Of a DNA stretch of 64,000 bases, positions 1 to 64,000 are shown one piece after another. Source of the stretch: Pseudanabaena sp. FACHB-1998 (lineage in GTDB: Bacteria > Cyanobacteriota > Cyanobacteriia > Pseudanabaenales > Pseudanabaenaceae); assembly GCF_014696355.1 (NCBI RefSeq), contig NZ_JACJQA010000006.1:124001-188000 (forward strand), read 5' to 3'. The translations under genes and the position numbers were made by a program. Within the stretch, counting starts at the first letter, position 1; each line of letters opens with the position of its first letter. The notes beneath the pieces were generated by a model. The model made no database searches and was not told the origin of the DNA. It saw only the letters and a list, made by a program, of their open reading frames with translations.

Positions 1-76
1 TTTTTGAAAGTGTTGCGAAGCAACACTTTCAAAAATTCTCTTGGTGAAAAAAGCTTGCTTCGCAAGTTTTTTTATA
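1..76. repeat. two adjacent palindromic hairpins
   Basis: Bases 1-35 form a perfect hairpin with 16-base arms (TTTTTGAAAGTGTTGC and its complement) and a GAA loop. Bases 47-73 form a second hairpin with a one-base bulge. The GTGTTGCxxxGCAACAC core is close to hairpins at 4331 and 27505. They could terminate transcription of a gene left of the window or be dispersed repeat elements. Confidence 0.8.
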
Positions 77-260
77 TATCGAGGTTTTAAGAAAACCCCA
101 AGCGCTGTAAGTTAGTTTTTAACTTTTAATAACTTTCTGTATCTTTTACTACTAAACATATTCAATATATTAATTCCATGACATACTTCTATTTAGTAAC
201 CGTAAAAGCGCTGTAAGGCTTGACAACAGTAATTACTTGATTAAAAGAAGAGATAACGCC

Positions 261-497
261 ATGAAAAATGCAACCCACACCAAATCACCAACTACCAGAA
301 ATCTTAGACGCAACTCTTCTCCTCAATGTTTAGTGCCTATGCCTTCGACTTGGGTACATTTGCTAGAGCCTCCCACTAAAAGCTGTTACGACGAAGCTTT
401 GCTAATGTGTCAATATCCTGATGGTCATTGGGCAGCATGGATTCCTGATTTTGGCGAAATCAAGTTGCATTCAGGTCAATTTTGCCGCTTAAGCTAG
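261..497 (+). CDS. small conserved cyanobacterial protein (78 aa), function unknown
   Basis: The protein has a charged, low-complexity N-terminus (residues 1-25). A better-defined C-terminal half follows, reading YDEALLMCQYPDGHWAAWIP and then DFGEIKLHSGQFC. From memory, similar short proteins with an EALL-C-x-W-x-AWIPDxGE-x-L pattern occur in many cyanobacteria; none has a function I know. I chose the ATG at 261 because it follows a purine-rich stretch. An in-frame TTG at 237 would add eight residues. A long palindrome follows 15 bases after the stop and could end transcription. The gene stands alone and does not look part of the glycan cluster downstream. Confidence 0.55.
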   Translation: MKNATHTKSPTTRNLRRNSSPQCLVPMPSTWVHLLEPPTKSCYDEALLMCQYPDGHWAAWIPDFGEIKLHSGQFCRLS

Positions 498-512
498 TCT
501 TGCCAGAACTCA

Positions 513-567
513 AACCCCAAAAAGCGAATGGCGGCGCTTCGCGCCGCCATTCGCTTTTTGGGGTTTA
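513..567. repeat. long palindromic hairpin, GC-cored
   Basis: Arms of 26 bases (AAACCCCAAAAAGCGAATGG then CGGCGC) flank a short loop. The CGGCGCTTCGCGCCG core recurs in many intergenic hairpins of this window. It may terminate transcription of the small gene at 261. Confidence 0.85.
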
Positions 568-754
568 ATGCAAGTAACTATAGCTACAATTGGATGTACC
601 AAAAAAACTCATTCTAGAGAAATGAATTTTTTGGTGCATGTAATCGTTCAACTTGACATTAGCTATACAATATTTGCCATCGTATTTTGTAAATTAAAAG
701 TTTATTTCTGGAAAAAGCCTCAAGTTTCTAGAAATATGGAGTATGGATTAGAAA

Positions 755-1912
755 ATGTCTAGAAATCACACTATTCATCTTTGGATTCCCGAACTTTTCT
801 CATCCAAAGGTGGAATACAGGTTTTTTCGGGGTTTTTCTTACAGGCTATCCACAATATATATCCCCATAGCAAGATAGGCGTTGTCCTGAAAAATGATTT
901 AGAGAATTTAGTTAGACAAAATCGCGATCGCCTAGGTGACACTTCTAATATCCAAATTTACTGCACAGGGAAAACTCCCTCATTTCTAAAAACTCTAGTT
1001 TTTTCCCTGAAATTAATTAGCTTAGCGATCGCCCAAAAACCAGACTTAGTGATCATGACGCATCTAAATTTTGCGCCGATCGCTTGGTTTTTAAAAAATA
1101 TTCTCGGCACAAAATATATTGCGATCGCTCATGGTGTAGAAGCTTGGGACATTCAAAGCTCAATCCTCAAAAAGTCGCTACATGGTGCGGATCGCATCTT
1201 TGCAGTCAGTGAGTTTACGCGCGATCGCCTCTGCCAAGAGCAAGGCTTATCACCAGCCAAAATTGAAATTTTACATAATACTTTCGATGCCGATGCTTGG
1301 AAAATTGCGCCTAAACCCCAGCACTTGTTAACAAAATATGGACTAAGAGCCGAACAAAAAATCATTCTTACCGTATCGCGCCTAGTTGCTTCCGAACAAT
1401 ACAAAGGCTATGACCGCTTACTAGAAGCTTTACCCATGATTCGCCAACATATCCCTGATGTGCATTATGTAATCGTCGGTAAAGGTAGCGATCGCGATCG
1501 GATTGAAAAAATAATTCAGCAAAATAATTTACAGGATTATGTGACCTTAGTGGGCTTTGTTCCCGATGAGGATTTGTGCGACTACTACAATCTCTGCGAT
1601 TTATTCGCCATGCCCAGCAAAAGGGAAGGATTTGGCATCGTCTACTTAGAAGCTTTTGCCTGTGGAAAACCAACGTTGGGAGGTTGTTTAGATGGGGCGG
1701 TAGATGCTCTCTGTCATGGAGCTTTAGGGGTGTTAATCAACCCAGATGACCCTCAAGAAATATCCGAAGCAATTATAAAAATTTTAAAAAAAGAAAATGA
1801 TAATCAACTAATTTATCAGCCCAATTTATTACGACAAAAAGCGATTTCTACCTTCGGATTTGAGAAATTTCAACAAACAATAGCTAATTATCTATCCAAA
1901 ATATTGAACTGA
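755..1912 (+). CDS. glycosyltransferase family 4 (GT-B fold)
   Basis: Predicted retaining glycosyltransferase that moves a sugar from a nucleotide-sugar donor onto a glycan or lipid-linked acceptor at the cytoplasmic face of the membrane. The N-terminal half starts with a GGIQVFSGFF stretch typical of the acceptor domain. The C-terminal half carries GKGSDRDRI and the EX7E-type signature EGFGIVYLEAFACGKP (about residues 290-306), where the glutamates contact the donor. The length of 385 aa is normal. The ATG at 755 has GGAG about 14 bases upstream. With the asparagine synthase-like enzyme, a second GT4, a methyltransferase and a GT2 downstream it forms an exopolysaccharide or O-chain type segment. 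The sugar specificity cannot be read from sequence. Confidence 0.85.
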   Translation: MSRNHTIHLWIPELFSSKGGIQVFSGFFLQAIHNIYPHSKIGVVLKNDLENLVRQNRDRLGDTSNIQIYCTGKTPSFLKTLVFSLKLISLAIAQKPDLVIMTHLNFAPIAWFLKNILGTKYIAIAHGVEAWDIQSSILKKSLHGADRIFAVSEFTRDRLCQEQGLSPAKIEILHNTFDADAWKIAPKPQHLLTKYGLRAEQKIILTVSRLVASEQYKGYDRLLEALPMIRQHIPDVHYVIVGKGSDRDRIEKIIQQNNLQDYVTLVGFVPDEDLCDYYNLCDLFAMPSKREGFGIVYLEAFACGKPTLGGCLDGAVDALCHGALGVLINPDDPQEISEAIIKILKKENDNQLIYQPNLLRQKAISTFGFEKFQQTIANYLSKILN

Positions 1913-2467
1913 ACAGTGGATATCAATGGATACTCCTTCCCCTCTCAAAGAATAGATCTTATTCACTTTACAAGCCCTACTTTATAGGTTAGTAAGAGAG
2001 TACAAATTATAGCCATAATTAAAATCATTCTTCATTTAGAAAGCGTCAAGCTCTATAAATATCAAAATCGGTTTCATAATGAAAATAGTTGATATAGCAT
2101 TCCTAAAGGATTTCAGAGTGCGCCTCTTCGGGACGCACGCTCTCAAATTCTTTAATTTCACAAATAAAATAGAGTTGCTGTATTAAGATTTTTTCTAAGT
2201 AAATGCATAGGATACAGAGTGAATCCATTTTAATAAGGTAGGCTTAATTTAAATAATCAAAATATCTGCTATATGTACTATTCAATAAATTTGAATTACG
2301 TTGTTAAATATAAAAATTATGAAATCAGGAAATGCTTAGTCTATTCAACTAAATCTCATTTTTACTTGGGGGAAGCCTATTTTTTCTAGGCAATATTTAT
2401 AAATTATTTGCCATAAATTTTTGTCCATACCTACAAAGTCAGTTATTGCTACGAAAAGGAGAAAAGA
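1913..2467. other. 555-bp intergenic region with one dispersed hairpin element
   Basis: AT-rich spacer between the first GT4 gene and asnB. I see no convincing gene. It holds the hairpin element at 2093-2184. The promoter of asnB should lie in its right part, but no consensus-quality box stands out. Confidence 0.6.
2093..2184. repeat. MITE-like element, TATAGCA...CCTAAAGG family, copy 1
   Basis: Runs from TATAGCATTCCTAAAGGATT to AGAGTTGCTGTATT with an internal hairpin (CAGAGTGCG...CGCACGCTCTC). It matches 9833-9921 along its length: same CCTAAAGGATTT left part, same AATAAAATAG right part, and TATAGC-type imperfect terminal inverted repeats, but a different loop core. Confidence 0.75.
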
Positions 2468-4303
2468 ATGTGTGGAATAGCTGGAATATTAACTAATAAT
2501 TCTCAAATTGGCCTTGAAAAATACGTTCAACTTATGCAAACAGCCATTAATCATCGGGGTCCCGATGATCGTGGTATTTATCTATCTAGCGATCGCACGG
2601 TGGCGATCGCCCATACCCGACTGGCGATTCTCGATCTCAGCGAAAATGGACATCAGCCGATGCACATTGATAATCAACGCTATTGGATTACATTTAATGG
2701 AGAAATATATAACTTTCTAGAACTAATGGCGCATCTAAAAAATGAAGGAGAAACATTTTTTTCCCATACTGATACCGAGGTGATTCTCAAGTTATATGCT
2801 AAGTATGGCGAAGATTGTTTGAGTCTCATGCGGGGGATGTTTGCCTTTGCCATTTGGGATGATCTAAAAAAAGAATGTTTTATTGCTCGTGATCCACTCG
2901 GTATTAAACCCCTCTACTATTCCTATCAAAATTCCACTCTCATATTTGCCTCAGAAATTAGATCGGTTCTCTCTACGGGGCTTATTCCTAAGCAATTAAG
3001 TGCTATTGGTTTATATAGCTATTTAATTAACGGCTCTATTTCCGAACCTTATACCATCATCGAAGGCATTCAATCTTTAGAAGCGGGATGTTGGCTCAAA
3101 TGGAAAGATGGAAATATTCAAAAGCATCAATATTGGGAAATCAACTTTCCATCCCAGAATAATAGCTCGGCAATCACTAAAGATGAGGCAATCCTTAAAA
3201 CTAGAAATGCTTTATTTGATAGTGTAAAGCACCATTTCATTAGTGATGTTCCCGTCGGCGTATTTCTAAGCGGCGGTATTGATTCCACGGCAATTGTGGC
3301 GATCGCGAGACAGTTAGGGAATACCGACCTCCGCACCTACTCCATCGTATTTAATGAAGAAAAATGGAACGAGGGACCAATTGCGCGTCAAGTTGCCAAG
3401 GATTTTGGGACTCTCCATACTGAATATTTACTTACACCTGAGGTTGGCAAAAAACTATTGCCTGAATATTGGAAAACGCTCGATCAGCCAACTATTGATG
3501 GCTTAAATACTTTCTGTGTGTCCCAAATTGCCCATCAACATGGCATGAAAGTTGTGCTGTCTGGGCTAGGTAGTGATGAAATATTTGGAGGTTATGACAC
3601 ATTCCAGAAGGTTCCCAGTATTTTCCAGCAGCGCCACTCTTTTTCTTTCTTTGATGCGATTTCTAAGATCACTGGTAAGAGAATAGAAAAATTATATAGA
3701 TCGCCTAAATATCGAAGACTGGGAGCTTTTCTTGCTAAAGAAAATTCCATTAAAAATTCCTATGGGCTTGCGCGAGGAGTCTTTTCAGACTGGGAAGCAA
3801 TGCAACTAGTACAGTTTTATCTTGGCGAAGATCTAGGCGATCGCCTACAAAGCGAAATCACTAATTTCTCAGCGATAAATAACTATAGCTCCCTAAGTTT
3901 TCCTACCCCCGAAGATGAGGTTTCCTATCTGGAGCTGAGTCGTTATATGCGAAATCAACTTCTACGGGATAGTGATGTGATGAGCATGAAATGGGGCTTA
4001 GAATTACGTGTACCTTTTGTAGATAGTCATTTATTTAAAGAAGTTAGTCAGATCCCCGCTTCGCAACGTCTCCAAAAAAGCAAACTTCTATTAACTAGCG
4101 CTATTCCAGAAATTCCCGCATACATTACCAATCGCCGAAAACGTGGATTTACATTCCCCTTTGAGAAGTGGATTAGTGAGGATTGGGGTGATTACACAAT
4201 GGATATTAAAGTCCCTCGTCAGATCCCGTTAACCCGTAAGCAATGGTATAGACGTTGGAGCCTCGTAGTTCTCCAAAATTGGTGGCAAACAATTTCCGCT
4301 TAG
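2468..4303 (+). CDS. asnB: asparagine synthase (glutamine-hydrolysing), AsnB family
   Basis: Transfers ammonia from glutamine to an acyl-adenylated substrate, classically aspartate to asparagine. MCGIAGI at the N-terminus puts the catalytic cysteine at residue 2 after Met removal, and NHRGPDDRG follows in the class II glutamine amidotransferase domain (about 1-190). The synthetase domain carries the ATP-binding PP-loop FLSGGIDST near residue 267. A good Shine-Dalgarno (AAAAGGAGAAAAG) precedes the ATG. The length of 611 aa is that of the family. Lying among glycosyltransferases, it may be one of the AsnB paralogues found in polysaccharide clusters that amidate a sugar acid rather than the housekeeping enzyme; sequence alone does not decide. 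Confidence 0.88.
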   Translation: MCGIAGILTNNSQIGLEKYVQLMQTAINHRGPDDRGIYLSSDRTVAIAHTRLAILDLSENGHQPMHIDNQRYWITFNGEIYNFLELMAHLKNEGETFFSHTDTEVILKLYAKYGEDCLSLMRGMFAFAIWDDLKKECFIARDPLGIKPLYYSYQNSTLIFASEIRSVLSTGLIPKQLSAIGLYSYLINGSISEPYTIIEGIQSLEAGCWLKWKDGNIQKHQYWEINFPSQNNSSAITKDEAILKTRNALFDSVKHHFISDVPVGVFLSGGIDSTAIVAIARQLGNTDLRTYSIVFNEEKWNEGPIARQVAKDFGTLHTEYLLTPEVGKKLLPEYWKTLDQPTIDGLNTFCVSQIAHQHGMKVVLSGLGSDEIFGGYDTFQKVPSIFQQRHSFSFFDAISKITGKRIEKLYRSPKYRRLGAFLAKENSIKNSYGLARGVFSDWEAMQLVQFYLGEDLGDRLQSEITNFSAINNYSSLSFPTPEDEVSYLELSRYMRNQLLRDSDVMSMKWGLELRVPFVDSHLFKEVSQIPASQRLQKSKLLLTSAIPEIPAYITNRRKRGFTFPFEKWISEDWGDYTMDIKVPRQIPLTRKQWYRRWSLVVLQNWWQTISA

Positions 4304-4330
4304 TTACAGTGATTTGCGCTCAAGTCTAAA

Positions 4331-4383
4331 CCAAGAAATTTTTTGAAAGTCTTGCTTTGCAAGACTTTCAAAAAATTTCTTGG
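4331..4383. repeat. palindromic hairpin between asnB and GT4
   Basis: Arms of about 25 bases around a TTT loop (CCAAGAAATTTTTTGAAAGT then CTTGC). It is related to the hairpins at 1-35 and 27505-27556. It lies 28 bases after the asnB stop and may attenuate transcription into the next gene. Confidence 0.8.
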
Positions 4384-4444
4384 GGGGGCTTTTGCTATAG
4401 TGTATCTTTATGGCTATTGCCTAATTCCTAGCTAATAATTTTCC

Positions 4445-5641
4445 ATGAAAGTTCTGCACGTTATTCCCTCTATAGCAGCAGTGCGCGGAGGTCCTAGTCA
4501 AGCCATCATTGAAATGGTGCGTGCTTTGCGATCGCAGGGTATTGATGCAGAGATTGCCACAACCAATGACAATGGCAAAGAACTTTTAGATGTACCTCTG
4601 TATCAACTTACAGATCAACTAGAGGAATATGCAAAGGTTCCTATTCGCTTTTTTCCACGCTTCTCGCCTGATATCAATGCAGTGCGAGAGTTTGCTTTTT
4701 CAGGAGCTTTGACCAGTTGGCTCTGGCAACATATTAAGGACTACGATTTAGTCCATGTTCATGCAATTTTTTCCTATGCGTCAACGATCGCGATGGCGAT
4801 CGCTCGGCTCAAAGGTGTTCCTTACATCAATCGTCCTCTCGGACAGCTTTGTGAATGGTCTTTACAACAGAGTAAGCAGCGGAAACAAATCTATCTCAAT
4901 ATAATCGAACGATCAAATCTATTGCAGAGTAAATGTCTCCATTTTACTGCCGAACAGGAAAGAATAGAATTTACCCAGTTAGGATTAAATATTGATAATT
5001 TTGTGCTGCCGCATGGAGTGCATATTCCCGATTTGATTCCTAACGCTCAAGAAAAACTTCATCAAATACTTCAAATTCCCAGTCATATTCCTGTCATCTT
5101 ATTTATGTCAAGGCTACATCCTAAAAAGGGTTTAGAATATCTCATCCCTGCGCTGGGCAAATTAAAGGAGCATAGTTTTGCATTAGCGATCGCAGGTAGC
5201 GGCGATCGTGATTATGTTCATCAAATCAAAGTCCTCTTAGAAACTCACGGTATCAGCGATCGCACTCATTTATTAGGCTTTGTAAAAGGCGAAACTAAAT
5301 ATCTTTATTTGCAAGGTGCGGATCTGTTTGCGCTCACATCCCATTCCGAGAATTTTGGCATTGCCGCGATCGAGGCTTTGGCGGCAGGTACACCTGTTCT
5401 CATTACCGATGGCGTGGCGATCGCGCCCATGGTCAAAGAACAGGCGATCGGCTATGTGACTCAACTAGATATCCAAGCGATCGCTACCACATTACAAATT
5501 TTCTTCCAAAACTTTGAGCAAAGCTCAACTCAACAACGAATAAATAGACAAAAAATTAGAAAAATAATCTCTGAAAATTACAGTTGGGAATCCATCAGCG
5601 CACAACTTGCTACAATTTACCAAGACACTATTAGAGTTTAG
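4445..5641 (+). CDS. glycosyltransferase family 4 (GT-B fold)
   Basis: A second GT4 enzyme, 398 aa. The N-terminus VIPSIAAVRGGPSQAIIEMV is the glycine-rich acceptor-domain start seen in WcaI/ExoY-cluster glycosyltransferases. The donor domain starts near SRLHPKKGLEYL and contains HSENFGIAAIEALAAGTPVL, the EX7E-type site, at about residues 300-320. It is co-directional with asnB and only 13 bases before the methyltransferase start, so the two are probably co-transcribed. The role is predicted to be sugar addition to a surface polysaccharide; the donor sugar is unknown. Confidence 0.85.
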   Translation: MKVLHVIPSIAAVRGGPSQAIIEMVRALRSQGIDAEIATTNDNGKELLDVPLYQLTDQLEEYAKVPIRFFPRFSPDINAVREFAFSGALTSWLWQHIKDYDLVHVHAIFSYASTIAMAIARLKGVPYINRPLGQLCEWSLQQSKQRKQIYLNIIERSNLLQSKCLHFTAEQERIEFTQLGLNIDNFVLPHGVHIPDLIPNAQEKLHQILQIPSHIPVILFMSRLHPKKGLEYLIPALGKLKEHSFALAIAGSGDRDYVHQIKVLLETHGISDRTHLLGFVKGETKYLYLQGADLFALTSHSENFGIAAIEALAAGTPVLITDGVAIAPMVKEQAIGYVTQLDIQAIATTLQIFFQNFEQSSTQQRINRQKIRKIISENYSWESISAQLATIYQDTIRV

Positions 5642-5654
5642 AAAGATAATATCT

Positions 5655-6299
5655 ATGTCTACTAAAAATTCTACTTACGAATATGCCTACACAACTAACG
5701 ATTCGGGGCATCACCATCAATACTTACTCCCTACTTTGCTTAGTTTACTAAGCGAGATTAAACAGGAGAAAAACTACAAATTACGAGTTTTAGATATTGG
5801 TTGTGGAAACGGTAGTCTTAGTAACTTGTTGGCTAAACAAGGATATGAAGTCGTCGGAATTGAAGATTCAATCTCTGGCATTGCTGCTGCTACTAAAAGT
5901 TTCCCAGAATGCAAATTTATTAATGCTAGTGTATATGATATTCCTTACGCGAAGCTAGAAGGAGAATTTGACGTTGTAATATCAACCGAAGTAATTGAAC
6001 ATTTAATGTATCCAAGAGAGTTAGTTAAATCTGCTAAACGATGTCTTAAACCCAATGGTAGATTAATTCTGACCACTCCCTATCATGGATATATTAAAAA
6101 TTTAATTCTTGCTTTAACAGGAAAAATGGATAATCATTTTACTGCTTTATGGGATGGAGGGCATGTTAAGTTTTTTTCTGTTAAAACTTTGTCCCAAATT
6201 CTTACTGAAGAAGATTTTAGGTCTTTAAAATTTACTTTTGTTGGTCGATTTAGCTATCTATGGAAGTCGATGATAGTCTCCGCAAAATTAGGAGATTAA
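5655..6299 (+). CDS. class I SAM-dependent methyltransferase
   Basis: A 214-aa methyltransferase with the SAM-binding motif I VLDIGCGNGSLSNLLAKQG near residues 48-66, an acidic motif II (VVGIEDS) and DVVISTEVIEHL, the usual motif after strand 4. The open frame extends upstream into the preceding glycosyltransferase, but ATG 5655 (MSTKNSTYEY) follows a purine-rich AGAAAGATAA and avoids a 35-base overlap. The family is typical of glycan clusters, where it methylates sugars; it could equally act on a small molecule. Confidence 0.8.
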   Translation: MSTKNSTYEYAYTTNDSGHHHQYLLPTLLSLLSEIKQEKNYKLRVLDIGCGNGSLSNLLAKQGYEVVGIEDSISGIAAATKSFPECKFINASVYDIPYAKLEGEFDVVISTEVIEHLMYPRELVKSAKRCLKPNGRLILTTPYHGYIKNLILALTGKMDNHFTALWDGGHVKFFSVKTLSQILTEEDFRSLKFTFVGRFSYLWKSMIVSAKLGD

Positions 6300-6417
6300 G
6301 AATATATATTACTGCCAAATAAGTTGTGAAAACTATAGACCTCTTTTTCTGTACTTTTATATCTTGACTGGATCGAGCTACAGATATCAAAAAAAGAAAT
6401 TAGAAATTAGTTCATAG

Positions 6418-7200
6418 ATGCTAGATAACATAACGCCATTAATTCTTACCTATAATGAGGAGCCTAATATTGGGCGAACCTTAGAACATTTAACTTGGGC
6501 TAAACGAATTGTTGTAATTGATAGTTTTAGCGAAGATATAACTCTCGAAATATTACATAAATATCCTCAAGTAGAAGTTTTTCAACGACAGTTTGATACA
6601 CATACTAATCAATGGAATTATGGGCTAGAGCAGGTTAAAACCGAATGGGTGTTATCCCTAGATGCGGACTACGTTTTACCCGAAGAAATGGTTAGAGAAA
6701 TACAGGAAACTCTGAAACATAAATCTTCAGAGTTTATTGATGGATATTTTGCAGGTTTTCATTATTGTGTATTTGGGAAGCCTTTAAGAGCAACTATTCT
6801 CCCTCCGCGCCAAGTTCTATTTCGGAAGCATAAATCTACCTATGTGGATGACGGACACACACAACTGTTACAAGTTAGCGGCAACTCTGGGAAACTGAAG
6901 TCCTGTATTAACCATGACGATCGCAAGTCTCTAAGTCGTTGGTTGTGGGCGCAAGATCGTTATATGAAGATTGAATCTAAAAAACTATTGAGTTTACCAA
7001 CCGAGCAGTTAAGTTTTGGCGATCGCCTTCGTAAAAAGAAGGTAATCGCACCAATAGTGATTTTGCTCTACTGCTTGATTTTGAAGGGTGGTATTTTAGA
7101 CGGATGGGCTGGTTGGTATTATGCTTGGCAAAGAATGCTAGCTGAGATTTTGCTAGCTATTCGCTTGATTGAACTAGAAAGAGAAATATCTTCTAAATAG
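6418..7200 (+). CDS. glycosyltransferase family 2 (GT-A fold)
   Basis: A 260-aa inverting glycosyltransferase of the WaaE/KdtX-like type. It starts with PLILTYNEEPNIGRTLEHL, followed by VVIDSFSEDITLE (nucleotide binding) and SLDADYVLPEE, which contains the metal-binding DxD. A hydrophobic stretch at about 210-225 suggests membrane association. It closes the co-directional glycan segment that starts at 755. A 118-base gap separates it from the methyltransferase. Confidence 0.83.
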   Translation: MLDNITPLILTYNEEPNIGRTLEHLTWAKRIVVIDSFSEDITLEILHKYPQVEVFQRQFDTHTNQWNYGLEQVKTEWVLSLDADYVLPEEMVREIQETLKHKSSEFIDGYFAGFHYCVFGKPLRATILPPRQVLFRKHKSTYVDDGHTQLLQVSGNSGKLKSCINHDDRKSLSRWLWAQDRYMKIESKKLLSLPTEQLSFGDRLRKKKVIAPIVILLYCLILKGGILDGWAGWYYAWQRMLAEILLAIRLIELEREISSK

Positions 7201-7214
7201 GCTTTTGCAGTAAA

Positions 7215-7320
7215 TATAGCAAAGCAAAAGTTAGTTAGTACAAACCAAAACCCAAAAAGCGAGTCGCGCCGCGACTCGCTTTTTGGGTTTTATGTCCTAA
7301 GCAAAACTTACATTGCTATA
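7215..7320. repeat. MITE-like element, TATAGCAA family, copy 1
   Basis: Starts TATAGCAAAGCAAAAG and ends CTTACATTGCTATA, imperfect terminal inverted repeats. It contains a perfect hairpin (AACCCAAAAAGCGAGTCGCG and complement, 7247-7291). Left flank, hairpin stem and the TGTCCTAAGCAAAACTTACA flank recur in inverted orientation at 41403-41518. Confidence 0.8.
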
Positions 7321-7356
7321 GGTAGAGGTGGGCGGCGGAGCCGCCCACCTCTACCT
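7320..7356. repeat. hairpin overlapping the stop codon of the histidine kinase gene
   Basis: AGGTAGAGGTGGGCGGC pairs with its complement around a short loop. The right arm covers the stop codon and the final arginine codon of the minus-strand kinase gene, so it lies at the end of that transcript. Confidence 0.8.
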
Positions 7357-9792
7357 ATTTACTGGCAAAAGGACAGTAAAACAACTACCTTTTCCTACTT
7401 CGCTCTCAACCCTGACTAGCCCTCCATGTAGCTCCGCAAGTTTTTTGACCAAATTTAGACCTAGCCCAGTTCCTGCATATTGACGACTGAGACTACTATT
7501 AATTTGTACAAAGGGTTGGAATAATTTAGCAATATCTTCTTTAGAAATCCCGATACCTGTATCACAGACTTTAAAGCATATTTCATGGGTAGTCGAAGCT
7601 TGGTTATTCTCCGATAAAGATGGATTAGAAGATTCTATTAGCTGTATTTCTAGCGTGACTGTGCCATTTTTAGGAGTGAATTTTATGGCGTTATTTAATA
7701 GATTAATTAATAGCTGTCTGATTCGACGCTCATCAATGACCAATTCGTGGGGAGATTGGGGCTGGATTAGAAGATTTAATTGAATATTTTTTTGAATGGC
7801 TTGATGTTTGACGAAGCTCAAGCTGCTATCACAAACTTGTTTCAATGGGACTGTTGTTAAGTTAAGGGTAAACCTACCTGACTCAATTTTAGCTACGTCT
7901 AAAATATCATTGATTATTTCTAGCAGATGTTTTCCACTGCTTTGAATTGTTGCTAAAGAATTTTGTTGACGTTGATTAAGTTCTCCAAAAATTTGTTCTT
8001 GTAGCCCCTCCGAAATACCCAAAATTGCATTGAGAGGCGTGCGGAGTTCGTGACTCATAGTTGCCAGAAATTCATCTTTCAGGCGAGTCAGTCTCTCTAG
8101 TTCTTTATTAGTAGCTTTTAGTTTTTCATTACTAAGCGTGAGGGCTTCTTCAGCTTGCTTGCGAGCGCTAATATTGCGTACCAAGACAAGTACCTCATCT
8201 TCGCCGCAGGGACTGACGCGCACTTCTTCATATACCCATTCATCATATTTATGGATTTTATGTTCATAAAATTGAACTTCCCCCGTGGCGATCGCCTGAT
8301 TAAATACTTTGAGTACCTCCTTTAGAGTTTTAGGCGATAAGACCTCGGAAATATGGTTTTTAACTGGTAAGAATGGTTCTTTATCGGGGACAGTAGGTAA
8401 GATGCAATCGATGCAAGTTCCATCAGGTTTCAGTCTTAGTAATAGATCGGGAATAGCATTTAAGATTTGTTGTTTGTGAGTTTCACTTTCTACAAGGGCG
8501 GCTGTGCGGTGCTGAATTCTAATTTCTAGATCTCGATTGAGACTTTGTAATTCCTGTTGAGTTGTCTTCAATTCGTTGATATTTTGGACTAAAGCAATAT
8601 CATACAAAGGATTGTTTTGGGAATCTTTCACTAAGGAAACACTCATTAATGTCCAAATAAAATCCCCATTTTTATGAAGAAAGCGTTTCTCAATATGAAA
8701 ACTATCGATTTCATTTTTTAGGAGTTTTTGATGGTGATATAAGTCGAGTTCTAAATCATCAGGATGGGTTATATCTTGAAAATTGAGTAACTTGATATCT
8801 TCTTGAGAATATCCCAGCATGTTACAAAAATCTTGATTGACAGCTAGATGTTCGCCATTTGGATAAGCCAGAGAGATGCCTACAGCAGCATTATCAAATA
8901 CATTTCTAAAGCGCATCTCTGACTCACGGAGTGCTTCTTCCGATCGCTTGCGATCGCTAATATCCCGAATAATTGTCAAAACTTCTTTTTCACTAATTTT
9001 GACGACCTGAATTTCCTCATACTGGACTTTTCCATTAATATTCCATTGTTGTTCAAAGGATTCTATTTGACCAGTCGCAATTACTGTTTGGAGAGCTTTT
9101 AGTTTTCGTTGCGCTAAATTAGCGGGTAAAACCTCTGAAAAATGTTTTCCAATTGGATCGAAACCCTTGGGTAGCAAGTCCTCTACATAATTGCTCATAA
9201 AACATTCTAAATAAATTCCCTCAGCGCTAACTCGATACATTAATTCTGGAATAGCGGTTAAGATTGCTTTTTTTTGTAACTCAGTTCGGTTTAAGCTATC
9301 TTCGGTTTTTTTGTTTCTCGCCGCGAGAATACGCTCTTGTGTGGCAAAGCCTAATATTTTCTTGCTTTCATCCACTATGGGTAGATAACCACTGCGGGAA
9401 TTTGCTAATAGTTCGCTTAAAGCATCTAGATCGTGAAGTTCGGATCTTTTTACTAATTGCTCCAGAGGGGCGATCGCGTCTGCAAGTTTCAAATTTTGTA
9501 AATCTACTTGATGCTCAACTAAATGCAGCACATCCCATTTTGTTAATAATCCTACGAGTTTATCTCTATCACAGATAAAGACACATCCTGCCCTAGCTTC
9601 TCTCGATACGCGATCTCCTAAACCGAGTTTATCTAAATTAAAAGCCTGATTCATGCATCTGAGGGCATCCTGCACCGATTGCTCCCATGAAAGAACAATG
9701 GGATGGCGATCGATGGCAAGATCTATATAAATGCTTTCTGGTATTAGCATTGATTTTATCCTAGGAGAATTGGAGATGGCGGACATCCCCAA
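7351..9792 (-). CDS. CBS-PAS-PAS-PAS sensor histidine kinase
   Basis: A soluble 813-aa sensor kinase. Order: two CBS motifs (about 20-85 and 95-160), PAS-like domain (about 175-285), PAS/PAC (about 290-405, with the RFLHKNGDFIWTLMSVSLV type PAC end), coiled linker, third PAS-like domain (about 440-545), HisKA with MSHELRTPLNAILG (phospho-accepting His about 581), and HATPase_c with INLLNNAIKFTP (N box), DTGIGI (G1) and GTGLGLNLV (G2). No transmembrane segment and no receiver domain. CBS pairs usually bind adenine nucleotides, so energy status plus a PAS ligand may be sensed; that is inference. No response regulator is adjacent. Start alternatives are Met3 and Met15. Confidence 0.88.
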   Translation of the reverse strand: MGMSAISNSPRIKSMLIPESIYIDLAIDRHPIVLSWEQSVQDALRCMNQAFNLDKLGLGDRVSREARAGCVFICDRDKLVGLLTKWDVLHLVEHQVDLQNLKLADAIAPLEQLVKRSELHDLDALSELLANSRSGYLPIVDESKKILGFATQERILAARNKKTEDSLNRTELQKKAILTAIPELMYRVSAEGIYLECFMSNYVEDLLPKGFDPIGKHFSEVLPANLAQRKLKALQTVIATGQIESFEQQWNINGKVQYEEIQVVKISEKEVLTIIRDISDRKRSEEALRESEMRFRNVFDNAAVGISLAYPNGEHLAVNQDFCNMLGYSQEDIKLLNFQDITHPDDLELDLYHHQKLLKNEIDSFHIEKRFLHKNGDFIWTLMSVSLVKDSQNNPLYDIALVQNINELKTTQQELQSLNRDLEIRIQHRTAALVESETHKQQILNAIPDLLLRLKPDGTCIDCILPTVPDKEPFLPVKNHISEVLSPKTLKEVLKVFNQAIATGEVQFYEHKIHKYDEWVYEEVRVSPCGEDEVLVLVRNISARKQAEEALTLSNEKLKATNKELERLTRLKDEFLATMSHELRTPLNAILGISEGLQEQIFGELNQRQQNSLATIQSSGKHLLEIINDILDVAKIESGRFTLNLTTVPLKQVCDSSLSFVKHQAIQKNIQLNLLIQPQSPHELVIDERRIRQLLINLLNNAIKFTPKNGTVTLEIQLIESSNPSLSENNQASTTHEICFKVCDTGIGISKEDIAKLFQPFVQINSSLSRQYAGTGLGLNLVKKLAELHGGLVRVESEVGKGSCFTVLLPVNR

Positions 9793-9832
9793 GGTAGAGG
9801 AAATAATCCTTAGTTCACTATACTGAGAAATG

Positions 9833-9921
9833 CTATAGCCATCCTAAAGGATTTGAGAGAGGGCGCGGAACGCTCTTTCTCAAATCCTTTAATCTCACCA
9901 ATAAAATAGGATTGCTATATA
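9833..9921. repeat. MITE-like element, TATAGCA...CCTAAAGG family, copy 2
   Basis: Reads CTATAGCCATCCTAAAGG to AATAAAATAGGATTGCTATA, with an internal hairpin GATTTGAGAGAG...CTCTTTCTCAAATC. Homologue of 2093-2184; the termini are inverted (TATAGC(C/A)ATCCT). Confidence 0.8.
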
Positions 9922-9924
9922 TTA

Positions 9925-10031
9925 CATATAGCTGTTGACATTCTTGTTAGGACACCAAAATAAGAAGAGAGTTGCGGCGCGAAGCGCCGCAACTCTCTTC
10001 TTGGTCTAATACAAGTGACGACCACAGCCAC
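9925..10031. repeat. MITE-like element, TAGCTGT family, copy 1 (reverse orientation)
   Basis: TATAGCTGTTGACATTCTTG, a GGACA motif, a hairpin (AAGAAGAGAGTTGCGGCGC, 9962-10002) and then ACAAGTGACGACCACAGCCA. This is the reverse complement layout of the copies at 27364 and 63242. It separates the divergent kinase and oxidoreductase genes. Confidence 0.8.
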
Positions 10032-10066
10032 TTAGTAATTGACTTAACGAGAGACTAAATAAACTT

Positions 10067-11332
10067 ATGGTCGATTATGACCTTGCGGTAATTGGCATGA
10101 GTGCCAATGCGTTTAAGCTGGTAAATCTGGCTATCAAAAGCAGCGCTAGAGTTGCGTGGATATGGGATCGACAAGTTAGCGATAATTACCTAAATGTAGC
10201 TGAAGCTCATCATGTTTTCCAACAGTTAATAGTTAGTCTTAGTAATCAATTACCTTTAGAGGGGCGACCAGAAAGACAACATTTATTCGCAAATAATATT
10301 GCTCCCTTCCTGAGCAAATATAGGCTTGATGAAATATTAGAGAATATTCCCAAATCAGGCGTTGATGTGATTTTGGGAAAATGTAGATTTCGAGAAAAAT
10401 TGCAAGATCTTCATGTGTTAGAGATTAACAAAGACGATCCTAAGGCGGCTCTCTCTGAAGAAAATCCATCACGACAGATATTAACAGCACATATCTATGC
10501 GATCGCCTATGACCAACCAACATTTTTGCCGAAAATCTTTGGTTTGATGGAGCATGACTATCTAACGGCAACACAGCTTTTGCAATTGCAGGATTTGCCC
10601 AATTCGATCGCAGTTTTAGGTGGTGATGCCGATGCTTGCGCGATCGCCCAGTCTCTTAACTTTTTGGGTGTGCATACTTCCTTAATTACCAATAGTTTGC
10701 ATATTTTGCCCGAAGTGGACGTGGCGATCGCCCGTACCTTGCAAGCCCAACTCGAAGCCGAAGGGGTGGAAATTTATACTAATACCCAAATTACGGCGGT
10801 TAGTTATACTAAGCATCGGCGCTCCAAAATTTGGCTAGATAACCAAATCTTAGAATGCGATCGCCTGCTCATTCCCGTTGAGCCAATTGATCTAGCAATT
10901 CCTCGCGATCGGGGGATTTATCAAGTTCATAGTCAAGCGGATATTGATTTGATTTTGCAAAAAGTTTCTCAAAGAAATTCTTTCTGGAAATCAAAATCTA
11001 TTTCTAAGCCTGCCATCACTTTTGTGCCAACCAATCCCCCCTTAGCGCAAATCGGCATGACCGAGTTAGCCGCCCAGCAACAAAAGCTCAAATCTATTTG
11101 TATTCTAGAAAGTGCATCGACAAATCTAGGATTATGTAAAATCATCTGTAATCATCAAGGCTTGATCCTTGGCGCAAGTATGGTGGGAGATAACGCCAAG
11201 ATTGTAATTGAGGCGATTGCGATCGCCATGCAAGGCAAGGTCAAAGTTCAAGATCTTTCGATATTGGAAGATATGCAATTTTCTCGATACTCCCTTCCCA
11301 GTGAAGAATTAGCCATCCCACTCAAGAAATAG
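10067..11332 (+). CDS. degenerate FAD/NAD-dependent disulfide oxidoreductase-like protein
   Basis: The 421-aa protein has the layout of class I pyridine nucleotide-disulfide oxidoreductases: N-terminal Rossmann (DYDLAVIGMSANAFK), central NAD Rossmann (SIAVLGGDADACAIAQSL) and a C-terminal dimerisation-like domain. Key residues are missing. The FAD motif GxGxxG reads GMSANA, the CxxxxC redox disulfide is absent, and the second glycine motif reads GGDADA. It is probably catalytically altered or a regulatory relative; oxidoreductase activity should not be assumed. The last codons and the stop lie inside a dispersed palindromic repeat, so the C-terminus (about the final 14 residues) is repeat-derived. 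Confidence 0.65.
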   Translation: MVDYDLAVIGMSANAFKLVNLAIKSSARVAWIWDRQVSDNYLNVAEAHHVFQQLIVSLSNQLPLEGRPERQHLFANNIAPFLSKYRLDEILENIPKSGVDVILGKCRFREKLQDLHVLEINKDDPKAALSEENPSRQILTAHIYAIAYDQPTFLPKIFGLMEHDYLTATQLLQLQDLPNSIAVLGGDADACAIAQSLNFLGVHTSLITNSLHILPEVDVAIARTLQAQLEAEGVEIYTNTQITAVSYTKHRRSKIWLDNQILECDRLLIPVEPIDLAIPRDRGIYQVHSQADIDLILQKVSQRNSFWKSKSISKPAITFVPTNPPLAQIGMTELAAQQQKLKSICILESASTNLGLCKIICNHQGLILGASMVGDNAKIVIEAIAIAMQGKVKVQDLSILEDMQFSRYSLPSEELAIPLKK

Positions 11333-11376
11333 CCATGCGCGGCTTCGCCGCGCATGGCTATTTCTTGAGTGGGATG
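11288..11376. repeat. hairpin repeat (CTCCCTTCCCA family) overlapping a gene end
   Basis: ACTCCCTTCCCAGTGAAGAA (11289-11308) is identical to 37905-37924 in a non-coding copy. A palindrome with 28-base arms (11314-11376, core GCGCGGCTTCGCCGCGC) follows and covers the stop codon of the preceding gene. Confidence 0.85.
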
Positions 11377-11401
11377 GGAATAGCACTTCGTGCTATCTAT
11401 C

Positions 11402-12574
11402 TTAACCTCGAAATCTTTGCAATATAGAGCTATCAGGAACCGAATGAATAATCTGTTCTATGAGACTTTTGGCTCCTAATTTTCCATAGCCCTGACTGAT
11501 CGCAATATCCTTAGTAATTCCATTTAAAAGTACTACTAAACTTAATCCTGTCCAGAGAATTTGCACATAGCGAGTAACTTCGTAATCAAGCCCTAAAACC
11601 CCTGACAAAGTAGCGATCGCGATAACCATAATTAACCAAACATATTGTTTTTGAATTGGATATTTACCGATTGTCCAAATAGCTAATAGACTGCTCAAAG
11701 TACCACTCACTAAAGCATCTAGCCAAAGAGCAGGAGCTAGTAAAATCGCAATTGCCTCTGATATAAATACAAAAGTGGCGATCGCTGTCGATGATTGCAA
11801 TTTCTGCAAATGTCTATGGGTGACTGCTTCTTGAATTTCCAAAAGCGATCGCGACACATTTAAAGCTAGTAAAGCCTTGCCTTCAGTATTTAGTAAATCA
11901 AGAATTCGTTCCTTTAACTCTTGAGTCTCTGGCTGTGGCTTCTCCCAAACTTCTTGACTACGCCCATCACTATATTGAAGCCGAACCTTGATGGGCTTGG
12001 GATCGGCAGCTACTAAAACAATCTCTTGCGGGGAAATTAACTTCTGCATTTCAGGATTTTGCAAAGCTGCATGAATTGCTACGCGATCGCAAGTGGTGTA
12101 AAGGTCGGTTTTATTAAAAACTAGCAAAATCGGTTTGTAAAATGTTTGTAAATGGGCGATCGCCTCCTGTTCCAAGCGGGTCATATCCCCAGCAATTACA
12201 AATAAAATTAAATCGGCTTGTTTGGCAGCTTTAAGCGCTAGTTCTTCTCTCATGCCTCCACCCACTTCATCAATACCTTGGGTATCAATTAATCGTATCT
12301 GAAGCTTGCCCTTAGCTTCCCATTCGTAGACCACCACATCCTTAGTTACGCCATGAATAGCGCCAGTTTCGCTGATCTTCTGTCCTAGCAAAGCATTAAT
12401 TAGCGAAGATTTGCCCCGTGATACCATGCCAAAAACTGCGATCGCGATCGTATTCTTTTCTAATTTATCCGCCAGCGTTGATAGTTGAGATAGTTCGGAA
12501 TCTATTAACTCTTTTTGAAATAGATGCCGATAATTAATTAGGCGATCGCGTACTTGTAGAGGATAATCTTGCAT
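11402..12574 (-). CDS. membrane-anchored Era/dynamin-like GTPase
   Basis: A 390-aa GTPase with G1 GMVSRGKSS (about residues 49-57), G3 DTQG and G4 NKTD in the first 200 residues. A C-terminal region with several hydrophobic segments (about 265-285, 290-310, 315-330, 335-350) makes it an integral membrane protein. The layout matches cyanobacterial GTPases of the DUF697/YcjF-associated group, thought to act on membranes or on ribosome-linked processes; the actual role here is unknown. The gene stands alone between hairpin repeats, reading towards the end of the oxidoreductase gene. Confidence 0.75.
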   Translation of the reverse strand: MQDYPLQVRDRLINYRHLFQKELIDSELSQLSTLADKLEKNTIAIAVFGMVSRGKSSLINALLGQKISETGAIHGVTKDVVVYEWEAKGKLQIRLIDTQGIDEVGGGMREELALKAAKQADLILFVIAGDMTRLEQEAIAHLQTFYKPILLVFNKTDLYTTCDRVAIHAALQNPEMQKLISPQEIVLVAADPKPIKVRLQYSDGRSQEVWEKPQPETQELKERILDLLNTEGKALLALNVSRSLLEIQEAVTHRHLQKLQSSTAIATFVFISEAIAILLAPALWLDALVSGTLSSLLAIWTIGKYPIQKQYVWLIMVIAIATLSGVLGLDYEVTRYVQILWTGLSLVVLLNGITKDIAISQGYGKLGAKSLIEQIIHSVPDSSILQRFRG

Positions 12575-12670
12575 GAAAAGGCTAGGAGGATAGATACTTG
12601 ACTTGGGGACTTGCGGCTTGAACCATACATCTTATTCCATTCGCTGACTAAATATTATATAGCAATGAAA

Positions 12671-12745
12671 TAGTAATGGCGGCGCTAAGCGCCGCCATTA
12701 CTATTTTTGATAAAGAGAAAGTTCGCGTTGCGAACTTTCTCTTTT
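12671..12745. repeat. two hairpins downstream of the radical SAM gene
   Basis: 12671-12703 is TAGTAATGGCGGCGC with its complement around TAA. 12713-12744 is AAGAGAAAGTTCGC with its complement and abuts the stop codon of the minus-strand radical SAM gene, so the second is a likely terminator. Confidence 0.75.
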
Positions 12746-14381
12746 ATGCATTTACTAATTCTTTCATAGGTGAAGAAAGAGCTTCTTCCAAGGGTGCGCG
12801 ACCGAGACGTTCTTCTAAAATATTCATCACGGTACGACCAAAATCATCATCATCGCGTTGCCATGCTTCCATACAGACTTCTCCAAAAAAAGAACCCAAA
12901 GGTTCAGGATTCCAGAGCAGTTTCTTCGCAGTCCAAGGCATCATGCTCATGGGGTTATAACCTTCTTTGAGGATATTATTTTTTAAGGCATATTCCTCTA
13001 AATGGGTATGAGGCTGTAAACCAATAAAGAAGATCGCAGGTTCCACTTTGTCTGCACCAAAGATCGCTTCCAGTTCACGATGATAGGCGATCGTTTGCCG
13101 CACCGTTTCTAGAGTTTCATCGATGACATTAAAGGAATAGTTAACTGAAACTAATTCATTAAATCCTGCGGCTCTTAGATCGCGACAATTTTGTAAAACT
13201 GATTTGAGGTTATAGCCCATTCGCATTTTCCGAACTAGCTCCTGTGAGCCACTGGTAATGCCAATCTCGAAATAGCTCATGCCCGTATCTACCATTAATT
13301 GACAGAGGTAAGGCGTGAGATTGTCAGCACGAATATAGGCTGCCCAATGAATATCGGTCATGCCTGAAGCTTTAACCTTTTCTAATAACTCCACTGCATC
13401 ATCAATGAATTTTTTGGCGGGAATAAACTGAGCATCGGTAAACCAGAAATTGCGAACTCCGCGATCGTAGAGTTGACGCATTTCCTTAATTACTTCATCG
13501 GTAGGATTGATGCGAACTTGCTTCCCTTCAATGACGGTGTAGATGCAATAACAACAGTTGTGAGGGCAACCACGTTTAGTTTGCACACCAATATAAAAGT
13601 CCCGATCGCGGAAATAGTAATTAAAATCTTCCCAGATGGATTCGATATATTCGTAATCACAGGCACTTTTTTCAATGGGTGCGGGTTGCTCGTGAATTAA
13701 TCTCGCTCGAGGCTTGGTTTCACCCACTACATAACAGCGATCGCTTTCAATTTCTCGCCCTTGGACGAGGCGTTCCAGTAAAGATTCCCCTTCACCTACG
13801 GAAATAATTGTTCCCTTGGGCAAAATATTTCCGAGTTGCTCATAAAAAACACTCACTGCGCCGCCACCAATTACGGCTCTCGCTTCAGGATGATAGCGTC
13901 GCGCCCGATTTAAGCCGCGTCTAATTAATTGTGAATTGCGCCATAGCTCAGTGTAGTAAGACGTAAATAAGCGCAATCCATTTACTGCACCCCGTAATTT
14001 TTTGAATGGATTTTTGGCATAGTAAAACTCAAAGGCATTTTGGAGAGGGTTGCCACCACGTCCGCCTACTGGCGCATAGATCTGAATATCACGCCATGAA
14101 AATACTAATAAATTTGGTTGAAACTTATCGATCGCCCGATCTAGCGCCGCATAAAAATCTAGGGGTGGGACTGTCCCCAAATCAAAAATATTTTGCTGCA
14201 CATGGGGCGCAACCTTATGAATATGATCGGATAGGTAAACTACGCCTATGGGAAAAATGGGATTACAGGGTAGGCGAATATAAAGAATGCGATCGCACCC
14301 CGTTAAATCAGCTGACAAATTAGCTTCAGATATTTCACCTGATGAGGTGGTGGGTTTTTTTAGGAGATCATTAGCGGACAT
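12744..14381 (-). CDS. B12-binding-domain-like radical SAM protein
   Basis: A 545-aa iron-sulfur enzyme predicted to cleave S-adenosylmethionine reductively. The cluster motif CPHNCCYC (C-x3-C-x2-C) sits near residue 270 and is followed by IYTVIEGKQVRINPTDEV. The N-terminal 200 residues resemble the cobalamin-binding-like domain of this group (LVFSWRDIQIYAP and GGGAVSVFYEQLG), though no clear DxHxxG cobalamin motif is seen. Close relatives are widespread in cyanobacteria; the substrate is unknown to me. The start is MSANDLLKKP. The reading direction is away from the hairpin field at 14.4-15.2 kb, which probably holds its promoter. Confidence 0.8.
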   Translation of the reverse strand: MSANDLLKKPTTSSGEISEANLSADLTGCDRILYIRLPCNPIFPIGVVYLSDHIHKVAPHVQQNIFDLGTVPPLDFYAALDRAIDKFQPNLLVFSWRDIQIYAPVGGRGGNPLQNAFEFYYAKNPFKKLRGAVNGLRLFTSYYTELWRNSQLIRRGLNRARRYHPEARAVIGGGAVSVFYEQLGNILPKGTIISVGEGESLLERLVQGREIESDRCYVVGETKPRARLIHEQPAPIEKSACDYEYIESIWEDFNYYFRDRDFYIGVQTKRGCPHNCCYCIYTVIEGKQVRINPTDEVIKEMRQLYDRGVRNFWFTDAQFIPAKKFIDDAVELLEKVKASGMTDIHWAAYIRADNLTPYLCQLMVDTGMSYFEIGITSGSQELVRKMRMGYNLKSVLQNCRDLRAAGFNELVSVNYSFNVIDETLETVRQTIAYHRELEAIFGADKVEPAIFFIGLQPHTHLEEYALKNNILKEGYNPMSMMPWTAKKLLWNPEPLGSFFGEVCMEAWQRDDDDFGRTVMNILEERLGRAPLEEALSSPMKELVNA

Positions 14382-14551
14382 AGGACTTTATCTCTGAGTT
14401 TTATTAATTTTTTATTATCTGGAATGTTTTTATTATTTTTTAAGACTTCCACCGCGATCGCTTAGAGCATCAATAGATACAGTTTAAGCAATAGGTCTTT
14501 ACATATCTTAATTATATAGCTGTCCAACCTAGCATTGCTACAAAGCGCCAA

Positions 14552-14675
14552 ACAAAGATGATATGAGTTGCAAGGTAACTCATATCATCTTTGTAAATAC
14601 AGCCTATTGAGGCTTTGAGTAGTACAGAAATATTTTTGAAAGCGGCGCTTCGCGCCGCTTTCAAAAATATTTCTG
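14552..14675. repeat. two palindromic hairpins
   Basis: 14552-14594: ACAAAGATGATATGAGTT and its complement. 14625-14675: CAGAAATATTTTTGAAAGCG and complement with the GGCGCTTCGCGCC core. Both are nearly perfect and have distinct stems. Confidence 0.8.
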
Positions 14676-14707
14676 GGGTTTAAGTCAGCGCAAAGCGCTG
14701 TATTCCT

Positions 14708-14812
14708 AAGTAGCTAGGCGTAATTAAATATAAAACTCCAAAACCTGTGGCGCACACTGCGCGTGCGCCACAGGTTTTGGTTCTAGTTTTTTATTTATGC
14801 CTAGCTACTTAC
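14708..14812. repeat. MITE-like element, AGTAGCTAGGC family, copy 1
   Basis: Begins AAGTAGCTAGGCGTAATTAA and ends TTTATGCCTAGCTACTTA, so the termini are inverted repeats. The core is a hairpin CCAAAACCTGTGGCGCAC around an ACTGC loop. The same structure recurs at 32507, 27172, 26352 and partly at 52634. Confidence 0.85.
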
Positions 14813-14845
14813 TTACTTCCCCGTCTAAATAAATAGACATGAAAA

Positions 14846-14894
14846 CCTAATAATTAGCTGTACGGCGCTAAGCGCCGTACAGCTAATTATTAGG
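14846..14894. repeat. palindromic hairpin, CTCCCTTCCCA-like family
   Basis: CCTAATAATTAGCTGTACGG arms around CGCTAAGCG, followed by GTGGGAAGAGAGTAATG, which resembles the right end of the repeats at 19238 and 38888. Confidence 0.75.
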
Positions 14895-15278
14895 TGGGAA
14901 GAGAGTAATGAAATTTTCTACAGGGTAATTTCGCAATTTTGGTGATTTTTTATACTCGTTACCAAATCACCACCCTCTATAGTGAAAATTTCACAATGTT
15001 TATAATTATGGCGCTGGCAATCAAAATAACAATTAAACAGTTTTAAGAGTTGGTAGTAGTGTTTACAATCGCTAGGTAGTCTTGAGTGATAGCTTGATGT
15101 CTAGCTTAAATTGCGAGATCATAGGCGAGCTTATAATTACCATGCTCTTAAAACACAATGACCCCACTCACTTAACTTTATTATTAAAAAGTAATTTTAA
15201 TGATTAAATAGCGACAAATAAACCTCTAAAAGTCATGTTATTTTTTGATTAGTAAACTATATAAAAACGTAAGCACCT

Positions 15279-15641
15279 ATGTCTATCCTTGACCCATTAC
15301 CAGTAAATTTGCACGATAAAAAGATTGTCTGTTCCTACGTCAATGCTACTAGCAAAATCCAAATTGCCAGAATTACGGATGTACCACAGTGGTACTTTGA
15401 GAGGGTGGTATTTCCGGGGCAGAATCTAATTTTTGAGGCGATCGCCACGGCTCATGTAGAAATTCATACAGGAATGATGGCAAGTTCCATTCTTTCGGAT
15501 ACAATTCCCTGTGTCCAATTACAGGTAGAAGAAGCCAGTTGCGCTTTGCCAAGTTGGGTTCCCATCAGATCAATTGATGATGCCCCACTAGACACCCCAA
15601 CGGAGTTACTCAATCTGCCTGAACCTGAAGTGGTCTCCTAA
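15279..15641 (+). CDS. DUF1830 family protein
   Basis: A 120-aa cyanobacterial protein. The signature stretch CSYVNATSKIQIARITDVPQ then WYFERVVFPGQ, EIHTGMMASSILSDTIPC is that of DUF1830, a small soluble family of unknown function conserved across cyanobacteria. The stop TAA is followed two bases later by the ATG of the MBOAT gene, so the two are almost certainly co-transcribed. The family is elsewhere found away from MBOAT genes, so the pairing does not by itself imply a shared function. Confidence 0.85.
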   Translation: MSILDPLPVNLHDKKIVCSYVNATSKIQIARITDVPQWYFERVVFPGQNLIFEAIATAHVEIHTGMMASSILSDTIPCVQLQVEEASCALPSWVPIRSIDDAPLDTPTELLNLPEPEVVS

Positions 15642-15710
15642 AAATGGATTTTTTGTCCCAACTTTATGCTCAGGTTTTCTTGCTTGGCATAAAAATGGAT
15701 TTTTTGTCCC
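15639..15710 (+). repeat. direct repeat duplicating the translation start of the MBOAT gene
   Basis: A 21-base sequence starting TAAAAATGGATTTTTTG occurs at 15639-15659 and 15690-15710, 51 bases apart and in frame. Each copy contains an ATG followed by GATTTTTTGTCC. Confidence 0.9.
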
Positions 15711-17140
15711 TTGATTATGTCCAATTTCTGATTGGGACGACGCTGATTTATTGGCTAGTTCCAAACCTGCAAATGCGCTTGCTAGTGATTTTGACGGCAA
15801 GCTTGATATTTTACTCATTCATTCAAGTGCAATATGTTTGGCTCTTGATTGTAATGTTGGCGATTACTTTTTGGTTAGGGGGGGAAATCCGTAAAGGAGA
15901 TCAGTTTTTAAAGCAGTGGCTACTTTTTGTAGGGATATTTTTTAATGTATTGCTACTGTTTGGGTTTAAATATATTCCCTTTGTCGCAACCATAATCGGC
16001 AATATCACGGGGTTGCCCGTGGGTAGCTCACTTGCAATTTGGGCAAAGACTAATATTATTCCGCCCATTACTTTAAGCTTTTTTGTTTTTGAGTTAATTG
16101 CCTATCTCGTTGATACCTATCGCGGCAATAGTCCTGCGAGGGATTTTCTCAGTTTTGCAGCTTATAAGTTATTTTTTGCCAAGATTCTTTCTGGCCCAAT
16201 TACCCGCTATCAAGAATTTCTGCCCCAAATGCTAACGCGATCGCGTCCCGTCTTACCAGATATTGCAGAAGGTGTATGGTTATTTACCTGTGGAGCTGTC
16301 AAAAAAGGAATTATTGCCGATAATATGGCACGTTTGGTCGATATCTGCTTTCGCAATACCGAACGTGCAGGAAGTATAGATCTTTGGCTAGCTTTAATTG
16401 CCTATGGGATTCAAATTTATTGCGACTTTAGTGGCTACATTGATATGGCGCGAGGTAGCGCCTTACTTTTAGGCTTCAAACTACCCCAAAACTTTGATTT
16501 CCCCTATTTTTCATCAAGTATTTCAGATTTTTGGCGACGCTGGCACATGACCCTCGGGGCTTGGATGCGGAATTATCTCTATATTCCCCTTGGCGGTTCT
16601 CGTGATGGACTGTGGCGAACTTGTCTTAACTTGATGATCATTATGCTCGTGGTCGGGATCTGGCATGGCGCAAACTGGGGCTTTATTATTTGGGGAGTTT
16701 GGCATGGGGCTGCCCTTGTGGGGCATCGACTCTGGATGGAAATTTGCTCAGTATTTGAAGGACTAAATAAAATCTGGAAGCCTCTGCCCATGAAATTTGT
16801 GGCAGTAATCATGACTCAGTTAGTGGTCTTTATAGGTTGGATTCCTTTCCGCTTGCCTAACTTAGCTGATACGAATATGTTTTTACAAAGACTATGGGGC
16901 TACCAAAGCGATCCTCAGTTTGGCGTAAAAATTTATGTGGAGTCCCTTGGTATCACAATTGGACAAATTGCTCTGTTAATGGGTGGGGTGGTGATGATGT
17001 CGTTGGTTGCCTATCAATGCGATCGCGCTAAGTGGCAATTACATTGGCAAGTGAAGTTATTTCTCGTCCCTATCAGTCTATTTTTAGTCAGTATTCTCAG
17101 CCCTGATAAGAAGCTACCCTTCATCTACTTTGATTTTTAG
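15644..17140 (+). CDS. MBOAT family O-acyltransferase (AlgI/DltB-like)
   Basis: A polytopic membrane acyltransferase, 498 aa, with about ten hydrophobic segments. WRRWHMTLGAWMRNYLYIPL and VGIWHGANWGFIIWG carry the conserved histidine of the MBOAT core. Relatives O-acetylate exopolysaccharides such as alginate, normally with an SGNH/AlgX-type partner; none is adjacent here. The start is uncertain: TAAAAATGGATTTTTTGTCC occurs at 15639-15658 and again at 15690-15709, giving two in-frame ATGs (15644 and 15695) with the same MDFLS start. The second gives MDFLSLDYVQFL, typical of the family N-terminus, so the first 17 residues may be an extension created by duplication. Confidence 0.85.
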   Translation: MDFLSQLYAQVFLLGIKMDFLSLDYVQFLIGTTLIYWLVPNLQMRLLVILTASLIFYSFIQVQYVWLLIVMLAITFWLGGEIRKGDQFLKQWLLFVGIFFNVLLLFGFKYIPFVATIIGNITGLPVGSSLAIWAKTNIIPPITLSFFVFELIAYLVDTYRGNSPARDFLSFAAYKLFFAKILSGPITRYQEFLPQMLTRSRPVLPDIAEGVWLFTCGAVKKGIIADNMARLVDICFRNTERAGSIDLWLALIAYGIQIYCDFSGYIDMARGSALLLGFKLPQNFDFPYFSSSISDFWRRWHMTLGAWMRNYLYIPLGGSRDGLWRTCLNLMIIMLVVGIWHGANWGFIIWGVWHGAALVGHRLWMEICSVFEGLNKIWKPLPMKFVAVIMTQLVVFIGWIPFRLPNLADTNMFLQRLWGYQSDPQFGVKIYVESLGITIGQIALLMGGVVMMSLVAYQCDRAKWQLHWQVKLFLVPISLFLVSILSPDKKLPFIYFDF

Positions 17141-17156
17141 AATTTAGAAAAAACAT

Positions 17157-17187
17157 AAAAAAGCGGTGCATTGCACCGCTTTTTTAT
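17157..17187. terminator. bidirectional terminator between MBOAT gene and dnaK
   Basis: AAAAAAGCGGTGCA with its complement and T/A runs on both sides. It lies between two convergent genes, 16 bases after one stop and 5 bases from the other. Confidence 0.85.
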
Positions 17188-17192
17188 GTTAC

Positions 17193-19094
17193 TTACTTAG
17201 ATTCAGTGAAGTCAGCGTCAATGACATCATCATCGCCACTTGCTGCATCACGGGTTTCGTCTTCAGGAGCCGCACCAGTTGGAGCTTCCGCACCACCTTG
17301 TTGATAGACAGAGGAGCTAAGAGCATAGAGCGCTTGCTTCAATTCTTCAGCTTGAGCGGTGATTGCTTCGTGATCATCCTTGGCAATTGATTCACGAAGA
17401 GTCTTGACCAATCCTTCGATCTTGGTCTTGTCAGCTTCAGGAACCTTGTCACCAAGATCCTTGATTTGCTTCTCAGCTTGATAAGCGAGAGAGTCAGCTT
17501 GGTTTTTCGCTTCAATGCGATCGCGCTTCTCTTTGTCAGTCGCAGAGTTGCGTTCTGCTTCATTAACCATGCGCTCCACTTCATCCTTAGGCAAGGTGGA
17601 AGCACCAGAGATCGAGATAGTTTGGACTTTACCAGTTCCCTTGTCCTTAGCGGTTACGGATAGCAAACCGTTAGCGTCGATGTCGAAGATAACTTCGATT
17701 TGAGGTACGCCACGAGGAGCAGGAGGAATACCGTCGAGACGGAAGGTTCCTAAGCTCTTGTTGTCGTTAGACATTTCACGCTCACCTTGGAGAACATGAA
17801 TTTCCACATTGCTCTGTCCATCAACGGCTGTAGAGAAGACTTCCGACTTCTTGGTAGGAACAGTGGTGTTTCTAGGAATAATCTTGGTCATTACGCCGCC
17901 CAAGGTTTCGACACCGAGGGAGAGAGGAGTAACGTCAAGCAAGAGAATGTCCTTAACTTCTCCAGCCAATACACCCGCTTGCACGGCTGCACCGATCGCC
18001 ACCACTTCATCAGGGTTAACGCTTTGGTTAGGCTCTTTGCCAAGAATCTTCTTAACGACTTCTTGCACCGCAGGAATACGGGTAGAACCACCAACCAGAA
18101 CTACTTCATCGATCTTCGACTTGTCGATCTTGGCATCACGGATTGCTTGCTCGACAGGAATACGGCAGCGATCGATCAGGTCAGAGCAAAGCTCTTCAAA
18201 CTTGGCACGGGTCAAGGTGGTGTCTAAGTGCTTAGGTCCATCTTGAGTAGCGGTGATGAATGGAAGGTTGATTTCTGTTTGAGTGACGCTCGAAAGCTCA
18301 ATCTTTGCCTTTTCGGCAGCTTCAGTCAAACGTTGCAATGCTTGTTTGTCCTTGCGAAGGTCGATGCCTTCAGCCGACTGGAACTGACCAGCTAAGAAAT
18401 CAACGATCTTCTTATCGAAGTCATCACCACCGAGGTGAGTGTCGCCACTGGTGGACATTACTTCAAATACACCGTCGCCAACTTCAAGGATCGATACGTC
18501 AAAAGTACCGCCGCCTAAGTCAAATACAAGAATGGTTTCGTTAGTTTTGCTATCAAGTCCGTAAGCCAAAGCTGCGGCTGTAGGCTCGTTAATAATACGG
18601 AGAACTTCAACACCTGCAATCTTGCCAGCATCTTTAGTTGCTTGACGTTGAGAGTCATTGAAATATGCAGGAACGGTGATCACTGCTTGGGTTACAGTTT
18701 CGCCGAGATACTTGCTGGCATCATCGACTAACTTACGCAAAACCTGCGAAGAAATTTCTTCAGGGGCAAATTGTTTGCCTGCGGCGGGAGCGTCAATTTT
18801 GACGTTTTCGCCAACTTTCATGACTTTGTAAGCGACTTGCTTCGATTCGCCACTAACTTCGTCATAACGGCGACCGATAAAACGCTTTACTGAATAAAAA
18901 GTGTTATCGGTGTTCATCACGGCTTGGCGCTTAGCAATTTGTCCAACTAAGCGATCGCCATTTTTGGCGTAAGCAACTACCGATGGTGTTGTACGGAAGC
19001 CTTCGGCGTTTGCAATCACCGTTGGCTTGCCCCCTTCCATGACGGCGACGACTGAGTTTGTCGTACCTAAGTCGATTCCAACTACTTTAGCCAT
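17193..19094 (-). CDS. dnaK: chaperone DnaK (Hsp70)
   Basis: ATP-dependent folding chaperone working with DnaJ and GrpE in the cytoplasm. The 633-aa product starts [20 protein letters not shown] (phosphate 1). [14 protein letters not shown] (phosphate 2), [13 protein letters not shown] (adenosine) and the substrate domain ([14 protein letters not shown]) follow. The C-terminal lid ends in [12 protein letters not shown], close to the conserved EEVD-like DnaK tail and to the cyanobacterial DnaK2 type. The open frame extends 45 bases further upstream, but ATG 19094 is the family start. No dnaJ or grpE is adjacent. No HrcA CIRCE palindrome was recognised in the 400 bases upstream. Confidence 0.96.
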
Positions 19095-19501
19095 AAGGCT
19101 TCCAACTCCTAAGTTTTGTAAATCTTTGAACTCATACAAGATTAACTACTTTTCCCGATTAGCACATCAGGGGGACTCTACCTAATTCTGTAGGGTTTAC
19201 CGTACAAAACAGCCTATACAGCGTTTGTAGAGGTCAACTACCCCCTTCCCACTCAAGAAAGAGCTATGCCGCGCATAGCTCTTTCTTGGTTTTATATGCA
19301 TATTTCTTCGGTGGGAAGGGAGTAGGAGCTTTTTTAGAAAACGCTAGTACAGACAGAGATATTACTAATTGATGTAAGCGATCGCAAAAACACGTTAAGA
19401 TTTATGATGGCGTTTTGAGATAGCGTTTCGACTTCAGACGTTGATTTTGTTGATTTCACATTTCAGTTCTGCATTGATATTTAGATATTTATAAATTTCC
19501 T
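19095..19501. other. divergent promoter region of dnaK and the E2 gene
   Basis: 407 bases between divergent genes. It contains the hairpin element 19238-19325 and a HIP1 site at 19379. No clear sigma-70 boxes were assigned. Confidence 0.5.
19238..19325. repeat. hairpin repeat, CTCCCTTCCCA family
   Basis: CTACCCCCTTCCCACTCAAG on the left and CGGTGGGAAGGGAGTAG on the right are inverted termini. They enclose the hairpin AAGAAAGAGCTATGCCGCGCATAGCTCTTTCTT in which the stem reads AAGAAAGAGCTATGC. Confidence 0.8.
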
Positions 19502-20827
19502 ATGATTTACGAAATTTTCATGCCCGCGCTTAGTTCCACCATGACTGAAGGCAAAATCACCTCATGGGTGAAATCACCTGGGGATAAGGTGGAGAAAGGC
19601 GAAACAGTCGTGATCGTAGAATCAGACAAAGCAGATATGGATGTCGAAAGTTTTTACGAAGGCTATCTCGGTGTAATTATCACGCCCGCCGGTGAATCTG
19701 CTCCCGTTGGCTCGGCGATCGCCTATGTTGCGGAAACCAAAGAAGAAATCGAAGAAGCTAAAAAGAAGGCTGCTACAGGGAAAACAGGCACAACTACCCC
19801 TGAAACCTCCTCCCAAAAAGGTAATGAAGAACCACCTTCCAAGCTAGTTTCATCCCCTACCGCCGCCTCGACTGCATCCATTCCCGATACCGTGATCTCC
19901 TCGCCTCGAAAGGCAGCTAGTACTGTTCCATCAGGTCGTCAGATCGTATCCCCCAGAGCCAAGCGTATCGCCAAAGATAATGGCGTTGACCTCACCCAAA
20001 TCGCAGGCACTGGTCCCAATGGACGCATCACCGCCGCCGATGTCGAAGCATTTTTAAGCCCCGCATCTACTCCTGCCCCTGGGGCTGCTGTGGCTGTTGC
20101 TCCAAAAGCTGCTGCTACCCCTGTTCCTGCTAAAGCTGCGTCTCCTGTTGCGTTAGGTACTTCTCAGTCCTTGACGACTTTGCAAAAGGCAGTGATCAAT
20201 AACATGAATCAAAGCCTCTCAGTGCCTACATTCCGCGTGGGTTACACGATTACCACCGATGCTCTGGATGCTCTCTACAAGCAAGTCAAGTCTAAGGGCG
20301 TAACTATGACGGCTCTCTTGGCTAAAGCCGTTGCCGTAACTCTGCAAAAGCATCCTTTAGTAAATGCCAGCCTTAGCGATCGCGGTATCGAGTACAAGAG
20401 CAATATTAATGTTGCCGTTGCTGTGGCGATGGATGATGGCGGCTTGATTACGCCTGTGTTGCAAAATGCCGATCAAACAGATTTGTATACTCTCTCTCGC
20501 AATTGGAAAGGTTTAGTTGATCGCGCCCGTGCGAAGCAATTGCAACCCGAAGAATATAACTCTGGCACATTCACTATTTCTAACTTGGGTATGTTTGGCG
20601 TGGATCGCTTTGATGCGATTTTGCCTCCCGGAACTGGTGCAATTTTAGCGATCGGTGGTTCTCGTCCTCAAGTCATGGCGACTAAGGATGGCGCAATCAA
20701 GGTTGCTAATCAAATGCAAGTCAACCTCACTGCCGATCACCGTGTGATCTATGGTGCTCATGCGGCGCAGTTCTTGCAGGATCTAGCCAAGTTGATTGAA
20801 ACCAATCCTCAATCTTTGACCTTGTAA
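19502..20827 (+). CDS. pdhC: dihydrolipoamide acetyltransferase, E2 of pyruvate dehydrogenase
   Basis: Transfers the acetyl group from E1-bound hydroxyethyl-TPP through a lipoyl arm to CoA, forming acetyl-CoA. The 441-aa protein starts with a lipoyl domain (1-75) whose lipoylated lysine lies in ESDKADMDVE. An Ala/Pro/Thr linker follows, then the E3-binding domain (VSPRAKRIAKDNGVDLTQIA, then GTGPNGRITAADVEAF, about 149-187). A second Ala/Pro linker precedes the catalytic domain (about 215-441) with the active site DHRVIYGAHAAQFL. A terminator follows 18 bases after the stop. E1 and E3 are not in the window, as is usual in cyanobacteria. Confidence 0.93.
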   Translation: MIYEIFMPALSSTMTEGKITSWVKSPGDKVEKGETVVIVESDKADMDVESFYEGYLGVIITPAGESAPVGSAIAYVAETKEEIEEAKKKAATGKTGTTTPETSSQKGNEEPPSKLVSSPTAASTASIPDTVISSPRKAASTVPSGRQIVSPRAKRIAKDNGVDLTQIAGTGPNGRITAADVEAFLSPASTPAPGAAVAVAPKAAATPVPAKAASPVALGTSQSLTTLQKAVINNMNQSLSVPTFRVGYTITTDALDALYKQVKSKGVTMTALLAKAVAVTLQKHPLVNASLSDRGIEYKSNINVAVAVAMDDGGLITPVLQNADQTDLYTLSRNWKGLVDRARAKQLQPEEYNSGTFTISNLGMFGVDRFDAILPPGTGAILAIGGSRPQVMATKDGAIKVANQMQVNLTADHRVIYGAHAAQFLQDLAKLIETNPQSLTL

Positions 20828-20845
20828 TATTTCTGGCTGTTTATT

Positions 20846-20886
20846 AAAAAGGAGGTCGTAGTACTTGATGCTACGACCTCCTTTTT
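20846..20886 (+). terminator. intrinsic terminator after the E2 gene
   Basis: AAAAAGGAGGTCGTAG, a 9-base loop, the complement and a T-run. It lies 18 bases past the stop and is the clearest rho-independent terminator in the first third of the window. Confidence 0.9.
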
Positions 20887-21116
20887 GATTTGTAATCTTA
20901 TCCGTAGGATGTGTTAGCGCTAGCGTAACGCATCCAAGCTTTGTTTATCGTATGTTCACGCATTGTTCATTGGCGGGTTATTTCGACTAACAGCACTCTA
21001 CCTACTATATTTATAAAATTAAGTAAAATTGTTTATTGATTTTGAGTAAGTCTTAATTAACATGTGATTACTATCAAATTTCCGTGTCTGTCGTTCATTT
21101 TAAAAAAATCTAAACA

Positions 21117-22532
21117 ATGATTAAAAAGGCATCAGAACTGCTGGAAAGCTTTATACAAGAAGAGACCAAAAAACTAAAAGAGTTTAATATGTCTCATATG
21201 CCAACACTAGGAACCGCTTATGAAGAAATTACTAAACAAGGAATTGACAGAGAATTTATAATCCCTAAAGAGCTTAATCTTAAGCTTGTATCAGGATTTA
21301 TCATTATTGGCAAAGAACTTTGTCCTGAACAGATCGATTGTATGCTTGTCAATGGAGAGGGGGAAAGGTATGGTTTAACTGAACAATATATTTATCCAAT
21401 TGAACAAGTTCTTTGTATATTTGAAGTCAAAAAAACTCTAAGAAAATCTGACTTTTATGATGCTTATTTTCATTTGAGTCATATTAGAAAAAAGTATGCT
21501 CAACACTATAAATTAGAGGATATCGATAATTTTAAATTACACATCTTAAGAGTAAGAAAAAGCTTCTCTCGAATTACAGGTAGGTCTGCTCCAGAAGAAT
21601 TCTGTGATATTAATTGTCTTTCAAGCTGTGATCAGATGTTATTTGAATCTCTCCTTCAAGACTCATTAGCGCCTATTAGTATTATTCATGGATATGGGGG
21701 ATACAAAACTCAGAGTGGTTTACGTAAAGTGTTTATCGATTTTTTAGAGGATGCAATTAAAACCAAAGAAAATAGAACAGGATTTGGGGTAGTAAGTTTT
21801 CCTTCGTTGGTTACGTCTAATGAGTTTTGTCTTGTAAAAGGAAATGGATTTCCTTTTGCACAAATTTTGAGTAAACTAAATGAAGAAGAATGGGCTGTAA
21901 TATCTTCCTCTAGATATAATCCAGCTCGTATGATTCTAGAATTAATATGGACAAAAATATCCATTTATTTTGACATCAAAATGCCATGGGGTAACGACTT
22001 AGATCTAGAGATTTTAAGTCCTTTAATTATTGCTAAAGCGCATGAAGTAAATGGCTCTGCTGCTGGATGGATTTATGGAATTATAGAAATTAAAGAGGAA
22101 CGGTTAAAAAGAGAAAGTTATACTCGGTGGAAACCTTATGGACTTTCTATCGCATCTATTATCGCTATTCATAACATGGCAATGAATGGGGGCTATTTAT
22201 CTCTTACTGATGGAATAGATGAGTATTTATCAGAAAAATATTCTGTTGATTTTTCTGATGTCTATAATAATTTAATCAAGTCACGTGTATTCATGCGAGA
22301 TGGTGACTATTTGCGCCCCATAAGTTCCTCTACTTATATAATTATTAATGAAGATGGTAGTGGATTGATATCTTCAGAAAAAGATAGGTTTGACAACTGG
22401 TGTAATGAAAACAATGTGACACCAAGTTATATGATTCTACAATTTATTGATAATGATGAATATTTAGATTCGGATAGAATAATTAACCTCAAAGAACAAG
22501 AATCAAATTTAGTTTTTATTTACTTAAAATAA
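21117..22532 (+). CDS. DUF6602-like protein with restriction-endonuclease-like core
   Basis: A 471-aa soluble protein. The N-terminal 130 residues resemble DUF6602: HMPTLGTAYEEITKQGI, FIIPKELNLKLVSGF, then EQIDCMLVNGEGE and VLCIFEVKKTL. The QIDCML...FEVKK pair has the D-x(n)-E-x-K layout of PD-(D/E)XK nucleases, so a nuclease fold is plausible, but no activity is established. The rest (about 150-471) I do not recognise. The gene is conspicuously AT-rich, lacks HIP1 sites that are dense in neighbours, and is flanked by hairpin repeats and Uma2 genes, all suggesting recent transfer. It could be a stand-alone defence or accessory protein. Confidence 0.6.
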   Translation: MIKKASELLESFIQEETKKLKEFNMSHMPTLGTAYEEITKQGIDREFIIPKELNLKLVSGFIIIGKELCPEQIDCMLVNGEGERYGLTEQYIYPIEQVLCIFEVKKTLRKSDFYDAYFHLSHIRKKYAQHYKLEDIDNFKLHILRVRKSFSRITGRSAPEEFCDINCLSSCDQMLFESLLQDSLAPISIIHGYGGYKTQSGLRKVFIDFLEDAIKTKENRTGFGVVSFPSLVTSNEFCLVKGNGFPFAQILSKLNEEEWAVISSSRYNPARMILELIWTKISIYFDIKMPWGNDLDLEILSPLIIAKAHEVNGSAAGWIYGIIEIKEERLKRESYTRWKPYGLSIASIIAIHNMAMNGGYLSLTDGIDEYLSEKYSVDFSDVYNNLIKSRVFMRDGDYLRPISSSTYIIINEDGSGLISSEKDRFDNWCNENNVTPSYMILQFIDNDEYLDSDRIINLKEQESNLVFIYLK

Positions 22533-22607
22533 TTGAGTGCGTTGTCAAAATTTTTTGAGTTGTGAGGTTTTGGGCTGAGCATCTTTAAGCTTGCGCTAGA
22601 ATTAAAT

Positions 22608-22717
22608 TAAGTAACTAGGCATAAAAAAACTTAGAAAGCATAGATGTAAGATCCCCGACTTTTTTTATGAATTTGTAAATTACCTTTGCTTGAGTAGAAA
22701 AAGTCGGGGATCTGTCC
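22608..22717. repeat. partial AGTAGCTAGGC-family flank and a long hairpin
   Basis: AAGTAACTAGGCATAAAAAA resembles the left end of the 14708 family. 22650-22717 is a hairpin AGATCCCCGACTTTTT...AAAAAGTCGGGGATCT with a large loop. It separates the DUF6602 gene from the Uma2 gene. Confidence 0.65.
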
Positions 22718-22778
22718 ATTTACAGGTTTTCTTTAATGACATACTTAGTGAATTCACGCATTAGCCGAAAATAAAGTC

Positions 22779-23354
22779 ATGATGATCGCCACAGAAAAAG
22801 CTAAAGCTAAAATTTGGACTGATGAAGAGTTTATGGCTCTGCCTGATCATGGCGATCGCTACGAAATTATTGATGGGGAGTTGATAACTTTGGGTAACTC
22901 TGGCATGGAGCATGGGAATATCGGCATATTCCTTGGCGGCTTAATCGAAATTTTTGTCAGACAACACCGTCTTGGTGTTACCTGCGACTCAAGTACTGCT
23001 TTTAAAATGAAAGGTGGTAACAAGCGATCGCCTGATATTTCCTTTGTAAGCAAAGAACGTCTAACGGGTCTGAAACGTTTGCCCCAAGGATTTTTTGACG
23101 GTGCGCCAGATTTAGTTGTGGAAATTATTTCCCCCGGCAATACCTTTGAAGAAATTCATACCAAGGTTGAAGAATATTTTGCAAGCGGAACCAGATTGCT
23201 ATGGATCATCCATCCCGATGAAAAATTTGTGCTGGTTTACCATAGTCCTCAACCCGATCGCTTACTGCGTGGTGATGACATTTTAGATGGCGAAGACGTA
23301 ATTCCTAATTTCAAGGTTGCTCTCAGCGATTTATTTAGAACCCTAGATTTTTAA
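22779..23354 (+). CDS. Uma2 family (DUF820) putative endonuclease
   Basis: A 191-aa protein of the PD-(D/E)XK-like Uma2 family, which is strongly expanded in cyanobacteria. Features: WTDEEFMALPDHGDRYEIIDGEL at the N-terminus, then SPDISFVSKERL (catalytic Asp), APDLVVEIISPGNTFEEIHTK (Glu, with the downstream lysine) and YFASGTRLLWIIHPDEK. Catalytic residues look intact. The biological role of Uma2 proteins is unsettled. Start is ATG 22779 or the next codon, ATG 22782. A truncated Uma2 relative follows. Confidence 0.85.
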   Translation: MMIATEKAKAKIWTDEEFMALPDHGDRYEIIDGELITLGNSGMEHGNIGIFLGGLIEIFVRQHRLGVTCDSSTAFKMKGGNKRSPDISFVSKERLTGLKRLPQGFFDGAPDLVVEIISPGNTFEEIHTKVEEYFASGTRLLWIIHPDEKFVLVYHSPQPDRLLRGDDILDGEDVIPNFKVALSDLFRTLDF

Positions 23355-23379
23355 TATCGAATTTTCGAGGTGAGTCGTC

Positions 23380-23574
23380 ATGATTGCCATCCCTAAGCCT
23401 CTTGAAATAATTACAACAACTCAGGTTGATCAATCTCGACCTGTTGCCGAACAAAGGATTTGGCTAGAAAACATCAGTTGGCAAACCTTTGAGCGATTGC
23501 TGGAAGATATAGGCGATCGCCAAACACTCAAGGAATTTCGGCAATGGGTAAGCGACAATCTTAAAAAAAGCTAG
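23380..23574 (+). pseudogene. short Uma2-like N-terminal fragment (64 aa)
   Basis: Residues 20-48 (VAEQRIWLENISWQTFERLL then EDIGDR) match the start of Uma2 proteins, in which RISWQTYExLLxDxGDxR precedes the catalytic core. The core is missing: the frame ends at DNLKKS. It has no plausible catalytic residues, so it is a remnant of a second Uma2 gene or a small derivative protein. It lies 25 bases after the intact Uma2 gene in the same direction. Confidence 0.5.
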
Positions 23575-23649
23575 AGGCTACGCTAGATTGGTTAAAAAAG
23601 CCTGTTAATATATTAAGTAATAAAAATTAACATAACTTTTTAAGATACT

Positions 23650-24435
23650 TTGTTTTTAAATCCTGACAAGGTTGAACTAGAGGAGCGCACCTTAGCACGT
23701 TCTACATCAACAGTTCAGGCAATATCCCTAACTGCAAATGTTACGTCTGCGTTTCCCCAATATTTATCGCAATACTTACTGGCTATCGCTTCCTTAGTGC
23801 AGCATTGGCAAGTTTGGTTTGCATCACTTTTTTTAGTATCTGTTCCCGTCTTTTTTGAAGCTCCCCTAGTGCGTTATGCCCCTTGGTTGAGCTTGATCTG
23901 TACCGTCGGTTGGCTAGCGATCGCCAAGCATCTCCAATCAGAACCTAAAACCAAAACATGGGGAAGTCTCATTTGGGGCTTTAGCCTGACATGGTTATGT
24001 GGATCTCTCTATTGGGGATGGCTACGCTGGGAACCTGCCTATCATGTGCCTGTAGAAGCTCTGGCTTTACCTTGGGCGATCTGGGCAACTCGCCAAGATT
24101 CACACCGAGTTGGCGGATGGTTTTATATCGGCTCATTATTAGGAACAACGATTACCGATTTTTATTTCTACATCACCCACCTGTTTCCCCATTGGCAAGC
24201 ATTGATGCAAGTGGAGTCAGATATTAGCTTCGCTAAACCGATCCTTAAAAACGCTTTAGCTCTAGTCGAAACTCCATGGGGCATGACATGGGCTTGTGTC
24301 TTAGCTGCATTGCTCTTAATGAGTGGCAATAGAGCCATGCGATCGCCTCAGCTTGGTTACTGGGCGTTTGCTGGTGCAGTGTTAGGCACAATTTTTGTGG
24401 ATTTATTATTTTTCAGTGTTGCCATATTGGGATAA
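23650..24435 (+). CDS. DUF3120 family membrane protein
   Basis: A 261-aa protein with six or more hydrophobic segments (about 45-65, 75-92, 105-125, 150-175, 205-225, 237-258). The stretch SLFLVSVPVFFEAPLVRYAP then WLSLICTVGWLA followed by WGFSLTWLCGSLYWGWLRWE is characteristic of DUF3120, a cyanobacterial/plastid-lineage integral membrane family of unknown function. The frame has no early ATG; the TTG at 23650 (MFLNPDKVEL) is used here and is uncertain. The residues before about 35 may not be translated. A hairpin terminator follows the stop directly. Confidence 0.75.
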   Translation: MFLNPDKVELEERTLARSTSTVQAISLTANVTSAFPQYLSQYLLAIASLVQHWQVWFASLFLVSVPVFFEAPLVRYAPWLSLICTVGWLAIAKHLQSEPKTKTWGSLIWGFSLTWLCGSLYWGWLRWEPAYHVPVEALALPWAIWATRQDSHRVGGWFYIGSLLGTTITDFYFYITHLFPHWQALMQVESDISFAKPILKNALALVETPWGMTWACVLAALLLMSGNRAMRSPQLGYWAFAGAVLGTIFVDLLFFSVAILG

Positions 24436-24464
24436 AAAAAGAGTCGCTAAGCGACTCTTTTTTT
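24434..24464. terminator. terminator after the DUF3120 gene
   Basis: AAAAAAAGAGTCGC and its complement with T-runs, overlapping the gene's stop. A second small hairpin (CCCAGCGTTGGGGCGCTGGG) lies at 24541-24560. Confidence 0.8.
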
Positions 24465-24659
24465 ATATTGCGAAAGTGCGGTACTTAACTGTTTTTTGGG
24501 AAAGTTTAGGAAATTCTGGCAAATTTAGGCAAATAAAAACCCAGCGTTGGGGCGCTGGGTGCAGTCAGTTTAAGGCTTCATTGATTAGTAGGTTAGTCGA
24601 ACTAGCTACCCATTTACCTCACACGATCGGGTGAAATATTAGCGAACATTAAAATAAAA

Positions 24660-24741
24660 TTCCAGAATTGAGTAGCGAAGCTACTCAATTCTTTTCGGAA
24701 ATCTTAAAAGTGTTGGCGCTTCGCGCCAACACTTTTGAAAA
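24660..24741. repeat. two palindromic hairpins abutting the AmpG-like gene
   Basis: 24664-24695 has an AGAATTGAGTAGC stem; 24704-24739 has AAAAGTGTTGGCGC around TTC. The second ends at the stop codon of the minus-strand carrier gene and probably terminates it. Confidence 0.75.
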
Positions 24742-26172
24742 TTAATCCATTGGTAAGGAGTCAAATTTCTTAAATTCGCCATTCCAAGGCGCAAATAAGG
24801 GTAAAAACATCATCCCCGGAATGGCGAGAACTAGGGTAAACAAGAAAAATAGCGCCCAACCTTTACCATCACTGCCAGCGAGTAAAGGAATTTGGTTAAT
24901 GCTCGACCATGTGGGCATATTGCGCTGAATAAATTGCGCTGCCTCACCAGAGAAAGGCGAAGCCAAGAGATCTCGTCCGACCGCAAAAAGACTAGAGAGG
25001 AGGGCAAACTGGGTTGCCGAAAAACTGGGATTACACAGCACCATGAGAAATCCTAAAAAGCCTGCGGTTCCCATGCCACCGCAAAAATTTTCGACATTAA
25101 TCGCGGCTAGCAATACCAGTTCATTTTTACCAACTACCGCGATCGCATAGTAGCCAATATTGCTAATCGCTTGTAAAAATCCAAACACCCATAGCGATCG
25201 GTTTACCCCAATTTTACTGAGAATCGCTCCCCCCGCTAAGGTTCCGACGATGGTGGCAACTACCCCAATGCCCTGCCGCACCGTGCCGATTGTGCCGTCA
25301 TCAAACAACGTTTTTAAAAAGGGAACTGCCATTTTGCTAACCATGGCATCACTAAAGCGATAGAAGATCGTAAATACGAGAATTAGTAAAACTTTGCTTA
25401 GTCCTAAACGTTGAAAAAATTCTTGAAATGGCTTGACTACAGCTTCATCAAGGGTGGCGGGACGGGCTTCAACTTCGGGAGGTTCAGGAGCTAAGAGCGT
25501 AGCAACTAACCCAAAGCTCATTACCACTGCTAGTAATACATATACCCAAGCCCAACCAAATCGGTTAAGACTGAGGCTAGAAAACCCAATATTAGAAAGA
25601 AACTGTGAAAATGAGGATTTCCAACTAAATCGAATTGCTAAATTAAAACCAACAAATCCTGCAAATAGAAGAGCGATCCGATAGCCCATTACCCAAATAC
25701 CGATTCCCGCTCCTACTTCCTCAACTTTTAAGACATCGGTGCGATAGGCATCGATCGCAATATCTTGAGTAGCACTAAGAAAGGCAAGAATTAACGCTGT
25801 GAATGCCAAAACTGGTAAAGCACTGCTCCTACTAGGCACATCTAATTGGTCAACTGTAAACATTTGCAAAGCGATCGCTAAAATTGCCAGTACTAACCCC
25901 CCTTGAGTTAGGGCGATCCAGCCGCGTCGCCTACCTAAAAATGGTGGCACGAAGCGATCGATTAGCGGTGACCATAAAAATTTGAGTGAATAGGGCAAAG
26001 AAACTAAACCGAGCCACCCAATCGTACTGAGGTCAAACTTAGCACTGGTAAGCCATGCACGAAAAGCATCATCGGTTAGGGCAAAGGGTAATCCTGACGC
26101 AAAACCAAGTGACAAAAGTGCCGCCATCTTGCGGCTCTGAAAAACCCGAAAAAATTGGGCGATCGTGTTCAT
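24742..26172 (-). CDS. AmpG-like MFS transporter
   Basis: A 476-aa carrier with about 12-14 membrane segments. The N-terminus SLGFASGLPFALTDDAFRAW then FDLSTIGWLGLVSLPYSLKF, LWSPLIDRFVPPFLGRRRGW is diagnostic of the AmpG (muropeptide permease / acetyl-CoA transporter-like) branch of the major facilitator superfamily. AmpG imports anhydromuropeptides for cell-wall recycling in Proteobacteria; in cyanobacteria substrates are not established. A peptidoglycan amidase lies 4 kb away but is not linked. Transcribed alone on the minus strand. Confidence 0.82.
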   Translation of the reverse strand: MNTIAQFFRVFQSRKMAALLSLGFASGLPFALTDDAFRAWLTSAKFDLSTIGWLGLVSLPYSLKFLWSPLIDRFVPPFLGRRRGWIALTQGGLVLAILAIALQMFTVDQLDVPSRSSALPVLAFTALILAFLSATQDIAIDAYRTDVLKVEEVGAGIGIWVMGYRIALLFAGFVGFNLAIRFSWKSSFSQFLSNIGFSSLSLNRFGWAWVYVLLAVVMSFGLVATLLAPEPPEVEARPATLDEAVVKPFQEFFQRLGLSKVLLILVFTIFYRFSDAMVSKMAVPFLKTLFDDGTIGTVRQGIGVVATIVGTLAGGAILSKIGVNRSLWVFGFLQAISNIGYYAIAVVGKNELVLLAAINVENFCGGMGTAGFLGFLMVLCNPSFSATQFALLSSLFAVGRDLLASPFSGEAAQFIQRNMPTWSSINQIPLLAGSDGKGWALFFLFTLVLAIPGMMFLPLFAPWNGEFKKFDSLPMD

Positions 26173-26351
26173 ATTTGCGGATTAGACTACAATATATATG
26201 TAAGCGGAGACGAAAGTTTCCGTTCACTCCTCACACCACATTCCGCCTGAGCTTATGAGCAGCAAAGGCGGTTTCTTATTTTTGGGCGATAAGTTTTGTT
26301 TTACCACTCTTACTGTAGAGGTTTAAGAGGCAAACACCAAAGATATAAGCA

Positions 26352-26454
26352 GGTAGGCATAATTAGATATAAAACCCAAATAAGCTGATTCGCCCGCGAA
26401 GCTGGCGAATCAGCTTATTTGGGTTCTTGGTTTTATTAAGCCTAGGTACTTAGC
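26352..26454. repeat. MITE-like element, AGTAGCTAGGC family, copy 2
   Basis: GTAGGCATAATTAGATATAA on the left and AAGCCTAGGTACTTA on the right surround a hairpin AACCCAAATAAGCTGATTCG. Termini resemble copy 1 at 14708 while the stem differs completely, so termini and core vary independently. Confidence 0.75.
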
Positions 26455-26472
26455 AAGGCTTTAAATCAAGAT

Positions 26473-26673
26473 TCAAAAAAGAGTGATGACGCAAAACGCC
26501 GTCACTCTTTTTTAGGAGATGTAGCGCTATTCGCTCCCATCCAAACCAAGAGATCCCCTAAAAGCTTTACTTTGCAACACTTTTAGGGGATCTCTTGTGG
26601 TTCTTTTGAGTGCTAATTGCGGTATACAAAGAGAAGTGGCACACATTGTACGTTCGCCACTTCTCTTTGTTTT
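26473..26673. repeat. three further palindromes upstream of trxA
   Basis: 26473-26514 (AAAAAAGAGTGATGACG), 26543-26601 (AACCAAGAGATCCCCTAAAA, imperfect) and 26632-26673 (AAAGAGAAGTGGC). All have T/A-rich outer stems and could block read-through into trxA. Confidence 0.7.
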
Positions 26674-26812
26674 TTTTATTACGCTCAATTTCTTATGGTA
26701 AGGATAGTTTTCACAATTTTGCTTTTTATTAAATTTGTGATTCTAGCTGTTATACTACCTACACATAATTTTTGAAAGTATAAGTTTTTAGTATTTAGGG
26801 AGTTAGCAAAGC

Positions 26813-27145
26813 ATGTCATCAGCGATCGCAGTCACAGATGCTAGCTTTGAGCAGGACGTACTTAAAAGTGACATCCCTGTTCTAGTAGATTTTTGGGCCC
26901 CTTGGTGTGGTCCTTGCCGTATGGTTGCTCCTGTAGTAGAAGAAGTAGCCGCACTATATGAGGGCAAAATTAAAGTCTTTAAGCTGAATACAGATGAAAA
27001 TCCTGCTGTAGCTGGTCAGTATGGCATTCGCAGTATTCCTACACTGATGATATTTAAGGATGGTCAGCGTGTTGATGTAGTTGTCGGTGCTGTTCCCAAA
27101 ACAACATTAGTTAGTACTATCGACAGACATGTACCTGAAGATTAA
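26813..27145 (+). CDS. trxA: thioredoxin, m-type
   Basis: A 110-aa protein-disulfide reductase, cytoplasmic, reduced by ferredoxin-thioredoxin reductase or NADPH-thioredoxin reductase. It shows the active site [10 protein letters not shown] (Cys about 33 and 36), the buried aspartate in [12 protein letters not shown]-like strand (here [12 protein letters not shown]), the cis-proline loop [10 protein letters not shown] and the C-terminal helix. Length and start [14 protein letters not shown] are those of cyanobacterial and chloroplast thioredoxin m. GGGAG lies 14 bases before the ATG. Hairpin repeats stand on both sides, so it is monocistronic. Confidence 0.96.
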
Positions 27146-27171
27146 TAACCTCCTTGGTTAATCTCATAAGT

Positions 27172-27262
27172 AGCTAAACGTAATTAAAAAACCAAAACCT
27201 GTGACCCACGAGCAGCTTGTGCCAAAGGTTTTGGATTTTATATTTAATTGCCTGTACTTACT
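27172..27262. repeat. MITE-like element, AGTAGCTAGGC family, copy 3 (diverged)
   Basis: AGTAGCTAAACGTAATTAAA at the left and AATTGCCTGTACTTACTTA at the right enclose CCAAAACCTGTGACCCAC...CAAAGGTTTTGG with several unpaired bases, so this copy has decayed. Confidence 0.7.
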
Positions 27263-27363
27263 TATCCTGATATGAGTTTGATTTCTAAAAGTCCAAAAGT
27301 ACTACTGTGCTTTTGGACTTTTCATTTTAGAGCAATGCCCACAAGTATTGTTATAGGTTTGGG

Positions 27364-27475
27364 CATTTATAGCTGTGGTCACTTGTATTAAGACAACTCA
27401 AAACCCCAGAAGGGAGTTGCGGCGCTTTGCGCCGCAACTCCCTTCTGGTTTAAGAATGGCAACAGATGTAAAAAC
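27364..27475. repeat. MITE-like element, TAGCTGT family, copy 2
   Basis: TATAGCTGTGGTCACTTGTA, then a hairpin CCAGAAGGGAGTTGCGGCGC, then AAGAATGGCAACAGATGTAA. Same termini as the copies at 9925 (inverted) and 63242. A second palindrome (27505-27556, CCAGAGATTTTTTGAAAGTG) follows. Confidence 0.8.
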
Positions 27476-27629
27476 TAAGAATAGAATAGCGGCGCAAAGC
27501 GCCACCAGAGATTTTTTGAAAGTGTTGCTTTGCAGCACTTTCAAAAAATCTCTGGATTTGGGTTTGAGTGCAAAGCGCTGTATATTTAGAGAAATATAAG
27601 TCCCTCTTATCAATTTAACGAGCTAGGTA

Positions 27630-28178
27630 GTGCCGCAATCTAAGATTGTCGAAATTTTATCTGCTGACGAGTTACGCCGTACCGTAAATCGATTAGCTTC
27701 ACAGGTGGTGGAAGCTAGTGATGATTTAGCGAATGTTGTTTTGCTAGGTGTTTATACTCGTGGAGTACCGCTTAGTGTGGCGATCGCTAAGCAGATCCAA
27801 ATTCTGGAAGGAGTCTCAGTGCCTACGGGAGCGCTTGATATTACCTTTTATCGAGATGATTTAGATCGGATTGGCTTACGAACACCAAGTAACACTGAAA
27901 TTCCCTTTGACCTCAATGGCAAAACTGTAGTTTTAGTAGATGATGTAATTTATAGCGGTCGAACGATTGGCGCAGCTTTAAGTGCTATCCATGATTATGG
28001 TCGCCCCAAGGTGGTGCGTTTATTAGTGTTAATCGATCGCGGTCATCGTGAATTACCAATTCATCCCGATTATGTGGGGCGAACTTTGCCAACGTCTAAG
28101 GACGAGCAGGTGAAGGTCTTTTTGAATGCGGCTGGAGATAATCGCGACGGGGTAGAGCTAATTAAACCGATTTTCTAA
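27630..28178 (+). CDS. pyrR: PyrR, pyrimidine operon regulator / uracil phosphoribosyltransferase
   Basis: A 182-aa phosphoribosyltransferase-fold protein. The PRPP-binding motif [19 protein letters not shown] is at about residues 95-113, and the N-terminal [20 protein letters not shown] matches PyrR. In Bacillus it binds UMP and pyr mRNA to attenuate transcription; cyanobacterial homologues may act mainly as an enzyme. No pyr biosynthesis gene is adjacent. The start is GTG 27630, the only suitable codon. A hairpin overlaps the stop. Confidence 0.92.
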
Positions 28179-28262
28179 GAAGAGAGAGGCAGCGCTATGC
28201 GCTGCCTCTCTCTTCTTATGGCAAAACTAAAAATGGCTGCGCCATTTTTAGTTTTGATTTTA
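28177..28262. repeat. two hairpins between the convergent pyrR and cobM genes
   Basis: 28177-28217: AAGAAGAGAGAGGCAGCGC and its complement. 28229-28260: AAAACTAAAAATGGC and its complement. They touch the stop codons of both genes and probably serve as terminators for both strands. Confidence 0.8.
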
Positions 28263-29054
28263 GGGCTGTCGAAATAAACGTTTGTAGTTCGCACTATATA
28301 GTTGCGATCGCTTTTCGGTGCTTTTCTCACTATTAGAATTTATATAATTTGTCTTTGTATGATTAAGGGCCGGACTAATCACAAACAGAGTAGTACGGGT
28401 GAGCTGTTCTTGGCGAGTGGTTGCCGCCATTGCCGATAAAGGTACGGTCAAGATTTTTTCATCATCCCAACCCAATCGATAGCAAATGGCTACGGTCGTA
28501 TCTAAAGGATAATGTTCCGCTAATTTGGCTTGCACATTTTCCACATGATGGGCGCTGAGATAGAGGCAGAGAGAAGCTTGATGAGCCGCGAGTTTTGATA
28601 ATTCTTCTTTTTCGGGAACTTGGGTGCGTCCACTAATGCGGGTGAGGATAATTGTTTGGACTAGTTCGGGAACGGTGAGTTCGACCTGAAGTCGAGCGGC
28701 GGCTAGTTGAAAAGCGCTTACCCCCGGAATAATTTCAAAGGGAATTTCGGCTTCGGTTAAAGCCATAATTTGTTCTTGAATGGCTCCATACAGGCTGGGG
28801 TCGCCATCATGGAGACGAACTACTAATTTTTGCGATCGCACTCTGTCGAGGAGAATGGCAATAATTTCTTCGAGGGATTTACTTGCTGTGGGAATAATTT
28901 CGGCATCTTTTCGACAAAACTTAAGCATTGAGTCGGGGATGAGGGAATTGGCATAGATGATGACATCAGCTTTGGTGAGGAGTTCTCTCCCTTTGACGGT
29001 AATTAGATCGGGGTCACCTGGCCCCGCACCCACTATATAAACTGGTTCTAGCAT
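28260..29054 (-). CDS. cobM: precorrin-4 / cobalt-precorrin-4 C11-methyltransferase
   Basis: A 264-aa SAM-dependent corrin-ring methyltransferase of cobalamin biosynthesis. The start EPVYIVGAGPGDPDLITVKG is the family P-loop-like motif, followed by VIIYANSLIPDSML, VRLHDGDPSLYGAIQEQI and IPGVSAFQLAAARL, all typical of CobM/CbiF. With CbiD just upstream on the same strand it fits the cobalt-early route used by cyanobacteria. The pair is separated by 147 bases of nested hairpin repeats, so co-transcription is uncertain. The extreme C-terminus (about 235-264) is not conserved. Confidence 0.93.
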   Translation of the reverse strand: MLEPVYIVGAGPGDPDLITVKGRELLTKADVIIYANSLIPDSMLKFCRKDAEIIPTASKSLEEIIAILLDRVRSQKLVVRLHDGDPSLYGAIQEQIMALTEAEIPFEIIPGVSAFQLAAARLQVELTVPELVQTIILTRISGRTQVPEKEELSKLAAHQASLCLYLSAHHVENVQAKLAEHYPLDTTVAICYRLGWDDEKILTVPLSAMAATTRQEQLTRTTLFVISPALNHTKTNYINSNSEKSTEKRSQLYSANYKRLFRQP

Positions 29055-29086
29055 TAAATTTTTTTGTTCAATATATGCAGGATACT

Positions 29087-29210
29087 CTTTCCTAATCCCT
29101 TTCCACTCAAAGATTAGTGGTGCGGCGCGAAGCGCCGCACCACTAATCTTTGGAGTAGAGTAATAAATAATTTGGGTGGCAAAGCCCGCCCAAATTATTT
29201 ATTAGGAAAG
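29087..29210. repeat. nested hairpin elements with TAAT duplication
   Basis: CTTTCCTAAT (29087-29096) and ATTAGGAAAG (29201-29210) are the outer arms of one hairpin whose inner stem AATAATTTGGG pairs at 29165-29199. A 64-bp element (29097-29160, CCCTTTCCACTC...GGAGTAGAG, stem AAGATTAGTGGTGCGGCGC) interrupts the left arm, flanked by TAAT at 29093-29096 and 29161-29164. The right outer arm contains the cbiD stop codon. Confidence 0.8.
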
Positions 29211-30248
29211 AACTAATTTTCCTAAGCGATCGCATAGGATTGTTCTCACCTTTACTTGGCGATCAGTATATTTATGGATATAGGCCGCAGCCCGTTGTGT
29301 AATCTGTTGCGTTAGATATTCAAAAACTGGGCGATCGCAATCTTGCTCCACTAATAATTGATGTATGGCCTCAGCAGTTGGTAATTTTTCAATGCGCTGA
29401 ATGATATCGAGGGACAAATTCACATGAACTGCGGCACGGACAAGAATATCAATCCTTGCGTCGGCTAAGTGACTGGAAGTATTAAAAATTCCACCCGCAA
29501 GCTTGAGCAATTTGCCATGATAGCCCACCAACGTGATAGAAGTAACGCCCAACAAAGCCGCTTCCACTAACATGGCTCCCACCCAATTAGCGGTTTGGAC
29601 TAATTGCGAAGTTTCAAATTCCAGATTTTGAGCAACTTGATAGCCATTCGCACCAATATAAAAGGCTAATTCTGAGGAAATAGCCGCTTTCTTTTGCAAG
29701 TCTTCGCGAAATTCATCCAGTTTTTCCTCTACGGATAGGGGCTTAGATATTGCCGAAGTCCCCAGTAAAGATAAACCTTCAAAAATTCCAAAAGCGGCAT
29801 TAGAAGTTCGCTTGGCGATCGCTTTCCCTTCAGGCAAAATAAAGCGCACTCTCGCCGAGATATTCCTCGACAATAAAGGAATTAGATTAACTTCCGCTAA
29901 ATTTTTTGCTAATTGATAAATAGCTGGCTCCCCTTGAGCTGTTCTCCCCAAACCTTCCCCAGCCTCTAAAATTAACTGCGAAGAATCTTCGTTAGGTCGT
30001 TCTTCGAGACTTACCCAAGCCCAGACAGGCGTTCCTGCGGTCAGATCAAGGTTATCCCCGGGGTCACTAATGGCGATCGCTAAGGCTGTATTTTGATCAA
30101 TAACTGCACTTTGGGCGATCGCGATTTCCCCTATTCCTGCTTCTAATAAATCCATCTTTACCAAACTGGAATTTTGGTTGCTTAAGGCAAGGATGGCGGC
30201 TTTGGCGGCAGCGATCGCAAAGACAGGAAGGGTGTAACCAGATTTCAT
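29202..30248 (-). CDS. cbiD: cobalt-precorrin-5B (C1)-methyltransferase CbiD
   Basis: SAM-dependent methylation at C1 of the corrin ring in the oxygen-independent cobalamin path. The 348-aa product begins MKSGYTLPVFAIAAAKAAIL, the usual CbiD start, so ATG 30248 is preferred over the upstream ATG 30278. ITLVGYHGKLLKLAGGIFNT near residues 241-260 is the conserved C-terminal block (GHxGKLxKLAxG). The usual Cys-rich-free N-terminal VxIPKPxG motif region is diverged here. The stop codon sits in the arm of a hairpin repeat. Gene order cbiD then cobM supports cobalamin or pseudocobalamin synthesis. Confidence 0.9.
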   Translation of the reverse strand: MKSGYTLPVFAIAAAKAAILALSNQNSSLVKMDLLEAGIGEIAIAQSAVIDQNTALAIAISDPGDNLDLTAGTPVWAWVSLEERPNEDSSQLILEAGEGLGRTAQGEPAIYQLAKNLAEVNLIPLLSRNISARVRFILPEGKAIAKRTSNAAFGIFEGLSLLGTSAISKPLSVEEKLDEFREDLQKKAAISSELAFYIGANGYQVAQNLEFETSQLVQTANWVGAMLVEAALLGVTSITLVGYHGKLLKLAGGIFNTSSHLADARIDILVRAAVHVNLSLDIIQRIEKLPTAEAIHQLLVEQDCDRPVFEYLTQQITQRAAAYIHKYTDRQVKVRTILCDRLGKLVLS

Positions 30249-30281
30249 ACTTAATATTTTGCAACGTTTGGAAGTCACTTA

Positions 30282-30314
30282 GATAAAAAGATTGCAAAGC
30301 AATCTTTTTATCTA
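30282..30314. terminator. hairpin between the amidase and cbiD genes
   Basis: AGATAAAAAGATTGC and its complement around AAA. It overlaps the end of the minus-strand amidase gene and lies just upstream of cbiD, so it may terminate the amidase transcript. Confidence 0.7.
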
Positions 30315-31700
30315 AAAAATACCTGCGGATTCGTAGAGGCGGCGAATTAGCGCGAGAATTTTACGATCGTACAGGGGATCGATTGACCAGCGACCCGTCA
30401 GCTTACTTGCCACAGGTGCCACACCCCTAGCCACCAACTGAAATCGTGGCGACACGACAGATTGAAAGAGAGGAGCCGTACTCGCATAAGCCTTGAGGTG
30501 CTGAATATGCGCTCTTACACCAGTTCGCTGATCGGTAAAACTAGCTCCAGACAAGCTTTTAGCACTAGAAATCCCTGAGCCTAGATTTGCAAAATTATTT
30601 TGCTCAGGTTCCACACTTTGAGAAAAGCGTAAAAAATTAGTTTCTACACACATTTGACAAAAAGCTATGTCATGGTTCACCCCTTCAATCGCCGCCTCTT
30701 CACGATACAGATGGGGTAAATCGCCATAATTAGTCAGCGCAGATTCATTATTATTTTTGAGGAACATGAGCAACTGCACTTCGGAGGTGTTCCCCACTCC
30801 CATAATTTGATCGATTTGACCAGTAAATACTTTAAAAATAGTTTTGAGATAGAGAGTGCGGGTGGCACTATCCCAAAATACAGAAGTATTTAGCTCCCGT
30901 AAGGAAATGGCTTGGACATAAACGATATTTTGATAGCGAATACGGCAATTTAGCGGAATTTGACTCAGATCGAAACCAAGGCGATCGACTAAATCCGCTG
31001 GCACATATACATTACCAACTACTAAAATTCCCTTTTCTTCATAGCTTTGTCCATTGAGATTGATATTAATCTCTGGATAAGTTGTGGGCTTAATCTTTTG
31101 GGGGCGGTTGGAAGGAGTGAAGACGGGAATAGTTGTGGCGGTTTCTTGAATCCAAGCCTGTAAACCGTCAGCAATCCCAATGGCATAATCTCGCCGCCGA
31201 GTTTGCATCAGCAAGCGATCCTGCGAGCTATTGCTAAAAGCTAGTTCTAACATCATCGAGGGAATAGAAATTTGACGACAAAAACTTAAACTGCCGATAC
31301 TCGCGATCGCATCTGCTTTTGCCCCACGATTGGCGATTTCAGGTACGCGCTTCGTGATGGCATTGGTGAGAATTTCGGCTTGCCGCTTCCGAATGGCGTT
31401 ATTGGTAATGTAATAGGTCGTAGCTCCCCGCATTTCGGTGCTATTCACAATATCGAAATGCAATGATAAAGCCACATCCTCTTTGGTGGCTCTTTCGTTA
31501 ATCCAAGCGATCGCCTCAGTTAAATTTAAGTCCTCACTAGAACTCGCGATCGCCAAACCACGCGATCGGAGTTCAGCAATTACTAAGTCTCTTGTCGCTG
31601 CTAGCTCGGCGGTGTCAGTGACTCCACTGACAATTTCGCTGAGATCGCGAAATGAACCCTCAAAACCACCGTGACCTGCGGAAATAAATATTTTGCCCAT
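30312..31700 (-). CDS. N-acetylmuramoyl-L-alanine amidase with C-terminal glucosaminidase-like domain
   Basis: A 462-aa peptidoglycan hydrolase. Residues 1-190 are an Amidase_3 zinc domain: FISAGHGGFEG (first His ligand), LSLHFDIVN (third His ligand) and PSMMLELAFSNSSQD (catalytic Glu). Residues about 200-300 resemble a copper-amine-oxidase-N/stalk-like domain (VYVPADLVDRLGFDLSQ). Residues 325-462 (YREEAAIEGVNHDIAFCQMC then VETNFLRFSQ, NNFANLG) look like a GH73-type glucosaminidase domain with the glutamate in the AxxEGVN segment. No signal peptide is visible from ATG 31700, which is odd for a wall enzyme; a non-classical export or a missed upstream start is possible. Confidence 0.8.
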   Translation of the reverse strand: MGKIFISAGHGGFEGSFRDLSEIVSGVTDTAELAATRDLVIAELRSRGLAIASSSEDLNLTEAIAWINERATKEDVALSLHFDIVNSTEMRGATTYYITNNAIRKRQAEILTNAITKRVPEIANRGAKADAIASIGSLSFCRQISIPSMMLELAFSNSSQDRLLMQTRRRDYAIGIADGLQAWIQETATTIPVFTPSNRPQKIKPTTYPEININLNGQSYEEKGILVVGNVYVPADLVDRLGFDLSQIPLNCRIRYQNIVYVQAISLRELNTSVFWDSATRTLYLKTIFKVFTGQIDQIMGVGNTSEVQLLMFLKNNNESALTNYGDLPHLYREEAAIEGVNHDIAFCQMCVETNFLRFSQSVEPEQNNFANLGSGISSAKSLSGASFTDQRTGVRAHIQHLKAYASTAPLFQSVVSPRFQLVARGVAPVASKLTGRWSIDPLYDRKILALIRRLYESAGIF

Positions 31701-32081
31701 ATCCCTATCTGCTAGTCAATTTCAGCAAGCAAAAAAGTCTTCGTAAGTCTATCAGCTTTTGCCCTATCTGGCAGGTTATTATGCAATATAGTGAATTTCT
31801 TTTGTGGTGCAGCGAAGCTCCGCCACAAAAAATCTAGTTCTCATTTTGTAGCTCGGTAAAACCGTACTACAAAAAATCTGGTTCTTATTTTGTAGCGCGG
31901 CAAAGCCCTACTACAGAGAGTCTGGTTCTTATTTTGTAGCGCGGCGAAGCCGCGCTACAAAGAGTCTATTTTTTTAATTAAGGGTAAGAATTATTAAAAA
32001 AGCAAAGTCTTTAAAAGTAATGCGAAGCATTACTTTTAAAGACTTTGCTGCACCGTTTCGTTATGCAATGTGCTGTAAATC
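31701..32081. other. 380-bp non-coding region with a 44-bp tandem array
   Basis: Between divergent amidase and ferredoxin genes. It contains the tandem array 31797-31969 and the palindrome 32003-32047 (AAAGTCTTTAAAAGTAATGC). No gene seen. Confidence 0.7.
31797..31969. repeat. tandem array of 44-bp palindromic units
   Basis: Units start at 31838, 31882 and 31926, exactly 44 bases apart, each reading TTCT(T/C)ATTTTGTAGC-hairpin-CTACA-rich-TCTGG. A diverged 41-bp unit begins at 31797. The last copy is the best palindrome (TTGTAGCGCGGCGAAGCCGC and complement), the others have decayed stems. Confidence 0.85.
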
Positions 32082-32486
32082 ATGAAAAAAAGAGTTAATC
32101 TTACCTTCCCCAAACGCGCCATCAATATTCCCCTCACCTATCGTCTTGCCAAAGACTTTAACATTGCCGCCAATATCATCCGCGCCCAAGTTGCACCCAA
32201 CAAAGTTGGCAAAATGGTCTTAGAACTATCAGGCGATATTGACCAACTCGAAGAAGCAATGGACTGGATGCGATCGCAGGATATCGAGGTTTCATTACAT
32301 GGACGCGAGATTGTAATTGACGATACTACATGTGTTGATTGTGGCGTGTGTACAGGAGTTTGCCCCACCGAAGCCTTAACCCTCGATCCGAAAACTTTTC
32401 AACTTAATTTTTTGCGATCGCGTTGTGTAGTCTGTGAGCAATGTATTGCTGCTTGCCCTGTAAATGCAATCTCCATCAACCTATAA
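32082..32486 (+). CDS. NIL domain plus 2[4Fe-4S] ferredoxin
   Basis: A 134-aa protein. Residues 1-75 form an NIL domain (LTYRLAKDFNIAANIIRAQV, then GKMVLELSGDIDQLEEAMDW), the ACT-like domain otherwise found after methionine ABC transporter ATPases. Residues 80-134 are a bacterial-type ferredoxin with CVDCGVCTGVCP and CVVCEQCIAACP, two complete four-cysteine sets. It is probably a soluble electron carrier whose NIL domain senses a small ligand such as an amino acid. Related NIL-ferredoxins are common in cyanobacteria. It stands alone here. Confidence 0.88.
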   Translation: MKKRVNLTFPKRAINIPLTYRLAKDFNIAANIIRAQVAPNKVGKMVLELSGDIDQLEEAMDWMRSQDIEVSLHGREIVIDDTTCVDCGVCTGVCPTEALTLDPKTFQLNFLRSRCVVCEQCIAACPVNAISINL

Positions 32487-32506
32487 CGCTTATTTAAGTA
32501 GCTAGG

Positions 32507-32593
32507 CGCAGTTAAATATAATCTTCCAAAACCTGTGGCGCACGCTGCGCGTGCGCCACAGGTTTTGGGTTTTTAACTATGCCAAGTTGCTTA
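32507..32593. repeat. MITE-like element, AGTAGCTAGGC family, copy 4
   Basis: AAGTAGCTAGGCGCAGTTAA at left, AACTATGCCAAGTTGCTTAC at right, hairpin CCAAAACCTGTGGCGCACGC in the middle. The stem is nearly identical to copy 1 at 14708. Confidence 0.85.
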
Positions 32594-32775
32594 CAAACTA
32601 ATTTTAGGAATTTATAGAGTCTAGGTCACTAAAAACCCTAAAATCAGTTTTATCATCCTAATTGCTACTTGTAAGGTAAAAAACAGGCAGAGTAATTATT
32701 AAAGCGCCTATAATGATACAAAAAGTAACAATTTTTCACAAATAATTTAACCCATTCAATTTTGAGTCATAACTC

Positions 32776-33528
32776 ATGCATTTTGAGTTTTTTTCGTTAG
32801 AAATTATTCAAGAGTGGACGCAGCAGTATGGATACTGGCTCGTCTTCTTTGGCATCATGCTAGAGAACGCGGGAATCCCATTACCAGGCGAAACAATCAC
32901 CTTAGTCGGTGGTTTCCTCGCTGGTAATGGGGAGCTGCGCTATCCTTTAGTTTTGCTATGCACTGTCGCAGGTGCGATTTTAGGGGACAGTGCGGGGTAT
33001 TGGTTAGGGCGTTGGGGCGGGCTACCAGCACTAGAAAAAATTGGCAAATTGTTTAGAATGCCCACGGACGAAATTGAAATCGCTCGTGAAAAATTTCGGG
33101 GTAGTGCCGATCGCGCCGTATTTTTTGGGCGCTTTATCGCCATTTTACGGATTTTTGCAGGGCCAATGGCAGGTTTGTCGGGAATGCCCTACTCGCGATT
33201 CCTATTTTTTAATGCTACGGGAGCTTTAGTTTGGGGAATAGTCACCACTGGCGTGGCTTACTATGCAGGAACCTTAATTCCGTTGGAGCTATTGGTTTCA
33301 GGTGTAGTTAAAATTAGCTCTATCATTTTAGGCTGTGTCGTGTTGTGGTTTGCCTCTCCTCCGACCTTCCGTTGGCTTAAGGAAAAATACATTCTGTGGC
33401 GCAATAGTCGCAAGTCACCCGAGTCTAAGCCCAGCCATCCTAATCTTCAGTCTGGACATGAATCTACAGTCCTCATCCCCCTTGCTGAGGAAAAAGTTAT
33501 GGTCAAACAGGCGATCGATAAAGATTAG
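32776..33528 (+). CDS. DedA family membrane protein
   Basis: A 250-aa polytopic protein of the DedA/SNARE-associated superfamily, linked in other bacteria to undecaprenyl-phosphate or phospholipid flipping. It shows LENAGIPLPGETITLVGGFLAG, the re-entrant acidic motif, then GDSAGYWLGRWGG and FFGRFIAILRIFAGPMAGLS, which holds the conserved arginines. About five hydrophobic segments, and a charged C-terminal tail (about 205-250). The length is typical. Transcribed alone; hairpin elements follow the stop. Confidence 0.88.
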   Translation: MHFEFFSLEIIQEWTQQYGYWLVFFGIMLENAGIPLPGETITLVGGFLAGNGELRYPLVLLCTVAGAILGDSAGYWLGRWGGLPALEKIGKLFRMPTDEIEIAREKFRGSADRAVFFGRFIAILRIFAGPMAGLSGMPYSRFLFFNATGALVWGIVTTGVAYYAGTLIPLELLVSGVVKISSIILGCVVLWFASPPTFRWLKEKYILWRNSRKSPESKPSHPNLQSGHESTVLIPLAEEKVMVKQAIDKD

Positions 33529-33533
33529 TCATC

Positions 33534-33684
33534 AAACCTCAAAGGGAGTTATACCAATTCACGGAAGTGTGATCACGCTTTCGTGAATTGGTATAACTCC
33601 CTAAGGTTTTTAAATTAAGAAATGGCGTAGCCATTTCTTAATTGGGTACTACGGCGCAAATCGCCGTAACTCTCTTTGAGGTTT
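33534..33684. repeat. composite of interlocked hairpins
   Basis: AAACCTCAAAGGGAGTT (33534-33550) and AACTCTCTTTGAGGTTT (33668-33684) are outer inverted arms. Inside lie a hairpin GGGAGTTATACCAATTCACG (33544-33602, imperfect) and TTAAGAAATGGC...GCCATTTCTTAA (33613-33641) followed by TTGGGTA. The latter core is the same element that is interrupted at 63.2 kb. Confidence 0.75.
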
Positions 33685-33689
33685 AGATC

Positions 33690-33727
33690 AAAAAAGAGGA
33701 GCTACCTTTTGGCAGCTCCTCTTTTTT
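33690..33727 (-). terminator. terminator downstream of tRNA-Ser
   Basis: AAAAAAGAGGAGCT and its complement with flanking A and T runs. It ends three bases from the 3' end of the minus-strand tRNA gene. Confidence 0.85.
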
Positions 33728-33729
33728 AC

Positions 33730-33813
33730 GGAGAGAGAGGGATTCGAACCCTCGGTTGCTTTCACAACATTCGATTTCAAGTCGAACGCATTCGACCACT
33801 CTGCCATCTCTCC
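33730..33813 (-). tRNA. trnS-UGA: tRNA-Ser (anticodon UGA)
   Basis: Read on the minus strand: acceptor stem GGAGAGA/TCTCTCC, D-arm GGCAGAGTGGTCGAATGC, anticodon arm TTCGACTTGAAATCGAA with TGA at the loop centre, a long variable arm GTTGTGAAAGCAAC and the T-arm GAGGGTTCGAATCCCTC. The long variable arm confirms class II serine. The CCA end is not encoded. A terminator follows directly. Confidence 0.95.
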
Positions 33814-33852
33814 CGTTGGTTATTCTAAAGCATCAATCTGCACAACACAAGT

Positions 33853-33891
33853 AAAAAAATAAAGACTCGCGTTGCGAGTCTTTATTTTTTT
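33853..33891 (-). terminator. terminator after the Ala/Lys/Pro-rich protein gene
   Basis: AAAAAAATAAAGACTCGC and its complement around GTT, with T-run. It lies about 75 bases past the stop of the minus-strand gene at 33966 and upstream of tRNA-Ser. Confidence 0.8.
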
Positions 33892-33965
33892 ATTTACTTA
33901 CTCCCTTACCACCAAAAGAATAGGGACTTTAAAGTTAATAATTAGTGAGATTGACTTCAAAGGAT

Positions 33966-35123
33966 CTATGCTTTAACCGCAGACATCGACAAGGTGTAAT
34001 AGCCTAGCTGATTAGGAACTCTTTCCCACTTACCATCTAGCTTGCCTTTAGACAAGTTCTTGGTTACACGATCCTTAGCTTGACGGAAATTCTCTACCGA
34101 AAGGTCGCCATATAGAGCTTTGACAACACTATCAGCATTGACAAACTCACCCTTGCGTTCTTGTAAAACCTTCTCGATCGCATCGGTCAAGGTATTACCT
34201 TGATAAAGTGGACGCATCACAAGAGAGCTTAAACGACCTGATTTCTTTTGTTGAGGAGCCTTTGCCGTAGCCTCAGCAGCCTTGGCTACCTTTTTAGGAG
34301 TCTTTGCCGCAGGGGTTGCCTTAGGAGCTTTTGCCGCAGGAGTTGCCTTGACCGCAGGAGTTTTAGTTGCTTTAGCCGCAGTCTTAGGAGCCGCTTTAGG
34401 TGCTTTCGGAGCCTTGGCTACTTTAGGAGCTTTCGCCGCCTTAGGAGTCTTGGCAGGAGCTTCAGCTTTAGCTGCTGCTGCACCACGACCTCTTTTAATG
34501 GTCGAAGTAGGTACAGTTTTCAAGGTCTCTAGGGACAAAGTGTAGTAGCCAAGTTGGGTAGGAACACGCTTCCATCTATTTTCGCCTTTACCCTTGGATA
34601 GATTCTTAGTGACGCGCTCTTTGGCAACACGGAATACTGTCTCAGTTAGCTCACCGTAAAGAATATCGACTACATCATCCGCATTTACAGCTTGCCCTTG
34701 ACGTTCATTTAAAATCTTTTCGATCGCTTCTGTAAGGGTCAGACCATCGTAGGAGGGACGCATTGTCAAGGAACCACGACGATGTCCTCTTCCTCTTCCT
34801 TTAGCAACAGGTGTAGCGACAGGAGTTGCTTCAGGCTTAGCAGCTTTAGGTTTGCGACCTTTTGTAGGAGCAGGTGGAACTTCAGCAATTACCACAGGCG
34901 GGACAACAACAGGAGCAGCTACAGTTTCTTTCTTTTTACCTTTGGTTTTAGGGGTGTCAGCAGGCAAACTTCCTAAAAGTGCTTCAACGTGAGCAAGTTG
35001 AGCGCGAGCCTGTGCTACTTTGTCTTCGTATTCAGCTAAGAATCCTTGCAAATGGGATTGTAAAGCTTGTAAAGACGCGCCAAAGCCGTCTGGCTGTAGA
35101 CTTACAGATAGATCTATACTCAT
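33966..35123 (-). CDS. two-domain winged-helix-like protein with histone-H1-like AKP linker
   Basis: A 385-aa, strongly basic protein. Residues 10-55 look like a coiled coil (LQALQSHLQGFLAEYEDKVA). A Lys/Pro/Val linker follows. Two copies of an 83-residue domain lie at about 117-200 and 299-382, each reading MRPxYxGxTLTxAIEKxLxE, then RxGxxVNADxVVxxLYGxL and RVTKNLSKGK...WxRVPxQLGYYTLS. Between them (210-297) is an almost pure Ala/Lys/Pro/Thr stretch like eukaryotic histone H1 tails. The repeated domain resembles small winged-helix folds of the HARE-HTH kind. I infer DNA binding or nucleoid organisation; it is not a characterised family to me. Confidence 0.6.
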   Translation of the reverse strand: MSIDLSVSLQPDGFGASLQALQSHLQGFLAEYEDKVAQARAQLAHVEALLGSLPADTPKTKGKKKETVAAPVVVPPVVIAEVPPAPTKGRKPKAAKPEATPVATPVAKGRGRGHRRGSLTMRPSYDGLTLTEAIEKILNERQGQAVNADDVVDILYGELTETVFRVAKERVTKNLSKGKGENRWKRVPTQLGYYTLSLETLKTVPTSTIKRGRGAAAAKAEAPAKTPKAAKAPKVAKAPKAPKAAPKTAAKATKTPAVKATPAAKAPKATPAAKTPKKVAKAAEATAKAPQQKKSGRLSSLVMRPLYQGNTLTDAIEKVLQERKGEFVNADSVVKALYGDLSVENFRQAKDRVTKNLSKGKLDGKWERVPNQLGYYTLSMSAVKA

Positions 35124-35473
35124 ATTATGGGAACCAAAGATATAATAGTGATTGATTGTTTTGATTAGTTTGTTTCCTCATACTTTTGCTTATGATGGAA
35201 GAAACTCATCATTTCGTTCTATCACGTTTTGAGAGAACTCGCAATAGTTTAGAAAGAATTCTCACCATTCGGGATCTGCAATTTAACAAAGAACCAATTT
35301 TTGATTGACTCGTCGAAGCGGAGTCAATCAAAAATTGGTTCTTGAATTTACTGCTAAATCCTTATCTATGCTTAGATTTACTGTTGCTGGTGAAGAGAAG
35401 GGTGGCGCTTCGTGCCACCCTTCTCTTCTTGGTTACGCAGCTATAAGTAGCACTAGAGAAGGATGTATACCGC
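35124..35473. other. 350-bp non-coding region with two hairpins
   Basis: Upstream of the AKP-rich gene and downstream of the large periplasmic protein gene (both minus strand). Holds hairpins 35289-35343 (AAGAACCAATTTTTGATTGA) and 35392-35428 (GAAGAGAAGGGTGGC). No gene seen. Confidence 0.65.
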
Positions 35474-37852
35474 TTATTTCTTTAACTCTAAGAGAAAGTT
35501 TGCCTCATTCACCCGATCGCTATTGGGATAGCGCTCTACCAATCGCTGTAAATAGCGGGGTTGGTCACTGAGAAAGAAGCTGGAAAATAACAAATCGTCG
35601 GTATAGCGGCTCTGAGGAAACTTAACCTGTAGCTCTGTGATAATTGTATCTATCCGCCGTTGATAGTCAGTGAGCATACTCTTTTCCCGTTGTTCGTAGT
35701 CTTGATAGGAATAGCTGCCTCGGCTCACACTGAGTTGGCGATATTTTCCACTTGCAGTGACACCTGCGGGGGGATGGATACTTTGGGTTTCTGAGAAAGT
35801 GTGGTTTTCCCACTGGGCAAGTAAGGTCATCGCAATCATGTATAGTGATTTTTCGCGAATTTCTGAGGGAATACTCTTTTCTTCAATTAGTTGTTGATAG
35901 AGAGAAAGAGCGATCGCGTTTTGGCTTCCGCCTTGATATTTAGCCAAAATCTCCGAGCTGCTGCGTTTCGATTCGTCGCATACCCACCACTGACGACAGT
36001 TCCAGTCGGAGGGGAGATGATAGGCTCTAAATCCATCCCAGATGGGGAAATAGCCATTTTTCCATCCACCGATACCTGCCCAATCGGAGGCAATTTGATA
36101 GCGAGATTCAGGGGTGCTTTCGATTTGCCATTGCTGGAGTTTTTGCCAGCGCAACTTTTGTTCACTTAGCAGTGATTGAGCTTCTTTTTTGAAATTGACT
36201 ACCCGATTATCATCTTGCCACCAGCGTCCTTGGGGTTGATAGTAGTCTTCGAGGATGCGATCAGGAATTATATTTAGATCGAGATTTTTAGTAAGCTCTA
36301 AGGCTCTAGCATAATTTTGCGATCGCGCATATTGAATAGCGATCACATATTGCAAGAGAGGGGCAAGGGTTTGGGTTTCTGGCTCTTGTAGGAGAGTCTG
36401 CATCTGCTCTATGGACAATCCCACGTCAAGAAGAGTCCGCACATGGGGAAAGGCAAGATAGATAGCATCGCGATCGCCCATGGGCTGCGTCATAATTTTC
36501 ATCCAGATTCGCATCGCTCCCATGATGTCGTTATTATCTTGGAGAGCGAGAGCCAGAAAGTAATTAGCATCATCGGCTCCCGAGTGGTCAGGATATTTTT
36601 TCAGCCAGTCTTGCCATGCATTTAGACGTTCTTTGTCGGTGCGATTTTCATTGCGAGTGAGGATGTCTTGGCTGCGGGGCTGGGCATTAAAATAGGAGCG
36701 TCCTGTCAAATCGCCATATTCACGACAGGCTTGAACAAATTTGGATTGGGGATATTTCTCCGCTATTCCCAATAACAAGTAATAGGCATAGTCCCCCTTT
36801 TGCGTAAAATTTTCGTAACTGACAATCCGAGAGAGAGAATGAAGCTGAGACAGATCGTTATTTAAGATGTTTTTGAGTAGTTCTGTCCCTAGTATATCTC
36901 CATGTCGATCTAGCTCGGCGATCGCCCAAAGGCGATCGGAGGCTGCCGAGGGAGTCAAATTCGAGATAGATTGATTTGCCAAAGATCGAAAGAATGATCG
37001 AGCAGAGGGAGTAATCTCGCCAGCTTTAATTGCGCCTAATCGCTCAACCAAGATATATTCTTGAGCCTCTGTGGATAATTTCTGGAAGGTCGCGATCGCT
37101 GCTTGGATTTGGCGATCGGACGGCTGCGGTAACTGCTCAAATTGCAACCACTCAGATAGTCCTGCAAAGTTCTTATCTCGTTGATAGGGAGCTTTGCCAT
37201 ATACAGCGTCATAGCCTAATAGTCTAGATAAGAAGTCAAAATTGAATTGATTGTAGTATTGCGGCGAATTTCGGGGTTCTAGGTTCGCTTTGGCTAAACT
37301 AATTAACTCTGCGCGCACTTTAGGGTCATCTAATCCAAATTCTTTTTCCCAGTCCTTATTTTGAGCTTCCGAGATGTAGGGAGCGACATCATAAAAACTA
37401 GGAGAGGTCAACCGCCGCTTAATATGTCCTTTGAGCCAGATCGTTGTGTAGGGTTTCCCAAGACTGCGAATACCTTCAATACCATACTTCTGTCTGGTTT
37501 CATCGCGAGAGCGAGCGTAATAGCTTAGCAATGGATAAGCTTTTGCGCCATAACGCTTCCAAGCGGGATTTGCTACACCATCTTTTCCCCATTTTTTGAT
37601 GATGATATCTTGGCGGATTGCTTGAGCAATTTCTTGCCACTGGGGATCGAAGCGGAGGCGATCGCGCAAAATGTCATCAATCTCTAATTGGGAAATCTCT
37701 TCAGGGCTGAAGGAATCCGCTTGTTTAGATATTTCGGCAGGACTAGGTATTTTGACGGTACGAGACTGAAATACTTCCGCCGCTTTGAGTGCTGCACCAC
37801 AGATAAAGATTGTAGCTAATCCTGACAATATATATAGATGCCGCTTTTGCAT
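35474..37852 (-). CDS. large periplasmic or membrane-anchored TPR-like protein, unknown function
   Basis: A 792-aa protein. Residues 7-25 (YILSGLATIFICGAALKAAE) form a signal peptide or membrane anchor; no lipobox cysteine is well placed. The rest is helical with repeats that look like TPR or Sel1-type solenoid: YYLLGIAEKYPQSKFVQACR, WLKKYPDHSGADDANYFLAL, LQVKFPQSRYTDDLLFSSFF and LVERYPNSDRVNEANFLLEL, where the (K/R)YPxS motif marks tetratricopeptide units like those in outer-membrane assembly and cell-division coordinator proteins. I do not recognise a named family. It stands alone between repeats. Confidence 0.65.
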   Translation of the reverse strand: MQKRHLYILSGLATIFICGAALKAAEVFQSRTVKIPSPAEISKQADSFSPEEISQLEIDDILRDRLRFDPQWQEIAQAIRQDIIIKKWGKDGVANPAWKRYGAKAYPLLSYYARSRDETRQKYGIEGIRSLGKPYTTIWLKGHIKRRLTSPSFYDVAPYISEAQNKDWEKEFGLDDPKVRAELISLAKANLEPRNSPQYYNQFNFDFLSRLLGYDAVYGKAPYQRDKNFAGLSEWLQFEQLPQPSDRQIQAAIATFQKLSTEAQEYILVERLGAIKAGEITPSARSFFRSLANQSISNLTPSAASDRLWAIAELDRHGDILGTELLKNILNNDLSQLHSLSRIVSYENFTQKGDYAYYLLLGIAEKYPQSKFVQACREYGDLTGRSYFNAQPRSQDILTRNENRTDKERLNAWQDWLKKYPDHSGADDANYFLALALQDNNDIMGAMRIWMKIMTQPMGDRDAIYLAFPHVRTLLDVGLSIEQMQTLLQEPETQTLAPLLQYVIAIQYARSQNYARALELTKNLDLNIIPDRILEDYYQPQGRWWQDDNRVVNFKKEAQSLLSEQKLRWQKLQQWQIESTPESRYQIASDWAGIGGWKNGYFPIWDGFRAYHLPSDWNCRQWWVCDESKRSSSEILAKYQGGSQNAIALSLYQQLIEEKSIPSEIREKSLYMIAMTLLAQWENHTFSETQSIHPPAGVTASGKYRQLSVSRGSYSYQDYEQREKSMLTDYQRRIDTIITELQVKFPQSRYTDDLLFSSFFLSDQPRYLQRLVERYPNSDRVNEANFLLELKK

Positions 37853-37903
37853 ATTGCTCTCCGAACTCCAACCTATAGGACTATTGCCCTTAGAAAAAGT
37901 GAC

Positions 37904-37996
37904 TACTCCCTTCCCAGTGAAGAACTAGGGTTGCGGCGCTTCGCGCCGCAACCCTAGTTCTTGGTTTTTAATATCTATTTTGATACTGGGAAGTGA
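37904..37996. repeat. hairpin repeat, CTCCCTTCCCA family
   Basis: ACTCCCTTCCCAGTGAAGAA then a hairpin (AACTAGGGTTGCGGCGC) then TACTGGGAAGTGACTAT. The first 20 bases are identical to coding DNA at 11289-11308. Confidence 0.85.
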
Positions 37997-38100
37997 CTAT
38001 CTATAATTAAAGGCGATTTAGGCGAGATAGAAATACTTCTCAGTAATTTGCAACAAACATCTTATCCAAAAAAAAAGGCGCTAAGCGCGCCTCCTCTTTT

Positions 38101-38817
38101 TTAAAAGAATAAATGACTTTCAGGTTGAATGTTGATTTCCATCGGTACAGCTTGTGGATCGGCGGAGAGCGCAAACATAATCGCATTTGCCGCAGTTTCA
38201 GTCGTCAACATCTTACTGCGATCGACTTTGAGACTGACATTATCCCAGAAGGGTGAATCAATTCCCCCAAAATAAAACAGAGTTACCTTAATCCCCAAGC
38301 GACGCACCTCATCAGCCATACATTTGCTAAAACCGACGGCTCCAAATTTGGAGGCACAATAGGCGGCTCCCATTGCCATCGGATGTTTGCCCAAAATGCC
38401 AATCACATTACAGATATGCCCAATCTTGCGATCTTTCATCACGTTGGCAACTAACTGACTCGTATAAAAATTCCCCTTGAGATTAAGATCGAGCAGGTAA
38501 TCAAGTTCCTGTGGCTCAATACGATTGAATTGTTTGAGAACACCTGCACCTGCGGCATTAACTAAGACATCAATCTGTCCAAATTGGGCGATCGCCTGTT
38601 GTACCATTCCTTCAACTTGAGCATACTTCGTAATATCCGTAGGAATTGCGATCGCTTCAGCATCGTAATCATCTTCGATGTTATGAACGAGTTCCTCTAA
38701 TTTATGAATATCTCTCGCTACGAGAACTAACTTTGCGCCTGCTTCTGCTAATTTCGGGACAAGCGCTGAACCAATCCCACCTGTTGCACCGACAACGACA
38801 ACAACTTTATTTTGCAT
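38101..38817 (-). CDS. short-chain dehydrogenase/reductase (SDR)
   Basis: A 238-aa classical SDR. VVVVGATGGIGSALVPKLAE at the N-terminus is the TGxxxGxG coenzyme motif, NAAGAGVLKQF is the structural NNAG variant and YCASKFGAVGFSK holds the YxxxK catalytic pair. LVARD after strand 2 favours NADP(H). ATG 38817 gives the standard MQNKVVVVVGA start; an upstream ATG at 38859 would add an atypical Lys/Phe-rich 14 residues. Substrate unknown. A G/C hairpin with imperfect arms (38070-38102) overlaps the stop. Confidence 0.85.
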   Translation of the reverse strand: MQNKVVVVVGATGGIGSALVPKLAEAGAKLVLVARDIHKLEELVHNIEDDYDAEAIAIPTDITKYAQVEGMVQQAIAQFGQIDVLVNAAGAGVLKQFNRIEPQELDYLLDLNLKGNFYTSQLVANVMKDRKIGHICNVIGILGKHPMAMGAAYCASKFGAVGFSKCMADEVRRLGIKVTLFYFGGIDSPFWDNVSLKVDRSKMLTTETAANAIMFALSADPQAVPMEINIQPESHLFF

Positions 38818-38887
38818 CTTGTTTAGCTTCTTAAAAGTAAAGTATTTATGCTTGATCATCTTTACAATACTTTACTTTTGTTTACAT

Positions 38888-38962
38888 AATCCCTTCCCAC
38901 CCAAAAATTAGCTGTGCGACGCTCCTCGCCGCACAGCTAATTTTTGGGTGGGAAGAGAGGAA
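38888..38962. repeat. hairpin repeat, CTCCCTTCCCA family
   Basis: CCCTTCCCACCCAAAAATTA with the complement and a right end TGGGTGGGAAGAGAG. Core GCGACGCTCCTCGCCGC is slightly mismatched. Confidence 0.8.
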
Positions 38963-39132
38963 GTGGATGGCAAGGTAAGTTTCGCTGAGAACCTAAAAAG
39001 TTTCAAACCAAGTTTTGTTTTCGGTCAACCTGTGTGATTTTCGCAACTAGGCAAGCTTGTCAAAAAGATGTAATAATTTGTAACAGAATTAACAAGCGAT
39101 CGCTTAACCATCGGCTCACAACGACCAAAATC

Positions 39133-39534
39133 ATGGAACCCGAATCAAACGTTACGGAAAACTCTGGCGCAGAAACTAAGCCCGTACTCAATATCACCAT
39201 AGTTGAAGCTTCTGAAGACCAAGAAGAACCCCACCGTCATGAATGTGGCGTATGTGGCTATATATATGAACCATCCATGGGCGATGCCAAAAGGAATATT
39301 CCTGCGGGTACGCCCTTTGAGGAAATCGCTGCCGACTGGCGATGTCCTGTCTGTAATACTAAGAAAAAATCTTTTGCAGATATTGGCGTAGCCGCTAAAC
39401 CCTCTGGATTTACTGAAAATCTAGGCTATGGCTTTGGTGTTAACGTCCTTACTCCGGGACAAAAAAACTTACTTATATTTGGCTCCCTCGCCTTGGCTGT
39501 AATTTTCTTTATTAGCCTTTACGCTTTAGATTAA
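39133..39534 (+). CDS. rubA: rubredoxin with C-terminal membrane anchor (RubA)
   Basis: A 133-aa one-iron protein. HECGVCGYIYEPSMGDAKRN and DWRCPVCNTKKKSF carry the two CxxC pairs that bind iron (about residues 38-41 and 74-77). A hydrophobic C-terminal segment (LLIFGSLALAVIFFISLYAL) anchors it in the thylakoid membrane. RubA of cyanobacteria and chloroplasts is needed for photosystem I/II assembly. ATG 39133 gives the family N-terminus; the longer frame from 39034 is rejected. It lies about 100 bases upstream of ycf48, the usual pairing, and is likely co-transcribed. Confidence 0.93.
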   Translation: MEPESNVTENSGAETKPVLNITIVEASEDQEEPHRHECGVCGYIYEPSMGDAKRNIPAGTPFEEIAADWRCPVCNTKKKSFADIGVAAKPSGFTENLGYGFGVNVLTPGQKNLLIFGSLALAVIFFISLYALD

Positions 39535-39637
39535 GGTCACAAAGGGGCATCACCTTAGGCGATCGCGTCGCCTTGTGGCAACTTATTTCATATTCGGCAT
39601 CATAACTCATATTTTTTACTCACTTTTATTTACTTTT

Positions 39638-40639
39638 ATGAAAAAAAGCATAAAACGCTTTCTTACATCCTGTTTACTTTGCCTATTTGTATGTGTGGGA
39701 CTATTGGGTGTAGGAATGCCCAGCGCTTCGGCTGAAGGAGGCAGTTGGCATAAGGTCGAGCTACCCGTAGCGATTACTCCCCTCGATCTTTGGTTTGATA
39801 AGTCGGAACCCAATCACGGTTGGCTAGTGGGTACTGACGCTACTTTGCTCGAATCCACCGACGGTGGCACGACTTGGGAAGAGCGCAAACTCGATCTAGG
39901 CGATGGCATTTATCGCTTTTCATCGATTAGCTTCTCTGGACAAGAGGGTTGGCTCACTGGTCAACCTGCCTTACTACTACATACAACCGATAGCGGTAAA
40001 TCTTGGTCACGCATCGGACTTAGCTCTAAGCTCCCGGGTGATCCCTTTGCGATCGTGGCTTCTGGCTATAACTCGGCGGAAATGGTTACGGACTTAGGCG
40101 CAATCTACAGCACTCAAGATGGGGGGCAAAACTGGAAAGCGCTGGTTACTCAAGCCGTAGGTAATGCTCGTAATCTCAACCGCAGTGAAGATGGTCGTTA
40201 TGTCGCCATTTCGGCAAATGGTAACTTTTATTCCACATGGCAGCCGGGGGATACAACTTGGATTCAGCACAATCGCAATAGCTCTCGCCGTGTTCAGAAT
40301 ATGGGCTACACTCCCGACAATCGCCTCTGGATGCTTAATCGTGGTGGACTAGTCCAATTTAGTGAAGTGGGCGAATTTGAAACTTGGGAAAAAAAGATAA
40401 CTCCTAAAGAAGGCGGCGGCTTTGGCTTGCTCGATCTTGCCTATCAAGATGCAAACAATGTGTGGATCTCTGGTGGTAGCTCTCGACTGCTGCATAGCGA
40501 GGATAGTGGCAAAACTTGGAAACGCGACCTTTCTGCCGCTAATGTGGGTGCTAACCTTTACAAGATTTACTTCTTTTCCCGCGATCGCGGCTTTGTTGTT
40601 GGACAAAATGGCACATTACTTGCCTATTCTCCCGAATAA
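39638..40639 (+). CDS. ycf48: Ycf48/HCF136-like photosystem II assembly factor
   Basis: A 333-aa lumenal seven-bladed beta-propeller that binds newly made D1 and helps form the PSII reaction centre. A Sec signal peptide is visible at the N-terminus (KKSIKRFLTS basic start, LCLFVCVGLLGVGMP core, ASA cleavage site near residue 31); some homologues have a lipobox, not seen here. Repeated Asp-box-like motifs: STDGGTTWEE, TTDSGKSWSR, TQDGGQNWKA and SEDSGKTWKR. ATG 39638 is chosen over 39575 because it starts directly at the signal peptide. The operon genes psbEFLJ, which commonly follow, are absent here. Confidence 0.95.
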   Translation: MKKSIKRFLTSCLLCLFVCVGLLGVGMPSASAEGGSWHKVELPVAITPLDLWFDKSEPNHGWLVGTDATLLESTDGGTTWEERKLDLGDGIYRFSSISFSGQEGWLTGQPALLLHTTDSGKSWSRIGLSSKLPGDPFAIVASGYNSAEMVTDLGAIYSTQDGGQNWKALVTQAVGNARNLNRSEDGRYVAISANGNFYSTWQPGDTTWIQHNRNSSRRVQNMGYTPDNRLWMLNRGGLVQFSEVGEFETWEKKITPKEGGGFGLLDLAYQDANNVWISGGSSRLLHSEDSGKTWKRDLSAANVGANLYKIYFFSRDRGFVVGQNGTLLAYSPE

Positions 40640-40670
40640 AAAGAATCCCCGCTTGGCGGGGATTCTTTTT
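40638..40670. terminator. bidirectional terminator between ycf48 and plsC
   Basis: AAAAAGAATCCCCGC and its complement around TTG, with A- and T-runs. It overlaps the stop codons of both convergent genes. Confidence 0.88.
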
Positions 40671-41340
40671 ATCTACCTAATGCGTGGAGTGCGTTAATTG
40701 CATCCGCGCATTTTTTTGTGTACGCCTCAAGAGTGGCGCGATCGCCTGACTCTGGTGCAGGGATTAACTCCCCAATTCGCACCGTCACAGGTTGAAATAA
40801 TTTCGGAAATTTAGCCCCCTTCGGCAAAATTGTTTCTGTACCCCAGACACTGACAGGTAAAAAAGGAGCATTAGTTTTTGAAGAAATCATCGCCGCCCCT
40901 AATTTCGGCTCGGTAATTTTGCCATCCAGAGTGCGAGTCCCCTGCAAGAAAATTCCTGTTGCCCAACCCTTATTAATGGACTCGATCGCCGATCTAATGG
41001 CGGCGCGATCGCCTGCCCCACGCTTGACTGGATAAGCCCCAAAAGCCTTAATAGCTTGACTTAACACAGGAACTTCAAATAGTTCTTCCTTTGCCATGAA
41101 GGCAACGGGACGACCCATGCAGCTACCCACGATCAAAGGGTCAAAGTCACTGGCATGGTTACTAACCACGATGAGATTGCCAGTCAGTGGCACATTTTCA
41201 GTGCCGTAAATGCGCTCTTGATAGAACAAATAGAGTAAGGGTCTGACGACCATCCATTTGAACATCTTATAAAAGATGGGATTTCCCCCACGATTTTTCT
41301 CAATAATTTTGGTATTTGTACAGGTTGTATTGTTTTCCAT
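40669..41340 (-). CDS. plsC: 1-acyl-sn-glycerol-3-phosphate acyltransferase-like (PlsC)
   Basis: A 223-aa membrane-bound acyltransferase. The catalytic motif NHASDFDPL (NHx4D) is at about residue 60. The second motif reads GIFLQGTRTLDGK where most PlsC enzymes have FPEGTRS, so the usual Pro-Glu pair is Leu-Gln. GSCMGRPVAFMAKEELF and PFLPVSVWGTE follow. It makes phosphatidic acid from lysophosphatidic acid, or acts on another lysolipid; the motif change leaves some doubt on activity. Start MENNTTCTN. Confidence 0.83.
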   Translation of the reverse strand: MENNTTCTNTKIIEKNRGGNPIFYKMFKWMVVRPLLYLFYQERIYGTENVPLTGNLIVVSNHASDFDPLIVGSCMGRPVAFMAKEELFEVPVLSQAIKAFGAYPVKRGAGDRAAIRSAIESINKGWATGIFLQGTRTLDGKITEPKLGAAMISSKTNAPFLPVSVWGTETILPKGAKFPKLFQPVTVRIGELIPAPESGDRATLEAYTKKCADAINALHALGR

Positions 41341-41402
41341 TTACCAATTGTCCAGAACACTATTTCTTAAACTTAGTACGAATTAGGTACATACTCTACT
41401 TT

Positions 41403-41518
41403 TATAGCAATGTAAGTTTTGTTTAGGACATAAAAACCAAAAAGCGAGTTGCGGCACGAAGCGCCGCAACTCGCTTTTTGGTTTTTAGTTTGTACTGGCT
41501 AATTCTTGCTTTTCTATA
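41403..41518. repeat. MITE-like element, TATAGCAA family, copy 2
   Basis: TATAGCAATGTAAGTTTTGT, TTTAGGACATAAAAACC, hairpin AACCAAAAAGCGAGTTGCGG, then TTTGTACTGGCTAATTCTTG and CTTTTCTATA. It is the reverse-orientation homologue of 7215-7320. Confidence 0.8.
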
Positions 41519-41521
41519 TTC

Positions 41522-41647
41522 AAAACCCCAGAGAGAGTGGCAACACATGCCGCCACTCTCTCTGGGGTTTGGGCTTTGTCAACTATCCAAGCAAGATGAG
41601 TTTGGTTTTGAATTCCTAAAAGTGTTGTCACGCTTTTAGGAATTCCA
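41522..41647. repeat. two palindromic hairpins next to the BolA gene
   Basis: 41522-41570: AAACCCCAGAGAGAGTGG and complement. 41611-41647: GAATTCCTAAAAG and complement with a GTGTTGTCACG loop, ending at the BolA stop region. Confidence 0.75.
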
Positions 41648-41648
41648 T

Positions 41649-41939
41649 CTATTGGTTAATTAGTTGCCATTGTTCTGGGGTATATGTCTTCAGCGACAGG
41701 GCATGAATTGTAGTTTGCATTTGGTCGGATAGAGCTGCATAGACCATACGATGTTGCTGCATCATCGTCTTACCCGCAAAGTTTGTGGAAACCACGATCG
41801 CATCATAATGACCACTCCCAGCAGGTGCATTTTTTCGTCCCTCGTGATGCTTATGCAAATCGCTACGGTCTTCTATTTCAACTATTGCTGCACCAATTTT
41901 TTCTTGCAAAGTGCTTTTAATGGTGGCGATATTATCCAT
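41649..41939 (-). CDS. bolA: BolA family protein
   Basis: A 96-aa protein with the BolA/YrbA-like KH-type fold. IEDRSDLHKHHEG, GSGHYDAIVVSTNFAG, and MQQHRMVYAALSDQMQTTIHA then LSLKTYTPEQW make a typical full-length member. Homologues work with monothiol glutaredoxins through a shared [2Fe-2S] cluster in iron and redox homeostasis; no glutaredoxin is adjacent. It lies 46 bases after the DEDD-like gene's stop and on the same strand. Confidence 0.9.
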   Translation of the reverse strand: MDNIATIKSTLQEKIGAAIVEIEDRSDLHKHHEGRKNAPAGSGHYDAIVVSTNFAGKTMMQQHRMVYAALSDQMQTTIHALSLKTYTPEQWQLINQ

Positions 41940-41985
41940 ATTTTTGATTATTAATTTAGGCGATGTATTCTCTGGATTTTCTAAT

Positions 41986-42696
41986 TTAAGAAGGTCTTTG
42001 TAAAGCGGCTCTGCGAACTGAGTTTATGCGTTGTTCTGAGCGAGCATCAATTTTGAGATTAATGGTTTGATGTTTATTGCGATCGACTAAAGGAAATTGA
42101 GTTTGCCAATTACTAATAATATGAAAATAGTTTTCGGCATCCTCTAAGCAATATTCATAAATTTCATTAAGAATTGTTTCGTAGCCCTTATCCTTTCTTA
42201 AAATCTTAATCCCATTCCGAAAAATATAATATCCCTTAATTCTTTTATAAATCGGAATTCCTAAATAAGCAAAGAGATTATTTAACCCTTGATTAAGATC
42301 ATTACGCTGACTGGTTCTTTGTAAATCAAGGATTCTAATACTATCAATTTTAGGAATAAAGTCTAATGCTTCAATCCTTTTACGCAGACAAAACATATCA
42401 CTGGTTGATAGTCCATAACCAATGAAATACTTTCCCTGTAAGATTTGTAGGTCATTTAAAATGTCTTGGATTATCTTTTTCTCTTGAGTACTTGATTCAA
42501 TAAATTGAATTTTAATGTACTGCTCATTACTATCTTCTAAAATGCGAGTAAGCGTATATCCAAAAATTTTTTGTACTAGTCCCTCCTTCTGAAAATCGCG
42601 ACACCACTCTAAGTCTAAAAATACAAGATCATAGATTGAGCCATCGTAGAAATTGTTTATATATTGACTTGGAAGCTTGAATTCCCTTTTATACAT
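41986..42696 (-). CDS. RNase H-fold DEDD exonuclease-like protein
   Basis: A 236-aa protein with a plausible DEDD layout: DLVFLDLEW (D and E of motif I), IGYGLSTSDMFCLRKRIE (motif II Asp) and YCLEDAENYFHI (motif III Asp with the preceding YxxxD-type tyrosine). This matches the YprB/RNase-H-like_5 group of 3'-5' exonucleases. ISKI...RILDLQRTSQRNDLNQGL and LFAYLGIPIYKRIKGYYIFR are between motifs II and III, as in that group. I infer nuclease activity; the biological target is unknown. Confidence 0.6.
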   Translation of the reverse strand: MYKREFKLPSQYINNFYDGSIYDLVFLDLEWCRDFQKEGLVQKIFGYTLTRILEDSNEQYIKIQFIESSTQEKKIIQDILNDLQILQGKYFIGYGLSTSDMFCLRKRIEALDFIPKIDSIRILDLQRTSQRNDLNQGLNNLFAYLGIPIYKRIKGYYIFRNGIKILRKDKGYETILNEIYEYCLEDAENYFHIISNWQTQFPLVDRNKHQTINLKIDARSEQRINSVRRAALQRPS

Positions 42697-42807
42697 AGAG
42701 TTTGGCTCAGAGGTGGGCTAGGAGAAAGACTAGCAGGCAGATCACTACCATTTATATATCCTAACGGTAATACTCGGTTTGCGATCGCTAAGTTAGATTG
42801 CAAATAA

Positions 42808-42843
42808 AAATGTAAGCTCCAAGGAGGGAATGTGGAGCTTAGC
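42808..42843. terminator. terminator-like hairpin after the NrtR gene
   Basis: TAAGCTCCA, loop AGGAGGGAATG, TGGAGCTTA. It lies just after the stop of the minus-strand NrtR-like gene; there is little T-run. Confidence 0.5.
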
Positions 42844-42857
42844 GACTTATTCTCTCC

Positions 42858-43550
42858 TTAGAGTTCAAAATTAAAGCCATTTTGCTTGAGTTGTAGGTAT
42901 TTAGTCTCATCAAATTGGTATAACTTGGCGGCGCGATGGGATACACCCTGCTCTAACTCCCCAGTTTCGAGCAGTAAGTCCATGCAGAGAAGTTTTTTGC
43001 GAAAGTTACGTTTATCCAGATCGCGAGCAAGGACAGTTTCGTAAAGTTTTTGTAATTGCGTTAAGGTGAATTTTTTGGGCAACAATTCAAACCCAATGGG
43101 TTCATAACGAATTTTGCCACGGAGTCGGGCGATCGCCTTTTGTAAAATCTGCTCATGGTCAAAAGCTAAAGATGGTATGGCATGAAGTGGGAACCAATTA
43201 GCTTCTCGCGCATCGGTGGATGCTTGGATTTGTTGTTCAACGAGATTAATTAGCGCGTAATAGGCAACAGTAACAATGCGATCGCGAGGATCTCGCTCTA
43301 AATCACCAAAGGTATATAGCTGCTCCAAATAAACATCATGAATCCCCGTTTCTTCTTGCAATTCACGCAAAGCGGCTTGCTCTAAGGTTTCATCCACGCG
43401 AACAAATCCCCCAGGAATCGCCCATTGTCCTTGAAAGGGTGGGATATCGCGCTGAATTAACATAACTTTAAGTTCTAACTGGGCATCAAGCCCAAAGATG
43501 ATGCAATCCACTGTTAATGCGGGTCGGGGATATTCGTAGGTATAGGACAT
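42858..43550 (-). CDS. nrtR: NrtR-like Nudix domain plus winged-helix regulator
   Basis: A 230-aa protein. Residues 1-145 are a Nudix hydrolase domain with a complete Nudix box: [15 protein letters not shown] then RELQEETGI (G-x5-E-x7-REUxEExGU). Residues 150-225 ([31 protein letters not shown]) are the NrtR winged helix. NrtR proteins repress NAD biosynthesis and salvage operons and release DNA on binding ADP-ribose or related NAD derivatives. Many have lost hydrolase residues; here they look intact, so both activities are possible. It is divergent from the PP2C/ADP-ribosylglycohydrolase operon with a 109-bp intergenic region carrying a strong inverted repeat. Confidence 0.88.
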
Positions 43551-43563
43551 AGGTTTGGGGTAG

Positions 43564-43592
43564 GCAAAATTTCTGCCTAGCAGAAATTTTGC
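43564..43592. repeat. inverted repeat in the leader of the NrtR-like gene
   Basis: GCAAAATTTCTGC and its complement around CTA, 14 bases from the NrtR start codon. It may be an operator or a leader hairpin. Confidence 0.6.
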
Positions 43593-43601
43593 AAGTAATA
43601 G

Positions 43602-43653
43602 TTGACATAGTGTATAAATAACACTATATTAGTTTGTGTAGTTTATACACTAT
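43602..43653 (+). promoter_or_regulatory. sigma-70-type promoter with overlapping 12-bp inverted repeat (candidate NrtR operator)
   Basis: TTGACA at 43602-43607 and TATATT at 43625-43630 are 17 bases apart, ideal for a sigma-70 promoter, upstream of the PP2C gene start (43660). ATAGTGTATAAA (43607-43618) and TTTATACACTAT (43642-43653) are perfect inverted repeats with a 23-base spacer. A third ACACTAT half-site lies at 43621-43627, over the -10 box. A repressor bound here would block polymerase. That the repressor is the divergent NrtR-like protein is inference. Confidence 0.65.
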
Positions 43654-43659
43654 ATCGCG

Positions 43660-44505
43660 ATGCAAGAACAAGTAGATATTCTCGATGAGCGATCGCCACA
43701 AATTTCTAGCCCTTCTAGCAATTTGGCTAATCAATTTGAATATGCAAGCGGTTCCATCATCGGGCGTAATCATGTTCTGGCTAGCAAAAATAATCAGGAT
43801 GCTTATCAGATTTTTACTAATGAAAAATTTGTGATTGCGGTGGTGTGCGATGGCTGCGGCAGTGGTAAACATAGCGAAGTTGGTGCAAAGATCGGAGCGA
43901 AGCTAGTTATTGCGGAGATTAGCAATCTTCTCAATCATGATTTTGAACTATCTGATCCTGAATTTTGGAATCTGATTAAAGTTAATTTATTGCAAAAGTT
44001 AAAGGATTTAGTGGTGCTTACCAATGGCGATGTGGAATTTGTAAATGATTATTTATTATTTACGATTCTTGGTGTTGTGATTAAGGAGCGCCAAACAGTT
44101 ACTTTCTCAATGGGAGATGGCGCGATCGCTATCAATGGTGAACTTAATCAAATTCCACCCTATGCCGATAATGCACCGCCCTATCTTGCCTATGGTCTTT
44201 ACAAACCTGATGCGGTTAATTTTGAAATACGCGATCGCCTTCCAACATCAGAACTAGATTCCCTTCTCATCGCCACCGATGGCATTGATGATTTAGTAAA
44301 AGTTGAAGACATCAATCAATTTTGGCAAGAAGATCGTTATTTCAAAAATCCTGATGCCATCAGACGTAAGTTAGCGATGCTCAATCGGGAAGATGTCAAA
44401 CCTGATTGGCAAAAACGAGAAATAGTTAAGCGATCGGGTATTTTGTCCGATGATACGACTTTGGTGGTAATACGAAGACCCTCACCCCAAGCCCCTCTCC
44501 CATAG
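43660..44505 (+). CDS. PP2C-type protein serine/threonine phosphatase
   Basis: A 281-aa phosphatase of the PP2C superfamily, of the compact type found next to vWA and kinase-like genes. Motifs: GSIIGRNHVLASKNNQDAYQ (entry motif, metal-binding Asp), FVIAVVCDGCGSGKHSEVGA (central DGxxG), LLIATDGIDDL (third metal Asp) and LSDDTTLVVI (final Asp of the DD pair). All metal ligands seem present. The last six residues and the stop come from a 44-bp dispersed repeat (44477-44520), so the original end has been changed. It is the first gene of the operon-like array 43660-50945. Confidence 0.85.
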   Translation: MQEQVDILDERSPQISSPSSNLANQFEYASGSIIGRNHVLASKNNQDAYQIFTNEKFVIAVVCDGCGSGKHSEVGAKIGAKLVIAEISNLLNHDFELSDPEFWNLIKVNLLQKLKDLVVLTNGDVEFVNDYLLFTILGVVIKERQTVTFSMGDGAIAINGELNQIPPYADNAPPYLAYGLYKPDAVNFEIRDRLPTSELDSLLIATDGIDDLVKVEDINQFWQEDRYFKNPDAIRRKLAMLNREDVKPDWQKREIVKRSGILSDDTTLVVIRRPSPQAPLP

Positions 44506-44520
44506 GGCGAGGGGAGCAAG
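44477..44520. repeat. 44-bp CCCTCACCCC...GGGAGAGGGG repeat, copy 1 (overlaps gene end)
   Basis: GACCCTCACCCCAAGCCCCT then CTCCCATAGGGCGAGGGGAG, a palindrome CCCCTCTCCC...GGGCGAGGGG. It matches 47074-47117 at 40 of 44 positions by eye. It contains the stop codon of the PP2C gene. Confidence 0.9.
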
Positions 44521-44555
44521 AATATTTTTCCCTTTTATCTTTTTACTTGAAAATT

Positions 44556-45335
44556 ATGTTAGGCGCAATTGTCGGTGATATTGTCGGTTCCATTTACGAG
44601 TTTAATAATCATCGTTCTCAAGACTTTTCTCTTTTTGGTGAAGGATGTGATTTTACCGATGATACGGTTTTGACTGTGGCTGTGGCTGATTGCCTGATAA
44701 AGGCTGGAAATTATGCAGAATATATCAAACATTATGCGCGTAAATATCCACAGGTAAAAGGTGGGTATGGTGGCAGATTTGCTCAATGGATTCATTCTGA
44801 AAATATGGAACCTTACAGTAGTTGGGGTAATGGTTCCGCGATGCGAGTTAGCTCTATCGGATTTGCCTATGATGATTGGGAATCAGTAATGAACGAAGCA
44901 AAGCGATCATCGGAAGTTACGCATAATCATCCTGAAGGAATTAAAGGAGCGCAAGCAACGGCTGTTTCGATTTATATGGCGCGTAATGGTCAGAGTAAAG
45001 AGCAAATAAAAGCGGCGATCGCTAAATCCTTTGGTTATGACTTAGATAGAACTTTAGATGAAATTCGTCCTGTCTATGTATTTAATGAATCCTGTCAAGG
45101 GACAGTACCTGAAGCAATTATCGCCTTCTTAGAATCAGCGGATTTTGAAGATGCAATTCGCAATGCCGTTTCCCTTGGTGGTGATACCGATACCCTCACT
45201 TGTATTACGGGCGGTATTGCTGAAGCCTTTTATGGCGGTGTACCAAAGGATATAGCGGATAAAGCTTTAAGCTATTTACCCCAAGCAATGCGTGAAGTAG
45301 TTGAAGAATTTAGAACGAGGTATAGACTATGTTAG
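44556..45335 (+). CDS. ADP-ribosylglycohydrolase (DraG-like), copy 1
   Basis: A 259-aa enzyme predicted to hydrolyse ADP-ribosyl bonds on proteins, nucleic acids or small molecules. MLGAIVGDIVGSIYEF is the family start; the di-metal site is provided by DFTDDTVLTVAV (T-D-D) and LGGDTDTLTCITGGIAEAFY (GGDxDT). SWGNGSAMRVS and THNHPEGIKGAQATA are further signature blocks. All metal ligands are present. ATG 44556 is preferred over TTG 44547 because it aligns with the start of copy 2. The stop overlaps copy 2's start by seven bases, so translation is coupled. Confidence 0.9.
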   Translation: MLGAIVGDIVGSIYEFNNHRSQDFSLFGEGCDFTDDTVLTVAVADCLIKAGNYAEYIKHYARKYPQVKGGYGGRFAQWIHSENMEPYSSWGNGSAMRVSSIGFAYDDWESVMNEAKRSSEVTHNHPEGIKGAQATAVSIYMARNGQSKEQIKAAIAKSFGYDLDRTLDEIRPVYVFNESCQGTVPEAIIAFLESADFEDAIRNAVSLGGDTDTLTCITGGIAEAFYGGVPKDIADKALSYLPQAMREVVEEFRTRYRLC

Positions 45336-46117
45336 GCGCGATCGCTGGTGATATTATCGGCTCCATTTATGAAGTGCTTCCCATGAAGCGCAAAGATTTC
45401 AAACTATTCTCCTTTGGCAGTCATTTTAGTGATGATACCGTTCTTACTTATGCTGTTGCTCATTCCATTCTCACGGGAACTAGCTATGCGAGTAACTTCA
45501 AAAAATGCTTTTGGCGCTACCCTTTAGCAGGATTTGGACAGAGGTTTACTTGCTGGGCAATGCGAAATGGCAAGGAAGGATATAACAGTTGGGGTAATGG
45601 TGCGGCGATGCGAGTAAGTCCGATCGCATGGGCTTATGACAATCTCGAAGATGTTCTCAAAGAAGCAGAACGTTGCACCGCCACAACTCACAATCATCCT
45701 GAAGGTATCAAAGGCGGACAGGCGACATCGGCGGCGGTTTTCTTAGCGCGTCAAGGTAAGACTAAGCAAGAGATTCAAGATTATATTGAGCAAACTTTCG
45801 CTTACGATTTGAATCGCACCATCGATGAAATTCGTCCCAATTATAAGTTTGAAGTTTCCTGTCAAAAAAGTGTGCCTGAAGCAATTATTGCTTTTTTAGA
45901 ATCAACGGATTTTGAAGATGCGATTCGTAATGCGGTATCCCTTGGGGGAGACAGTGACACGATTGCCGCAATTACAGGAGGTATTGCTGAAGCCTTTTAT
46001 GGTGGTGTGCCTAATGTGATCGCGGTACAAGTATGGAAAAAACTAGATCGGCGGATTTGGAACACTGTGCTTGAGTTTAACGGAACTTATAACTTGCCTT
46101 GCTATTTGAAATATTAG
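45329..46117 (+). CDS. ADP-ribosylglycohydrolase (DraG-like), copy 2
   Basis: A 262-aa paralogue of the preceding gene with the same blocks: MLGAIAGDIIGSIYEV, HFSDDTVLTYAVAHS, SWGNGAAMRVSPIAWAYD, THNHPEGIKGGQAT and LGGDSDTIAAITGGIAEAFY. The ligands are again complete. Similarity is high in the motifs and lower between them, so this is a tandem duplication with time to diverge, perhaps in substrate (protein, nucleotide or ADP-ribosylated acid). It starts inside the end of copy 1 and ends 10 bases before the kinase gene. Confidence 0.9.
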   Translation: MLGAIAGDIIGSIYEVLPMKRKDFKLFSFGSHFSDDTVLTYAVAHSILTGTSYASNFKKCFWRYPLAGFGQRFTCWAMRNGKEGYNSWGNGAAMRVSPIAWAYDNLEDVLKEAERCTATTHNHPEGIKGGQATSAAVFLARQGKTKQEIQDYIEQTFAYDLNRTIDEIRPNYKFEVSCQKSVPEAIIAFLESTDFEDAIRNAVSLGGDSDTIAAITGGIAEAFYGGVPNVIAVQVWKKLDRRIWNTVLEFNGTYNLPCYLKY

Positions 46118-46127
46118 GCACAAAATC

Positions 46128-47987
46128 ATGGATATCTATCTTAATCAAAAGCGAATTAAAGTTAATCCTAAAAATGCGATCGGCAAAGGTGGCGAAGCAG
46201 ATATCTATGATCTCAAAAATGGGAAGGTTCTCAAATTATTTAAACCCTCCGATCATCCTGATTATGAGTTACTGCCCCAAGAACAATTGGCGGCTAAAGT
46301 CAGAATTGCTCTTCATCAGCAAAAATTACCTGCTTTTCCGCAAAATTTGCCTGTGAGAGTTATTAAACCTGAAACTTTAGCAAAGGATAAACAGGGAATG
46401 ATTCTCGGCTATGCAATGCCTTATTTGCAAAATACAGTTCCACTTTTGAAATATAGCGATCGCAATTATCGCCAAACTAACGCCATCTCGCAGCAATTTA
46501 TAACCGAACTATTTCGCGATCTTCATGAATCAGTCCTGAAAATTCATCAAGTCAATGTCACGATTGGCGATTTCAATGATTTGAATTTACTTGTTTCTCA
46601 AAATCAAGTCAATCTTATTGATGCTGATTCCTTTCAGTTTGGACAGTTTCCCTGTCAGGTTTTTACAGCGCGATTTGTTGATCCGATTTTGTGCGATCGC
46701 ACAGCCAATCAACCCATTCTTAATAGTCCCCATAATCCTGAATCTGACTGGTATGCCTTCACCGTGATGTTGATGCAGAGCCTCCTCTATGTCGATCCCT
46801 ATGGTGGTGTATACAAGCCCAAATCACAAACTGCAATGATTCCTCACAGTGCCAGACCTCTGCAAAGAATCACCGTTTTTCATCCCGATGTGCGCTATCC
46901 GAAACCTGCAATTCCTTACAAGGTTCTATCCGATGATTTATTACAGCATTTTCATAACTGCTTTGAAAAAGATTGGCGTGGAGACTTCCCACAGCAACTG
47001 CTCGAATCAATGCGGTGGACAAAATGTAATCAATGTGGAATTGAACATTTAAGAACTACTTGCCCAATTTGTAGACCCTCACCCCTAGCCCCTCTCCCAC
47101 AGGGAGAGGGGAACAAGATTGGAAAAACGTCTTGTAAGGTTTTACAGATTTTTCAAACCGAAGGCGTAATTCTTCAAGTCGCTTTACAAAACAATTCTCT
47201 CAATTATCTCTATCACGCTAACCACGAATTCAAACGTGAAGATAACACAGTCTTATTATCAGGAGAACTCGATGCTAGTATTCAATTCGCAATTTTTGGT
47301 AAGTCCACAATCGTTACCAAGCAAGGCAAAGCGCTTACACTCACGCAAGGACAACTACCGCAAGCGATCGCCGCCGAGCTAATCCGAGCCAATTCCTTCT
47401 CTCGCTATTGGATTGATCAAGGTCAATTACTCCGCGATGGCAAGCTAGGTAACGAATACATCGGCGATATTCTCGAAGGACAAACTCAGTTCTGGATTGG
47501 AGAGACTTTTGGTTTTGGCTTTTATCGAGCTGGTGCGATTAGTGTCGCTTTCACCTTTGATGCTAAGCGTGTGGGAATAGGCGATCGCGTAAATATTCCA
47601 CCCATTCAAGGAGAACTAATTGATGCAAATTGTGTCTTTAGCAATGACCTCTGCTGGTTCTTCACCGCCACCCAAGAGCAAGGCAACATCATCCATCGCG
47701 TTTCTGTGTTGCGCTCCAATGGTGACTTAGTAGCAACCCTTGCCGCACCTAAAGGCGATCGCGCATGGCTGATGAATATTCATGGCGGCAGTGCGATCGC
47801 GAATTGGCTATTCGTTCCCACTGACGAAGGTATCGCTAGAGTTGAGGTAAACAATGGACAGATTATGATTACAAAAACTTTCCCTGAAACTGAACCCTAT
47901 GTCGATAGCGGCTGTTCTCTAATCGTTAGCTCACAAGGTATCTATGTGATTCACTCACAGAAGATTATACAGTTACAATTGTCCTAG
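46128..47987 (+). CDS. protein kinase-like protein with zinc ribbon and C-terminal propeller-like region
   Basis: A 619-aa protein. Residues 10-290 are a kinase fold of the YegI-like type: IGKGGEADIYDL (G-loop, about 18-29), Lys36 in KVLKLFK, IGDFNDLNLLV (catalytic Asp148, Asn153) and LIDADSFQF (DFG-like Asp165). Four cysteines (300, 303, 312, 315 in CNQCGIEHLRTTCPIC) form a zinc ribbon. Directly after it lies RPSPLAPLPQGEG, the translation of a 44-bp dispersed repeat. Residues 330-619 are beta-rich and look like a propeller. The phosphatase, ADP-ribosylglycohydrolase and vWA neighbours point to a signalling system. Confidence 0.75.
   Translation: MDIYLNQKRIKVNPKNAIGKGGEADIYDLKNGKVLKLFKPSDHPDYELLPQEQLAAKVRIALHQQKLPAFPQNLPVRVIKPETLAKDKQGMILGYAMPYLQNTVPLLKYSDRNYRQTNAISQQFITELFRDLHESVLKIHQVNVTIGDFNDLNLLVSQNQVNLIDADSFQFGQFPCQVFTARFVDPILCDRTANQPILNSPHNPESDWYAFTVMLMQSLLYVDPYGGVYKPKSQTAMIPHSARPLQRITVFHPDVRYPKPAIPYKVLSDDLLQHFHNCFEKDWRGDFPQQLLESMRWTKCNQCGIEHLRTTCPICRPSPLAPLPQGEGNKIGKTSCKVLQIFQTEGVILQVALQNNSLNYLYHANHEFKREDNTVLLSGELDASIQFAIFGKSTIVTKQGKALTLTQGQLPQAIAAELIRANSFSRYWIDQGQLLRDGKLGNEYIGDILEGQTQFWIGETFGFGFYRAGAISVAFTFDAKRVGIGDRVNIPPIQGELIDANCVFSNDLCWFFTATQEQGNIIHRVSVLRSNGDLVATLAAPKGDRAWLMNIHGGSAIANWLFVPTDEGIARVEVNNGQIMITKTFPETEPYVDSGCSLIVSSQGIYVIHSQKIIQLQLS
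47074..47117. repeat. 44-bp CCCTCACCCC...GGGAGAGGGG repeat, copy 2 (inside kinase gene)
   Basis: GACCCTCACCCCTAGCCCCT then CTCCCACAGGGAGAGGGGAA. It is translated as RPSPLAPLPQGEG in frame, with no stop, just after the zinc ribbon. Copy 1 lies at the end of the phosphatase gene 2.6 kb upstream. Confidence 0.9.
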
Positions 47988-48009
47988 CAATATATTTGGG
48001 TGATCTGCC

Positions 48010-48606
48010 ATGTCCTACAGCGAATTTACCTTAGAGTCAGTTCAGACAGCCTTTGACCTCACAATTGCTGAACGTGCTAATTTACTAAACGATTCTCCCC
48101 TAGCAGAATCTAGTGAATTCCTAAACCAACTTCTCAAGGAATTTGTCCCTTTAGCGCTTGCCATGAATACCGAAAAAGCGCGGTCAGAGTTAATTATTGC
48201 GCCAATTTTAGTAGAAGTTCGCAAAAAATACTTAGACAAAGCGAGTTTATTCTCAGGCGTGGAACTAAATATTGATCGTGATTCTGGATTAAATGGAGTT
48301 TGTGATTTTCTACTTAGCCGATCGCCATCACAGCTAATGCTCAAAGCGCCTGTTGTGGTCGTAGTCGAGGCAAAAAAGGAAAATATCAACGGAGCGTTAG
48401 GTCAATGTATTGCGGAAATGTGGGCAGCAAAACTCTTTAATCAACAACATGAGAATGATATTTCTGTAATTTATGGAGCCGCCACTACTGGTAACGATTG
48501 GAAGTTTTTACGCCTTTGCGATCGCCTTGTCGAAATTGACTTAACTGAGTACCAACTCAGCAATATTGACAAAATTCTGGGCATTCTTTCTCTCTCTTTT
48601 CAATAA
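48010..48606 (+). CDS. PD-(D/E)XK nuclease-like protein, unknown function
   Basis: A 198-aa protein. NTEKARSELIIAPILVEVRK, then GVCDFLLSRSPSQL and VVVVEAKKENINGALGQCIA, followed by EMWAAKLFNQQ give the layout E-x(n)-D-x(n)-E-A-K of PD-(D/E)XK folds. A C-terminal WKFLRL segment follows. Similar cyanobacterial proteins are annotated as hypothetical; no activity is known to me. It is co-directional with the kinase (22-base gap) and hydrolase (24-base gap) genes, so it belongs to the same probable transcript. Confidence 0.55.
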   Translation: MSYSEFTLESVQTAFDLTIAERANLLNDSPLAESSEFLNQLLKEFVPLALAMNTEKARSELIIAPILVEVRKKYLDKASLFSGVELNIDRDSGLNGVCDFLLSRSPSQLMLKAPVVVVVEAKKENINGALGQCIAEMWAAKLFNQQHENDISVIYGAATTGNDWKFLRLCDRLVEIDLTEYQLSNIDKILGILSLSFQ

Positions 48607-48630
48607 TTTTAAAACAGGAGAACTCTAACC

Positions 48631-49683
48631 ATGACTAATCAAATTGTTACACAACTTCCAATTCCTGCCTTTTTTGATCGCCACAAAGTCGGTTCAGTAT
48701 GGCGCGTTCCCTATCAGGAACGGGCAAACCAAGCCGAAGCATGGGCAAAACAACATGGCATCACACCTGCCGCTAAAGATCGCAAGAAAATTTGTCTGAT
48801 GGCGATCGATGTGCAGAATACCTTTTGTATTCCTGATCATGAGCTATTTGTGGGTGGACGATCTGGCACTGGGGCGATCGAAGATAATGTGTGCCTGTGT
48901 GAATTTATCTATCGCAACTTGCACCACATCAGCGAAATTGCACCCACGATGGATACTCACACCGCCATGCAAATCTTCCATCCTATTTTTTGGGTGAATG
49001 ATGCGGGTGAACATCCCATTCCCAATGCTACATCGATTACCCTAGAAGATGTGCAGCAAGGTAAGTGGAAAGTAAATCCTGCGATCGCCTATAGTCTCGC
49101 TAAAGGTAACTACATGGCAATTCAGCGCCACGCCTTGCACTATGTACAGAAGCTTAGCGATGAAGGCAAGTTTCCGCTTACGGTTTGGGCTTATCACTCT
49201 ATGCTCGGCGGTATCGGTCACGCGCTAGTTTCTTCTGTTGAAGAAGCGATGTTCTTTCACAATATCGCAAGGCACAGTCAGACTAATTTCGAGATTAAAG
49301 GCGGCAATCCTCTCACTGAGAACTATTCCGTACTACGTCCTGAAGTCATGGATGGAGCCGATGGCAGACCGATCGCACAGAAGAACACGCGTTTCTTACA
49401 AAGGTTACTGGAATTTGATGCTGTAATCATTGCAGGTCAAGCTAAGAGCCATTGCGTTGCATGGACAATTCAAGACTTGCTCAGCGAAATCCTTGCTCAC
49501 GATCCTAAACTTGCGAAGAAGGTCTATCTACTTGAAGATTGCACTTCGCCTGTAGTTGTTCCTAATATTGTGGACTACACCGATCAAGCGGATGCAGCAT
49601 TTCAGCGCTTTGCTGATGCAGGTATGCACTTGGTTAAATCCACTGACGCAATGGAAACATGGGCAGATCTCAATCTTGCTTAA
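48631..49683 (+). CDS. isochorismatase-fold cysteine hydrolase (nicotinamidase-related)
   Basis: A 350-aa cysteine hydrolase. [11 protein letters not shown] (catalytic Asp, about residue 54), [13 protein letters not shown] (DxH metal site of nicotinamidases) and [20 protein letters not shown] (catalytic Cys about residue 280) are present. It is longer than ordinary nicotinamidases (about 200 aa) through a large insert between the metal motif and the nucleophile. In a cluster with an NrtR-like regulator and ADP-ribosylglycohydrolases, hydrolysis of nicotinamide or of an ADP-ribosyl-derived amide is plausible, but the substrate is not shown. RBS AGGAGAA precedes the ATG. Confidence 0.75.
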
Positions 49684-49710
49684 AGCGATCGCTAACAAGA
49701 GGTAAATTCT

Positions 49711-49872
49711 ATGATGAGTATTAATTTAGACTATGAGACAGAAAAATATCTAGTAGCAATTCTTGCGAAAGAAAATACCACCAGTTCAGAATTGATTGAA
49801 CGATTGCTCAGAGAATATTTAGAATCTATTCAATCTAAAAAAGGATTTTTTGAGCGACTGTTATCCTCCTAA
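49711..49872 (+). CDS. 53-aa helical protein, possible ribbon-helix-helix
   Basis: The peptide reads MMSINLDYETEKYLVAILAK then ENTTSSELIERLLREYLESI and ends FFERLLSS. The pattern of a short strand followed by two helices with SSELIERLLREYLES resembles CopG/Arc-type ribbon-helix-helix antitoxins or the antitoxin-like DNA-binding half of small operons. A Shine-Dalgarno-like AAGAGG lies 9 bases before the ATG. It sits 27 bases after the hydrolase stop, in the operon orientation. Its status as a real gene rests on spacing and codon pattern. Confidence 0.5.
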   Translation: MMSINLDYETEKYLVAILAKENTTSSELIERLLREYLESIQSKKGFFERLLSS

Positions 49873-49877
49873 TTATC

Positions 49878-50133
49878 CCTGTAGGGGCAGAGCATTCCTG
49901 CCACAATTTATAAATTTTCAGGTTGTCTCAATACAGGAATGCTCTGCCCATAACATCACAACGCAGGAACGATTTATCTGTGAAAGTTTAGCATCTTTAT
50001 TTGGGAATATTTTGCTAAAAACCTCATAACACATGGACAAATGGTCTGTGAAAGCGAAGAGGGTTCAGCATTTGCAAATTAAGATTTCTGTGAGATGTTC
50101 AAGATTGTGAGGCAAATGCTAAACCCCTACAGG
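49878..50133. repeat. 256-bp double-hairpin element (CCTGTAGGGGCAGAGCAT), copy 1
   Basis: Outer termini CCTGTAGGGGCAGAGCAT and ATGCTAAACCCCTACAGG are imperfect inverted repeats. Inside are GGGCAGAGCATTCCTG...CAGGAATGCTCTGCCC (49884-49951) and AGCGAAGAGGGTTCAGCATT...AATGCTAAACCCC. It shares blocks such as GTGAAAGCGAAGAGGGT with the copy at 58310-58492. Confidence 0.8.
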
Positions 50134-50171
50134 TCTACAAATTAAATCCATATCTCTAATTACTAAATAAA

Positions 50172-50945
50172 ATGACTAACATTAACGAACTATTTCAATC
50201 TGCTTTAGATGATGGAACCCTTTCCAATGAATCTTTGCAGGCTCTCACTGTTTACGACCTCGGCGCACAAATTCAAGCAGGGCTTGGCATTCATGTTGAT
50301 GATGTCATGTCTAGCGAAGTTGTATTAGTAACAATTATGCCCGATGACTCTGGCTCGATTCAATATGCTGGTAATGCTCAAGCTGTGCGCGGCGGACATA
50401 ACTCTGTAATTGATGCGCTGACTTCTTCTCAGCAACAGGATAATATTCTCATTCACAATCGCTATCTCAATGGAACAGTTCTCTATCCCTACTGCCCGAT
50501 CGCCCAAGCAATCAGGATGGACACTAAAAACTACTATCCTAATAAAGGTACACCCCTTTACGATCAAACTGTGGTGTTATTAGGAACAGTTTTAGCCAAG
50601 TCGCAGGAATTCTCTGATAATGGTGTGCCAGTGCGTACTGTGACCCTAATTATTACCGATGGTGATGATTGTGGCTCAATGCGTCACGGGGCTAAAGATG
50701 TGGCGGCGATCGCGCACGATATGTTGCGAATGGAAAATCACATTATTGCTGCGATGGGTATTGACGATGGCTCTACCAATTTCCGTCAAGTATTTAAAGA
50801 TATGGGTATTCGCGATGAATGGATTCTTACTCCTGCGAATAGTGACGGTGAAATTCGGAAGGCTTTTCAGGTATTCTCGCAGTCAGCGATGCGCGTAAGT
50901 CAGAGTGCGGCTAACTTTAATTCTTTAGGCGGATTTGGGGCTTAG
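50172..50945 (+). CDS. von Willebrand factor A domain protein (TerY/YegL-like)
   Basis: A 257-aa single-domain vWA protein. VVLVTIMPDDSGSIQYAGNA carries the metal-dependent adhesion site DxSxS (DDSGSI), and TLIITDGDDCGSMRHGAKDV supplies the downstream Asp. The layout is that of YegL/TerY-type vWA proteins that work with a PP2C phosphatase and a kinase-like protein. It is separated from the rest of the cluster by a repeat element (299 bp), so it may have its own promoter or be read through. Terminator hairpin at the stop. Confidence 0.82.
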   Translation: MTNINELFQSALDDGTLSNESLQALTVYDLGAQIQAGLGIHVDDVMSSEVVLVTIMPDDSGSIQYAGNAQAVRGGHNSVIDALTSSQQQDNILIHNRYLNGTVLYPYCPIAQAIRMDTKNYYPNKGTPLYDQTVVLLGTVLAKSQEFSDNGVPVRTVTLIITDGDDCGSMRHGAKDVAAIAHDMLRMENHIIAAMGIDDGSTNFRQVFKDMGIRDEWILTPANSDGEIRKAFQVFSQSAMRVSQSAANFNSLGGFGA

Positions 50946-50974
50946 ATTTACCGCGCCATCGGCGCGGTAAATCT
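50944..50974. terminator. terminator between the vWA and PucC-like genes
   Basis: AGATTTACCGCGCC and its complement around ATC, between two convergent genes. Confidence 0.75.
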
Positions 50975-50975
50975 A

Positions 50976-52448
50976 TTAATCTATTTCACTAGCAAATACC
51001 GTCGCGATCGCCTGTTTCGCATCGGTACGAAATTCCGTAACATTCACGCGGCTGAGAAAGAATACAGCCAACAGCATTACGGCTGCTTCGCAAATAAATA
51101 CAAAGCTATAGGCAAAGGTACTGGAATCGCTAAATATTTTTTTGCCAATATCTAGCACTACGCCACCTGAGACTGTGGCAAGTCCTCTGGCGATCGCCTG
51201 AGATAATCCCCAAGCACCAATAAAGGTTCCCGCAGTTTCCGCCGCCGTCAGGTCAAGCATCAGACTCAATGCGCCTGAAGTGGTAATTCCAGAAGCAAAT
51301 CCAAATAGAGTTAAAGCCGCTTGCAATACTGGAATTTGTTGAGTGAATCCTGCAATTAGCAATAATCCACAACTGCCAGCAACTAAGTAACATCCTAATT
51401 TAGTCGAATTCTGCTTACCAAGACGTGGCACAATCAGGAATCCTGAAGAACTCAATCCAATTAAGGTTCCTGTACCAAAAGCGGCATTAAGTTGTGTGGT
51501 TTTGCAAATGCTCATGCCAAACACAGCACCGCCAAATGGTTCCATAATCGCATCTTGCATGAAAATACCGATGGTCATCATTAGCAAAAATGAGAAGAAC
51601 AAGCCAGTCTGTTTACTTGCAGTCAATACCTTCAAAGCTTTACCAAGACTGAGTTTATCCTCTGTAGCAGTAGTTCCATTGAGAATATGGCTTTCGGCAA
51701 CTCGCAATTTATAACGAGAATATTTCTGCTCAATGCCATAGGTGGCAAACAGAGATAAACCCACTACCGCTACAGGAATGACCGTGAATACGAAGTTAAC
51801 TGTGCCTTGTAATTTGGCGAGGTTATTTGCATCAGCATAAATGGAAATATTGCTAGGTGGAGCTTCTGAACATTGCAACAGCTTAGAAACGACGATCGCC
51901 CCAATCACAATGCCCACCATTAGCATTGACCAGACGATTCCCACTAATTTTGAGCGATCCTCTTCATCGGAAACATCTACTAACATTGCGGCAAAAGGAG
52001 TGGAACTGAGGCTGATAGACATTCCATACATTGCAAACATCACTGCTAGAGCGATCGCCCATCCATAGGTGACACCATTCCAACCAATCTCATGGACACT
52101 GCGCCCTAATTGCCACATTACCTGTGTGGTTAAAAAGGCAACGATCGCAAAGATCACCGCCCCAATCCAGACATAGCCTGAGCGATGGGTTCCGAATATG
52201 GTCTTCGCATCGGAAGTTTGTCCAAACCAAACGCGGGTCGGCGAGACAAACAGAGGCATGGCAATAAACACGGCAGCGAGGGTTGCAGGAATAGTCAATT
52301 CGTTAATCATGATGCGATTGAGTAGCCCTGCGATTAACAAAGACATAATCCCTAAACCCATCTGAAATAAACCGATCCGAAACATCTGAATTAGAGGCAG
52401 TTTCGGCGGTACTACCTCTAGCTCGACTGGATTCACTTGGTTACTCAT
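50976..52448 (-). CDS. PucC/BCD-family MFS transporter
   Basis: A 490-aa protein with about 12 membrane segments. RIGLFQMGLGIMSLLIAGLL then NRIMINELTIPATLAAVFIA, and FVSPTRVWFGQTSDA are diagnostic of the bacteriochlorophyll-delivery (BCD/PucC) branch of the major facilitator superfamily. In phototrophs this family helps assemble light-harvesting complexes and probably moves chlorophylls or their precursors. No photosystem gene is next to it here. Start MSNQVNPVEL; the gene is monocistronic. Confidence 0.85.
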   Translation of the reverse strand: MSNQVNPVELEVVPPKLPLIQMFRIGLFQMGLGIMSLLIAGLLNRIMINELTIPATLAAVFIAMPLFVSPTRVWFGQTSDAKTIFGTHRSGYVWIGAVIFAIVAFLTTQVMWQLGRSVHEIGWNGVTYGWAIALAVMFAMYGMSISLSSTPFAAMLVDVSDEEDRSKLVGIVWSMLMVGIVIGAIVVSKLLQCSEAPPSNISIYADANNLAKLQGTVNFVFTVIPVAVVGLSLFATYGIEQKYSRYKLRVAESHILNGTTATEDKLSLGKALKVLTASKQTGLFFSFLLMMTIGIFMQDAIMEPFGGAVFGMSICKTTQLNAAFGTGTLIGLSSSGFLIVPRLGKQNSTKLGCYLVAGSCGLLLIAGFTQQIPVLQAALTLFGFASGITTSGALSLMLDLTAAETAGTFIGAWGLSQAIARGLATVSGGVVLDIGKKIFSDSSTFAYSFVFICEAAVMLLAVFFLSRVNVTEFRTDAKQAIATVFASEID

Positions 52449-52633
52449 AGGTCGATATATTTGAGGACTGAAACAAAAAACAATAAAAAAACTATTATCT
52501 CAAACTTCCGCAGAATTGCTCTAGTCAATCGCTGAACAAGTTTATAGACTCTTAATCGATTTAAGTAGTTCAGCATCGCTAAGAACCCAAAGCTAGATCT
52601 TATGCCGTCCGTTTCGCGTGCTGCCCAAGATTC

Positions 52634-52697
52634 TAGGTAGCTAAAATTCTAAAACCTGTGGCGCACGCGCAGCGTGCGCCACAGGTTTTAGATCTGG
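52634..52697. repeat. AGTAGCTAGGC-family hairpin, partial copy
   Basis: AGGTAGCTAAAATTCTAAAACC then TGTGGCGCACGCGCAGC and the complement. The left terminus GTAGCTA is kept, the right terminus is missing, so this is an incomplete copy of the 14708/32507 element. Confidence 0.7.
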
Positions 52698-52734
52698 TAT
52701 TGCTGATCGCCATATTTACCTTGGGGATCGACCT

Positions 52735-53283
52735 ATGAATTATTTGTTGCGAAAATCCAGTTTGTTATTAGTTATAAGTTTGATTTTGTGTATTCACAGC
52801 AATGTGAATGCAGATGTCTATGCAGGTGAAGTACCTAAAAAACTGCCAATAAATCCTTCTTCATTAAGTAAACAGACAAAACAAGAAGCGGCTAAACAGA
52901 ACCTCGACCTACAGTTACTAATTGCGTCCCAAAATGGAAAAACTGCCGAAGTGCGATCGCTAATTTCTCAAGCAACCGATGTTAATGTCCGTGATGAATA
53001 TGGCTGGACACCGATTCTCTGGGCAGCGATGAATGGACATAGTGATGTGGTGCGATTGCTCTTAGCTTCGGGGGCAAATCCCAATACGCGCAACAAATAT
53101 GGCTGGACTCCGCTTATGTGGGCAGCAGGACAAGGTTATGGCGAAATCGTGCGATCGCTAATTGCATCAGGAGCTAGGTTAAATGCTCAAGATCGGAATG
53201 GCTGGACTGCGATCATGTGGGCATGGGATGGCAAACATGAAGAAACCGTAGCCATTTTGCGGAGTGCTACCCCTAACAACTAA
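52735..53283 (+). CDS. secreted ankyrin-repeat protein
   Basis: A 182-aa protein with a signal peptide (LLRKSSLLLVISLILCIHSN, cleavage probably after VNADVYA). Ankyrin repeats cover about 60-182: QNGKTAEVRSLISQATDVNV, EYGWTPILWAAMNGHSDVVR, KYGWTPLMWAAGQGYGEIVR and RNGWTAIMWAWDGKHEETVA. Each shows the GWTPLxWAAxxGHxEIVxxL signature. Predicted periplasmic protein-binding module; partner unknown. Its stop overlaps the stop of the minus-strand gene downstream by three bases. Confidence 0.85.
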   Translation: MNYLLRKSSLLLVISLILCIHSNVNADVYAGEVPKKLPINPSSLSKQTKQEAAKQNLDLQLLIASQNGKTAEVRSLISQATDVNVRDEYGWTPILWAAMNGHSDVVRLLLASGANPNTRNKYGWTPLMWAAGQGYGEIVRSLIASGARLNAQDRNGWTAIMWAWDGKHEETVAILRSATPNN

Positions 53284-53750
53284 ATCTGGATAGCAATTTC
53301 TAATTTTGTCTCGCTGCTAAATTCATGGTGTAAATGTTGCAATAGCCTCTCATCTTTGGCATAGATTCGCCAAACAGAGCTATCAATTAGCTCTAAAACA
53401 ATCTCACAAGGTTTATAGAGATTACTATCGGGAATAAGTGAAGGAATTTGTGTTACTTCATGGCAACCAACTATTACCGTATTAATTACATCATCAAATT
53501 TTTGGGCTAATAAAACTAGCATTTGCCAACTTAAAATATACCCTTGATGCAAGTATTTAATATTCTCTTCTAAATCTAAAATCCCTCTTTCCCAAATTTC
53601 ACTTATATCGCCAACTGCTTCTAAATCAAGGATTGACCATACTAGTTGCTGTCTATCTTTATTAATCAATTTTAATAAATCAATAAGCTCAATTACTGAT
53701 GTACCTTGACTATCCTGAGATTTAATTTCAATGGGATTAGGTATATTCAT
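53280..53750 (-). CDS. probable immunity protein for the adjacent toxin-like gene
   Basis: A 156-aa acidic, soluble protein that I do not recognise. It has no membrane segment. It follows the toxin-domain gene (53773-54039) after 22 bases, the order toxin then immunity usual in polymorphic toxin loci, which is the only reason for the call. Leu/Asp-rich helices (VIELIDLLKLINKDRQQLVW) and an ISEIWERGILDLEENIKYL segment are seen. It may equally be an unrelated hypothetical protein. Confidence 0.4.
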   Translation of the reverse strand: MNIPNPIEIKSQDSQGTSVIELIDLLKLINKDRQQLVWSILDLEAVGDISEIWERGILDLEENIKYLHQGYILSWQMLVLLAQKFDDVINTVIVGCHEVTQIPSLIPDSNLYKPCEIVLELIDSSVWRIYAKDERLLQHLHHEFSSETKLEIAIQI

Positions 53751-53772
53751 TGGCTTGAAAATTTATAGGGAT

Positions 53773-54039
53773 TTATGGCAATAGAGGCTCGGCTGATTGG
53801 CGCTTACCTGTAGTTTGATTATAACGATGCTGATGGGGATTAGTATGATCAAAACGTCGATGATTAGTAAAGTCAATATCTTTAATAATTTCACCGTTAT
53901 AGCCAAATTCTCTTGCTTGGATATATGTTTCACCTGTACGCCGACTCGTCTTTATCCCTATTTGCGTGTGAGGATAAGAAGAGTCTGCGATTGGTCTTCC
54001 TGCTTTATCACGAGGTAAAGGAAAAGGTAGGGCAAACAA
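53773..54039 (-). CDS. polymorphic toxin-like C-terminal domain, stand-alone
   Basis: An 88-aa protein. Residues 25-75 read PHTQIGIKTSRRTGETYIQA, REFGYNGEIIKDIDFTNHRR and NPHQHRYNQTTGKR. From memory this resembles the polymorphic toxin C-terminal domain that is often labelled type 24, with a REF...DIDFT-H...NPHxHR pattern rich in conserved histidines. It lacks the large delivery region such toxins carry at the N-terminus, so it is a truncated or orphan toxin module. Whether it is active is unknown. The name rests on motif recall, not on a search. Confidence 0.55.
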   Translation of the reverse strand: MFALPFPLPRDKAGRPIADSSYPHTQIGIKTSRRTGETYIQAREFGYNGEIIKDIDFTNHRRFDHTNPHQHRYNQTTGKRQSAEPLLP

Positions 54040-54096
54040 TGGTTGAAATGACTAAGTAAAATAAGTGAAATCTTAGTTTAGCAATAGCGATCGCTT

Positions 54097-54693
54097 TTAT
54101 AAAACCTTTCGCAAAACGAATAAATTTCCCTCATTACCACGACCAATTCGCAGATCTTGATCGAGATAGGTGGTTTCCAACCAACCCTTTTGATCCTCGC
54201 GCTTGATTTTGAAATCGATCGCTAATAATTTTTTAGGCGATCGCAAAGTATTAATAAAACTATTCACATCCTGATAGCCCACCAAAGTTTGCGAGCCAGC
54301 CACTAAACGCTCAAAATTCACCTTGACGCGCTTTTCATTGACTATGGAGAAATTGGCACAGACACTGACTAATCCGCCTAGCAATGGCAAACCCTTGATT
54401 TCGGCAATATTAAAAATTTTGCCCTCAGCAACTCGTAAGCACTGATAAATATTGCCTAGTTTATAAAGTGGAAAGCGATCAATCCCTAACAGCTCTTGGC
54501 TAGTTGTAAAGAGCAACAACCAATTGCCATCTAGTAATTCAGGACTTTGGTTGGGTGCAGGTGTGGGATTTAACTCTTCGAGATAGGCAACTGCCGAAAA
54601 AATGGCTTTGCGCTGATTCTCGGTCATATTCAAGCCGCGATTTACAGGGGCGATCGCACTGAAGAGATTTGCTTTGCGAGTAGTACTAGTCAT
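54097..54693 (-). CDS. PAP/fibrillin family protein
   Basis: A 198-aa lipid-associated protein of the plastid-lipid-associated (PAP/fibrillin) family. LFSAIAPVNRGLNMTENQRK, LDGNWLLLFTTSQELLGIDR, KIFNIAEIKGLPLLGGLVSV and the C-terminal ETTYLDQDLRIGRGNEGNLF form the conserved lipocalin-like core. In cyanobacteria and plastids these proteins bind isoprenoid lipids at thylakoids and affect photoprotection. Co-directional with rpmJ upstream across a terminator, so separate transcripts are likely. Confidence 0.88.
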   Translation of the reverse strand: MTSTTRKANLFSAIAPVNRGLNMTENQRKAIFSAVAYLEELNPTPAPNQSPELLDGNWLLLFTTSQELLGIDRFPLYKLGNIYQCLRVAEGKIFNIAEIKGLPLLGGLVSVCANFSIVNEKRVKVNFERLVAGSQTLVGYQDVNSFINTLRSPKKLLAIDFKIKREDQKGWLETTYLDQDLRIGRGNEGNLFVLRKVL

Positions 54694-54706
54694 ACGCCTA
54701 TTCTAC

Positions 54707-54744
54707 AAAAAAAAGAGAGGTCGCTTAGCGACCTCTCTTTTTTT
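54707..54744 (-). terminator. terminator downstream of rpmJ
   Basis: AAAAAAAAGAGAGGTCGC and its complement around TTA, with long T/A runs, 25 bases past the rpmJ stop. Confidence 0.85.
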
Positions 54745-54769
54745 ATGATAAATAACGACAAGTCGCTGA

Positions 54770-54895
54770 TTATCCTTGACGAGCTTTGAACTTTGGGTTT
54801 GTCTTACAAATGACATAGATTCTGCCGCGACGACGTACAATTTTGCAGTCCTTATGGCGAGTTTTTGCCGATCTGAGGGAGCTAACAACTTTCAT
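54770..54895 (-). CDS. rpmJ: ribosomal protein L36, type lacking zinc ligands
   Basis: A 41-aa ribosomal protein: [20 protein letters not shown] followed by [20 protein letters not shown] and a final G. The [13 protein letters not shown]...NPKFKARQG core is L36. The first CxxC pair and the histidine of zinc-binding L36 are replaced (KTRHKDC, NPKFK), so it is the zinc-independent, YkgO-like variant. A second, zinc-type rpmJ is probably elsewhere. The gene is hidden behind a longer shadow frame in the same region. Confidence 0.93.
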
Positions 54896-54968
54896 GGATT
54901 AATCCCTAACGCTTACTTATGCTAAAAAAATTTCACACGGCTTATAAGCTTAACATAATTATTGACCA

Positions 54969-55024
54969 GAGTTTAAAGCCAATTTTAAAGATAGCTCTTA
55001 GAGCTATCTTTAAAATTGGCTTTA
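54969..55024. repeat. palindromic hairpin
   Basis: TTAAAGCCAATTTTAAAGAT and complement around CTCTTAGAG. AT-rich stem, unlike the GC-cored families. Confidence 0.75.
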
Positions 55025-55103
55025 ATAGTTGCGTTTAGCCAATCCAATGCTATGCTTGCAAGCATAAATTTGACCAACCTCAACCTTAAATTTTATTTTT
55101 GTA

Positions 55104-56219
55104 ATGCTGCATCCAACTGCCATTCCTTACTTGGTCGCCTTTGCGGTATCTGCGATCGTGGTGTGGCTGAGTACACCGATTATTCGACATTTCGGACTCA
55201 AAGCGGGACTAGTAGATAGACCCAATCATCGAAAAATGCACACAACGCCCATTGTCCGCGTCGGTGGCGTAGCTATTTTCTTGGGAAGTGTCACAGCGCT
55301 ATTGCTGGTTTGGAGTGCAGGCTGGTTTGGTATATTACCGCAAACTAGGGAATATGAAGTATGGGGAGTCACGATTGGTGGTGCTTCCTTCTTCCTAATC
55401 GGCTTTGCTGATGATTTGTTTAATTTACCACCACTACCCCGTTTAATTGCTCAATTAGCCGTATCTGCGGCGGCTTGGCGAGTGGGGGTCAGAATTGATT
55501 TCATTACTGTGCCATTTTTAGGATTGATTAAATTTGGCTGGTTGAGCTTGCCAATTACAATGGTCTGGCTATCGGGAATGGCAAATGCGATCAATTGGTT
55601 GGATGGGCTTGATGGGCTTGCCGCTGGGGTAACCACGATCGCGGCGGCGGTCATTTTAATTACTAGCTTATTTATGCAGCAACCTGCCGCAGCTTTGATT
55701 GCGGCGGCTCTCGCGGGTGGATGCTTAGGGTTCCTGCGCTACAACTTCAAGCCGAAAAGTTCTGCGGAAATTTTTATGGGAGATGGTGGCGCTTACTTTT
55801 TGGGCTTTACCCTTGCGGGTGTGAGTGTGATTGGCTTAGTCAAAGCCGTAGCAACAGTTGCCTTGATTCTGCCTTATATGATTCTTGCTGTGCCGATTGT
55901 GGATGCAACGGTGGTGATTTTACAGCGTATTGGGAGGGGAGAATCACCAATGGCTGCGGGTAATCAGCATCTGCACCATCGACTCGTTAAAGCTGGTGTA
56001 TCGAAGCGGCTCACGGTTTTATTTATTTATGCGTTGACGCTCTGGGTTGGTAGCATTGCGATGGCGATATCTGGAATGCCTGCGGGGGGAACCTATGCGG
56101 CGATTAGTACTTTGTTGATGGTCTATGCCTGTTGGAAGGTAGGGCAAAGGATTAGAGCTAAGGAATTGCGATCGCAACAAGAGCAATCCGCTCAATCTTC
56201 TCAACTGAGTGAGCGCTAA
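55104..56219 (+). CDS. undecaprenyl-phosphate sugar-1-phosphate transferase (WecA/TagO/MraY family)
   Basis: A 371-aa membrane enzyme with about 11 segments that transfers a sugar-1-phosphate (often GlcNAc-1-P) from UDP-sugar to undecaprenyl phosphate, starting a surface glycan. Motifs: RPNHRKMHTTPIVRVGG, GFADDLFNLPPLPR (metal-binding DD), NAINWLDGLDGLAAGV, GDGGAYFLGF and NQHLHHRLVKAG (HxHH of the WecA type, rather than the MraY peptidoglycan type). Start ATG 55104. It may supply the first lipid-linked sugar for a polysaccharide such as that of the 0.7-7.2 kb cluster, although 48 kb away. Confidence 0.9.
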   Translation: MLHPTAIPYLVAFAVSAIVVWLSTPIIRHFGLKAGLVDRPNHRKMHTTPIVRVGGVAIFLGSVTALLLVWSAGWFGILPQTREYEVWGVTIGGASFFLIGFADDLFNLPPLPRLIAQLAVSAAAWRVGVRIDFITVPFLGLIKFGWLSLPITMVWLSGMANAINWLDGLDGLAAGVTTIAAAVILITSLFMQQPAAALIAAALAGGCLGFLRYNFKPKSSAEIFMGDGGAYFLGFTLAGVSVIGLVKAVATVALILPYMILAVPIVDATVVILQRIGRGESPMAAGNQHLHHRLVKAGVSKRLTVLFIYALTLWVGSIAMAISGMPAGGTYAAISTLLMVYACWKVGQRIRAKELRSQQEQSAQSSQLSER

Positions 56220-56225
56220 AATCAA

Positions 56226-56276
56226 AGCTAAAAGAAAGAGAGTCACTGCCAAGCAGTGACTCTCTTTCTTTTAGCT
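56226..56276. terminator. bidirectional terminator between WecA-like and aldolase-SDR genes
   Basis: AGCTAAAAGAAAGAGAGTCA and complement around CAA, between two convergent genes. Confidence 0.85.
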
Positions 56277-56293
56277 ATAGCCAACATTTACTT

Positions 56294-58267
56294 TTAAATC
56301 ACGCGATCATTACCGCCATCAATGGGAACTTGCGCCGCCGTTGTGCAAGCAAACAAAGCCCCACACATCTCCGCGGCAAGTTCGGCAACATGACGACTGG
56401 TAACTTCTACTTTTAGCAAATTATTGGTTTTATATTCCTCAACCGTTAATCCATAGTGCTTAGCGCGAGAAGTTAATACCTCCTCTGTCCAGATGCCCGT
56501 ATCAAATACAGCATTGGGATGCAAAGTGTTAATCCGAATGCGATCGCTACTCCACTCTAGAGCCGCTACCCGCATCAGTTGCGTTAACGCTGCCTTCGAG
56601 GCAGAATATGCCGCCGCCGCAGGACCAGGGGCAGGGACATTTTTAGAGCCAATCGCCACGACGCGACCACCATTAGGCGCAAGTTTTAACAATGGATAAC
56701 ATTCGCGCATCAAGACTAGATTCGCCTCCAGATTGATCTGCATCACCTTTTGCCATGTGGCGGTATCGAGATTTTCAATGCGACAACCAGAGGGGAAAAT
56801 CCCTGCATTGAGAATAAGGATATCTAAGCCGCCAAAGGCTTTTACGGCTTGATCAAGGGAATTAGCGATCGCACTTTCATCACTGACATCACAGGTCACA
56901 CCCACAAAATCGGGGCGATCGTAAAGCTTCTCAATGGCGGGATTAATATCTAATCCAACTACCGCCGCGCCACGCTTTAATAATGAGTCTACACAAGCTT
57001 TACCAATGCCCGAAGCCGCACCTGTCACCAAGGCAATTTCACCTGTAAAAGCGGGAGAGGAACCTCCTTTTTTCAGTTTAGCTTGTTCCAATTCCCAATA
57101 TTCCACCGCAAAGATATCGCTAGCGGGTAATGCTTGATAGCCGCCCAAAAGTTGCGATCGCTGGATGATTTCCATCGTGTGTTCGTAGATATCGGCGACA
57201 ATCTTGGCATCTTTTGCGGATTTACCAACGGTAACTAGTCCTAACTGGCGATCAATAATCACACGGGGTGCGGAATCAAGAATAGTTACTGGTTGCGCTG
57301 ATTTAGGAGCTTCTTCGGCAAAATAAGCTTGATAGGATTCCGCATAAGCTTTTACATCTCTGCCAACTAAAGGTAAGCGTTTAGTCCGAATCACATGATC
57401 GGGAGTCGCGCAACCCTGTTGCGAAATAATGTTGACATCTTCCCTTTGAGCAAAGGCTAAACTTTTCTCATCATTATGGGAACTGAGAACGACGGGAAAC
57501 CCTGCGACTTGAGCAACTTCAGAGCGTAGTTTAGAAATTTCTAATCTTGCCTCTCTTTCTCTAATTAGAGAAGCTGGTGGTGAGATCTCCCAAGCCTGAT
57601 GTTTTTTTAGATAAGCCTCTGCGCGATCGACTAATGCAATCATCCGCTCATAGGATTCCTGTGCAGTTTCACCGAAGGAGAAAATACCGTGATTCATTAA
57701 CACCATGCCAATCGTGCGATCGCTCTTTTCGGCGGCAAATTTCTCGGCACAGACTCGCGCTAGGTCAAACCCTGGCATCACATAGGGAATGATTACTACA
57801 TCATTGCCATAGATTTCTTGAATGCGTTCCCATCCATTCGCGGTATTTGTCACCGAAATAACCGCATCGGCATGGGTATGATCGACAAATTTGTAAGGCA
57901 AACTCGCATGGAGAATCGTTTCTACTGAGGGCGCAGGCGCACTCGCCTTAGTCATTTGCGTCTTCAGTTCATTCACCATCTGTGAATCGGAGAGAACTTG
58001 TAACTTCGCTAATTTCAATAAATGCGCCATCCGTACAGGCGCAAAACCAGCATCTGCGATCGTTTCTAAATCCCAACCACTTCCTTTCACATAAAGAATA
58101 TCTTCTTCTTCGCCAACGATATTCTTCTCGCGAATTTTAACGGAAGTATTTCCCCCACCATGTAAAACAAGCGATGGATCGCGCCCCAATAACCTCGATG
58201 TATATACCCTTAAGCCTAAATCTGTTTTATATTCAGCAGCTTCGCGATCGCTCCATAAACTTTTCAT
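56294..58267 (-). CDS. bifunctional class II aldolase / short-chain dehydrogenase
   Basis: A 657-aa fusion. Residues 1-370 are a class II aldolase/adducin domain with PYKFVDHTHADAVISVT (zinc histidines) and GMVLMNHGIFSFGE. Residues 395-655 are an SDR with LVTGAASGIGKACVD, LNAGIFPSG and YSASKAALTQLMR (YxxxK). The same fusion in other bacteria is a rhamnulose-1-phosphate aldolase/lactaldehyde dehydrogenase for deoxyhexose breakdown. No rhamnose catabolic genes are adjacent here, so the exact substrate is unproven. Start MKSLWSDREA. Confidence 0.86.
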   Translation of the reverse strand: MKSLWSDREAAEYKTDLGLRVYTSRLLGRDPSLVLHGGGNTSVKIREKNIVGEEEDILYVKGSGWDLETIADAGFAPVRMAHLLKLAKLQVLSDSQMVNELKTQMTKASAPAPSVETILHASLPYKFVDHTHADAVISVTNTANGWERIQEIYGNDVVIIPYVMPGFDLARVCAEKFAAEKSDRTIGMVLMNHGIFSFGETAQESYERMIALVDRAEAYLKKHQAWEISPPASLIREREARLEISKLRSEVAQVAGFPVVLSSHNDEKSLAFAQREDVNIISQQGCATPDHVIRTKRLPLVGRDVKAYAESYQAYFAEEAPKSAQPVTILDSAPRVIIDRQLGLVTVGKSAKDAKIVADIYEHTMEIIQRSQLLGGYQALPASDIFAVEYWELEQAKLKKGGSSPAFTGEIALVTGAASGIGKACVDSLLKRGAAVVGLDINPAIEKLYDRPDFVGVTCDVSDESAIANSLDQAVKAFGGLDILILNAGIFPSGCRIENLDTATWQKVMQINLEANLVLMRECYPLLKLAPNGGRVVAIGSKNVPAPGPAAAAYSASKAALTQLMRVAALEWSSDRIRINTLHPNAVFDTGIWTEEVLTSRAKHYGLTVEEYKTNNLLKVEVTSRHVAELAAEMCGALFACTTAAQVPIDGGNDRVI

Positions 58268-58309
58268 TTTTTGAAGTTCCTAAATAATTTTTAAATAAAT
58301 TCAAATAAA

Positions 58310-58492
58310 GTAGGGGCATAGCATTCCCAAAGCAATCCATAAATTTTGAGATTGTTTTAGTTTGGGAATGCTATGCCCTAAACTCGCGACGCAGGGACAA
58401 TTTATCGGTGAAAGCGAAGAGGGTAGAGCATTTGCGTTTTGAGATGATCGGTGAGGAATATCAAAATATTGGCGCAAATGCTCTACCCCTAC
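58310..58492. repeat. double-hairpin element (GTAGGGGCATAGCATT), copy 2
   Basis: GTAGGGGCATAGCATTCCCA at left, AAATGCTCTACCCCTAC at right. The left hairpin GGGCATAGCATTCCCA pairs with TGGGAATGCTATGCCC, and the right hairpin AGAGCATTTGCG pairs with CGCAAATGCTCT. It is a shorter homologue of 49878-50133, and shares GACAATTTATC and GTGAAAGCGAAGAGGGT. Confidence 0.8.
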
Positions 58493-58572
58493 AAGTTTGT
58501 TTTTGTAAATTGTTACGGGCGCGAATAGATCCTGACAATAATGTACAAGGAGGACGTTGCTTACCCTAATAG

Positions 58573-58965
58573 TTAGATGGCGACAATGCACTCAATTTCG
58601 ACGAGTGCCTCAAGGGGGAGTCGAGCGACTTGAACTGTAGAACGTGCTGGAAACGGGGCAAGAAAATACTTACCGTAGATCGCATTTACTTTAGGGAAAT
58701 CTGCCATATCTGCGAGAAATACGGTGGTTTTAATCACGTTGGTGATGTCTGCGCCTGCCTCAGCAAGAACAGCTTGAATATTCTTAATTACCTGTTCCGC
58801 TTGCTCTTCGACTGTAGTAGCCACGATTTTGCCGATCGCAGGATCGATCGCAATTTGTCCTGCCATAAAAATTAATTTGCTGGTAGCAGGAATAGCGATC
58901 GCTTGGTTATAGGGGCCCACGGGTTCAGGAGCATTGGCGCTACGGATTACTTCTTTTTGACTCAT
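58573..58965 (-). CDS. ridA: RidA family enamine/imine deaminase
   Basis: A 130-aa Rid protein that hydrolyses reactive 2-aminoacrylate and related enamines. PVGPYNQAIAIPATSKLIFM, AGQIAIDPAIGK and TVFLADMADFPKVNAIYGKY then FPARSTVQVARLPLEALVEI are characteristic; the conserved arginine that anchors the substrate carboxylate lies in PARSTV. Length and termini are those of RidA. Monocistronic, between a repeat element and the lipase gene. Confidence 0.94.
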   Translation of the reverse strand: MSQKEVIRSANAPEPVGPYNQAIAIPATSKLIFMAGQIAIDPAIGKIVATTVEEQAEQVIKNIQAVLAEAGADITNVIKTTVFLADMADFPKVNAIYGKYFLAPFPARSTVQVARLPLEALVEIECIVAI

Positions 58966-59083
58966 CGTTATTATTTAAGTATATAGATTGGGATTATATA
59001 ACGATCTCCAAGTCAAAACACTATTCGCAGCACCTCTTTGCCAAGTTACCCTGCCCTATATCTAGTCTTTGGAAGGCTTTGTG

Positions 59084-60025
59084 TTATTCCAAACCTAAAT
59101 CCTTCTTCAGTCTTGCCAAATAACCATCCTTACTGAGCAGAACGTGATATTCCTTGACTGCTAACTCTTTTTGGGGAATCAGTTTGAACCAAGCCGCGAA
59201 GAAATCCTTGAAATTGCGTACGTCGTAGACAACCTCATTCAAAATAGATTCTTTCTCGTTCTGTTCTTTCAGCTTATTCCATTTCTCATCAGTATCACCT
59301 TTAAGGCGATCGCCATTGATATCGAAAATGATCCGCTTGCCTGCGTGATAAAATCCTTGGGCTTCAAACGGAACGTGGGGAACCAGATCGCCCTGATTGA
59401 CAACGCGAAAATGTGTACCCTGAAAGTTGGCTTCTAACAGATTTGCAAAATTCTTATTGCCAACACGAGGCGCTCCGAAGGTGTAGAGACCGCGCACATT
59501 GACTTTTTCAATGGAGAGCATTGCGGTCATTAATACTGCTAAGGCTCCGCCAAGGCTGTGACCAGTAATCCAAATATTTTTGGTTCGATTGGGATCGAAT
59601 TGATAAATTGCGGAGATAATTGAGATTACGACAGGGTAAAGAGCATCTTGAAATCCTTCATGGACGCGACTATTCAATAAGGGACCTGGATCGGTAACGA
59701 GTTTGATATTAGTAAGCCAATCTGTCGTAGACTCGCTTCCTCGAAAAGCAATAATAAGGTTTTCCTCCTTTTCGGCAACAAACCCTTGAGTGTCAATAGA
59801 TACTCCCAAATTTTTGTTAAAGAATTGAAAGTTAGTAAATCCCCATGATGCTTGATCAAATGGTTGACTATACTGATTACCATCTTTTTCCCAATACACT
59901 TGACCATCTTTAGGGCTATAGGCATAGGCAAGCGCACAAGCGGAGGCAAGGGCAATAGCATCCTTGGGACTGTAGTTATTTGTTGTGGAAAATTCAGGGG
60001 TAAAATACTTCGATAATTCTGGCAT
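59084..60025 (-). CDS. class 3 lipase
   Basis: A 313-aa alpha/beta hydrolase of the fungal-type Lipase_3 family. IIAFRGSESTTDWLTNIKLV (oxyanion region), ITGHSLGGALAVLMTAM (nucleophile Ser in GxSxG) and FGAPRVGNKNF are present, with Asp (GDLVPHVPF) and a His near the C-terminus of the catalytic region (FYHAGKR). No signal peptide, so probably cytoplasmic. Substrate range unknown: acyl glycerols or membrane lipids. Confidence 0.88.
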   Translation of the reverse strand: MPELSKYFTPEFSTTNNYSPKDAIALASACALAYAYSPKDGQVYWEKDGNQYSQPFDQASWGFTNFQFFNKNLGVSIDTQGFVAEKEENLIIAFRGSESTTDWLTNIKLVTDPGPLLNSRVHEGFQDALYPVVISIISAIYQFDPNRTKNIWITGHSLGGALAVLMTAMLSIEKVNVRGLYTFGAPRVGNKNFANLLEANFQGTHFRVVNQGDLVPHVPFEAQGFYHAGKRIIFDINGDRLKGDTDEKWNKLKEQNEKESILNEVVYDVRNFKDFFAAWFKLIPQKELAVKEYHVLLSKDGYLARLKKDLGLE

Positions 60026-60104
60026 TTTATAAACCTTTTGCTAGAAGAATTTAATCACGTTGACGGTTGATTTAAATATAACTTTAGCCAGCATTTTTAT
60101 GATA

Positions 60105-60165
60105 CAAACCCCAAAATATTAAGAGGTGTTGCATTGCAACACCTCTTAATATTTTGGGGTTTGTC
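60105..60165. repeat. palindromic hairpin between lipase and membrane protein genes
   Basis: ACAAACCCCAAAATATTAAG and complement (61 bases in all) around CATTG. It lies 10 bases beyond the stop of the minus-strand gene at 60176. Confidence 0.8.
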
Positions 60166-60175
60166 CAAGAAGATT

Positions 60176-61465
60176 TTAAGTATCCTTATTTTCCTTGAGC
60201 ATTTTTGCATATTCTTGATCTGCCAAATCCTGCTCAGTAGTGTAGGCAAGATTACTTTGGTCGATCGCCTCTTGTTTCATCGCAAAAGTACGCGCAAAAT
60301 CTAGTTTTTCCCGCAGAGTCGATGAGGCATTTTTTAATTGTTCGGCACGGGCGGCGCGTTTTTGGTTGCGATCGCTTATTCCCCCATTCAAATATTGCAA
60401 GACAAAATAGCGCACCGCAGGCGTAGATAGGAACAGCACGGCATATCCCAATAAGAATCCATAAGCAGCTTTGATAAATCCTAAAAATCCAACCAGAGAC
60501 TTAGCAAGTCGGGGATCATTAATTAAACTGCCCAGATATAGCGAGGCGACTAGATAAAAAATGCCTAAACCGATCGCTAAAGCAATTTTGCCTTGAGGGG
60601 CTTGGCTAAATTTCCAGAGTTTTTCTTGCAAATAAGAACTGGTAGTTTTGGCTTTGCGCTCGGAGGCAACTTTTTGTAAGTCAGGAAACTTATAGGCAAG
60701 GGTTCCTGCATCGCTGACTTCGGGGAACCCGTTAAATTTTGACAGTACGGGAATCACAAAATATTCATCACCCTCTAGGCGGCTAGTTTCATCGAGGTAG
60801 GGTGCAATTTGCTCAGCGACGACCACCCCATTATTACTGCGAATCATGGTCGCTATCTCTCGCCAACGACGCTCTTCGAGGTCAGAGTTAGGGTTGCCAT
60901 CACCAAATAAAAATGAAAATACACTTTCTAAAAAGCCAATTTCATCGGGATCACGTTGGCGAATGCGCTCAGGCTCGTAGTAGTAGGGATCGAACATGAT
61001 AAACGGATTGCCGAAGGGATTGCCCCAGCCGCCGAGCCAGATAAAGCCGCCGCCCCCGTTATCACGACTATCACGGCGATCATCGCGATCGTTACCCTTT
61101 TGACTATTCAAAGCGATCGTGGCGGCAATAATGCCTAGCACCACGATCACGATCGAGACTATTAACAAAATGCCGAAGGAAATGCGGATCGCGTAAAACA
61201 CCCATTTCCAAACTCCTTTAAGCCATTCCTGAACCTGTAGCCAAAATGAACGGCTAACTAAGATTTGGCGAAAATTTGGAGCAAATTTATAGGCGATCTC
61301 ACCCGACTCGGCAACTTGGAGATTGCCACCTGTTTCTGAGGCAAGAGCTAATATTTCCCGTTGGGCGGTATTTAAATCAAGTCCAGACTGCGCCGCCACA
61401 TCGCCTATCGTGACCCGATAGTTGAGCTTTTCGACGGCTTCCATCACTGCTGTACGAGTTGCCAT
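60176..61465 (-). CDS. membrane protein with two winged-helix-like repeats, unknown function
   Basis: A 429-aa protein. Residues 1-75 (AVMEAVEKLNYRVTIGDVAA then LNTAQREILALASE) resemble a winged helix ending in SGEIAYKFAPNF. A second related segment at about 205-270 (REIATMIRSNNGVVVAEQIA ... DAGTLAYKFPDLQ) ends the same way, suggesting internal duplication. Membrane segments lie at about 92-116, 297-316 and 330-352. A Gly/Asn-rich stretch (about 130-160) links them. Similar proteins exist in cyanobacteria; I cannot give a function. The N-terminal part may be a DNA- or protein-binding module on the cytoplasmic face. Confidence 0.6.
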   Translation of the reverse strand: MATRTAVMEAVEKLNYRVTIGDVAAQSGLDLNTAQREILALASETGGNLQVAESGEIAYKFAPNFRQILVSRSFWLQVQEWLKGVWKWVFYAIRISFGILLIVSIVIVVLGIIAATIALNSQKGNDRDDRRDSRDNGGGGFIWLGGWGNPFGNPFIMFDPYYYEPERIRQRDPDEIGFLESVFSFLFGDGNPNSDLEERRWREIATMIRSNNGVVVAEQIAPYLDETSRLEGDEYFVIPVLSKFNGFPEVSDAGTLAYKFPDLQKVASERKAKTTSSYLQEKLWKFSQAPQGKIALAIGLGIFYLVASLYLGSLINDPRLAKSLVGFLGFIKAAYGFLLGYAVLFLSTPAVRYFVLQYLNGGISDRNQKRAARAEQLKNASSTLREKLDFARTFAMKQEAIDQSNLAYTTEQDLADQEYAKMLKENKDT

Positions 61466-61597
61466 AGGCTTTCACTAATCTCACTACTAAGCCTATTATG
61501 ATGGAAATAAACCAGATTTGAGATGAATGAATCTTGACTCAAATCTTCCGAGAAATCTAAAAGCACTTTTAAAGATTAATTTTAAGGATTATGTGTC

Positions 61598-62407
61598 ATG
61601 CAGCAAGAACCAAGGCGATCGCCTGCTAACGAAGATCTCGATCAACAGCCGAATCAGGAAATAGTGGGGGAAAGTGACTCTGATTTTTTGTTAACGCCTG
61701 AGCAAGAGGCGGCGATGCTGTCAGCCTATGGCTCTAGCGATAACTCACAGGATGATCTCCAAGATCCTGACGAGCCAGACTCGCCAAAAGCACCTAGTCT
61801 CCAAAATCTGGCTAAGCCAAGCAGTGGCTATAGCAATGCCTTTCATAATCATTATGTGGGGCATATGGATTTGTTTGCGGATCAGCAAACAGTGATGAAG
61901 TATTTAGATGCCCATCAAGGGTGGTTTCGGCGTTGCGCTCATCCCTTTAAAGCCGATCCCATTGGCGAGACGGGCTATGCGATGGGAGTGGGGCAAGTGG
62001 GGGCGATGGGCTTTCAGGTCGATGCGAGGGTAGGGCTAAATTTATTACCCCCTGACGAAAATTCTGTTTATCGAATTACCACCATTCCTATTCCCAATCA
62101 ACCACCTCAGGGCTATGACGTAGATTTTCAGGCAGAGATGCGTTTAGAGGAACAAGTTACAGATGTACAGATTCTCGGAAAAAATGCGGTGATGACTGGT
62201 ATTGAGTGGGATTTAAATCTCACGGTTTCGCTGCAATTCCCTCCATTTCTCCAGCGCTTGTCACAGGAGATACTCCAACGCACGGGGGATAGTGTGCTTG
62301 GCTTTGTGGTGAAGCGTGTGTCTAAAAGCCTTACGGCGAAGGTGCAAGATGATTTCCATAAGACTCATAACATTAAGATTCCCAAACAGATTAAGCTCCG
62401 TAGATAG
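61598..62407 (+). CDS. DUF1997 family protein
   Basis: A 269-aa protein conserved in cyanobacteria and plants. The N-terminal 80 residues are acidic and low-complexity. The DUF1997 core begins near NHYVGHMDLFADQQTVMKYL and includes RRCAHPFKADPIGETGYAMG and VTDVQILGKNAVMTGIEWDL. It resembles START/lipid-binding-like folds; function is unknown to me. A hairpin (62405-62447) overlaps the stop. It is followed by the GvpF/L gene on the same strand. Confidence 0.85.
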   Translation: MQQEPRRSPANEDLDQQPNQEIVGESDSDFLLTPEQEAAMLSAYGSSDNSQDDLQDPDEPDSPKAPSLQNLAKPSSGYSNAFHNHYVGHMDLFADQQTVMKYLDAHQGWFRRCAHPFKADPIGETGYAMGVGQVGAMGFQVDARVGLNLLPPDENSVYRITTIPIPNQPPQGYDVDFQAEMRLEEQVTDVQILGKNAVMTGIEWDLNLTVSLQFPPFLQRLSQEILQRTGDSVLGFVVKRVSKSLTAKVQDDFHKTHNIKIPKQIKLRR

Positions 62408-62447
62408 AGTGGTCATTTTGTCATAGGCAAAATGACCACTCTATCTA
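62405..62447. terminator. terminator-like hairpin after the DUF1997 gene
   Basis: TAGAGTGGTCATTTTG, a short loop and the complement, then CTAT. It overlaps the stop codon and stands 37 bases before the GvpF/L start. Confidence 0.65.
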
Positions 62448-62483
62448 TACGCATTGGGAAACTGCTACACAACGAAGGGAAAT

Positions 62484-63194
62484 ATGCTTTACACTTTTGC
62501 GATTTTGCTTGCACCAGCGCCAGAGGATCGTCCTTTGGGGCTTATGGGTAAGCCTATTCAATATTGGCAGAGCGATCGCCCCGATGATTGCCTAGTTGCG
62601 GCGATCGAACCTGATGTGGATATGGAAGCTTTGAAGCTTTTGCCAGAACAATCTTTGATGCAAGCGATCGTCCACCACGATCGCCTAATTTGCGAATTAT
62701 TTGCTCACCGCACCCTTTTACCTTTACGGTTTGGGACTGCCTTTGTTTCCATTGAAGCCTTAGATAGTTATTTAAAAACAGAGAGTGACAGATTACTCGC
62801 CAGTTTACAAAGATTAGATGGCTATGCCGAGTTTTTGATTACGGGTACGGCGATCGCGCCTAAAGCGGAAGCGGCAACCAATCTTAAGGGTAAAGATTAT
62901 TTGTTAGCTAAGCGATCGCTTTATTTGCAACAGGAGCAATGGCGATCGCAATTACAGCAGGAGGTTCTGGACTATCGCCAGACGCTCACCGATTGCGTAA
63001 ATCCTGCAATTTACCAGCCTAGGTTTCAGCAGGTAGAAACCCAAGGCTCGGAAGATGTGCGGGTTTATGCATTGTTGCCGCGATCGCAATTTGAGCAGTT
63101 ACAGCAAACTTCGCGATCGTGGGAAGAGCAACATTCCCATTGGCAAATCTCATGGAGTGATGCGTTGCCGCCCTATCATTTTCTAGATGCTTAA
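62484..63194 (+). CDS. GvpL/GvpF family gas vesicle protein, isolated
   Basis: A 236-aa protein of the GvpF/GvpL family, minor gas vesicle proteins involved in assembly. LYTFAILLAPAPEDRPLGLM at the start, EQSLMQAIVHHDRLICELFA, TLLPLRFGTAFVSIEALDSY and VYALLPRSQFEQL are family features. ATG 62484 has the RBS GAAGGGA; the upstream TTG 62454 is rejected. No gvpA, gvpC, gvpN or other gas vesicle gene is in the window, so it is a dispersed copy or has another role. Confidence 0.82.
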   Translation: MLYTFAILLAPAPEDRPLGLMGKPIQYWQSDRPDDCLVAAIEPDVDMEALKLLPEQSLMQAIVHHDRLICELFAHRTLLPLRFGTAFVSIEALDSYLKTESDRLLASLQRLDGYAEFLITGTAIAPKAEAATNLKGKDYLLAKRSLYLQQEQWRSQLQQEVLDYRQTLTDCVNPAIYQPRFQQVETQGSEDVRVYALLPRSQFEQLQQTSRSWEEQHSHWQISWSDALPPYHFLDA

Positions 63195-63223
63195 TTTGCA
63201 AAAGATAAATGACAACACTTTTG

Positions 63224-63394
63224 TGAATTTATACCCAATTATAGCTGTGGTCACTTGCATGAGGACAAATCAAAACCCAAGAAGCGAGTTGCGGCGCGAA
63301 GCGCCGCAACTCGCTTCTTGGGTTTTGTGTCCTAACAAGAATGGCAACAGCTATAAGAAATGGCGTAGCCATTTCTTAATTGGGTATAAATTCA
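63224..63394. mobile_element. hairpin element interrupted by a TAGCTGT-family MITE
   Basis: TGAATTTATACCCAATTA (63224-63241) is the reverse complement of TAATTGGGTATAAATTCA (63377-63394). The inner stem AGAAATGGC...GCCATTTCT is at 63356-63375, so the left arm is broken after TTA. The inserted piece, 63242-63353 (112 bp, TAGCTGTGGTCACTTG to GGCAACAGCTA), is a TAGCTGT-family element flanked by TA on both sides (63240-63241 and 63354-63355). Confidence 0.85.
63242..63353. repeat. MITE-like element, TAGCTGT family, copy 3 (intact, with TA flanks)
   Basis: Termini TAGCTGTGGTCACTTGC and AAGAATGGCAACAGCTA; hairpin CAAGAAGCGAGTTGCGGCGC between them; internal motifs AGGACAAAT and TGTCCTAAC are also inverted. 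It is the best-preserved copy of the family. Confidence 0.85.
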
Positions 63395-63430
63395 TAGGAA
63401 CATAACTTAAACATTTCTTGGTACTTTTTC

Positions 63431-64000
63431 ATGGGAACTTGGCAAAATCTCCTATTTGCGGCTCTTGGCGGCGTGCTAATGGGACTTACCCCCGATCCCT
63501 TTAGTCAATGGTGGCTGGCATGGATCGCCCTAATTCCCCTCTGGATGCTTGCCCAAAAGCTCAAAGTTAAAGGCGCGATCGCGATGGGGGCGGTATGGGG
63601 ATTTTGCTATCACGGCATGTCCTTATTTTGGATTACCACCGTGCATCCGATGGAATGGATGGGTATACCTTGGTGGACAAGTTTTTGGATCGCCACCTTA
63701 GTTTGGGTATTGATCACCGCTTGGGGCGCAGTGCTATCGGCACTATGGGCGGGCGGCATGTCTTTGCTTACACAAAAGCTCAATGTACCTAGTCGCATAA
63801 TCATCGCCTGCGCGATCTTCAGTGGTTTAGAAATTGTGTGGAGTTGGGGACCCCTTTATTGGACAGCCTTGGGCTATACCCAAAGCCCCCATGACCTATT
63901 GCTATTGCAAATCAGCCGCCTATCTGGACAGCAAACCATGACTTCGGGGATCGTCGCAGTCAATGGCTTATTAGCAGAAGTATTTTTGCATAAAGCTTGG
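63431..64000 (+). CDS. lnt: apolipoprotein N-acyltransferase (5' part, cut by window end)
   Basis: First 190 codons of a membrane enzyme that adds the third acyl chain to lipoproteins. NLLFAALGGVLMGLTPDPFS then WWLAWIALIPLWMLAQKL are the first segments, followed by GFCYHGMSLFWITTVHPMEW and IFSGLEIVWSWGPLYWTALG, then the start of the nitrilase region. These fit Lnt. About five membrane segments are visible. The Glu-Lys-Cys triad lies beyond the window. It is preceded by the nested repeats at 63.2 kb; ATG 63431 begins MGTWQNLLFAAL. Confidence 0.88.
   Translation, partial: MGTWQNLLFAALGGVLMGLTPDPFSQWWLAWIALIPLWMLAQKLKVKGAIAMGAVWGFCYHGMSLFWITTVHPMEWMGIPWWTSFWIATLVWVLITAWGAVLSALWAGGMSLLTQKLNVPSRIIIACAIFSGLEIVWSWGPLYWTALGYTQSPHDLLLLQISRLSGQQTMTSGIVAVNGLLAEVFLHKAW

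Follow-up and report, generated by a model that had tools for sequence, protein, structure and literature searches.

A conserved kinase, phosphatase and vWA gene module around a predicted nicotinamidase in cyanobacteria and viral contigs

Gene content of the locus

The window, i.e., the whole stretch of 64,000 nucleotides analyzed here from contig NZ_JACJQA010000006.1 of Pseudanabaena sp. FACHB-1998, carries an NrtR gene on the minus strand, divergent from a plus-strand run in the order PP2C-ARH1-ARH2-KIN-PD-(D/E)XK-NIC-53-aa ORF-VWA. The genes and putative control elements are the following:

42858..43550, minus strand: NrtR-type repressor (Pfam NUDIX 3.2e-22, NrtR_WHD 1e-27; intact Nudix box)
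43602..43630, plus strand: promoter-like TTGACA-17-TATATT ahead of the operon (11/12 consensus matches)
43607..43627, no strand: candidate operator 1, palindrome ATAGTGT-N7-ACACTAT, extending over the promoter spacer into both hexamers
43634..43652, no strand: candidate operator 2, one mismatch (genome palindrome search)
43660..44505, plus strand: PP2C-type phosphatase (PP2C_2 1.8e-21)
44547..45335, plus strand: ARH1, ADP-ribosylglycohydrolase, ATG at 44556, optional (Pfam ADP_ribosyl_GH 8.5e-36)
45329..46117, plus strand: ARH2, ADP-ribosylglycohydrolase, optional paralogue (Pfam ADP_ribosyl_GH 2.4e-36)
46128..47987, plus strand: KIN, Ser/Thr-kinase-like domain with zinc ribbon and probable beta-propeller (hhalign with YegI, model)
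48010..48606, plus strand: PD-(D/E)XK protein, passenger (PADLOC PD_DExK model 1.9e-48)
48631..49683, plus strand: NIC, nicotinamidase-fold hydrolase, module core (structural ranking, active-site residues, gene context)
49711..49872, plus strand: 53-aa ORF, ribbon-helix-helix-like by eye, genus-level (relatives 77-98%)
50172..50945, plus strand: VWA, vWA-like protein (complete MIDAS D58xS60xS62, T127, D163)

Pfam, PADLOC and motif evidence place all genes named in a preliminary description of this DNA where it had put them, namely NrtR, PP2C, two ARHs, KIN with a four-cysteine ribbon that is conserved in its relatives, PD-(D/E)XK and the isochorismatase-like and vWA-like proteins. Its count of eight close co-directional genes is reached only with the 53-aa ORF. 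The spacing from PP2C to VWA is 50, -7, 10, 22, 24, 27 and 299 nt in order (ARH1 taken from its ATG), so that the genes are indeed close at gaps of -7 to 50 nt, but the step into VWA is not short.

NIC as a predicted nicotinamidase

NIC matched no Pfam family at E 0.01 and was not among the matches when its own genome was searched with PF00857 up to an E value of 10. With the AF2 model of the protein (pLDDT 79.1), ranks 1-5 of a Foldseek search were all nicotinamidases, and the best 13 of 50 entries listed by VIA-align were nicotinamidases as well (Z 16.7-12.8), the lowest of these being on a par with the other isochorismatases that follow from Z 12.7 downward. An hhalign comparison with E. 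coli PncA (3.9e-6) aligned WxxH, KGxNPLxxxYS and the Cys. Residues D60, D108, H110, H189, K223 and C275 are identical in 50/50 aligned rows, E. coli PncA among them, and H117 is kept in 43/50; we take these residues to form the Asp-Lys-Cys triad and the Asp-His-His-His metal site of NIC and PncA. NIC thus resembles PncA/Pnc1 of the isochorismatase superfamily in its predicted fold, triad and metal site and, for cyanobacterial NIC, in the KGxNPLxxxYS motif, while it differs in its length (350 aa vs 213 aa in E. coli PncA, with an N-terminal extension and insertions), in lacking a PF00857 match and in its linkage to KIN, PP2C and vWA genes. Its best structural matches, the triad and metal-site residues that it has in common with PncA, and the NAD-synthesis genes found by some relatives (see below) make NIC very probably a nicotinamidase, whose substrate would be nicotinamide.

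It might be argued that the substrate of NIC is a different amide, such as a compound derived from ADP-ribose or a pyridine formed only under stress, and that the operon is not concerned with NAD salvage proper. The size of the protein, its position beyond the reach of Pfam and the replacement of the H117 ligand in 7/25 viral rows would fit such a deviation. Set against this are the fold ranking, the triad and metal-site residues and the PncB, NadE, NadK and Prs neighbors, and we give this explanation only a slim chance.

The genome of the strain itself contains one NAPRTase match and two strong PF00857 matches, plus one more at chance level. Both strong matches are of the ureidoacrylate/biuret-hydrolase type by eye, one of them adjoining an ABC-transporter gene, and the idea that NIC is redundant with an ordinary PncA was therefore dropped.

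Kinase, phosphatase and vWA protein

KIN gave only a weak Pkinase match (0.0019), which is under the Pfam cut-off; its residues 15-317 align with E. coli YegI (hhalign 1.8e-12). K36, D148, D165 and the four zinc-ribbon cysteines are invariant in 22 sequences, and N153 is nearly so. The C-terminal part (336-618) is all-beta in the model, and the Foldseek list obtained with it consists mostly of what we take to be beta-propeller proteins. PP2C matches E. coli PphC (YegK) by BLASTP at 1e-5 with 23% over 142 aa, and the Yeg-like character ascribed earlier to both kinase and phosphatase is thereby confirmed. VWA had no Pfam match at 0.01 and a weak hhalign match with YegL (E 0.0023, prob 13%); it is classified as a vWA protein because its MIDAS motif is complete, and this motif is invariant in a 7-sequence alignment.

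These three proteins recall the YegI-PphC(YegK)-YegL triad, to which the name TerY-P presumably applies, in the homology of KIN to YegI over 300 residues, the PphC-related PP2C and the vWA-like partner. They differ from it in the probable beta-propeller of KIN and in a VWA family that is far from YegL and was seen only with NIC; moreover, the phylum also has Yeg-type sets that are separate from them. We know of no established client of Yeg/TerY-P-type triads.

Conservation of the gene set

Among 386 genomes of the phylum, NIC was present in 94, full-length KIN in 12 and VWA in 13, and all 12 KIN genomes and all 13 VWA genomes were also NIC-positive. For KIN, this constant association corresponds to P = 2.5e-8 with kinship ignored, and in 11/12 KIN genomes the three genes are adjacent. 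In a bacterial scan with 80 of 486 matches listed, a sample with the deep bacterial relatives outside it, NIC sits between KIN and VWA in 23/23 of the listed loci having all three. The module core is PP2C-KIN-NIC-VWA. The gene set is no chance juxtaposition, as further genera and viral contigs show the order KIN-NIC-VWA again, and the neighborhood check proposed in the preliminary description has thus come out in favor of co-occurrence. No match to KIN was found on plasmids.

An alternative explanation would be that KIN, PP2C and the vWA protein constitute a generic Yeg/TerY-P-like stress unit whose kinase targets other proteins, with NIC simply co-regulated through a common promoter and ligand because all respond to the NAD state. 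KIN and PP2C are, after all, relatives of YegI and PphC, NIC occurs alone in many cyanobacteria, and Yeg-type sets without NIC are found in the phylum, where 18/23 kinase-paralogue loci contain a PphC-like gene and 0/23 contain NIC (1.5-kb flanks). Against such a unit speak the presence of NIC in all 12 genomes with full-length KIN and all 13 with the VWA family, its place between the two in 23/23 of the listed bacterial loci, and the fact that the set moves as one in viral contigs. We therefore regard a generic unit as unlikely, albeit deserving of some weight.

NIC does not need the triad, as three bacterial loci contain NIC-VWA without KIN and 47/80 contain NIC without any of the five partners sought (both among the 80 of 486 matches listed). 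NAD genes accompany several relatives, in the orders NrtR-NIC-PncB (L112), KIN-NIC-VWA-NadK-PncB-like-Prs (L105) and cassette-NrtR-PncB-Prs-NadE (L038). For stand-alone NICs, no NAD gene was prominent among the commonest neighbor families listed, which counts against an NAD link at those loci. Mostly dihydrolipoamide-dehydrogenase-like and membrane-protein genes (named by eye) adjoin the stand-alone NICs of one cyanobacterial group (21 loci). Recurrence over the NIC tree amounts to 11 label changes, with at least 4 forced by starred branches; stand-alone NIC may be read as a derived state after loss of the switch, on a tree whose root on E. coli PncA is a branch of about 8 changes per column, so that long branches may meet. 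Mutual exclusion of NIC and NadV is hinted at by a weak signal (0/11, P 0.044, uncorrected and with phylogeny ignored).

The remaining genes of the operon are less constant. ARH genes occur in 14/25 KIN-bearing loci and are missing from 11/25 (among the 80 of 486 matches listed); the two ARHs counted as part of the system in the preliminary description are thus both present but optional, and lie outside the module core. The PD-(D/E)XK gene, found in 6/25 KIN-bearing loci that are all Pseudanabaena-type (among the 80 of 486 matches listed), is a genus-level passenger; one further copy, in L073, lies 3′ of NIC on the opposite strand. The DNA-end function that had been considered for its product was abandoned on these grounds. 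Relatives of the 53-aa ORF (77-98%) were seen in Pseudanabaena-type loci only (among L033-L118).

This distribution also bears on the possibility that the locus is a cyanobacterial system centered on an ADP-ribosylglycohydrolase (ARG), removing the ADP-ribose that viral transferases attach to host proteins. Such predicted counter-ADP-ribosylation systems, as outlined in section 3.8 of PMC9503650, combine a Nudix or WYL repressor, an ARG, a phosphatase, a vWA chaperone and a nuclease, and the window likewise has a Nudix repressor, ARH genes, a phosphatase, a vWA gene and a nuclease-fold gene. In that section, however, the ARG is the constant center, whereas here ARH is optional, the nuclease gene is missing from 19/25 KIN-bearing loci (among the 80 of 486 matches listed), and kinase and nicotinamidase form part of the core. 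Furthermore, the phosphatase class differs, protein kinase and nicotinamidase lie outside the gene set given in section 3.8 of PMC9503650, and copies of the module itself are present on contigs with phage hallmarks, which makes this explanation improbable.

NrtR, promoter and operator

According to Pfam and PDB sequence comparison, NrtR consists of a Nudix domain fused to the NrtR winged helix. Its closest PDB sequences are 5bs6 (1.2e-55) and then 3gz5 (3.6e-37), which we take to be BtAraR, an arabinose regulator, and SoNrtR, respectively; with an arabinose regulator as nearest solved relative, family membership does not give the ligand. NrtR regulons of NAD metabolism were reportedly described by Rodionov in 2008. 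The locus shares with them a repressor of Nudix and winged-helix parts whose gene is divergent to an operon for NAD salvage, as predicted here, and a palindrome at the promoter, and is unlike them in that the operon holds a phospho-module. The Nudix box GX5EX7REXXEEXG is present in 23/25 NrtR sequences (window included); of the remaining two, one is truncated and one divergent. NAD-type NrtRs, in contrast to the window protein, have an impaired Nudix box according to PMC4666351, which also assigns arabinose and xylose regulators to the family and describes the S. oneidensis and Synechocystis NrtRs as ADP-ribose-responsive. The ligand of the window NrtR might thus be ADP-ribose (or NAD).

The promoter-like sequence is the best among 17 sites of the region, a number that is not above that of shuffles (mean 19.9). 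The exact palindrome TAGTGT-N7-ACACTA exists as a single copy in the 4.78-Mb assembly, at the operon promoter. A palindrome of this type was found in 18/31 scanned NrtR upstream regions (window included) and was absent, under the search rule used, from 13/31. With up to one mismatch it occurs at 5 places in the genome, 2 of them at the operon promoter, compared with 13 for a reversed control pattern; the loose matches are therefore meaningless and the exact copy alone is distinctive. A role of NrtR as genome-wide regulator in this strain is unsupported by these counts.

Occurrence in viral contigs

The preliminary description had not foreseen that the module also occurs in viral contigs. KIN is present in 28/30 viral NIC loci and VWA in 29/30, in two of these (one phage, L167/L181) by eye only, and of the 12 viral KIN loci, 11 are on contigs that also have NIC. 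Hallmarks of phage structure or packaging were found in 14/23 viral records examined. As none was clear in 9/23 and the hallmark families also match in 3 to 11 of 14 control genomes of cellular organisms, some of the viral records may be bacterial or proviral. A search of a phage-record collection with KIN (L133 copy) gave only two weak matches and no named isolate with a type-1 module.

In viral contigs PncB was seen beside PP2C, with NadE and NadD-like genes around the cassette; of the 24 distinct viral NIC loci, just 5 have genes of NAD biosynthesis within 8 kb. No ORF best-matching one cyanobacterial NadV query was found in the 30 viral NIC loci (BLASTP 1e-6, flanks up to 8 kb). Phage reconstitution of NAD+ is known from NARP1, an Adps and Namat pair that restores NAD against NADase defense (PMC12774641, PMC13232231), and NadV-NadM/NadR (PMC9503650). 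Both resemble the module in that phage genes rebuild NAD from nicotinamide onward, whereas the NIC module would take a deamidating route via nicotinate and brings its own kinase, phosphatase and vWA protein.

Proposed function

Taken together, we favor, at a probability of roughly 60%, an NAD-salvage module in which KIN, PP2C and the vWA protein set the output of NIC; in cyanobacteria it would be controlled by NrtR, and in phages it might serve to rebuild NAD. NIC would convert nicotinamide left from NAD consumption to nicotinate, which then enters the Preiss-Handler route (PncB, NadD, NadE). KIN and PP2C would act as an opposed pair, with the vWA protein as metal-dependent adaptor, and together set the activity or assembly of NIC. 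In cyanobacteria, NrtR bound to the promoter-overlapping palindrome would keep the operon off until ADP-ribose (or NAD), signaling NAD breakdown, releases it; where present, the ARHs might strip ADP-ribose from proteins and so feed this signal. In large phages, the same four-gene module may rebuild NAD during infection, which suggests that cyanobacteria and large phages share a switchable way to do so. The preliminary description had proposed stress signaling that joins phosphorylation with NAD/ADP-ribose turnover; the genes are joined as it said, but NAD-salvage control is the better reading.

More tentatively, and at less than even odds, the module could be a phage route from nicotinamide via nicotinate to NAD, new as far as we know and used by large phages against NAD-depleting immunity, in which KIN, PP2C and the vWA protein switch the nicotinamidase on under NAD destruction. 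Cyanobacteria would then hold a host copy placed on an ADP-ribose-sensing repressor with intact Nudix box, and their many stand-alone nicotinamidases would be remnants left after loss of the switch.

The literature searched contained no description of this gene set, nor of an operon of nicotinamidase, vWA and protein kinase genes, and we know of no nicotinamidase that has a bacterial Ser/Thr kinase and phosphatase dedicated to it. As one Yeg/TerY-P-type set is here tied to a single assayable enzyme, the questions of client and of nicotinamidase control become directly testable. With the phage copies by PncB, NadE and NadD-like genes, a deamidating route would join the means by which phages are known to counter NAD depletion. 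In a gut phage paper, a table contains the entry 'Nicotinamidase'.

Gene set and conservation in bacteria

All genes that the preliminary description had named were present in the window, with NrtR on the minus strand and, divergent from it on the plus strand, PP2C, the ADP-ribosylglycohydrolases ARH1 and ARH2, KIN, PD-(D/E)XK, NIC, a 53-aa ORF and VWA, separated by 50, -7, 10, 22, 24, 27 and 299 nt. The host assembly comprises 4.78 Mb in 64 contigs and is closest to Pseudanabaena (98% identity of NIC to that of Pseudanabaena sp. SR411).

42858-43550, minus strand: NrtR, Nudix and winged-helix regulator
43660-44505, plus strand: PP2C, phosphatase
46128-47987, plus strand: KIN, YegI-like kinase
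48010-48606, plus strand: PD-(D/E)XK, nuclease-fold gene
48631-49683, plus strand: NIC, nicotinamidase-fold hydrolase
49711-49872, plus strand: 53-aa ORF
50172-50945, plus strand: VWA, vWA-like protein

An initial search yielded full-length KIN in 7 of 194 genomes. NrtR, KIN, NIC and VWA were each found at all seven loci, PP2C at six, ARH at four and PD-(D/E)XK at one, the window's own. Among 386 genomes of the phylum, NIC was detected in 94 (some as fragments), full-length KIN in 12 (one cut at its end) and VWA in 13 (one weak). NIC was present in every KIN genome (12/12; hypergeometric P 2.5e-8, kinship ignored) and in every VWA genome (13/13), and KIN, NIC and VWA were neighbours in 11 of the 12 KIN genomes; in the remaining genome, each of them lies on a separate contig. 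From a NIC-profile scan of named genomes, the best 80 of 486 relatives were kept, of which 25 loci contained KIN (tblastn). VWA was found in 23 of these, and in the remaining two the contig stops 404 and 9 bases past NIC; NrtR was present in 19/25 and ARH in 14/25. All 23 loci with KIN, NIC and VWA have these genes on the same strand, with KIN 5′ and VWA 3′ of NIC. The other loci among these best 80 contained VWA without KIN (3), NrtR only (3), NrtR and ARH (1), NrtR and PP2C (1) or none of the five partners (47).

When presence of the cassette (core PP2C-KIN-NIC-VWA) was mapped as a label onto an 82-row NIC tree, it required 11 changes, with the starred branches requiring at least four; none of 500 shuffles reached so low a number. 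Pairwise distances of KIN, NIC and VWA were correlated (r 0.83-0.88; 0/2000 permutations) across 15 taxa, in which the window is the sole representative of its clade, as expected under joint inheritance. Reduced forms, namely NrtR-ARH-NIC in Pseudanabaena biceps (L074), NrtR-PP2C-NIC in Oscillatoriales USR001 (L096) and NrtR-NIC (L061, L066), look like stages of cassette loss or gain.

The cassette in viral contigs

A kinase scan of IMG/VR gave seven loci with full-length KIN relatives (32-47%), all with PP2C, KIN and NIC and six with the same VWA family. A viral NIC scan yielded 30 loci (24 distinct at 95%), with KIN in 28 (missing from L162 and from L180, which stops after VWA) and VWA in 29, the one locus lacking a match being L170. 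For L167 and L181, from one phage, the vWA protein was assigned by eye with no family match. Of 12 loci in a second viral kinase scan, 11 lay on NIC contigs, and for the remaining one the match was confined to the kinase domain. Two gene orders recur: the cyanobacterial order PP2C-KIN-NIC-VWA, and NIC-VWA-PP2C-KIN, which occurs whole or in part in four phage records, three of them 462-595 kb long. Some loci deviate from both orders, among them L158 and L163 with VWA-PP2C-KIN-NIC.

Each of 23 records was examined for viral hallmarks by one or more incomplete tests, and 14 had a structural or packaging match with E < 1e-5. The hallmarks were head and tape-measure in G387, portal in G388, both terminase and portal in G389, Baseplate_J in G392, G395, G397, G398 and G408, and terminase in G390, G393, G396, G400, G402 and G407 as well as, additionally, in G392 and G395. 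The cassettes of G387 and G390 are near-identical. In the other nine records, hallmarks were absent or matched only weakly. G386, with a bacterial-looking gene (by eye), may be misclassed as viral. Since the same families match cellular control genomes (PF03237 6/14, Baseplate_J 3/14, phrog_2 11/14), a single hallmark match does not by itself set a record apart from proviral or bacterial DNA.

When E. coli PncA served as the outgroup, the cyanobacterial NICs, both cassette-linked and cassette-free, grouped together inside a grade made up of cassette NICs from viruses. This topology suggests that the module is old in the NIC family and that the stand-alone cyanobacterial NIC was derived through loss, a reading that is provisional because of long branches, a midpoint root and narrow sampling.

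Additionally, the 318-kb record G392 (L141/L142) carries groEL-like, 2-aminooxy-adenylosuccinate-synthetase-like, peptide deformylase and translation-initiation-factor-like genes. A single protein resembling ADP-ribosylglycohydrolases (PHROG 6572, best E 8.4e-52) was found in the 40 kb sampled from the cassette contig of the 545-kb record G389 (L143/L144). In L138 (7891-8436) and L165 (9864-10367), NIC and VWA are separated or flanked by a macro-domain-like protein (by eye), with no Pfam match and a match to PHROG 335 'phosphatase' (2.6e-29).

NIC and NAD-related neighbours

NIC matched no Pfam or NCBIfam family at 0.01. Its AF2 model, built from 40 sequences (pLDDT 79, pTM 0.80), retrieved nicotinamidases as all top five Foldseek entries and all top 13 VIA-align entries (Z 16.7-12.8, rmsd 2.7-3.3, 172-216 residues). 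Further down the list, starting at Z 12.7, are other isochorismatase-like enzymes, so that the nicotinamidase lead is clear just at the top. Alignment to E. coli PncA gave an hhalign value of 3.9e-6. All 50 rows of the joint alignment share the residues of the PncA triad and metal site, apart from H117, in place of which 7 of the 25 viral NIC rows have F, V or Y.

NAD-biosynthesis genes lie within 8 kb of NIC in five of the 24 distinct viral loci (L153, L155, L164, L165, L170), and NADAR within 8 kb in L163 and L170. Pfam confirmed PncB in L133, NadE and a CTP_transf_like protein in L138 and NADAR in L135; the remaining viral assignments are from BLASTP alone. Three further loci combine NIC with such genes: PP2C-KIN-NIC-VWA-NrtR-PncB-Prs-NadE in another class of the phylum (L038, genome with 9% contamination), KIN-NIC-VWA-NadK-PncB-like-Prs (L105, titled Aminicenantes) and NrtR-NIC-PncB (L112, titled Proteobacteria), the latter two being metagenome bins whose titles may be wrong. 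The commonest neighbour families of stand-alone cyanobacterial NICs included no NAD genes. The window's own genome contains one match for nicotinate phosphoribosyltransferase. At 21 loci (L066, L071, L080-L115), NIC lies near dihydrolipoamide-dehydrogenase-like and membrane-protein genes (named by eye); of these, L066 and L096 are NrtR- or PP2C-linked and the rest stand-alone.

Kinase, phosphatase and vWA protein

Homology between KIN and E. coli YegI extends across 15-317 (hhalign 1.8e-12), with K36, D148, D165 and four ribbon cysteines invariant in 22 sequences and N153 nearly so. In its model (pLDDT 73.6, pTM 0.49), the kinase domain is poorly modelled in its second half, the C-terminal 280 residues are all-beta with fair confidence, and beta-propeller proteins dominate the Foldseek list. 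PP2C is related to PphC; VWA has a complete MIDAS motif and a weak tie to YegL. Other kinases of the phylum are accompanied by ordinary Yeg-type sets: a PphC-like gene was found in 18/23 loci and NIC in 0/23 (1.5-kb flanks). Cyanobacterial genomes thus sampled (L010-L032) hold separate Yeg-type kinase-PP2C-vWA sets.

NrtR and its candidate operator

The Nudix box of NrtR was intact in 23/25, unlike that of the NAD-type NrtRs described in PMC4666351, where it is impaired; one NAD-type NrtR is described as having lost hydrolase activity (PMC6800001). NrtR might therefore be a repressor that also hydrolyses the ligand it responds to. A match to PADLOC PDC-S07 (7.7e-9) was additionally obtained with its Nudix domain.

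43602-43630, plus strand: promoter-like TTGACA-17-TATATT, 11/12 consensus matches, top site of the region
43607-43627: palindrome ATAGTGT-N7-ACACTAT, 21 bases, covering the promoter spacer
43634-43652: second copy with one mismatch, 3′ of the first

The region contains 17 promoter-like sites, a count not above chance (shuffle mean 19.9). The exact palindrome core occurs once in the whole assembly; with one mismatch allowed, it occurs at 5 places, versus 13 for a reversed control pattern. Under the script's rule, 18 of the 31 upstream regions have the palindrome before NrtR. Of these 18, 11 are Pseudanabaena-type, counting the window, and they also include cases where NrtR faces a different first gene (KIN in L037, NIC itself in L061). 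As it is absent from 13/31 regions (200 bases scanned each; L034, L035, L038, L048, L052, L058, L066, L068, L074, L077, L084, L096, L112, with L034 and L048, one organism, both counted), the operator is not universal. An RNase H-like gene (PF13482; 41986-42696) adjoins NrtR, is 79-97% identical in Pseudanabaena-type loci and is retained even with a reduced cassette (L074, L078).

Proposed mechanism

In the genomes and loci searched, dependence is one-way: NIC was seen without the triad of KIN, PP2C and VWA, but full-length KIN never without NIC. Based on this distribution, NIC is likely the client of the triad. NAD consumption yields nicotinamide and ADP-ribose, of which the latter would release NrtR from the promoter and the former would be routed by NIC to nicotinate, with KIN, PP2C and VWA tuning NIC output faster than transcription could.

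The literature searched, which covered few subscription papers, contained no description of a nicotinamidase with this triad. The component parts are all of known kinds, and the closest published idea is section 3.8 of PMC9503650, whose systems differ from the present module in their constant members.
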